Shown here: piece by piece, positions 1 through 24,476 of the stretch | Layout: the number at the start of each line of letters is the position of its first letter | Numbering within the stretch: the first letter of the stretch is position 1 | DNA from: a virus | Virus record (IMG/VR): IMGVR_UViG_3300030101_001884 | Location: 1 to 24,476 of that record | Direction: 5' to 3' (one strand) | Length of the DNA stretch: 24,476 nt | Program-made: the position numbers and the translations under genes | Notes under the pieces: generated by a model | Seen by the model: the letters and a program-made list of their open reading frames with translations, nothing else | What the model was told of the DNA's origin: nothing | Databases searched by the model: none

Positions 1-3
1 GAA

Positions 4-45
4 GGGAACACAGCAGACATGCATGGGAACACAGCAGACATGCAT
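4..45. repeat. Tandem 21-bp direct repeat, two perfect copies
   Basis: Two head-to-tail identical 21-bp units lie at 4-24 and 25-45. Each begins GGGAACACAGCAG and ends CATGCAT. The unit contains CAGACATGCAT, which is close to the CAGTCATGCAT of the second repeat family at 84-119. The repeats sit in a non-coding leader some 450 bp upstream of the small terminase gene. That position suits a packaging recognition site, an operator or an origin iteron, but nothing in the sequence decides between these. The array may continue beyond the left edge of the window, although the first three bases do not match a preceding unit. Confidence 0.9.
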
Positions 46-83
46 ACCCTTATGCTAGACGGAAAATCAATAACTTATAACAG

Positions 84-119
84 CAACATATCAGTCATGC
101 ATACAACATATCAGTCATG
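84..119. repeat. Second tandem repeat family, 20-bp period
   Basis: CAACATATCAGTCATG occurs at 84-99 and again at 104-119 with a 20-bp period. The 4-bp spacer is CATA after copy 1, and copy 2 is followed by TAAA. It shares the CAG[A/T]CATG core with the 21-bp repeats at 4-45, so the two arrays may bind the same or related proteins. No function can be read directly. Confidence 0.85.
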
Positions 120-501
120 TAAAAAATAAAAAAATTAATAAAAAAATAAAAAACGTACCAGAACAATATATATTAATAAAACCTATTTATTTATAAATAT
201 ATTATTAAAACTGTTTTATAAAATAATATACCCCAATAAAACTTAAGTAATTTAAACAAAATGACTGAAAATGTTTGTCTGTTTGTTTACCTAAAACCTA
301 AAATAGATTATTATAGATTTTAAATTATCAGAAACTCAATAGAATCAAGCAATTAGAACCATATACAAGCAACTATACACCAAGATTTTTAGGTTTTAGT
401 TGGTTATTTTAGGTTTTAGGTTTTTAGTGTTTGAATAAAAATTTTGTTGCGCTGGTAGTGTTTGAAGATATTTGCATTATGGAGAAAAGGAGGATAGGTT
501 A
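120..501. other. AT-rich non-coding leader upstream of the terminase genes
   Basis: I see no convincing gene here. The stretch 120-240 is almost pure A/T. A 17-nt inverted repeat pairs 289-305 with 405-421. TTTTAGG-like heptamers are crowded into about 387-427, and TAGTGTTTGAA is repeated at 425-435 and 456-466. A Shine-Dalgarno (AAAGGAGG, about 486-493) precedes the ATG at 502. An apparent minus-strand ORF over 416-679 is hydrophobic, lacks any family resemblance and is the antisense shadow of the small terminase gene. The region is a natural candidate for a packaging site, late promoter or regulatory leader. Confidence 0.6.
289..421. repeat. 17-nt inverted repeat with TTTTAGG heptamers
   Basis: The segment at 289-305 (ACCTAAAACCTAAAATA) is the exact reverse complement of 405-421, with 99 nt between the arms. 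The right arm lies in a run of degenerate TTTTAGG heptamers between about 387 and 427, including an extra partial copy TTTTTAGGTTTTAG just before it. It could be a bidirectional protein-binding site or a long-range stem in the leader RNA. The pairing is directly visible; the function is unknown. Confidence 0.75.
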
Positions 502-867
502 ATGGGACAAAGAGGACCAAAAGCTGGGACACCAAGAGTTGGAGGCAGACAAAAAGGCACACCAAATAAGAAGACAGCAGAACTGCAAGACAGAGTAAAG
601 CAATATATGGCAAAACAAGGTGTAAAAAACTTTGACCCATTGCTAGCACTTGCTGCAATATCACAGGAGACTGGTACACCTTTGAAACTTAAAATTGAAG
701 CATTGAAAGAATTAGCTCAATATTACCATCCTAAAAGGAGAGCAGTCGAGATTAGTGGAGAGCAAACTTTAAATGTTAATGAAAGAGCAGAAAAAGTAAA
801 AGAATTAGATGATTTAATAGAAAAACTAGAATCTGAAAAAACTGGAGATTTAAAAGTGGTCAAATGA
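502..867 (+). CDS. terS: Terminase small subunit (probable)
   Basis: This 121-residue protein probably recognises phage DNA and recruits the large terminase for packaging. The N-terminus MGQRGPKAGTPRVGGRQKGT followed by PNKKT is the basic Gly/Arg/Lys-rich opening seen in many small terminase proteins. A helical body follows (about residues 40-85), and the charged C-terminus (about 95-121) has coiled-coil character. The reading frame is open from a TTG at 472, but ATG 502 is chosen because AAAGGAGG lies 8 nt upstream and the protein begins with the conserved segment. It stands just before the large subunit, though 190 bp of non-coding DNA separates them. The family is fast-evolving, so the call rests on the N-terminal motif, size and position. 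Confidence 0.72.
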   Translation: MGQRGPKAGTPRVGGRQKGTPNKKTAELQDRVKQYMAKQGVKNFDPLLALAAISQETGTPLKLKIEALKELAQYYHPKRRAVEISGEQTLNVNERAEKVKELDDLIEKLESEKTGDLKVVK

Positions 868-937
868 AAAATCTGTGAAAAAAATTTGCAACACTAAATA
901 TTTGCTAAATAGGTATATTTTCAAAAATAAATTATAT

Positions 938-965
938 TTGACGAAACAAGAAAAAATACTAATAT
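938..965 (+). promoter_or_regulatory. Candidate sigma-70-like promoter before terL, with tandem CTAATATG octamers
   Basis: TTGACG (938-943) and TAATAT (960-965) are separated by 16 bp, giving a plausible -35/-10 pair inside the 190-bp gap between the terminase genes. The -10 overlaps two direct octamers, CTAATATG at 959-966 and 967-974, followed by TAATAT at 976-981. The rest of the gap (868-1057) is AT-rich and shows no ORF. In DNA this AT-rich chance matches are common, so the promoter is only a candidate. Confidence 0.35.
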
Positions 966-1057
966 GCTAATATGGTAATATTTTTATGAAAAATTACTTA
1001 TTAAAACCAATAAAACAAAAGAGAAAGAAATATTAGAAAAGGTAAGAAAATATTAAC

Positions 1058-2317
1058 ATGTCTAAAACAAATCTAGATATTTTATCAGAGTTAGAATTAG
1101 AAACAAGATTGCTAAGACTTAAATGGGTAGATATGGCTAGACCTAAGCAATTAACGCCAAAAGGTCAATGGGCTATATGGCTAATATTAGCTGGTAGAGG
1201 GTGGGGCAAAACTTTAACAGGTGCGCAAGATATGGCTTGGTACGGATTATCCAATCCTGATAGTCGTTTAGCAATAATTGCACCAACTTTTGCAGATGGT
1301 CGTGATACTTGTATAGAGGGTGATTCTGGGTTACTATCAATCTTGAACGAGAAAGTAATAGCTAATTACAATCGTTCTTTGGGTGAGTTAGTTTTACATA
1401 ATGGAACAAGATATAAAACCTTCAGCTCTGATACTCCAGAGAGACTTCGTGGACCACAACACCATAGGGCTTGGTGTGATGAGCTTGGTTCTTGGAAATA
1501 TACAGAAACATGGGACCAAATGATGTTTGGTTTAAGGCTGGGTGATAATCCTAAAGTTATAGTAACAACAACCCCAAAACCAATACCTTTAGTCAAAGAA
1601 TTAGCAAAAAGAGGAGATATACACATAACTACAGGAAATACTTTTGAAAATGAGGAAAATCTTGCAGATTCAGCATTATCACAATTTAAAGAAAAGTATG
1701 AAGGTACAAGATTAGGTCGTCAAGAACTTTATGCAGAAATATTGGAAGATTTAGCAGGAAGTCTATGGAATCGTGAGATGATTGAGAATGCAATGATAAA
1801 ATATAATGACAAGCTACCAGATTTTAAAAGAGTAGTTGTAGCCATTGACCCAGCTGTTACTTCAAATAAAAATAGTGATGAAACAGGAATAGTAGTTTGT
1901 GCCTCTGACCATAAAGGGCAATATTACATTTTAAGTGATATAACAGGGAAATACACTCCTGATGAGTGGGCAAAAAAGGCAATACAAGCATATGAAAGTT
2001 TTGGTGCAGATAAAATAATAGCTGAAGTTAATAATGGTGGAGATTTAGTTCAAAAAGTCATAAGGACAGTAGACCCAGATGTTTCTTACAAATCAGTAAG
2101 AGCAACTAGAGGGAAATTAGTAAGAGCTGAACCAATTGCTGCACTTTATGAGCAAAAAAGAGTTAAGCATGTAAATAGATTTACTTTACTAGAAGACCAA
2201 ATGTGTAGTTATAATCCAGAAATAACTAGCAACTCTCCTGATAGACTTGATGCTTTAGTTTGGGGATTAACTGAATTAAGTATGCGCACAGGAACAGCAA
2301 ACTGGAGAATATCTTGA
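1058..2317 (+). CDS. terL: Terminase large subunit (packaging ATPase and nuclease)
   Basis: At 419 residues this is a normal-length large terminase, the motor that drives DNA into the prohead and cuts concatemers. The N-terminal ATPase shows Walker A GRGWGKT (46-52), Walker B with the catalytic acid pair D141-E142 in AWCDELG, and the coupling motif TTTPKP (170-175). The C-terminal RNase H-like nuclease has its expected acids: D264 in VVAIDPAV, E323 in IIAEVNNGGD and D398 in SPDRLDALVWGL. The layout matches the Terminase_6 type. The ATG at 1058 is the first start after stops, and its Shine-Dalgarno is weak (AAGGTAAG about 15 nt upstream). Its last four bases overlap the TTG start of the next gene. 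I am confident of function; the packaging mode (cos or pac) cannot be told. Confidence 0.97.
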   Translation: MSKTNLDILSELELETRLLRLKWVDMARPKQLTPKGQWAIWLILAGRGWGKTLTGAQDMAWYGLSNPDSRLAIIAPTFADGRDTCIEGDSGLLSILNEKVIANYNRSLGELVLHNGTRYKTFSSDTPERLRGPQHHRAWCDELGSWKYTETWDQMMFGLRLGDNPKVIVTTTPKPIPLVKELAKRGDIHITTGNTFENEENLADSALSQFKEKYEGTRLGRQELYAEILEDLAGSLWNREMIENAMIKYNDKLPDFKRVVVAIDPAVTSNKNSDETGIVVCASDHKGQYYILSDITGKYTPDEWAKKAIQAYESFGADKIIAEVNNGGDLVQKVIRTVDPDVSYKSVRATRGKLVRAEPIAALYEQKRVKHVNRFTLLEDQMCSYNPEITSNSPDRLDALVWGLTELSMRTGTANWRIS

Positions 2318-3102
2318 TAAATCTTAAAACGCCAAAAGAAAGAATAAAAGAGTGGCAAACACAAAATAACATGAGAGCAGGTTTTGAAGTAAAGTTAGCT
2401 AGTGCTGTAAATAAAGAAATAAATCGTGTAGCCAAACAAGTTTCAGTATCTTTTATAACAGCAGGCAAGGATTCAATAGGCATACATACAAGAGAACATT
2501 ACTCTAAAATAAGAAATATAGTATTTACACACTGGAGAGCAGTAACAACAGTATTTAGAGATAGAACATTATCCATGTTGAGAACAGTAGTTTCTGCAGA
2601 AAGAAAAGAGTATGAAGATGAGTTTGATAGACTTTTTGATGAATTTTTGTTTACTTTTGGTGCAGAAAAGGTTAATAATATAAGTGCAAAGACAATGGCT
2701 GACATTATTACAGCTATTGAAAGTGCCAGACTTGATGAATTAGATGTTTATCAAACTGCAAAGAGAATTACAGAACTCACTGCAATCAGCTCTTTGACTA
2801 GGGCTGTTTTGATAGCAAGAACAGAAACACATCAGGCTGCAAATTACGCAAATTTTACTAGTCTTGACGTAGTTAATATTCCGAATATCAAAAAACAGTG
2901 GGTTGCTATAAACGATGCAAGGACAAGGGATGACCATTCCATCGCAGATGGTCAGGAGGTTGCCAAGGATGGAAAGTTTATAGTGGGTGGAGCAGAGCTG
3001 ATGCATCCTGGAGACCCAGCTGGTCCACCAGAGCAGGTTATAAATTGCAGGTGTACTTTCGTTGTGAATGTACCTGAACCAGACTTTGGAGGAGATGAAT
3101 GA
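2314..3102 (+). CDS. Mu F-like minor head protein (SPP1 gp7 family)
   Basis: This 262-residue protein belongs to the Phage_Mu_F / SPP1 gp7 family, minor head proteins that associate with the portal and are packaged in small numbers. The C-terminal family signature is clear: LIARTETHQAANYA (about 164-177), KKQWVAINDARTRDDH (about 193-208), then a Gly/Pro-rich stretch with MHPGDPAGPPE and VINCRCTF near the end. The N-terminal half is helical and charged. The start is TTG at 2314, overlapping the terL stop (TTGA); GGAGA lies just upstream, and the next ATG (2371) would remove the helical N-terminus. No toxin-like C-terminal extension follows the Mu F domain. The gene occupies the slot directly after terL where HK97-like phages usually carry the portal. 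Confidence 0.9.
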   Translation: MINLKTPKERIKEWQTQNNMRAGFEVKLASAVNKEINRVAKQVSVSFITAGKDSIGIHTREHYSKIRNIVFTHWRAVTTVFRDRTLSMLRTVVSAERKEYEDEFDRLFDEFLFTFGAEKVNNISAKTMADIITAIESARLDELDVYQTAKRITELTAISSLTRAVLIARTETHQAANYANFTSLDVVNIPNIKKQWVAINDARTRDDHSIADGQEVAKDGKFIVGGAELMHPGDPAGPPEQVINCRCTFVVNVPEPDFGGDE

Positions 3103-4007
3103 CAGAAGAAAAAGCAAAAGTAGGAAAAGATGAATATGATAATCCTGGAGAAGCAGGAGCAAGAGCAAAAGAAATAGGTTGCACAGGAATACACTCACAC
3201 AACACACCAAAAGGTAAAATATTTATGCCATGTAAGAATCACGATGATTACATGAACGCAATAGCAAAAAATAAAAACAAAGAAGAGGATTTACAAGACT
3301 TTGAAGATTTAACAAATCCAGAGTTGTTTGATGATTCTATAAATGTCAAAGGTCAAAGACAAGTATTTGAATGTGAAGTAAAAGCAACAAGTGAGCAAGA
3401 GGGAACTTTTGAAGGATATGCTTCTACTTTTAACAATATAGACAAAGGAAATGATATTGTTGTATCAGGTGCATTTAGAAAAAGTCTACGCAGAAGACCA
3501 TATCAAAAGGTTAAATTATTATATCAACATAGAACAGATGAACCAATAGGAGTCTTTGAGAGTATGAAAGAAGATGAGAATGGTTTATTTGTTAAAGGTA
3601 GATTAGCAATGGGCACACAAAAAGGAAGAGAATCGTATGAACTTCTAAAAATGGGTGCATTAGATGCTATGTCAATAGGTTTTAAAGCAGACCCAAAAAT
3701 GCAATCTTATGACGAAAGACGCAGAAGAAGGTATTTGAAGGAGATTGATTTAATGGAAGTATCCCTTGTGACTTTTCCTATGAATGATAAAGCTATTATT
3801 CATCAGGTAAAAGGAACGGACAGAACTATTCGTGAATGGGAGGATTTACTGCGAGATGCTGGAGATTTATCACGAGTAGATGCCAAGATAGGTGCAAAGG
3901 CACTTATTACAGCTCTGGAACAACGAGAGGTTGAAGACGACTATGGCGATGTCATCGAGAAAATAAAGAAAGTTAAACAATTAATTAAAGGAGATAGTAA
4001 TGACTGA
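3099..4007 (+). CDS. HK97-family prohead protease with an extra N-terminal Cys/His domain
   Basis: This is the capsid maturation serine protease, 302 residues. Residues about 88-240 carry the S78/U35 signature: GYASTFNNIDKGND (107-120), SGAFRKSL (123-130), the catalytic His in LLYQHRTDEPIG (H144), the catalytic Ser in MSIGF (S192), and E220 in EIDLMEVSLVTFPMN as the likely third residue. The C-terminal LLRDAGDLSRVDAK (250-263) is the usual regulatory tail. The unusual part is residues about 1-80, ahead of the protease, with GCTGIHSH (27-34) and MPCKNHDDY (43-51). The spaced Cys and His residues (C28, H32, H34, C45, H48) suggest a small metal-binding fold, which is inference. The start overlaps the previous stop (ATGA). 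It ends 8 bp inside the capsid gene, the expected protease-capsid pairing. Confidence 0.95.
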   Translation: MTEEKAKVGKDEYDNPGEAGARAKEIGCTGIHSHNTPKGKIFMPCKNHDDYMNAIAKNKNKEEDLQDFEDLTNPELFDDSINVKGQRQVFECEVKATSEQEGTFEGYASTFNNIDKGNDIVVSGAFRKSLRRRPYQKVKLLYQHRTDEPIGVFESMKEDENGLFVKGRLAMGTQKGRESYELLKMGALDAMSIGFKADPKMQSYDERRRRRYLKEIDLMEVSLVTFPMNDKAIIHQVKGTDRTIREWEDLLRDAGDLSRVDAKIGAKALITALEQREVEDDYGDVIEKIKKVKQLIKGDSND

Positions 4008-5226
4008 TATTTCAGAAGTAAAAGATGCTGTCTCAAGTCTTGGAACAACTTTTGAAGAGTTTAAAAAGACTAACGATGAGCGTCTAGCTCAGATTGAATC
4101 AGATGGTCATGCTGACCCATTGGTTGAGGAAAAACTTGGAAGAATTGAAAAAGATTTAGACAAGATTGAAGAAATCAACCAAGCAGTCACAAAAGGTCAT
4201 ATGGCTCAAGAAGAGCAAAAGGAAAAACTAGCTCAACTGGAAAAAGCAATCAACAGACCAACATCAAGTAAAGACGAGAGCAATGCTCAAGATGAGCAAA
4301 AAAGGGCTTTCGATAATTACTTGCGTAAAGGTAAAGATGCTTGTGACCCAGAAGAGTTAAAAGTTTTGACTGCTTCAACTGACACAGCTGGAGGATATTT
4401 GGCTCCACCAGAGTATGTCCGTGAACTTACCAAAACTATATTAGAAATTTCACCAATTAGAAGTATAGCAAGAGTTAGAACAACTACTAACAGGTCTGTA
4501 CAAATACCAGAAAGGACTGGTTCCTTCTCAGCAGTTTTCGTTGCTGAACAAGGCACTCGTTCTGAAACAACTGGTTATGCTACAGGAATGAGAGAAATTC
4601 CAACTCATGAACTATATGCTTTAGTAGATATTTCAGAGCAAGAACTTGAAGACTCAGTTTTCAATATGGAGCAAGAAATGTCACTAGAATTTGGTGAACA
4701 ATTCGCAAAAGCTGAAGGAACTTCATTTGTAAGTGGAAATGCTGTAGGTAAACCAGAAGGATTCTTAACCAACTCAGAAGTTGGTACAGTTAATTCTGGC
4801 TCTGGCACAACACTAACAGCTGATGGTCTTATCAGTTTGTACCACGAACCAAAAGCAGAATATGCAGCAAATGGAACATTTGTATTTTCTAGAAGCACTC
4901 TAGCAGTGATTAGAAAACTTAAAACATCTAGCAATGACTATGTTTTCCAAGCAGGAAATCAATTAGCAGGTGGTATGGTTTCTACTATTCTAGGAGCACC
5001 ATATGTTCAAGCAACAGATATGCCTGCAGTTGGAAGTAGTGCAAAACCAGTCGCTTTTGGCGATTTTAGAAGAGGTTACATGATTGTTGATAGAGTAAAC
5101 TTGGCTATCTTAAGAGACCCATTCACTCAAGCAACATCAGGTAATGTTCGCTATATCGCTAGAAAAAGAATTGGTGGACAGGTAATTTTACCAGAAGCAA
5201 TTAAAACTCAAACAGTAAGTGCATAA
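4000..5226 (+). CDS. Major capsid protein, HK97 fold
   Basis: This 408-residue protein forms the icosahedral shell. Residues about 1-100 are Glu/Lys/Gln-rich and predicted coiled coil, matching the scaffold-like delta domain of HK97-type capsids that is removed by the prohead protease. The mature fold follows with LTASTDTAGGYLAPPEYV (123-140), the P-domain segment SFSAVFVAEQGTRSETTG, and a C-terminal stretch ending IGGQVILPEAIKTQTVSA. The cleavage point probably lies between about 90 and 123; I cannot fix it. AAAGGAGAT sits 5-6 nt before the ATG. The start lies 8 bp inside the protease gene, which suggests coupled translation. Asp is written GAC only where a C follows, for example in HADPL and CDPEE. 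Confidence 0.96.
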   Translation: MTDISEVKDAVSSLGTTFEEFKKTNDERLAQIESDGHADPLVEEKLGRIEKDLDKIEEINQAVTKGHMAQEEQKEKLAQLEKAINRPTSSKDESNAQDEQKRAFDNYLRKGKDACDPEELKVLTASTDTAGGYLAPPEYVRELTKTILEISPIRSIARVRTTTNRSVQIPERTGSFSAVFVAEQGTRSETTGYATGMREIPTHELYALVDISEQELEDSVFNMEQEMSLEFGEQFAKAEGTSFVSGNAVGKPEGFLTNSEVGTVNSGSGTTLTADGLISLYHEPKAEYAANGTFVFSRSTLAVIRKLKTSSNDYVFQAGNQLAGGMVSTILGAPYVQATDMPAVGSSAKPVAFGDFRRGYMIVDRVNLAILRDPFTQATSGNVRYIARKRIGGQVILPEAIKTQTVSA

Positions 5227-5237
5227 GGAGATTAACA

Positions 5238-5669
5238 ATGGAAGATTTAAAAAATAATATCGGAGTTGTTCAATCACTAGCACCAGCTGCAAGAGATGCA
5301 GATGCTAATGGCACAGGAGTAGATTTACAAGGTTTTGAATCTGCTACTATTGTTATTGACATGGGTGCTGAAGGAATAACTCTTTCAACAACAAATAAGA
5401 TAGAGATTGAATTAGAACATTCTGATGACGATGCTACTTATACTGATGTCACATCAAGCAGTGATGTAATCGGTGCAACACCAGATTCAAATGGAGTAAT
5501 AGCTACATTTGATGCTAATGGGGAAGCACCTGCGATTGCTGCAGTTGGATACATCGGTGGTAAGAGATACATCAGAGCAGTTGCTAACTTCTCTGGAACA
5601 CATGGTACTGCGACACCTCTCGCTGTTTCTATTATTAAGGGACATGCAAGAAAAAATCCTGTATCATAG
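5238..5669 (+). CDS. Probable capsid decoration / head protein of unknown function
   Basis: This 143-residue protein follows the capsid gene after 11 bp with its own Shine-Dalgarno (AAGGAG). It opens MEDLKNNIGVVQSLAPAARD and has a Gly/Ala/Thr-rich, beta-predicted body (VDLQGFESATIVIDMG about 29-44; KRYIRAVANFSGTHG about 108-122). I recognise this opening and pattern from uncharacterised proteins encoded directly behind major capsid genes in many tailed phages. The position and beta-rich acidic composition suit a decoration or cement protein, but no member I know of is proven, so that role is inference. The gene is followed by a strong hairpin that may separate its transcript from downstream genes. 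Confidence 0.6.
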   Translation: MEDLKNNIGVVQSLAPAARDADANGTGVDLQGFESATIVIDMGAEGITLSTTNKIEIELEHSDDDATYTDVTSSSDVIGATPDSNGVIATFDANGEAPAIAAVGYIGGKRYIRAVANFSGTHGTATPLAVSIIKGHARKNPVS

Positions 5670-5682
5670 TTTGTAAAAAATA

Positions 5683-5708
5683 GCGATTGGGACAAATGTC
5701 CCAATCGC
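5683..5708. terminator. Perfect 12-bp hairpin after the capsid block (terminator-like or RNA-processing element)
   Basis: GCGATTGGGACA (5683-5694) is followed by AA and its exact reverse complement ending at 5708. This is by far the most GC-rich, most stable stem noticed in the window. On the + strand no U-run follows (ACTAAATTGG), so it does not look like a classical intrinsic terminator in the direction of the genes. On the - strand the stem is followed by TATTTTTTAC, which would be a better terminator, yet no - strand gene is present. A role in stabilising the 3' end of the abundant capsid mRNA or attenuating downstream expression is plausible. Confidence 0.6.
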
Positions 5709-5725
5709 ACTAAATTGGAGTGATA

Positions 5726-5962
5726 ATGGAAATAAAAATGTTAGTTAGTTGTAATGGTTCTGCTAATCCTGAAGGAAGTGTATCTATGGTATATAAAAAA
5801 GATGAGATATATCATATGAATGCAGATTGGCAACAAAAATTAGCTAATTCCTTAATACAGGATAACTTAGCTATGGAAGTAAAATCTGATGACATGGAAG
5901 TGAAAGCTGAAGTGAAAAAAGAAAAACCAAAAGCAACTAAGAAAACTAAAACTAAAAAATAA
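5726..5962 (+). CDS. Small head-module protein of unknown function
   Basis: This is a 78-residue protein. The ATG at 5726 is preferred over the GTG at 5720, because TTGGAG (5715-5720) then sits 5 nt upstream as the Shine-Dalgarno. Residues 1-55 form a short mixed alpha/beta unit (MEIKMLVSCNGSANPEG, then YKKDEIYHMNADWQQKL). This resembles the many small proteins near phage capsid genes with a 'strand, flexible loop, keep-or-replace residue' pattern. Residues about 56-78 are a Lys-rich tail (KKEKPKATKKTKTKK), a low-complexity basic end that could contact DNA or simply be disordered. It ends immediately before the ATG of the next gene. Function is unknown. Confidence 0.6.
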   Translation: MEIKMLVSCNGSANPEGSVSMVYKKDEIYHMNADWQQKLANSLIQDNLAMEVKSDDMEVKAEVKKEKPKATKKTKTKK

Positions 5963-6331
5963 ATGAGTAGTGCAGGATTACATAATTTTATCTGTGACCA
6001 AGGAGCAACTTTCCTTAAAACAATAACATTCTTTGCTAGTGATGGTACAACAGCAATAGACTTAACAGGTTATGCTTGCAGAATGAAAATTAAGGAAGAG
6101 TATGGTGGTACAGTTATAAAAAGTTTGACTAACAGTAGTGGTATGACTATTGGTGGTGGAGCAGGTAATCCAACTAATGGAGAAATAGACATAACCATAA
6201 GTGCAACTGACACAACTAATTTTTCAGCACCACAGACAGCAGTTTATGATATTGAAATAATTAGCAGTGGTGGTATTGTACATAGAATTTTACAAGGTAA
6301 ATTTATTGTAAACCCAGAGGTAACAGATTAA
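5963..6331 (+). CDS. Beta-rich virion protein related to BppU-N-type / fibre adaptor proteins
   Basis: This 122-residue protein starts on the base after the previous stop. It has the pattern of a widespread phage family: an opening with QGATFLKTITF (14-24), LTGYACRMKIK (about 34-44), then NGEIDITISATDT and a C-terminal YDIEIISSGGIVHRILQG followed by VNPEVT. I recall these features from small proteins encoded next to tail-fibre or neck genes in marine phages, some matched to the baseplate upper protein N-terminal domain. A role as adaptor between virion and fibre is inference. It overlaps the next gene by one base (TAATG). Confidence 0.62.
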   Translation: MSSAGLHNFICDQGATFLKTITFFASDGTTAIDLTGYACRMKIKEEYGGTVIKSLTNSSGMTIGGGAGNPTNGEIDITISATDTTNFSAPQTAVYDIEIISSGGIVHRILQGKFIVNPEVTD

Positions 6332-6555
6332 TGGCAAATCAAAGAAACACAGTACAAGTAACTGATGCTGGTGTAGTCAAAGTAGTTTCTGTTGGAATAC
6401 AAGGACCAGCAGGAAGCAGTGCCTTTCTTGGTGCTCCAATAGACCAAGATGCTACTGCTTCAGGTAATGAGATATTGCAATACAAAGCTACACCAGATGA
6501 ATGGCAAGGTGTAACATCATTAGATGGTATAACTATTGATGCAGGCACTTATTAA
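6331..6555 (+). CDS. Short collagen-like / fibre-associated protein
   Basis: This 74-residue protein has a valine-rich beta opening (VQVTDAGVVKVVSVGIQGP), a single collagen-like GPAG turn near residue 25, and a segment GNEILQYKATPDEWQG (45-60) of the kind repeated in phage fibre proteins where trimeric repeats begin. It looks like a small fibre or fibre-adaptor subunit. The Thr-Tyr ending is abrupt, so it may be a remnant of a longer fibre N-terminus. The start overlaps the upstream stop (TAATG), and a Shine-Dalgarno for the next gene follows. Function is inferred from composition and neighbours only. Confidence 0.5.
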   Translation: MANQRNTVQVTDAGVVKVVSVGIQGPAGSSAFLGAPIDQDATASGNEILQYKATPDEWQGVTSLDGITIDAGTY

Positions 6556-6578
6556 TTAATATTAGGAGATAGTTAGAG

Positions 6579-7715
6579 ATGGCAAACACAATTAAGATAA
6601 AAAGAAACACAGGCTCTACTGCACCAACTACATCTAATATATCACAAGGTGAATTAGCGATATCAGAATCTAATAAAATTCTTTTCTATCGTGATGCTAG
6701 TGATAACATATTAAAAATAGGTGGTGAGGGTGCATTTTTAAGGTCTGATGAATCTGATACTATAAATGGTAATTTAACAGTAACAGGAAACTTAACAGTT
6801 TCAGGAGATTCAGTAACACAAAATGTTGCAACAATGTCTGTTGAAGACCCAATTATAGAATTAGCAAATGGTAACACTTCTTCAGATTCTGTGGATATAG
6901 GTCTTTATGGAACTTATGATACAAGTGGTTCACAAGATTTATTTACAGGATTTTTTAGAGATGCTAGTGATGCAAAATGGAAATTATTTAAAGACTCACA
7001 AACAGAACCAACTACAACTGTAAACACAAGTGCAACAGGATATAGTGTAGCAACATTAGTAGCAAACATTGAAGGAAACTTAGCTGGTTCTCCTACAATA
7101 ACTGCAGCAACTGTTGCAACATCATTAGATATGAATGGTACTGAATTAATTTTAGATGCAGATGCAGATTCATCTATAACAGCTGATACAGATGACCAAA
7201 TAGATATTAAGGTTGCAGGTGCAGACCAACTTTCAATATTAGATGGTAGTATACAACCAGCAGTAGATGATGATGTTGATTTAGGTGCTTCAGGTAAAAA
7301 ATTTAAAGACTTATTTATAGATGGTACAGCACATTTGGATGCAGGTAATGTAAATGGCTCAGCAATTTTAAATATTGGTGATGCACAAACAGTAACAGGT
7401 GTAAAAACTTTAACTGTACCTATACTTGCTGATAATACCGATGCTACTAAAAAAGCAACTTTTGCAATGAGTGGTATAAGTGGAAGTACAACTAGAACAT
7501 TTACTTTACCAGATGCCAATACAACAGTTGTTGGAACTGATACAACACAAACTTTAACTGGTAAAACATTAACCACACCTACAATAGCTAAAATTAAAGG
7601 TGGTGGTACTAATACTAATGGTCACGTTGTACCTAATTTAGCTGATGATACTTTCGCTTTATTAAATGCTACACAAACATTAACTAATAAAACATTAGAC
7701 TCTGGAACATTTTAG
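6579..7715 (+). CDS. Tail-fibre-like structural protein
   Basis: This 378-residue low-complexity, beta-repeat protein is rich in Thr, Ser, Asp, Asn and Gly. The N-terminal module IKIKRNTGSTAPTTSN (5-20) with GELAIS and ILFYRDASDNILKIGG is shared with the fibre gene at 8186, suggesting a common virion-attachment unit. A region with NGNLTVTGNLTVSGDS (63-78) and MSVEDPIIELANGNT (86-100) follows; I know this from marine phage fibres. The last third holds repeats of the T-L-T-(G/N)-K-T-L type, ending LTNKTLDSGTF. The sharp end inside such repeats hints at a truncated fibre or one whose receptor-binding part is encoded separately. The Shine-Dalgarno AGGAGAT lies 8 nt before the ATG. Confidence 0.75.
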   Translation: MANTIKIKRNTGSTAPTTSNISQGELAISESNKILFYRDASDNILKIGGEGAFLRSDESDTINGNLTVTGNLTVSGDSVTQNVATMSVEDPIIELANGNTSSDSVDIGLYGTYDTSGSQDLFTGFFRDASDAKWKLFKDSQTEPTTTVNTSATGYSVATLVANIEGNLAGSPTITAATVATSLDMNGTELILDADADSSITADTDDQIDIKVAGADQLSILDGSIQPAVDDDVDLGASGKKFKDLFIDGTAHLDAGNVNGSAILNIGDAQTVTGVKTLTVPILADNTDATKKATFAMSGISGSTTRTFTLPDANTTVVGTDTTQTLTGKTLTTPTIAKIKGGGTNTNGHVVPNLADDTFALLNATQTLTNKTLDSGTF

Positions 7716-7740
7716 AGTTTAAAAGTTTTAGGAGAATAAT

Positions 7741-8217
7741 ATGACAGAGAAAGAAACTGTTAAGATAGATTATAAACAAGAAGTAGTTTATAAGAATGCA
7801 GAGTTAAGAGTTAGTAATGCAAAAGTTGGTGAATATGTCAGTAAACTAATGGATGCTGAAACTAAAAATCTTCTTTTAACAGAAGAAAATATTAAACTTA
7901 AAAATAAATTAGAAGAGTTTGATATGTTAAAAGAAGATTTAGATGAAAAAAATAAAATTGTTCATTCTAATGGAACAAATGTTCAAGCACTAAGAGATAA
8001 AATTAAAAATATGAAAAAACAACATAGTGAAGAATTAGAACATCATGGTAAAATTATAGATGAATTACAAAGAAAAAATGGTAGCTTACAAAGAGAGGTT
8101 GATTCTCTTTATGCAGAACTTGGTAAAGAAGTTAATGAGTTAAAAAAAGAACAAGCTACTCAACAAAATAAGTTAAAGGTTATAGATGTCAAACACGATA
8201 ACAATAAAAAGAAATAG
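7741..8217 (+). CDS. Coiled-coil protein between fibre genes
   Basis: This 158-residue protein is almost wholly charged and helical, with long runs of E/K/L/I in heptad-like spacing (for example LTEENIKLKNKLEEFDMLKE, about 46-65; ELQRKNGSLQREVDSLYAEL, about 108-127). It has no Cys, signal peptide or membrane segment. It sits between two fibre genes that share N-terminal modules, and its last 32 bp overlap the second one. It could be a fibre shaft, a trimerisation factor or a fibre-assembly chaperone; the sequence does not choose between these. AGGAG lies 6 nt before the ATG. Confidence 0.6.
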   Translation: MTEKETVKIDYKQEVVYKNAELRVSNAKVGEYVSKLMDAETKNLLLTEENIKLKNKLEEFDMLKEDLDEKNKIVHSNGTNVQALRDKIKNMKKQHSEELEHHGKIIDELQRKNGSLQREVDSLYAELGKEVNELKKEQATQQNKLKVIDVKHDNNKKK

Positions 8218-9493
8218 CTCTTCTGGTAATGCACCAAGTGCATCTGACTTAACAACAGGAGAACTAGCTGTTAATACAGCTGATGCTAAATTATTTGTTA
8301 AACATAGTGATGGTAGTGTAAAAGATATAACAGTAGCTGAATCACTAACGACAGCTAGAACTAAAGCAGAGGATTACAAATCTCCTTGGGGTAGCTCATC
8401 ATCACCAATAACATTTACTGTTAAAGTAGCTAGTAAAACTTCTGCACATCCATACACAGGAGTAGGTTCTAGTAATGCTTACTTTATAGATGATATTGAA
8501 GCACCAGTCCTACAATTTGATGGGGTAGATACAGGTAAAACATATTATTATAAATTTGACCAGTCAGATGCTACTAATGATGGACACCCACTAAGATTTT
8601 ATACAAAAGCAGATAAAACGACAGCTTATACAACTAATGTCACAACCAGTGGCACTCCTGGAACAAGTGGTGCACACACAACAATACAAGTAGATGAATA
8701 CACACCAAATATTTTATATTACCAATGTAGTAGTCATGCACATATGGGAAATCATTCCTTACATATTGGCTCTAACATGTTTAACAGTAATGGAGTTTTG
8801 TTTAAGCTACCAACAGCAGATGGTTCATCAGGACAGATAATGGCAACCAATGGCTCTGGAGTTTTGAGCTTTATTGCTGCAGCAGGAGATTTGCCAACTA
8901 TAACAGGAATTAGCCCAAGTGCTATAGGTAATACAGCAACTAATATTGTTATAACAGGAACAAATTTTGTAATTACACCGAATGTAGAATTTATTAACTC
9001 GTCAGGAGTTATAACTTTACCAAATAGTATTACAAGAGACTCAGCAACACAGCTTACAGTAAATGCGACTTTGTCTACTGATGGGACTTATTTTATTAGA
9101 GTTGAGAATCCTGATGGTGGAGCTGGTCGTAGCTCATCAGCATTGCTTACAGTATCAGACGCACCAACATGGAGTACATCAGCTGGAAGTCTAGGAGAAG
9201 TTGCAGCTGGAGCATCAGTATCTTTAGATGTAGATGCTTCATCAGACTCAACAGTAGCATTTAGTGAAACCACAAGTGTGCTAACCAGTAATACTGACAC
9301 ACCTGCAAGTACCATGAATTTAACACTTAACTCATCGACTGGGGCTATTACAGGAACAGCACCTAGTCCCACAGGCGATACAACATATAACTTTACTCTA
9401 CGAGCTACAGATGCAGAGAGTCAAACAGCCGACAGGGCATTTAGTATAACCATATCAGTAGGAATGAACAATTCAGGACAATTCAATGACTAG
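8186..9493 (+). CDS. Modular adhesin/fibre protein: cupredoxin-like, IPT/TIG and Ig-like domains
   Basis: This 435-residue protein has an N-terminal attachment-like module ITIKRNSSSGNAPSASD with GELAVN (5-29) that matches the fibre gene at 6579. Residues about 75-197 look like a cupredoxin fold with candidate copper ligands: H134 in GHPLRF, C181 and H184 in YYQCSSH, and M187. The same region has AHPYTGVGSSNAYFID (87-102), which I know from marine phage virion proteins. Residues 236-327 form an IPT/TIG domain (ITGISPSAIGNTATNIVITG), and 328-426 an Ig/cadherin-like domain (SSTGAITGTAP, then YNFTLRATDAESQTADRAF). The start lies inside the coiled-coil gene (AAAGGT 5 nt upstream), supported by the conserved N-terminus. 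The C-terminal GQFND appears to continue in the +1 frame as the next ORF. Confidence 0.8.
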   Translation: MSNTITIKRNSSSGNAPSASDLTTGELAVNTADAKLFVKHSDGSVKDITVAESLTTARTKAEDYKSPWGSSSSPITFTVKVASKTSAHPYTGVGSSNAYFIDDIEAPVLQFDGVDTGKTYYYKFDQSDATNDGHPLRFYTKADKTTAYTTNVTTSGTPGTSGAHTTIQVDEYTPNILYYQCSSHAHMGNHSLHIGSNMFNSNGVLFKLPTADGSSGQIMATNGSGVLSFIAAAGDLPTITGISPSAIGNTATNIVITGTNFVITPNVEFINSSGVITLPNSITRDSATQLTVNATLSTDGTYFIRVENPDGGAGRSSSALLTVSDAPTWSTSAGSLGEVAAGASVSLDVDASSDSTVAFSETTSVLTSNTDTPASTMNLTLNSSTGAITGTAPSPTGDTTYNFTLRATDAESQTADRAFSITISVGMNNSGQFND

Positions 9494-10892
9494 TAGTTTA
9501 GCAAGAGATTTTACAGCAACACCAACAAATGCTAAAAAGTTTACAGTTTCTTTTTGGCTAAAGATAACTAAATTTACATCTAATCAAATAATTATGTGTA
9601 ACTATGGTAATAGTGGTAATGATGATTTTCAAATACAATTAAGGAATGACGACACTATAGGTGTATTGGATTATAAAGGTGCTAGTGTAAGCAGTAATCA
9701 TGAAACAACAAGAAAATTTCAAGATTGTAACTCTTGGTATCACATTGTAATAGCTGGAGATTCAACACAAAGCACAGCATCTGATAGATTAAAACTATAT
9801 GTTAATGGAGTACAAGAAACTTCATTTGCTAGTGCAACAAACATAGGGCAGAACAATGATTATAATTGGAATAAAGAAACTGCTGGAACATCATTAGGTC
9901 ATATCATAGGCAAAAGTGGTGCTGGTAGTAACATATTTCAAGGTTATCTAGCACACATACACAATGTTGATGGTACAGCTTATGCTCCAACAACATTTGG
10001 AGAAACAGATAGCACCACAGGAGAATGGAAACCAATCCTTAATCCATCAGTTACTTATGGCAACAATGGGTGGTTTTTGAAGTTTGAGAATAGTGGAGCC
10101 ATGGGTACAGATAGTAGTGGCAATAGTGCTACCTTTACAGTAAGTGGAGATTTAAAACAATCTATATCAACTCCTAGTAATACGTTTGCTCATTTTAGTT
10201 TTCATCATAGTGGTGTTGGTCAGCAAAATGTTATAAGCCATGCTGGTACGCAAATAGACCATGCTAATGATAGCTATAATATGAAAATAACTTGTGCGAC
10301 ATTAGCTATGAATAAAGGTAAATGGTATTGGGAAACTAAATACTCAACTACAGGTGGTTACTTATATGTAGGATTTGCTAGGAATGGAGGTTTAGATGCT
10401 ACTAGAAATATAAGACAGAACAAAGGACTTGGAGATGGAGATGATGCTAACTCATGGTCCTTTGCTGCTGGTAATTCATCTGGACAAATAATTAAAAAAA
10501 TTAGACATAACAATGGAGATTCTGTCGCAGACATGGGAGTTACACCAGCAGTCAATGACATTATACAATGTTGGTTAGATTTAGATAATGGTAAAGCATG
10601 GTGGGGTATCAATGGTACTGTTATGAATAGTGGTAGTGGTACAGGTGTTCCTAATTCTGGCACATATCCTCATGTTACCTTTACTGTTGGAGATGAATTT
10701 TATTTCCCAGCAGTATCTTTATTTGGATTTAATGGTGCACCTCAATGTCAAGTAAACTTTGGTGAGGGAAGATTTGGAACAACAGCAGTATCATCGTCAG
10801 TCGCAGATGCAGCTGGTTTAGGTTCATTTGAATATAGTCCATTAGCTGGATTCTATTCAATATGTACTAAAAATATTAAAGATTATGGATAG
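9486..10892 (+). CDS. LamG/concanavalin-like and SPRY-like adhesin segment
   Basis: This 468-residue, probably receptor- or glycan-binding virion protein has two lectin-like parts. Residues about 5-180 are LamG-like: KKFTVSFWLKI (17-27), SWYHIVIAGD (83-92), RLKLYVNGVQ (101-110) and the signature YLAHIHNVDGTAYAPTTFGE (154-173). Residues about 278-430 are SPRY-like: KGKWYWETKY (277-286), YLYVGFARNG (292-301), IIQCWLDLDNGKAWWGINGT (359-378) and FPAVSLFG. The ATG overlaps the previous gene by 8 bp, with AGGAC upstream. No separate beginning of the LamG domain is seen; the usual FND-type first strand is in the upstream frame, so this may be the second part of a split protein. It ends at a TAG that is in frame with the next ORF. 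Confidence 0.78.
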   Translation: MTSSLARDFTATPTNAKKFTVSFWLKITKFTSNQIIMCNYGNSGNDDFQIQLRNDDTIGVLDYKGASVSSNHETTRKFQDCNSWYHIVIAGDSTQSTASDRLKLYVNGVQETSFASATNIGQNNDYNWNKETAGTSLGHIIGKSGAGSNIFQGYLAHIHNVDGTAYAPTTFGETDSTTGEWKPILNPSVTYGNNGWFLKFENSGAMGTDSSGNSATFTVSGDLKQSISTPSNTFAHFSFHHSGVGQQNVISHAGTQIDHANDSYNMKITCATLAMNKGKWYWETKYSTTGGYLYVGFARNGGLDATRNIRQNKGLGDGDDANSWSFAAGNSSGQIIKKIRHNNGDSVADMGVTPAVNDIIQCWLDLDNGKAWWGINGTVMNSGSGTGVPNSGTYPHVTFTVGDEFYFPAVSLFGFNGAPQCQVNFGEGRFGTTAVSSSVADAAGLGSFEYSPLAGFYSICTKNIKDYG

Positions 10893-10901
10893 GAGAATAA
10901 C

Positions 10902-11963
10902 ATGGCATATACAACAATAGCAAAACCATCAGTACATTTTGATGTACCTACATGGGCTGGAAGTAGTAGCACAACAACAGTTAGTGGCATGGGTTTTAAA
11001 CCTGATGCTATTTGGTTAAAAAGATATGATGGTACAGGGCATCCGAGATTTAATAACTCAACACAAGGTATTAATGTTAATTGGGTTCCAAGTGGACAAA
11101 ATGCAAATGACTCTACAGCTTATATAGCAAGTTATACATCAGACGGATTTACACTAACAGGTGGTGGTACAGATGCTAATGAGAATGGCGAAAAATATAT
11201 GGCAGCATGTTTTAAAGCAAATGGTGGAACAACATCATCTAATTCTGATGGAAGTATTACAAGCACAGTACAAGCAAATACTACAGGTGGTGTATCTATC
11301 GTTCAATATACAGGCACAGGAAGTAATGCAACAGTAGGACATGGGCTAGGTGCTGCACCTAAAGTTATTATAACTAAACCTAAAACACTATCTGATTTTG
11401 GGGCTTTTGGTTTAGGTAGCACAATTTATGTATCAGACCCATGGACTGATTACATAGAGATAGCAAATAATAGTGGCACGATTACTGATAATGTTGTGTT
11501 TTGGAATGACACAGCACCTACAACAAGTGTTTATAGTGTTGGAACTTTTGACCATGTAAACAAAGCTAGTACAGAAATAATAGCTTATTGCTTTGCTGAG
11601 AAAAAAGGTTTTAGTAAATTTGGATTTTACAAAGGTAATGGCAATGCTAGTGGTCCACAAATATTTTGTGGTTTTAAACCTAAGTTAGTGTTTCTTAAAA
11701 AAACAGAAAGCACAGAAAATTGGATATTTAAAACAACAGCAGTAGATGAAGGACAACTAGCTGGTACAGGAGAAATGAAAAGAACCATGAAAATTAATGA
11801 TAACTCATCAAGCACAAACTGTACTATCAATGCAAATGCTACAGGATTTAGACCAACAACAACAGACGGCAAAGCTAATGGAGATGACGCCATATATTTA
11901 TACATGGCTTTTGCAGAACATTCAATAGTAGGAACTAACGGAACAGTAGCACTAGCAATATAG
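10902..11963 (+). CDS. Repeat-containing adhesin segment (GFKPD-x-x-W-x-K type)
   Basis: This 353-residue protein is built of three related modules, each with the motif G-x-x-P-x-x-I/V-x-x-K: GFKPDAIWLKR (31-41), GAAPKVIITKP (150-160) and GFKPKLVFLKK (257-267). Each is followed by a segment ending near YMAACF, IIAYCFAE or IYLYMAFAE. This repeat type is common in large adhesins of marine phages, where it normally follows LamG/SPRY domains in the same chain. Here it is a separate ORF. A good Shine-Dalgarno, AGGAG (10891-10895), overlaps the upstream stop, 6 nt before the ATG. The reading frame is the same as the upstream ORF with only TAG-GAG-AAT-AAC between them. Attachment function is inferred from the family. 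Confidence 0.72.
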   Translation: MAYTTIAKPSVHFDVPTWAGSSSTTTVSGMGFKPDAIWLKRYDGTGHPRFNNSTQGINVNWVPSGQNANDSTAYIASYTSDGFTLTGGGTDANENGEKYMAACFKANGGTTSSNSDGSITSTVQANTTGGVSIVQYTGTGSNATVGHGLGAAPKVIITKPKTLSDFGAFGLGSTIYVSDPWTDYIEIANNSGTITDNVVFWNDTAPTTSVYSVGTFDHVNKASTEIIAYCFAEKKGFSKFGFYKGNGNASGPQIFCGFKPKLVFLKKTESTENWIFKTTAVDEGQLAGTGEMKRTMKINDNSSSTNCTINANATGFRPTTTDGKANGDDAIYLYMAFAEHSIVGTNGTVALAI

Positions 11964-11980
11964 GAGAGATAAGTGTAATT

Positions 11981-13960
11981 ATGAGTATTTTAGACAATAT
12001 AAAAAATATTTTTAAAAGCAAAAACAAAACTGTTTATCAAACCAAACAGTCTCCTATTGCTATGTTAAGTAATGTTTATGCAACAGGTCAAAAATATTCA
12101 TATGATGATTTAGTTAAAGAGGGTTATGAAAATAATGCTATTGCTTATAGGTGCATTAATGAAATATCACAAGGTGCATCTGGAGTAAGACTAAAGTTAT
12201 TTAGAGGAAAAATTAATGTAGAAGAACATCCTTTATTAGATTTATTAAATAGACCATCTCCAACTAGAAGTTATAATGAATTATTTGAGTCTGTTTATTC
12301 ATATCTTTTGCTTTCTGGTAATAGTTATATTGTAGCATCTAGTGTTGAAGATGTACCAGCAGAGTTATACTGTTTAAGACCAGATAGAATGAGAGTTATT
12401 TCTGGTAAATCTATGCATATACCATCCTCTTATGAATATGAAACAGGTAAAGAAACTTATATGAAATATCCTGTTGACCAAAATACAGGTAATTCTGCAG
12501 TTAAACATTTCAAATTATTTCATCCACAAAGTGATTTTATAGGTATGTCTCCTCTAGTTTCTGCAGCAAGTAATATTGATAGTCATAATCTAACTAATTT
12601 GCATAATGTTTCTTTATTACAAAATGGTGCTAGACCAAGTGGTGCAGTAGTATTTAAACCTAAAGATGAAACAGGAACTAGTGTTCAATTAAGCGATTCT
12701 CAAAGAGCACAAATATTAAAAGACATGGAGCAAAGATTTTCAGGTAGTAAGAATGCAGGTAGACCAATGTTACTAGAAGGAGATTTTTCCTTTCAACAAA
12801 TGGGTATGTCTCCTAAAGATATGGACTTTTCTGTTCTTAAAAAAATGTCAGCTATTGATATAGCATTATGTTTTGGTGTACCAGCACAGTTAGTTGGTAT
12901 TCCTGATGCACAAACTTATAACAATATGCCTGAAGCAAGACTTGCATTATATGAAGAAACTATTATACCTATACTAAGAAGAGTAGAATCTGATTTAAAT
13001 GAGTGGCTAACACCTAAGTTTGCAGATGATTTAAGATTGGAATATGATATTGATAGCATACCAGCTATGGCTGAAAGTAGAAAAAGAGTTTTTGAGTCTG
13101 TTATATCTGGAGTTAATGCAGGAATACTTACTAGGAATGAAGCAAGAGAAAAACTAGGATTTGACCCAATAGCTGGAGGAGATACATTATTTGTACCAGC
13201 AACTTCTATGCCTATATCCTTAGTAGGAGAAAGTATAGGAGATGATGAGGATGAAAAAAGTTTAGAGATAACAGAGGATTATCCAGAAGACATAGATGAA
13301 AAAGCATTAAGTGATATTGATTTTACACCAACAGATTCAATGGCAACTGAAGCAAAAAGAGGATTAAATTGGAGAAAAGAATTTGGTCGTGGTGGTACAC
13401 AAGTTGGTTTGGCTAGAGCCAATCAAATAGTTAATAAAGAAAATTTATCACCAAGCACAGTTAAAAGAATGTTTAGTTTCTTTTCTAGACATGAAGTAGA
13501 TAAAAGAGCAGAAGGATTTAGACAGGGAGAAAAAGGTTATCCATCAAATGGAAGAATAGCATGGGCTCTTTGGGGTGGTGATGCAGGATTTAGTTGGTCA
13601 ACTAAAAAACGTAATCAAATAGAAAGAGAATTAGAAAAAAGAGATGAAGAAGTTGAAAATCAAAAACAATTAACTGAAGCAGTAAAGAATGGTTTAAAAA
13701 ACAAAGTAAAAGAACACAATGAGAAACATGGTGATAAGAAAGGTAAAAAGGTTACACTAAGAATGTTAGGTGCAGTTTTTAGAAGAGGCATAGGTGCTTA
13801 TAGAACAAATCCTCAATCAGTTAGACCGAATGTTAGGTCTGAAGAACAATGGGCTTATGCTCGTGTAAATGCTTTCCTTTTTGCTGTAAGGACAGGTAGA
13901 TTTAGGTCTGGTCAGTTTGATAGAGATTTATTACCATCTGGGCACCCATTAAAAAAATGA
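11981..13960 (+). CDS. Portal protein (HK97 type) with two extra C-terminal domains
   Basis: The dodecameric portal is the DNA entry channel and connector platform. Residues about 1-415 match the Phage_portal family: YENNAIAYRCINEISQGASG (49-68), HPLLDLLNRPSPTRSYNELF (83-102), LLSGNSYIV (110-118), the FHPQSDFIGMSPL stretch (about 180-192), KKMSAIDIALCFGVPAQLVG (287-306) and GILTRNEAREKLGFDPIAGG (381-400). An acidic linker (421-450) leads to domain A (about 451-545: AKRGLNWRKEFGRGGTQVGL, then RHEVDKRAEGF and GRIAWALWGGDAG). A charged helix follows, then domain B (about 590-659: RRGIGAYRTNP and EEQWAYARVNAFL, ending DLLPSGHPLKK). At 659 residues it is over 200 longer than typical. A and B resemble uncharacterised phage domains. 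The gene lies unusually far downstream of terL. Confidence 0.93.
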   Translation: MSILDNIKNIFKSKNKTVYQTKQSPIAMLSNVYATGQKYSYDDLVKEGYENNAIAYRCINEISQGASGVRLKLFRGKINVEEHPLLDLLNRPSPTRSYNELFESVYSYLLLSGNSYIVASSVEDVPAELYCLRPDRMRVISGKSMHIPSSYEYETGKETYMKYPVDQNTGNSAVKHFKLFHPQSDFIGMSPLVSAASNIDSHNLTNLHNVSLLQNGARPSGAVVFKPKDETGTSVQLSDSQRAQILKDMEQRFSGSKNAGRPMLLEGDFSFQQMGMSPKDMDFSVLKKMSAIDIALCFGVPAQLVGIPDAQTYNNMPEARLALYEETIIPILRRVESDLNEWLTPKFADDLRLEYDIDSIPAMAESRKRVFESVISGVNAGILTRNEAREKLGFDPIAGGDTLFVPATSMPISLVGESIGDDEDEKSLEITEDYPEDIDEKALSDIDFTPTDSMATEAKRGLNWRKEFGRGGTQVGLARANQIVNKENLSPSTVKRMFSFFSRHEVDKRAEGFRQGEKGYPSNGRIAWALWGGDAGFSWSTKKRNQIERELEKRDEEVENQKQLTEAVKNGLKNKVKEHNEKHGDKKGKKVTLRMLGAVFRRGIGAYRTNPQSVRPNVRSEEQWAYARVNAFLFAVRTGRFRSGQFDRDLLPSGHPLKK

Positions 13961-13974
13961 TAAGGATTTATCGT

Positions 13975-14169
13975 ATGGCTATAAAATTAAAAAATTCTCT
14001 TTACATTGAAATCAATAATGATGATAGTTATGATATAGTTTTTAGGATAAGTGGTTTTCCAACAAAAGGTATAGCAGGTCAATACGCAATAGAACTTGCT
14101 GCGATGAGAGATGATTTTTTAGAAAGTGAGCCGAATATTTTTAACATTGATGAGGAGACTATGCACTAA
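13975..14169 (+). CDS. Small hypothetical protein between portal and connector
   Basis: This is a 64-residue protein if the ATG at 13975 is used, preferred because AAGGA (13962-13966) stands 8 nt upstream. An in-frame ATG at 13957 overlaps the portal stop (ATGA) and would add MIRIYR; both are possible. The sequence MAIKLKNSLYIEINNDDSYD opens with beta strands, followed by a helix with GQYAIELAAMRDDFLESEPN. There is no membrane segment or recognisable motif. It ends with a one-base overlap onto the connector gene. I do not recognise the family; its place in the head-neck module suggests a virion or assembly role. Confidence 0.55.
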   Translation: MAIKLKNSLYIEINNDDSYDIVFRISGFPTKGIAGQYAIELAAMRDDFLESEPNIFNIDEETMH

Positions 14170-14831
14170 TGGCAGGATTACAATTAATAACAGAGAGTAG
14201 AATATTACCAGTTACTTTAACTGAGATTAAGCAGACACTTCGTTTAGACCCAGAGTCTTATGACCAAGATTCAGAAATTATAATGATGATGAATTCTGCT
14301 ATAAAGGTATTAGAAGATTATTTAGGAAGGTCTTTTATAACTAAAACTTATGACTTGTATTTAGACCATATACCATTTTATCATGATGAGATTTTAAAAG
14401 AGGGTTTATCTGAAGGACCATTTATGGAAAAGAAAGCAAGAGAAATAATCTTGTCAAAGTCTCCTGTATCTCAAGTACAATTTATTAAATATTATGACGA
14501 TTCTGATACAGCCACTACTTTTGCCACTAGTAACTACTATGTAGACACTGTAAATGAACCAGCAAGAGTAGTATTAAGAAGAGGTCAAACATTTCCAGAT
14601 TCTGGAAGTTTAAGAGTAGCTAATGCTTACCAAATAAGATTTGATGCAGGATATGGAACTGCTGCAAAAGATGTACCACAAACTTTAAAACAAGCATTAA
14701 ATTTATACATATCACATTTATATGAAAATAGAGAGATATATACAGATATTATACAGAGACCGATACCTATGTCAATACACAGCTTACTATTACCATACAG
14801 AATAGTACGTTTTGGCAGTAGAATTGGGTGA
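14169..14831 (+). CDS. Head-tail connector protein (HK97 gp6-like)
   Basis: This 220-residue protein is probably the adaptor ring that docks on the portal. The opening LITESRILPVTLTEIKQTLR is the standard start of the gp6/gp15-like connector family (a short strand, then L-T/S-E-x-K-x-x-L-R). Next come an alpha-helical segment (DSEIIMMMNSAIKVLEDYLG, about 36-55), a central strand region (IILSKSPVSQVQFIKYYDD, about 92-110) and a late helix (PQTLKQALNLYISHLYENRE). Position between portal and head-closure genes agrees. The start overlaps the previous stop (TAATG). A 71-bp gap follows. Confidence 0.85.
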   Translation: MAGLQLITESRILPVTLTEIKQTLRLDPESYDQDSEIIMMMNSAIKVLEDYLGRSFITKTYDLYLDHIPFYHDEILKEGLSEGPFMEKKAREIILSKSPVSQVQFIKYYDDSDTATTFATSNYYVDTVNEPARVVLRRGQTFPDSGSLRVANAYQIRFDAGYGTAAKDVPQTLKQALNLYISHLYENREIYTDIIQRPIPMSIHSLLLPYRIVRFGSRIG

Positions 14832-14847
14832 TGTAGTAAGGTATGGG

Positions 14848-14901
14848 TTGTTGTGGAAAAACACCATAACAAACAGATTAGGAGGTCATTTTTTAAAAAA
14901 T
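14848..14901 (+). promoter_or_regulatory. Intergenic hairpin and unusual ribosome-binding region before the head-closure gene
   Basis: In the 71-bp gap a 9-bp RNA stem (TTGTTGTGG, 14848-14856, with CCATAACAA, 14864-14872, one G-U pair) is followed by a strong Shine-Dalgarno GGAGGT at 14881-14886. The only usable ATG is at 14903, 16 nt beyond the Shine-Dalgarno, because an in-frame TAA lies at 14894-14896. The intervening bases include the palindrome ATTTTTTAAAAAAT (14888-14901), which could fold and shorten the effective spacing. An ATT start at 14900 is another possibility. Confidence 0.4.
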
Positions 14902-14902
14902 T

Positions 14903-15256
14903 ATGAAAAATAAACCAAAAATCGGAGATTTAAGACATTTAGTGGAGATACAAAATTCTACTAGAACAACAGATGATGCTGGTGGATACACTAATTCTTA
15001 TAGCACAGTGTGCACAGTCTTTGCATCTATAAAACCAAAAAAAGGATTAGAGGTTTTTAACACAGGCTCTTCAGGTATGCAAATAGAAAATCCTGTGACT
15101 CATGAAATATTTATAAGATATAGAGATGATGTAACTATATCTAATACCTCTAAAATAGTTTTTGGTACTAGAGAATTTAATATAAAATCAATATTAAATA
15201 TGGAAGAAAGAGACAGATTTTATAAAATAGAAGCAGAGGAACATGTAGCAATATGA
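14903..15256 (+). CDS. Head closure / head-tail joining protein (SPP1 gp16-like)
   Basis: This 117-residue protein fits the phage head-tail joining family: IGDLRHLVEIQNSTRTTDDA (7-26) is the classic opening (G-x-L-R-x-x-V-x-I-Q). It continues with GGYTNSYSTVCTVFASIKPK and a C-terminal EERDRFYKIEAEE. Such proteins form the ring that closes the DNA exit after packaging. The start has an atypically long Shine-Dalgarno spacing (see the region at 14848-14901). The end overlaps the next gene through ATGA, making the following three genes a coupled neck-assembly cassette. Confidence 0.88.
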   Translation: MKNKPKIGDLRHLVEIQNSTRTTDDAGGYTNSYSTVCTVFASIKPKKGLEVFNTGSSGMQIENPVTHEIFIRYRDDVTISNTSKIVFGTREFNIKSILNMEERDRFYKIEAEEHVAI

Positions 15257-15705
15257 AAGTCACAATAGTTAATGCAGTAGAAGTACAGAAAAATTTAACT
15301 AAACTTACAGATGTAGCTAAAGAGAAAATAAAACATGCTGTTTTTAAAAGTGTAGCAGATGTAGAAAAGGATATGAAATTATCTTTAACACAAGGCAATA
15401 AATCAGGCAGAGTTTATCAAAGGTATAACCCAAGAAGAACTCACACAGCATCTGCTCCTGGTGAGGCACCAGCATCTGATACAGGTTTTTTACACAATAA
15501 TATATCTAGAAAAATAGACCCAGATGGATTAGGTGGAGAAGTAGGAACATCAATTAGAGTAAAATATGCTAAAATGTTGGAATTTGGTACATCTAAAATG
15601 CAACCAAGACCATTTTTATTTCCTGCACTAGAAAAGAATAAAGCAAAAATAACAGATAGAATTAACAAAGCATTTGCGTTTGCTGTAAGGAGTGCTAAAA
15701 AATGA
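15253..15705 (+). CDS. HK97 gp10-like neck/tail-completion protein
   Basis: This 150-residue protein belongs to the HK97 gp10 family. Key signs are the helical N-terminus (VQKNLTKLTDVAKEKIKHAV, about 11-30), the basic loop with APGEAPASDTGFLHNNI (68-84), YAKMLEFGTSKMQPRPFLFP (about 106-125) and a final helix. The Y-x-x-x-L-E-F-G-T-S-x-M-x-P-R-P-F-L-x-P line is diagnostic. These proteins act at the neck or tail completion stage, just before the tail terminator gene, as here. Both ends overlap neighbours by ATGA. Confidence 0.92.
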   Translation: MKVTIVNAVEVQKNLTKLTDVAKEKIKHAVFKSVADVEKDMKLSLTQGNKSGRVYQRYNPRRTHTASAPGEAPASDTGFLHNNISRKIDPDGLGGEVGTSIRVKYAKMLEFGTSKMQPRPFLFPALEKNKAKITDRINKAFAFAVRSAKK

Positions 15706-16106
15706 CAGACCATAGTTTTGAATTACAAAAGACTATATTTTCAACTCTTAATACTGATTCAACTATAAAAAATACACACAGTGCTACTGTACATGACCAT
15801 GTTCCACAAGGAACAGAGTTTCCATATATAGTTATAGGAGAAGAAACTATGTCAGATTCATCTTCCACTAAAGATATAGATTTTAACGAGTTTACACTAA
15901 CAATACATATTTTTTCTAGAAATAGAGGTCGTAAAGAAGCAAAAAATATAATGTCTAGAATATATACTTTACTTCATAAGTCTAATTTAAGCATAACAGG
16001 AGCAACTCATATCAATACAAGATTTGAGTTTTCTGATATTATTAAAGAAGATGATGGTTTAACTTATCATGGAGTACAAAGATTTAGAACTATACTACAC
16101 GATTAA
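15702..16106 (+). CDS. Tail terminator protein (DUF3168-type)
   Basis: At 134 residues it has the usual length of DUF3168/gp17-like tail terminators, which cap the growing tail tube and join it to the head. The pattern is a first helix (SFELQKTIFSTLNTDSTIKN, 5-24), the conserved HVPQGTEFPYIVIGEET (33-49), a strand FTLTIHIFSRNRGRKEAKNI and the closing YHGVQRFRTIL. It follows the gp10-like gene directly (ATGA overlap). A 95-bp gap with a hairpin and possible promoter separates it from the tail tube gene. Confidence 0.88.
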   Translation: MTDHSFELQKTIFSTLNTDSTIKNTHSATVHDHVPQGTEFPYIVIGEETMSDSSSTKDIDFNEFTLTIHIFSRNRGRKEAKNIMSRIYTLLHKSNLSITGATHINTRFEFSDIIKEDDGLTYHGVQRFRTILHD

Positions 16107-16136
16107 TATGGTATATTATTGTATTTAGAACTAAAA

Positions 16137-16180
16137 ACACAAGTGGACTTGTGTAGAAATTTAATTAATTTAAGTATAAT
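16137..16180 (+). promoter_or_regulatory. Hairpin and candidate promoter before the tail tube gene
   Basis: ACACAAG-TGGA-CTTGTGT (16137-16154) forms a perfect 7-bp stem with a 4-nt loop. A consensus TATAAT lies at 16175-16180, about 21 bp before the tail-tube ATG, while the best -35-like hexamer (TTGTGT, 16149-16154) is 20 bp away, longer than ideal. The hairpin lacks a following U-run. This gap (16107-16201) is the longest one inside the structural block apart from those at the left end, which fits extra transcription of the highly expressed tail tube gene. Chance matches are frequent in such AT-rich DNA. Confidence 0.35.
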
Positions 16181-16201
16181 TTAATTATAGGAGAAAAGCC
16201 C

Positions 16202-16630
16202 ATGGCTGCACAAAAAGGTAGTGCGTTGCTACTTAAAGCAACTCTTAGTGGAAGTTTAACTACATTAGCTGGTTTGCGTTCCACATCAATGACCATTAAT
16301 GGTGAGATGGTTGACATCACAAATAAAGATTCTAGTGTTATGATATCAGGTGGCGCAGATAAAGGAAGAGAATTACTCGAGGGTGGAGGCATAAGAAGTA
16401 TGTCTATGACTGCATCTGGAGTTTTCACAGACTCTGCTCTTGAAAATGATATAAGGATTAGTGCACAAAAAGGACAGATACGAGAATACAAATTAGTATT
16501 TGGTGATGGCGATGATATTACTGGTAATTTTCTAATTACAAGTTATGAAAGAGCTGGTGAGTTTAATGGTGAAGAGACTTATTCGATGACACTTGAGTCT
16601 TCTGGTCAACTTACCCACACATCTGCTTAA
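16202..16630 (+). CDS. Major tail tube protein
   Basis: This 142-residue protein fits the TP901-1-type major tail protein family. It opens MAAQKGSALLLKATLSGSLT, followed by TLAGLRSTSMTINGEMVDIT (21-40), in which the strand and 'N-G-E-x-V-D-I-T' turn are characteristic. ADKGRELLEGGGIRSMSMTA (52-71) is next, with ITSYERAGEFNGEETYSMTL near the C-terminus. These make the stacked hexameric rings of the tail tube. A good Shine-Dalgarno (AGGAGAAAAG) precedes the ATG. Its place between the tail terminator and chaperone/tape-measure genes is the expected order. Confidence 0.92.
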   Translation: MAAQKGSALLLKATLSGSLTTLAGLRSTSMTINGEMVDITNKDSSVMISGGADKGRELLEGGGIRSMSMTASGVFTDSALENDIRISAQKGQIREYKLVFGDGDDITGNFLITSYERAGEFNGEETYSMTLESSGQLTHTSA

Positions 16631-16657
16631 TAAATAAATTAAAATTAGGAGATTGTT

Positions 16658-16930
16658 ATGGCTTGGAATATAAGCAGTATAACTGTTAATGGTAAATCTA
16701 TGAAAGCTAATGTTAAACACTATGAGTTTAGCATTTCTGTCGAATTACCAAACACTGAAGAACAAATAAAAGTTGGTGATAAAGTTATCGTAAAAGATGA
16801 TGAATATTCTGTTAAATCTGTGAAAGATTTTCACGGAGAACATATGGCATTAGAACTTGAGCAAAAATTAACTTTAAAACCAAAACAAAAGAAAACAAAG
16901 AAAGAAGAGAGCAAAGAGGATGACAAATAA
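16658..16930 (+). CDS. Small tail-module protein of unknown function
   Basis: This 90-residue protein starts with an SH3-like or small-barrel pattern of strands (ISSITVNGKSMKANVKHYEF, 5-24; IKVGDKVIVKDDEYSVKSVK about 37-56) and ends in a Lys/Glu-rich disordered tail (about 73-90). It lies between the tail tube and the tail chaperone genes. AGGAG stands 8 nt upstream of the ATG, and its last 11 bp overlap the next gene. No known family was recognised. A tail assembly role is inferred from position. Confidence 0.6.
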   Translation: MAWNISSITVNGKSMKANVKHYEFSISVELPNTEEQIKVGDKVIVKDDEYSVKSVKDFHGEHMALELEQKLTLKPKQKKTKKEESKEDDK

Positions 16931-17270
16931 TATTGAAGGTACTCTAGAATTTGATTTTGCTGGTAAAACTCGTAAATTCAAACTAGATTTTAATGCATTA
17001 CTTAGTATAGAAACTACATTGCAAAAACCTATCATGAAAGTAGCACAAGAAATTATATCAGGAGATATCGGTATGTTTAATGTTGCTACTATATTACATG
17101 GTGGGCTTACTTGTGCTGGTGGTAAATTTACACTAGAAGCAGTAGGCAATATGGTTCAACAACATGGTTTAGTAAATTCTGTAGCAATAGTATCAGACTT
17201 ATTAACAAAATCTATGGGGTTAGAAGTAAGTGATGACCCAAAAGAGCAAATAGAGAACCAAGAAGAATAG
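16920..17270 (+). CDS. Tail assembly chaperone, short form (GTA gp10-like, lambda G equivalent)
   Basis: This 116-residue protein matches the gene-transfer-agent gp10 type of tail chaperone: TLEFDFAGKTRKFKLDFNAL (8-27), LSIETTL, then a conserved helical region with NVATILHGGLTCAGGKFT and a C-terminal helix near VAIVSDLLTKSMGL. Such proteins coat the tape measure before tube assembly. The start overlaps the upstream gene by 11 bp. Near its end lies the slippery heptamer CCCAAAA (17237-17243), where ribosomes can move to the -1 frame to make a longer form ending at 17467. Without slippage, translation stops at TAG 17268-17270. Confidence 0.85.
   Translation: MTNNIEGTLEFDFAGKTRKFKLDFNALLSIETTLQKPIMKVAQEIISGDIGMFNVATILHGGLTCAGGKFTLEAVGNMVQQHGLVNSVAIVSDLLTKSMGLEVSDDPKEQIENQEE
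17237..17243 (+). promoter_or_regulatory. -1 programmed frameshift slippery site CCCAAAA
   Basis: In the chaperone frame the bases read C-CCA-AAA, an exact X-XXY-YYZ heptamer. Slipping by -1 re-pairs both tRNAs as CCC-AAA. The -1 frame has TGA-TGA at 17231-17236 immediately before the site and then stays open to TAA at 17465-17467. A perfect 6-bp hairpin (TACCAT/ATGGTA, 17277-17295) lies downstream. Its distance from the heptamer (33 nt) is longer than usual for a stimulator, so its role is uncertain. Confidence 0.8.
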
Positions 17271-17467
17271 ATTTTTTACCATTTAAAAGATGGTATGGAA
17301 TAGCTGTAGGTATTTTACATGTACCTCCAAGTGAATTTTGGTGCATGACATTACCTCAATTTAATATAGCTATGGAATTACACAACGAGTTTCATGGTGG
17401 TAATAAAAATGATAAACCACTCACAAAGAGTGAAATGGAAGATTTAATGACGAGGTTTCCTGATTAA
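17243..17467 (+). CDS. Tail assembly chaperone, -1 frameshift extension (lambda GT equivalent)
   Basis: This frame has no suitable start codon of its own: the first ATG would delete its conserved part. It is read as a continuation of the chaperone at 16920. The joined protein would be 182 residues: 108 from frame 0, then 74 beginning RANREPRRIDFLPFKRW. The extension has the small chaperone-2 (rcc01693/TAC-2-like) pattern found beside GTA gp10: RWYGIAVGILHVPPSEFWCM (the W-x-x-x-x-x-x-x-L-x-x-x-P-x-x-F-W line), LPQFNIAMELHNEF, and the terminal KPLTKSEMEDLMTRFPD. In lambda the equivalent GT domain links the chaperone to the tail tube protein. It ends one base into the tape measure start (TAATG). 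Confidence 0.82.
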   Translation, partial: RANREPRRIDFLPFKRWYGIAVGILHVPPSEFWCMTLPQFNIAMELHNEFHGGNKNDKPLTKSEMEDLMTRFPD

Positions 17468-19422
17468 TGGCTAGTATAAATGATTTAATAGTAAGAGTAA
17501 AAGCTGAAACAAGCAATCTTACTAAAGGCATGAATAAAGCTACAAAAGATGTAGAGAACGCCAACAAAAAGATGAAAAAATCTTTTGAGCAAACTGGTAA
17601 AGCTACACAAGGTTTCCAAAAAAGAATGAGTAATACAGCAACAGCAGTTGCTGCACTACAAGGTCCACTTGGTCCATTAGCTGGACGATTGCGTTCTATC
17701 GGAGCATTGTTTGGCTCTGGTGGAATGAAATTAGCACTATTTTTATTAGCATTAACTTCTGCTATTGCAGTATTTAGAAAATTTGTACAAGCAACTGAAG
17801 AAGGCATTCAACAAATGCGTAAACTAGAAGCAATGTTTAAAGCAACTGAGGGTGCTGCAGGATTGAGTGTTGTTCAAATTCAAAGGTTATCAAACACTTT
17901 AGCAAAAAGAACTTTATTCAATATAAAAGATTTTGAAGATGCATCTGCGATAATGATGTCATTCAAAAGTATTACAAAAGACCAATTTGCTTCAGCACTA
18001 GAACTTGCTGCAGATATAGCAACTGTAATGGGCACAGATATGCGTAGCACAGTTATGCAGTTAGGTAAAGCATTAGAAAGTCCAGCAATAGGATTAACAA
18101 TGTTGCGTAGAGCTGGTATAACATTCAGCCAAGACCAAATGCAAGTAATTAAAAATCTAGATTTAACTGGAAGAAAAGCTGAAGCAATAGGAATGGCATT
18201 AGAAATAATGAATAAACAAATAGGTGGAGTTTCTGCAAAACAAGCACAAGATACTCTCTCTGGTAAATTAGATGAGTTAGGAAGAAAAATGACAACTTTC
18301 TCTAGACAATCTTTATTTGGAACTCAAGTAATGGAAGCATTCAAATTTATGGTAGAGTCTACAGCAGATGCAATACCAGAGTTAGACCCATCTGCAATGG
18401 AATTAGAAAAACTTTTGGAAAGAGAATTAGAGTTAATAGAAGATATAGAGGAGGTAAATGAAAGGTTACGTGGAACAGGTATATTTACACCACAGTTTCC
18501 AGAAATTTTACAAAACACTATTGTAAGATTAAACCAACAGCTAAGAATAGTAAAAGATAATATTAAAACTTTAGCATCAAAAGAAGGAATAGGTAAAGCA
18601 ACTTTAAGGATACCATTTATAGAAGGTGAATTATTTGTAAAAACACAAAACGATGCTGATAGACTTATTAGAAAAACTCTACAACTTACAGAAACCTTTG
18701 GTAAACATGGTGCAGAATTAGAAATAGTAAGAATGAAACAACAATTACTTAATAAAGTGCAAAAAGATGGTCTTATTCTTACTATAGAAGAAAGGAAAGC
18801 CGTTGAAGATTTAGTTGAAGCACACAGAAAAAGAATAGAGGCAACTATAGCATTAAAAGATTTTACAGCAGATTTAGATGGAGCAGTTAATAAAGCATTC
18901 GATAGTATGGAAAATGCTATTGTTGGTTTAATACAGGGTACAAAGAGTCTAAAAGATGTTATGAAAACTATAATGCAAGATTTTATAGCTGATTTAACAG
19001 TAGCTATATTGAGAATGTTATTTTTGAAAAGGTTAAGAGATAGTATTTTAGGAAAAGTAGCAGATATTGCAGGAAAAATTTTTAGACCAGAAGTTGTTGG
19101 ACCACCAGCACCAACAGGAATGAGGAATACAGGTGGGACAGTAGGAAGTAGAACACCTTACATGGTAGGTGAACAAGGTCCAGAATTATTTATACCTAAC
19201 ACATCAGGAAGAATACAACCATTAAATAAAGCTGGTGGAAGTATCCAACCACAATCACCAATAGTAGTAGAGCAACACATAAACTTTACAACAGGAGTGC
19301 AAGCAACTGTTCGCTCTGAAGTATTAAATTTATTACCACAAATACAGAACTCAACAATTGCTGCAGTGCAAGAGGCAAGATTGCGTGGTGGAACTTTCTC
19401 TGAAAGTTTTGGAGCATCATAA
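17467..19422 (+). CDS. Tail tape measure protein
   Basis: This 651-residue protein sets tail length and is ejected with the DNA. The N-terminus (LIVRVKAETSNLTKGMNKAT, 7-26) and the coiled coil to about residue 55 are typical. LQGPLGPLAGRLRSIGALFG (64-83) and a hydrophobic membrane-capable segment follow (MKLALFLLALTSAIAVF, 87-103). The middle is helical. The C-terminus has the conserved NTGGTVGSRTPYMVGEQGPE with LFIPNTSGRI, seen in many tape measures. At about 0.15 nm per residue the tail would be near 100 nm, an estimate from the family rule rather than a measurement. It starts at TAATG on the chaperone extension. Confidence 0.93.
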   Translation: MASINDLIVRVKAETSNLTKGMNKATKDVENANKKMKKSFEQTGKATQGFQKRMSNTATAVAALQGPLGPLAGRLRSIGALFGSGGMKLALFLLALTSAIAVFRKFVQATEEGIQQMRKLEAMFKATEGAAGLSVVQIQRLSNTLAKRTLFNIKDFEDASAIMMSFKSITKDQFASALELAADIATVMGTDMRSTVMQLGKALESPAIGLTMLRRAGITFSQDQMQVIKNLDLTGRKAEAIGMALEIMNKQIGGVSAKQAQDTLSGKLDELGRKMTTFSRQSLFGTQVMEAFKFMVESTADAIPELDPSAMELEKLLERELELIEDIEEVNERLRGTGIFTPQFPEILQNTIVRLNQQLRIVKDNIKTLASKEGIGKATLRIPFIEGELFVKTQNDADRLIRKTLQLTETFGKHGAELEIVRMKQQLLNKVQKDGLILTIEERKAVEDLVEAHRKRIEATIALKDFTADLDGAVNKAFDSMENAIVGLIQGTKSLKDVMKTIMQDFIADLTVAILRMLFLKRLRDSILGKVADIAGKIFRPEVVGPPAPTGMRNTGGTVGSRTPYMVGEQGPELFIPNTSGRIQPLNKAGGSIQPQSPIVVEQHINFTTGVQATVRSEVLNLLPQIQNSTIAAVQEARLRGGTFSESFGAS

Positions 19423-20051
19423 TGGCAACTTTCACACCTACATATCCAATATCATTTCCAACAGATTTAGGTTTTACAAAATCATCTTTAAAATTACATA
19501 GAAATGTCGCAACAACAAGTAGTATTTTTACATTCCAACAACAAACTCATCAATTTGCAGGAGAGTGTTGGCAGTTAGAGGCAACTCTTTCTCCTATGAA
19601 AAGGGAAACTGCTAGGAAGTTTCAAGCATGGCTAACTCAATTAAGAGGAAGAAAAGGAACTTTCACATTAGGAGACCCAGACAATACTTCATTGTTAGGT
19701 GTAGCAACAGGAACTATTAGAGTTAATGGGGCTAGTCAAACAGGAAATCAAGTAGCATTAGATGGTTTTGCTAATAGCACTGACAATGTTTTAAAACAAG
19801 GAGATTATATACAAATAAATTCTTATATGTATTTAGTAACAGAAGATGTTAATAGTAATGGTAGTGGTGAAGCAAATGTTAAAATTGAACCAGCACTTAG
19901 ACAAGGTGTTGAAACTATAAATGATAATACACAAGTTACATATGGGTCTAGTGCTAAAACAGTATGGAGATTAGATACAAATGATATTGGTTGGGATAGT
20001 GATAGAGCATCTACTTATGGATTTTCTTTTGCTTGTACAGAGGTATTGTAA
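19422..20051 (+). CDS. Distal-tail-like protein after the tape measure
   Basis: This 209-residue beta-rich protein resembles a family usually encoded just after the tape measure in marine and alphaproteobacterial siphophages. Signs are the opening PTYPISFPTDLGFTKSSLKL (6-25), the R-x-x-A-x-x-F-Q-A-W-L/F line in KRETARKFQAWLTQLRGRKG (59-78), FTLGDPDNTSLLGVATGTIR (80-99), VNGASQTGNQVALDG and KQGDYIQINSYMYLV. I consider it a distal tail (Dit) or tail-tip adaptor candidate; the function is inferred from position and fold pattern. Both ends overlap neighbours by one base (TAATG). Confidence 0.68.
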   Translation: MATFTPTYPISFPTDLGFTKSSLKLHRNVATTSSIFTFQQQTHQFAGECWQLEATLSPMKRETARKFQAWLTQLRGRKGTFTLGDPDNTSLLGVATGTIRVNGASQTGNQVALDGFANSTDNVLKQGDYIQINSYMYLVTEDVNSNGSGEANVKIEPALRQGVETINDNTQVTYGSSAKTVWRLDTNDIGWDSDRASTYGFSFACTEVL

Positions 20052-20617
20052 TGTCTAGGGATTTACATAGTAATTTCACAACAGAACTAGCAACAAATAA
20101 TATAAAACCAATCCTTGCTGCAAAATTTGAATTTGCTACTGTAACAATAAGGTTATGGACAGGTTATGGTGATATAACTATAAATTCAGAAATTTATAAA
20201 GGAATAGGAACACTTGGCTCTTTAGGAAATGTAGAAGAAACTGCACAAACTAAAGCTGTAAGTCAAGATTTTATATTATCAGGAATACCAAGTAAATATA
20301 TACATTTAGCTTTAATAGATAATTATAGTGGTAGAGATGCAACATTATTTTTTGGTTTACTTGATGAGAGCGATGCTGTAATAAGTAATGTTGTAACTTT
20401 ATTTAAAGGGATTATAGATGTTATAACTGTAACAGAGTCTGGGGAAACTTCCACAATAAGATTAAGAGCAGAAAGTAGACTTGTACAGCTAGAAAGAAGC
20501 ATTGAAAGAAGATATACAAGCCAACAACAAAAACTAGATTTTTCTGGAGATTTAGGTTTAGATTTAATAGAAGAATTAATTGACAGAGATATAGTATGGG
20601 AAACTCCAACATCGTAA
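20051..20617 (+). CDS. Tail hub-associated protein (DUF2163-like)
   Basis: The frame is open from a TTG at 20033, but the ATG at 20051, overlapping the previous TAA, gives a 188-residue protein beginning MSRDLHSNFTTELATNNIKP, which fits the family start. Typical elements are LAAKFEFATVTIRLWTGYGD (22-41), a Y-K-G-I/A-G-T/S-L-G turn (residues 49-57 YKGIGTLGS), VEETAQTKAVSQDFILSGIP and a late TIRLRAESRLVQLERSIERR followed by RYTSQQQKLDFSGDLGLD. These proteins lie between the distal tail and J-like genes and are thought to be tail-tip/hub components. The last 22 bp overlap the GNAT gene. Confidence 0.72.
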   Translation: MSRDLHSNFTTELATNNIKPILAAKFEFATVTIRLWTGYGDITINSEIYKGIGTLGSLGNVEETAQTKAVSQDFILSGIPSKYIHLALIDNYSGRDATLFFGLLDESDAVISNVVTLFKGIIDVITVTESGETSTIRLRAESRLVQLERSIERRYTSQQQKLDFSGDLGLDLIEELIDRDIVWETPTS

Positions 20618-21063
20618 TAAGAGAATTTGAATTAAATGATATAGAAACTTTAGTTAAGTTAGGTAAGAAGATGCACTCTGAAGGAGAATATTCTTTTTTA
20701 CCATACTCTAAACAAAAGTGCAGAGATTTAGGTAAGAAAATAAAACTAATAGACAATGCTAACATATGGGTTGCTGAAGTTGATGGGAAAGTAATAGGTA
20801 TGTATATTGCAATAGTAACAGAATACTTTTTTAATTATGAAAAAATAGCTCAAGATTATTTACTTTATATAGACAAAGAATATAGAAAAGATATAAAAAT
20901 ACCTATTAGATTAGTAAAGAAAGCTGAAGCATGGGCTAGAGAACAAGGAGCAAAAGAGTTTTGTCCAGGAAGTAGTATGAACTTTTCTAGTGGTAAATTA
21001 GAAAAATTTTATAATTTTATGAAATTCAAAACAGTCGGTCATTTATTTAAAAAGAGATTATAA
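20596..21063 (+). CDS. GNAT-family N-acetyltransferase inside the tail-tip cluster
   Basis: This 155-residue protein has the GNAT shape. IVIREFELNDIETLVKLGKK (6-25) is the usual first strand-helix, WVAEVDGKVIGMYIA (about 57-71) the central strands, and DYLLYIDKEYRKDIKIPIRL (87-106) occupies the acetyl-CoA loop position, where the R/Q-x-x-G-x-G/A consensus is degenerate. KKAEAWAREQGAKEF follows (108-122). The substrate is unknown. Similar acetyltransferases occur among tail genes of marine phages, where a virion or wall-related target has been suggested but not shown. It overlaps the hub gene by 22 bp and abuts the J-like gene by TAATG, so it is co-translated with tail-tip genes. Confidence 0.7.
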   Translation: MGNSNIVIREFELNDIETLVKLGKKMHSEGEYSFLPYSKQKCRDLGKKIKLIDNANIWVAEVDGKVIGMYIAIVTEYFFNYEKIAQDYLLYIDKEYRKDIKIPIRLVKKAEAWAREQGAKEFCPGSSMNFSSGKLEKFYNFMKFKTVGHLFKKRL

Positions 21064-22937
21064 TGTGTGGTGGAGGAAATATAATTGATAATATATTGGA
21101 TGCCACTGTTGAAATTGCAGTTGCTGCAACTATTGGATATTTCTTTCCACCAGCAGGATTGTCTGCTGCAACTGGTGCTTTAATTGCAGGTGGTACAACT
21201 GCAGTTGCTGCAGCATTTTCACCATCTGCGGACTTACCAAATTTAACAGTTGGTGCAGATGTTGTAAATTCAGGAAGAAATGTCACAATAAGACAAACAA
21301 CAGCTCCACAAAGAGTAGTTTATGGTAGTATTAGGACAGGTGGCGTATTTGCTCATACAGAAACTACAGGGAACAATGAATTTTTACACACATTTGTAGT
21401 TTTAGCTTGTCATAAAACTGAAAGTCTTGTTAAACTTCATTTAGATGATGATGCATTAGTTGTTGGCTCTGACCTTACGAATGTTTTTGGTAATGATAGC
21501 AATAGTTTGCCAAGACTTGGAGTTGGTAGTGGTTCTTCATATTATGGAACATTTGACCCAGATGGCAGTGCAACAACAGAAAGCTCAATAAGAGTAGTAT
21601 ATCATGATGGTGATGATAACCAAGTAGCTGATGCAACTGCTGTATCAGACATAAGTCAATGGACAACTAATCATAGATTAAGAGGTCTAACTTATATTTA
21701 TGGTAGATTTAGATTTTTAAACGATATTTACAAAAATGGTCTTCCCTCTATAAGTGCTGAATTAAAAGGAAAACCACTGTTTAGTGTTGTAGAAAATGGC
21801 ACAGGTTATACTCAAAATGGTAAAGATAAAGGAAGAAACCCAGCACTTTGTATAAGGGATTTTTTAACTGATACTAAATATGGACTGAAAGTACCAACTT
21901 CTGAAATAAATGATTCTACAACTGTAGCAGGAGGGTTTGGTTATGCTGAAACTAGGTGTGAAGATACAATAAACAGTAAACCTAGATATTTGTGTGATGG
22001 AGTTTTTGAAACTAGTGGCACTCCTAAGTCTATATTAGATAGATTATTAGCATCTTGTTCAGGTAAACTAATTTATCAAAATGGTAAATTTAATCTTTAT
22101 GTAGGATTTTATACAGCACCAACTGTGACTATAACAGAAGATGATATTGTTGGTGAAATAGTTATGCAAACTAAAGCTGGTAGGAAAGATGTATTTAATG
22201 GAATAAAAGCTAAATATCATAATCGTGATGAAAAGTTTGTAGATACAGAAATAACTCCTATAACTTCCACTAAATTTAAAACTGAAGATGATGGAGAAGA
22301 AATATTCGCTAATATACAATTGACTATGGTAAGTGAAACAAACAAAGCTAATGAACTTGCTGCGATTGAATTATTAAAATCTAGACAACAAATATCTTTC
22401 ACTGTAATGGTTTCTATGAGACAAGGATTTAAAATACAGGCAGGAGATTTTGTTGCTGTGACTATTGAAAGATTTGGATTTAGTAGTAAAGTTTTTGAAT
22501 GTTTAGAATGGACTTTGATTTCTTCTACTAATAGTGATATGGGATTGGCTTGTGTTTTAAGTTTAAAAGAAACTGATACAACTGTTTTTGATAACTCTGT
22601 ACTTAGTGATATATCTACTGCAATAGAAGCAACAGACCCAGCAACCAATACTACTTTAACTGCAACAGTAGTGGCTCCAACTAATCTTACCTTAACAAGT
22701 CCAGCAGCAGGCAAAATAAAAGCAGTATGGGAATGTACAACTAATCCAAGTGATTTTATTATAGAGTATAAACTAACTTCAGCAAGTACCTATACCACAG
22801 ATACTAAATGCAGAGGTAGTTTTAGACAGTTTACCTTATCACACATATCTGCTGGAAATTATGATGTAAGAGTATTTTCTAGAGACGCAAGTGCTGTTGA
22901 CTCTGCTAAAATAAGTGGTACAGTTTCAGTCAGTTAA
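21063..22937 (+). CDS. Tail tip / host-specificity protein (J-like, Phage-tail_3 type)
   Basis: This 624-residue central tail tip protein is likely to contact the host receptor and form the hub base. It starts MCGGGNIIDNI, then has an Ala/Gly-rich hydrophobic segment (about 14-51) that could insert in membrane during ejection. Typical J-like elements are SGRNVTIRQTTAPQRVVYGS (69-88), with RTGGVFAHTETTG after it; the ALCIRDFLTDTKYGLKVPTS stretch; and a region with DRLLASCSGKLIYQNGKFNL. FNGIKAKYHNRDEKF and KIQAGDFVAVTIERFGFSS come later. The C-terminus (about 535-624) is fibronectin-III-like, beginning VVAPTNLTLTSPAAGKIKAV. It starts at TAATG on the GNAT gene. Confidence 0.9.
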   Translation: MCGGGNIIDNILDATVEIAVAATIGYFFPPAGLSAATGALIAGGTTAVAAAFSPSADLPNLTVGADVVNSGRNVTIRQTTAPQRVVYGSIRTGGVFAHTETTGNNEFLHTFVVLACHKTESLVKLHLDDDALVVGSDLTNVFGNDSNSLPRLGVGSGSSYYGTFDPDGSATTESSIRVVYHDGDDNQVADATAVSDISQWTTNHRLRGLTYIYGRFRFLNDIYKNGLPSISAELKGKPLFSVVENGTGYTQNGKDKGRNPALCIRDFLTDTKYGLKVPTSEINDSTTVAGGFGYAETRCEDTINSKPRYLCDGVFETSGTPKSILDRLLASCSGKLIYQNGKFNLYVGFYTAPTVTITEDDIVGEIVMQTKAGRKDVFNGIKAKYHNRDEKFVDTEITPITSTKFKTEDDGEEIFANIQLTMVSETNKANELAAIELLKSRQQISFTVMVSMRQGFKIQAGDFVAVTIERFGFSSKVFECLEWTLISSTNSDMGLACVLSLKETDTTVFDNSVLSDISTAIEATDPATNTTLTATVVAPTNLTLTSPAAGKIKAVWECTTNPSDFIIEYKLTSASTYTTDTKCRGSFRQFTLSHISAGNYDVRVFSRDASAVDSAKISGTVSVS

Positions 22938-22973
22938 TGTTTAAAAAACAGCTAATAAAGGTTAAAATATACT

Positions 22974-23186
22974 ATGTCAAAAGATAATGAAACATTGCAA
23001 AATATAACAAGCAAACTAGAATGTATTGATAATAAAATTGATACATTAAGCAAGTCTGTTGATTCCAATACGAAAGATATAATTGAATTAAAAGAAACAG
23101 TAAACATGGGTCGTGGTGCTGTTAGAATATTAGCTTGGATTGGGACTATAATGATAGCAATATTAGGTTGGAGGTACACACAATGA
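22974..23186 (+). CDS. XhlA-like small membrane protein (holin-associated)
   Basis: This 70-residue protein has a short coiled coil (residues about 7-40: LQNITSKLECIDNKIDTLSK, then VDSNTKDIIELKETV) followed by a C-terminal transmembrane helix (VRILAWIGTIMIAILGW, about 50-66). This is the arrangement of haemolysin XhlA-type phage proteins that accompany holins. It begins the lysis-side block immediately after the tail tip gene and overlaps the next membrane protein by ATGA. A lysis role is inferred from topology and location. Confidence 0.65.
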   Translation: MSKDNETLQNITSKLECIDNKIDTLSKSVDSNTKDIIELKETVNMGRGAVRILAWIGTIMIAILGWRYTQ

Positions 23187-23614
23187 TACCTATGGAACTT
23201 TTATCAATGTTAGCATCTACTGTGCTTGGTGGCATTATGTCTATAATGGCACAGAAAGGACAAGCTGAAGCAGAAAGACAAAAGATGTTAATGCAACGAG
23301 CAGGATTTGCAGCAAAACAAACTGATAAGGCTAGAGAAATTTCTGACCCACATACGAAACATACTCGCAGATGGATTGCTCTGATGTGTGTATTCAGTAT
23401 TATTGTTGTACCTATTGTTGCTCCAATTTTTTCTGATGTTAATGTTGCATATCAAATAGTTACTGAAGCATCAAGTGGTTGGTGGATATTTGGAGAAACT
23501 TACGAAACATCATATTTTGAACAAGGTAATACAATTTATATAACAAACTTACAATCTCATACAATATTCTCAATCATAGGTCTTTACTTTGGTGGCTCTT
23601 TGACAAGAAAATGA
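23183..23614 (+). CDS. Putative holin, GTA 3TM-type
   Basis: The frame is open from TTG 23135, but the ATG at 23183 is chosen: GGAGG (23170-23174) is 8 nt upstream and the ATGA overlaps the previous stop. The 143-residue product has a hydrophobic N-terminus (MELLSMLASTVLGGIMSIM, 4-22) and a charged helical stretch with KGQAEAERQKMLMQRAGFAA (25-44). Two membrane segments follow (WIALMCVFSIIVVPIVAPIF, about 63-82; a last one around HTIFSIIGLYFGGSL). Length, topology and the basic end agree with the 3TM-type holin family known from gene transfer agents and marine phages. It would permeabilise the inner membrane for lysis. No endolysin is present in the window. Confidence 0.7.
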   Translation: MIPMELLSMLASTVLGGIMSIMAQKGQAEAERQKMLMQRAGFAAKQTDKAREISDPHTKHTRRWIALMCVFSIIVVPIVAPIFSDVNVAYQIVTEASSGWWIFGETYETSYFEQGNTIYITNLQSHTIFSIIGLYFGGSLTRK

Positions 23615-24267
23615 AATATTTTAAAATTATATTAGCATTATTATTTTTTATAATACTATTAAGCATAGAACAATCTCTGGCTGATGTAACCTCTTCTGGT
23701 TCTACAACCAATACACAAAGCAATAATGCAGGAAGTAACACTGCAATAACAGGTGGTTATGAATCTAGCACAACCTATCAGTCAGGCTCAAGTTCAAACA
23801 GCACAACTAATAATGAAACTAATAATACAACAAATGCTAAAACAGCAGTTAATCCATCTAATGCACCTAGCATGAGTGTGTATGGACAAGATAGCTGTGT
23901 TATACCACTTGCAGCAGGCATAACTGTTATTGGTTTCTCAGGCAGTTTTGGCAGTTATATGGTTGATGAGGAGTGTGAAAGGAGAAAGTCTGTTGCAGTT
24001 ATGGCAAAGCTTGGCATGAAAGTCGCAGCAATAGCATTAATGTGTCAAGATGAAAATGTATGGCAAGCAATGATGGATGCAGGAACTCCTTGCCCTGTTG
24101 ATGGATTAATTGGTGAAAAAGCAAAAGCAAGATGGATTGAGAAGAGAAAAGGAGAATTACGAAATGAAACTAGCAAAAGAAGTATGACATGGAACAACAA
24201 ACCTGTTCCTTCAGGAAAGATAAATGAAAAAGATAATCATGATAATCACGATGGCCATACTCACTAG
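23611..24267 (+). CDS. Exported four-Cys protein of unknown function with His-rich tail
   Basis: This 218-residue protein has a signal peptide MKYFKIILALLFFIILLSIE with likely cleavage after QSLA (residue 24). A Ser/Thr/Asn-rich disordered stretch (25-85) is followed by a compact C-terminal domain with four Cys (C96, C122, C145, C161): DSCVIPLAAGITVIGFSGSF, DEECERRKSVAVMAKLGMKV, ALMCQDENVWQAMMDAGTPC. I recognise this domain from marine phages, where no function is known to me. The last residues are DNHDNHDGHTH. This His/Asp-rich end corresponds to the region overlapped out of frame by the lipoprotein gene at 24224, so it may be a by-product of overprinting. The ATGA overlap couples it to the holin candidate. 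Confidence 0.72.
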   Translation: MKYFKIILALLFFIILLSIEQSLADVTSSGSTTNTQSNNAGSNTAITGGYESSTTYQSGSSSNSTTNNETNNTTNAKTAVNPSNAPSMSVYGQDSCVIPLAAGITVIGFSGSFGSYMVDEECERRKSVAVMAKLGMKVAAIALMCQDENVWQAMMDAGTPCPVDGLIGEKAKARWIEKRKGELRNETSKRSMTWNNKPVPSGKINEKDNHDNHDGHTH

Positions 24268-24352
24268 CTGTACTTCACATCGAGTAATACTTGGAGAGAT
24301 TGAGGTATATGGAAACAATGAAATTAAAATAGACGCACCAGAGAGAAGATGA
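24224..24352 (+). CDS. Overprinted small lipoprotein (possible outer-membrane spanin)
   Basis: This 42-residue ORF begins at ATG 24224 with AGGA (24213-24216) 7 nt upstream and ends at TGA 24350-24352. It opens MKKIIMIITMAILTSC with a lipobox L13-T14-S15-C16, then TSHRVILGEIEVYGNNEIKI and a charged end (DAPERR). A basic N-terminus, hydrophobic core and lipobox Cys make a clean type II signal. The first 44 bp lie in another frame inside the previous gene. Small lipoproteins next to holin-like genes are often o-spanins, and this would suit a Gram-negative host. No matching inner-membrane spanin is obvious, so spanin is only a candidate role. Confidence 0.7.
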   Translation: MKKIIMIITMAILTSCTSHRVILGEIEVYGNNEIKIDAPERR

Positions 24353-24476
24353 TAAAATTTATATTCCAAATAATTTTTATTCAAATTATAGCTACAAATA
24401 TTTTAATAGCAGAAACCACAGGTAACTTGTTACCTCAACAGTTTTTTAATAACAACCAACAACATAATGGTTGGAT
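24349..24476 (+). CDS. Partial exported protein running off the right edge
   Basis: The frame opens at ATG 24349, overlapping the lipoprotein stop (ATGA), and is open to the window end (42 complete codons). It starts MIKFIFQIIFIQIIATNILI, a signal peptide with likely cleavage near AETTG. TTGNLLPQQFFNN follows, then Asn/Gln-rich residues. The TTGNLL-type start of the mature part occurs in other exported marine phage proteins that I remember. Function is unknown. It continues the chain of translationally coupled genes begun at 22974. Confidence 0.65.
   Translation, partial: MIKFIFQIIFIQIIATNILIAETTGNLLPQQFFNNNQQHNGW

Follow-up and report, generated by a model that had tools for sequence, protein, structure and literature searches.

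Among blue copper proteins, the familiar kinds are electron carriers and domains of oxidases. The domain described here lies in the predicted product of a virus gene, on the 24,476-base virus record that we analysed as a whole and call the window. Plastocyanin and pseudoazurin (PF00127) share its ligand order and predicted fold, but their spacing from Cys to Met is longer. Rusticyanin, which Foldseek ranks first against the window model, is soluble, serves in respiration and has a longer ligand loop. Amicyanin has the same C-x2-H-x2-M ligand loop as the window, the loop CTPHPFM named in the title of PDB entry 2vmj being that of amicyanin, and it is found among the Foldseek matches of the model of an archaeal homologue, L185, at 10-15% identity. 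We do not claim membership of the amicyanin family; in the window the first His has Pro after it, the loop His has Ser before it, and the domain is part of a multi-domain virion protein. The N-terminal cupredoxin domain of the Hyphomicrobium copper nitrite reductase, which is the top VIA-align match (Z 8.9 for the window, 9.3 for L185), is fused to an enzyme, whereas that of the window is fused to a virion fibre.

Metal on a phage fibre has been considered before: the iron-binding HxH tail fibres of the T4 gp37 type likewise place a metal site on a fibre, with a different motif, and HxH iron in phage tails is the nearest published idea (PMC11705849). Borgs reportedly encode cupredoxins, in a metabolic context (PMC9605863). 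No cupredoxin was reported in a phage structural protein in the part of the open-access literature that was searched, and the window domain is named a cupredoxin by no Pfam or NCBIfam model reached and by no PHROG description. The cupredoxin fold and the type-1 site are already well known; the apparent novelty lies in the family and in where it occurs.

The fibre gene and its surroundings

The window encodes a terminase, head protease, major head protein and portal, together with a major tail protein, tape measure, distal tail protein and J-like fibre, a gene set that identifies a siphovirus-like phage. The domain is encoded on the plus strand by a single open frame of 435 residues (8186-9493), which has a match across residues 26-392 to the 'tail fiber protein' PHROG, phrog_30742 (E 1.1e-38); that PHROG has the same domain (E 1.4e-39), and its description is silent on fold and copper. 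The first 50 or so residues (8186-8335, plus strand) are of a type common to the ORF at 6579, with phrog_29752 matching residues 1-49 of the former and 1-47 of the latter, and they are probably a virion anchor. The cupredoxin-like domain follows at residues 73-195 (8402-8770, plus strand), as defined by AlphaFold, Foldseek and VIA-align with limits taken from the family; the preliminary description had placed such a domain at about residues 75-197, and the single domain found agrees with this in position and in predicted fold. Farther along is a putative Ig domain, He_PIG (PF05345, E 1.5e-7, above cut-off; residues 338-424, 9197-9457, plus strand).

Within the domain and on the same strand lie the four proposed copper ligands: H134 (8585-8587), the first, in DGHPLRF; and C181 (8726-8728), the thiolate ligand, H184 (8735-8737), the second His, and M187 (8744-8746), the axial ligand, all in YYQCSSHAHMGNH with C-x2-H-x2-M spacing. 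A residue index check of the 435-residue product found these four, and H186, at the positions first given for them. The AHPYTGVGSSNAYFID motif (residues 87-102, 8444-8491, plus strand) is kept mainly among nearer relatives and is altered or absent in distant family members.

The ORF belongs to a fibre-like cluster (6579-11963) that sits between the genes for the major head protein and the portal (4000-13960), so that head fibres are possible instead of tail fibres; its product is likely an adhesin. It shares 8 bases (9486-9493) with the next ORF (9486-10892), which lies in the +1 frame and carries LamG and SPRY domains. The frames of the cupredoxin and LamG/SPRY ORFs also differ in two other loci (L028 and L009) and are the same in a third (L014). 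Adjoining the fibre genes is a gene for a DUF7483 protein (10902-11963; PF24299, E 6.7e-75), and among the tail genes is a 155-residue ORF (20596-21063) that looks GNAT acetyltransferase-like by eye.

Predicted fold and relationship to known cupredoxins

The AlphaFold model of residues 67-206 (pLDDT 88.2, pTM 0.82) is a Greek-key beta-barrel of the cupredoxin type, as is that of L185 (pLDDT 93.9), a predicted archaeal lipoprotein. In the window model C181 ends the penultimate strand (110-115 in model numbering), the loop preceding strand 123-127 holds H184 and M187, and H134 stands just before strand 70-73; in order and secondary structure the arrangement is that of a type-1 site, His-Cys-His-Met with the latter three on the loop that leads to the final strand. 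Convergence of the four residues, set at the outset as a test, is addressed indirectly by this predicted fold and by their places in it. Searched against the PDB with Foldseek, the window model has rusticyanin as each of its best eight matches (E 2.4e-4 to 1.2e-3), followed among the best 50 by copper nitrite reductases, laccases and related oxidases; query TM-scores across the best 50 are low to modest (0.27-0.47). Only one of these 50, 7sqc, is clearly unrelated; coagulation factors V and VIII and SufI, also present, we take to be cupredoxin folds.

VIA-align gave copper proteins throughout its best 50 matches to the window model, headed by 2dv6 (Z 8.9, 104 residues aligned at 4.3 A), although just 1 of 998 chains reached Z 8, below which, by the tool's own warning, a score can be generic. 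That doubt is answered by the strong matches of the L185 model, for which 73 of 998 chains have Z of 8 or more; Foldseek returns 26 matches to it at E of 0.001 or below, amicyanin and plastocyanin included, with non-copper proteins in 4 of the best 50. The rusticyanin alignments of both models stop seven residues past the Met on either side (Met148 of rusticyanin, according to the entry titles), and thus fit Met on Met. On these models the window domain is almost certainly a cupredoxin fold. A search of BFVD with the window model also brought up 'beta-sandwich' proteins of giant viruses (Pithovirus LCPAC302 and LCPAC304, Marseillevirus LCMAC201 and LCMAC202) at E 1e-8 to 2e-6.

Sequence profiles were searched as well, as had been proposed at the outset. 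A profile of divergent members (A5) finds pseudoazurin 3tu6 first in the PDB (E 0.0018), then plastocyanins (E 0.049-0.085), with antibody chains mixed in from E 0.095; the alignments with plastocyanins bring the first His (agHplrf against ppHnilF), the Cys and the loop His (YyC..H) into register, and that with pseudoazurin covers the loop region only. Pseudoazurin is also the top PDB match of two other profiles, A1 (E 0.26) and A2 (E 0.042), and a single-sequence PDB search returned only noise. The Pfam model, on the other hand, did not reach its gathering score of 21.2 bits: PF00127 has no match to the window domain, matches 4 of 89 members (best E 0.056) and, among divergent members, matches 5 of 27, the best at E 0.0027, or 18.5 bits. 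NCBIfam has nothing for the window domain, and its plastocyanin model TIGR02656 matches 2 of the 89 members (best E 0.094).

Compared by hhalign with plastocyanins and pseudoazurins from marine genomes and plasmids, profiles A3 and A4 score 38.1 and 38.6, against about 12 for reversed profiles. In these alignments the Cys and loop His match and the first His is displaced by a small gap. The maximum over 100 column shuffles of A3 was 18.0; for A4, 98 of 100 shuffles scored 14.1 or less, and the two near 131 (maximum 131.9) align just 4-6 columns at the template end and are an edge artefact. Judged from these profiles, the family is likely related to cupredoxins by homology, not by analogy alone. 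A further model, PF25489 (At5g54830-like domain), gives the window domain 15.6 bits, short of its gathering score of 27 bits, and weakly matches 38 of the 89 members, at E 0.00075 for the best; a search for it in seven genomes and in 14 controls gave no match. The plant gene At5g54830 appears in the available part of PMC10784544 in a mutant list only.

Conservation and loss of the ligand set

Among 49 aligned representatives at 70% redundancy, the H134 column holds His in 44, the C181 column Cys in 44 (1 gap), the H184 column His in 46 (1 gap) and the M187 column Met in 44 (3 gaps), and in an alignment of 15 divergent members these four are among 14 invariant columns. With conservation of this order the set is not a chance one, and the earlier proposal of a full type-1 ligand set is upheld. 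So is its remark that the spacing from Cys to Met is shorter than in plastocyanin; the spacing equals that of the type-1 loop of 2vmj. By comparison H88, in the AHPYTG motif, is partially conserved (His in 22 of 49, 12 gaps).

The preliminary description had named H186 as a candidate ligand too, and this we have dropped, since His occupies that column in 2 of the 49 representatives. The same count bears on the suggestion that the site holds another ion (Zn, Ni or Fe), after the 'Trojan horse' idea of iron in phage tails. The window does have H184-A-H186, and HxH iron sites have been described in T4 gp37 and suggested for the tail fibre of a marine Alteromonas phage (PMC11705849). As an HxH iron site, however, this pair is unconserved and was rejected, and what is conserved is two His, a Cys and a Met in a predicted cupredoxin fold; we consider a site for another ion very unlikely.

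Ligand conservation in homologues had been set beforehand as a test, and its outcome favours the copper-site reading. The set HCHM is found in 157 of 167 distinct aligned copies from 192 loci, the other ten being four with loop gaps, two KDH-, and one each of HNNY, VCHM, HCHQ and NSAM. In a wider, realigned set that includes isolate phages, it is found in 177 of 193 distinct copies; this set omits the control cupredoxins (L192-L205), a copy of the window (L080), matches of 45 residues or fewer, and overlapping duplicates. Three of the remaining 16 copies are cut by contig ends, two have three ligands (HCHQ and VCHM), none has exactly two, and 11 have one at most. Gln, it may be added, is the natural axial ligand of stellacyanin.

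Cys is absent from all 11 degenerate copies. The sole ligand left is the first His in L216 and in the first copy of L181, the loop His, despite loss of the Cys, in L076, L077 and L214, and the Met in L184 and L188; L210 and L212 keep none, and L208 and L215 have a His near the first-His position whose placement at the column is not clear. The loops of L188, L208, L210, L212 and L215, which the aligner had gapped, were read by eye. These 11 copies are distinct and not all independent, the pairs L076/L077, L208/L215 and L210/L212 being alike.

For nine of the 11 (L181, L184, L188, L076, L077, L210, L212, L215 and L208), an intact copy lies in the same open frame. Six such frames (L210, L212, L208, L215, L076 and L077) are cyanophage structural proteins with an intact and a ligand-less copy each. 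A Prochlorococcus single-cell contig (L181, 3393-9062) has an open frame of 1,890 residues in which the domain occurs four times, once each as HCHM (on the alignment), HCHQ, VCHM and HNNY.

Because ligand-less copies persist, the fold can serve without metal. The domain could be a metal-free module in which the four residues are retained for their part in packing or in hydrogen bonds, and no virion ever carries copper; the persistence of ligand-less copies in the family, and their presence beside intact ones in the same frame in nine cases, would fit such a role, and fibre genes commonly reuse beta-sandwich modules. What is conserved, however, is exactly the type-1 set, and 44 of the 45 Cys found across the 49 aligned domains fall in one column. 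Nor do the ligands go singly; they are lost nearly all at once, as for a cofactor site. Read from the alignments, the ligands stay together or go together, a bimodal pattern of the kind expected of a cofactor site, and we regard a wholly metal-free module as unlikely.

A probable copper site at the virion surface

The site that we propose instead, a type-1 copper site, departs in its neighbouring residues from those of known systems. The first His has Pro after it in 39 of the 49 representatives, and the loop His has Asn, Ser or Ala before it in 38, with no Pro at that position among the residue types that cover 46; the seven plastocyanin-type proteins compared have HN at the first His and C-x-P-H in the loop. 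The residue after the first His normally gives a backbone hydrogen bond to the Cys sulphur, and Pro would remove that bond; the site may therefore not be standard, and with altered hydrogen bonds to the sulphur its colour and potential may be unusual. This also weighs on the idea that the virion site is redox-active, swapping electrons with the host envelope or scavenging oxidants. The closest relatives in fold and sequence are indeed electron-transfer proteins and domains of oxidases and reductases, but the Pro suggests an unusual site, and we know of no phage fibre that acts as a redox carrier; a redox function seems to us quite unlikely.

A surface setting is indicated by the PHROG tail fibre match and by the relatives, which occur in fibre, baseplate and gp9-connector genes and in predicted lipoproteins. 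A tblastn search with the window domain reaches 22 of the 50,697 phage records; with a divergent member from cyanophage S-TIM66 it reaches 359, and with the archaeal member 317. The names of 357 of the 359 begin with Synechococcus, Cyanophage, Prochlorococcus, Pelagibacter, Methylophilales or Marine, and those of the other two with 'phage' and 'uncultured'. Annotations of the genes under the matches listed include hypothetical and virion structural proteins, tail fibre, baseplate wedge and the gp9 tail-fibre connector; one connector (L215) has a T4 gp9/10 N-terminal domain and a cupredoxin-like domain near its C-terminus. IMG/VR holds 69 close loci and, among 600 candidate stretches, at least 552 relatives.

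On contigs of prokaryote genomes 31 loci match, of which some look cellular and others phage-like. One (L161) has fibre-like and internal virion-like genes around it, by eye. Three others, L185 (3797-4804) and L183 (4059-5324), both of marine Euryarchaeota, and L186 (4767-5303; SAR86), have, again by eye, lipoprotein-type signal sequences and look cellular; the L185 predicted lipoprotein also has a collagen repeat.

We suggest that the ORF encodes a virion-surface fibre protein in which a short N-terminal region is followed by a cupredoxin domain holding the intact type-1 set His134-Cys181-His184-Met187 on a loop of amicyanin length. Each domain would bind a single copper ion, presumably picked up outside the reducing cytoplasm, in the host periplasm, the lysate or seawater. 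The bound copper might then clamp the ligand loop and the two beta-sheets into a rigid module, which could be used in fibre architecture or in host attachment. As a whole, the reading as a cupredoxin on the virion surface whose type-1 copper site is intact is probably right, and the domain is probably competent to bind copper. On whether the copper has a stabilising or attachment role we are evenly divided. The earlier thought that the domain senses or binds copper of the host surface is speculation.

A broader proposal is possible and is offered tentatively: that the fibres, baseplates and gp9 connectors of many marine phages (cyanophages, pelagiphages and Methylophilales phages) carry copper-loaded type-1 cupredoxins that act in attachment or in redox contact with the envelope, and that virions are a copper ligand in seawater. 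The copper idea is directly testable with isolates already in culture. If it is true, a type-1 cofactor would have been found in a new biological setting, the surface proteins of abundant ocean phages; something would be learned about proteins now annotated merely as tail fibre, baseplate or hypothetical; and virus particles may bind seawater copper, as has been proposed for iron.

Follow-up and report, generated by a model that had tools for sequence, protein, structure and literature searches.

A lambda G/GT-type −1 frameshift very probably joins two tail chaperone families in a marine phage

Between the tail tube and tape measure genes of a marine phage (IMG/VR record IMGVR_UViG_3300030101_001884; the window analysed here is its positions 1 to 24,476, 24,476 nucleotides in all), a small tail chaperone gene, ORF1, is separated from the tape measure gene by 196 bases (17271–17466), raising the question of whether this gap is coding and, if so, how it is translated. 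Frameshifted tail chaperones are textbook knowledge, and the lambda slip site is G GGA AAG. The −1 frameshift that yields lambda gpG and gpGT, together with its equivalents elsewhere, has been described previously (PMC5009743, citing Xu, Hendrix and Duda 2004). The tape measure is bound by gpG as well as by gpGT, and the tail tube subunit by the T part; long-tailed phages share this frameshift even though their sequences are little alike (PMC5009743). Judging from sequence, the phage studied here very probably makes a short and a long chaperone by a programmed −1 frameshift of the lambda G/GT type, and this is by far the best explanation of the locus. A preliminary description had proposed the same reading, and all of its coordinates hold, including those of ORF1, a TGA pair, a CCCAAAA heptamer, the closing TAA, and the 196-bp gap.

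The tail tube, chaperone and tape measure genes of the window are on the plus strand. The major tail tube protein is encoded at 16202–16630 (PF06199, E 3e-28), and the tape measure protein (651 aa) at 17467–19422, assigned from its position and a match to PF06791 that falls below the cut-off (E 5.6e-5). ORF1 (16920–17270, 116 aa), the putative short form of the tail assembly chaperone, matches PF11836 (Phage_TAC_11, GTA-gp10) with an E-value of 9e-10 and 38.9 bits, over the curated cut-off of 27.8, and PHROG 2115, a tail protein family, with an E-value of 7e-9. A search by sequence for a solved structure of a relative returned none. The region between the tail tube and chaperone genes also holds a 90-aa ORF (16658–16930) with a counterpart in a related locus, L002 (2428–2700), which matched no Pfam family above cut-off and none in PHROGs. 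A GNAT-like acetyltransferase gene (20596–21063; PHROG 1249, E 6e-25) is found within the tail gene block, where it overlaps the end of a tail gene.

The gap is occupied by a second domain in the −1 frame, so that a PF11836/PF09550 pair sits between the tail tube and tape measure genes. This frame is open from 17237 to 17464 and ends with TAA at 17465–17467, giving an extension of 76 aa (17237–17467) that matches PF09550 (Phage_TAC_6, the rcc01693 family) with an E-value of 2.3e-9 and 38 bits, against a curated cut-off of 23.4. Both families named in the preliminary description, GTA gp10 and an rcc01693-like protein, are thus over their curated Pfam cut-offs. The match to NCBIfam TIGR02216 (rcc01693, a hypothetical equivalog) is weaker (E 2.9e-5, 24.2 bits) and does not reach the cut-off of 56.1, and by sequence the −1 frame is homologous to this family and is not the equivalog itself. 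The lambda G or T family was matched by neither frame in the Pfam, PHROGs or NCBIfam scans.

Just 5' of the slip site, the −1 frame is closed by a TGA TGA pair (17231–17236), and its opening coincides exactly with the heptamer CCCAAAA (17237–17243), which reads C CCA AAA in the register of ORF1. No ATG, GTG or TTG precedes the PF09550 domain in this frame, and the first ATG (17344) lies within the domain; the preliminary description was right both on the missing start and on the placing of the heptamer directly after the TGA pair. As computed, a slip on the heptamer joins P107-K108 to R109 and gives a long form of 182 aa, reproducing the K108-R109 junction and the lengths of 116 and 182 aa proposed earlier. 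The closely similar C_CCA_AAG is highly shift-prone in E. coli (PMC5009743). CCCAAAA occurs in the window about as often as expected (4 occurrences against 3.1), and when the overlap of the window is shuffled synonymously, 6.6% of the shuffles contain any in-register heptamer of the form X XXY YYZ, which taken alone is suggestive. The real strength of the case for the slip site is comparative: all of the distinct loci described below have an in-register heptamer.

To collect relatives, IMG/VR was scanned with the tail tube protein and the best 80 of 501 matching stretches were taken; adding two contigs that a search with the second frame had detected, and the window itself, gave 66 distinct two-domain loci, which are kin, so that counts among them are not counts of independent events. 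In this set (best 80 of 501), every one of the 66 loci has TAC_6 as its −1-frame domain and an X XXY YYZ heptamer in register within the overlap. A start ahead of the domain is absent from 65 of the 66; only L033 has one, a TTG. The commonest heptamer is CCCTTTA, with CCCTTTG in nine loci and AAAAAAG or GGGAAAC in the distant ones; CCCAAAA is a minority heptamer, found in three of the 66 (the window, L002 and L068). The identity of the heptamer thus changes across the relatives and its X XXY YYZ form stays. The preliminary description mentions neither CCCTTTA as the usual heptamer of the family nor the conserved downstream stem, described below, of the relatives that carry it. The overlap is about eight times richer in in-register heptamers (69 in 1392 codon positions) than the part of ORF1 upstream of it (43 in 6958). 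Many relatives of the same set (best 80 of 501) have a −1-frame stop 0–15 nt before the heptamer, and among those with CCCTTTA, conservation of the −1 product begins right at the heptamer (PFSxGGE...YPIQ). Fused products would be 165–195 aa among the loci listed. Other routes to relatives were less productive: no phage record was matched by the short form in a tblastn search, a 12-sequence TAC_6 alignment held no stretch conserved enough for a scan of the collection, and in a genome scan for TAC_6 the first query found no match and a hand-written, consensus-like query succeeded.

The same arrangement of two domains, −1 offset and in-register heptamer extends to more distant phages. Caudoviricetes MW202613 (L004) has CCCTTTA in register with a −1 TAC_6 domain, and Rhizobium phage RHph_Y3_1 (L005) has GGGAAAC in the same position, with a weak TAC_11 match (E 9.6e-4); Y3_56_1, nearly identical to RHph_Y3_1, is organized likewise. 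However, the public records differ from this organization: that of MW202613 annotates two genes, the second starting inside the TAC_6 domain, and that of Y3_56_1 leaves the second gene out. Separate or omitted second chaperones, despite an in-register heptamer, are seen at 2142–2704 of L004 and at 2124–2695 of L005/L006.

Downstream stimulatory RNA structures are common, though not obligatory, in G/GT-type frameshifts. A 9-bp stem, beginning 6 nt 3' of the heptamer, is present in three subgroups of the CCCTTTA relatives. At the best register it is paired in 90–100% of cells, and the median for other registers is about 40%. In subgroup A2, the stem pair 15/77 is C-G in eight sequences and U-A in seven, a compensatory change, and pairs 22/70 and 23/69 exchange too. 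RNAalifold run jointly on all CCCTTTA relatives gave little signal, because the 3' arm is in different places among the subgroups, and it was the count per subgroup that revealed the stem. The 5' arm is GGGGGAG or GCGGAGAAC, with the register of the 3' arm differing by subgroup (for example, L076 4098–4199 and L031 3279–3380), and the stem therefore looks as if it had formed anew instead of merely being retained. Across the relatives, the 95 nt that follow the heptamer fold modestly more strongly than synonymous shuffles (mean z −1.45). In the window they do not (z ~0 against synonymous shuffles), and neither this stem nor another downstream stimulator is detectable there. The window does have a Shine-Dalgarno-like stretch, TGGGGTTAG, about 12 nt 5' of the slip site (17216–17224), which forms a duplex of −5.9 kcal/mol with the anti-SD and may weakly qualify as a candidate stimulator.

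Could the two domains be decoded in another way? The sole live rival, which we consider improbable, is that TAC_6 is a separate gene with a non-standard start, such as the ATA at 17267, which shares bases with the ORF1 TAG, and is translated by coupling. Coupled starts do occur in Rhodobacteraceae loci, and in an alignment an ATA overlaps the ORF1 stop in the window and in most of its close clade. However, this codon is not kept even in close relatives, being TTA in L008 and L010, and it is accounted for by the overlapping TAG stop and an Ile codon. In the CCCTTTA relatives, moreover, the ORF1 stop is 52–58 nt downstream, and the −1 protein sequence is already conserved from the heptamer, whose own conservation a non-standard start leaves unexplained. 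Transcriptional slippage would give the same protein as the ribosomal route, yet it is still less probable here: the longest runs at the site are of four A and three C, and the sites reported for transcriptional slippage are runs longer than 7–8 (PMC3711429). An mRNA stem 6 nt downstream, as present in the relatives, is moreover a feature that typically goes with ribosomal slippage. That a single fused ORF was split by gene decay or by an error in assembly or sequencing has nothing in its favour beyond the broken frame, and its probability is negligible: the same −1 break recurs in 66 distinct loci (best 80 of 501 set), with differing heptamers and with both frames conserved, and the relatives refute it.

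The lambda G/GT-type reading rests on observed features: the gene order, the two protein families and their frames, the slip site, the lack of a start for the second frame, and conservation among relatives. In the set of 66 loci (best 80 of 501), the −1 offset and heptamer are universal and the startless second frame nearly so (65/66), in support of the preliminary description on this point. As in lambda G/GT, the pair lies between the tail tube and the tape measure, with overlapping frames, a −1 offset, a heptamer, and a second frame lacking a start; the slip site differs from that of lambda, being C CCA AAA in the window or C CCT TTA in relatives. What we infer is that ribosomes slip here, how often they do so, and what each product does. 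A minority of the ribosomes translating the PF11836 gene would step back one base at C CCA AAA, bypass the TAG of ORF1, and continue into the PF09550 domain, producing the 182-aa fusion beside an abundant 116-aa form. By analogy with lambda gpG and gpGT, the short form may coat the tape measure protein and the extra domain of the fusion may recruit tail tube subunits, in which case the rate of slipping would set the ratio of short to long form.

On one hand, these two families are very probably united by the frameshift in the window and in its phage relatives, in line with what the preliminary description had proposed for the window. On the other hand, this does not extend to Rhodobacteraceae, in which we examined one family sample built around an uncultured Roseobacter genome and taken as Rhodobacteraceae (29 loci, L140–L168). 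All 29 have an ATG or GTG of their own ahead of the TAC_6 domain, and its frame offset varies between −1, +1 and, once, in frame; across the 29 junctions, no slip heptamer was found except one GGGGGGC (L147). The preliminary description had named independent starts without a slip site in relatives as the pattern that would count against it, and this pattern is absent from the phage relatives and belongs to the Rhodobacteraceae loci. Since the domain has its own start there, the description as separate chaperone genes is correct for Rhodobacteraceae, the frameshift is lineage-specific, and fusion is not essential to the two families. In L159, one open frame holds both TAC_11 and TAC_6, and an ATG within it comes immediately ahead of TAC_6; this is either a natural fusion or an assembly error.

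In other alphaproteobacterial lineages, a frameshift is likely. A class-wide sample together with named loci gave 19 rows in which TAC_6 is offset by −1, an X XXY YYZ heptamer is present, and the domain has no start ahead of it, although a few loci are included twice and the distinct loci are slightly fewer. Several non-Rhodobacteraceae alphaproteobacterial loci with GTA-like short tape measures keep the slip site CCCTTTC. The next tape measure-sized ORFs in these bacterial loci are mostly ~180–250 aa, versus 651 aa in the window, and because such short ORFs are expected for the short tails of GTAs, these loci are probably GTA clusters. Among loci whose −1 frame has P-F at the domain edge, this pair is coded CCC TTT in 10 of the 11 with ORF1 still open there, versus 2 of the 6 with ORF1 already stopped (one-sided Fisher ~0.03); frameshift-type loci thus retain C CCT TTC as long as ORF1 is being read across it. 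It is possible, though in our judgment somewhat short of probable, that the chaperones of alphaproteobacterial phages and some GTA-like loci were ancestrally one frameshifted gene, in which Rhodobacteraceae GTAs later swapped the slip site for an independent coupled start.

In RcGTA, g10 (pfam11836) is described as tail chaperone 1 and g10.5 as tail chaperone 2, with frameshifting unmentioned (PMC11409702). RcGTA g10 and ORF1 of the window share a domain and the same order before the tape measure, and from its position and the NCBIfam name rcc01693, g10.5 is probably the PF09550 domain. The RcGTA type, as seen in the sampled Rhodobacteraceae loci, differs from the window in that the second domain is self-started and no slip site is conserved at the junction. 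A paper on R. capsulatus phages calls frameshifting usual for tail assembly chaperones (PMC8601537). Our search of the open literature, with subscription journals outside its range, found no paper that links PF11836 and PF09550 by a frameshift, and none under the names PF11836, PF09550 or rcc01693. The mechanism is known from lambda; here it would join two families that have been described for GTAs as separate genes.

These findings correct a systematic gap in annotation, in which the second domain has been missed or wrongly started in public phage records and the two families have been named as separate genes. The presence of related loci with and without the frameshift also offers a contrast of frameshifted and separately started chaperones, and the relation of the short-to-long ratio to tail length, in phages versus GTAs, becomes testable in tractable alphaproteobacteria.
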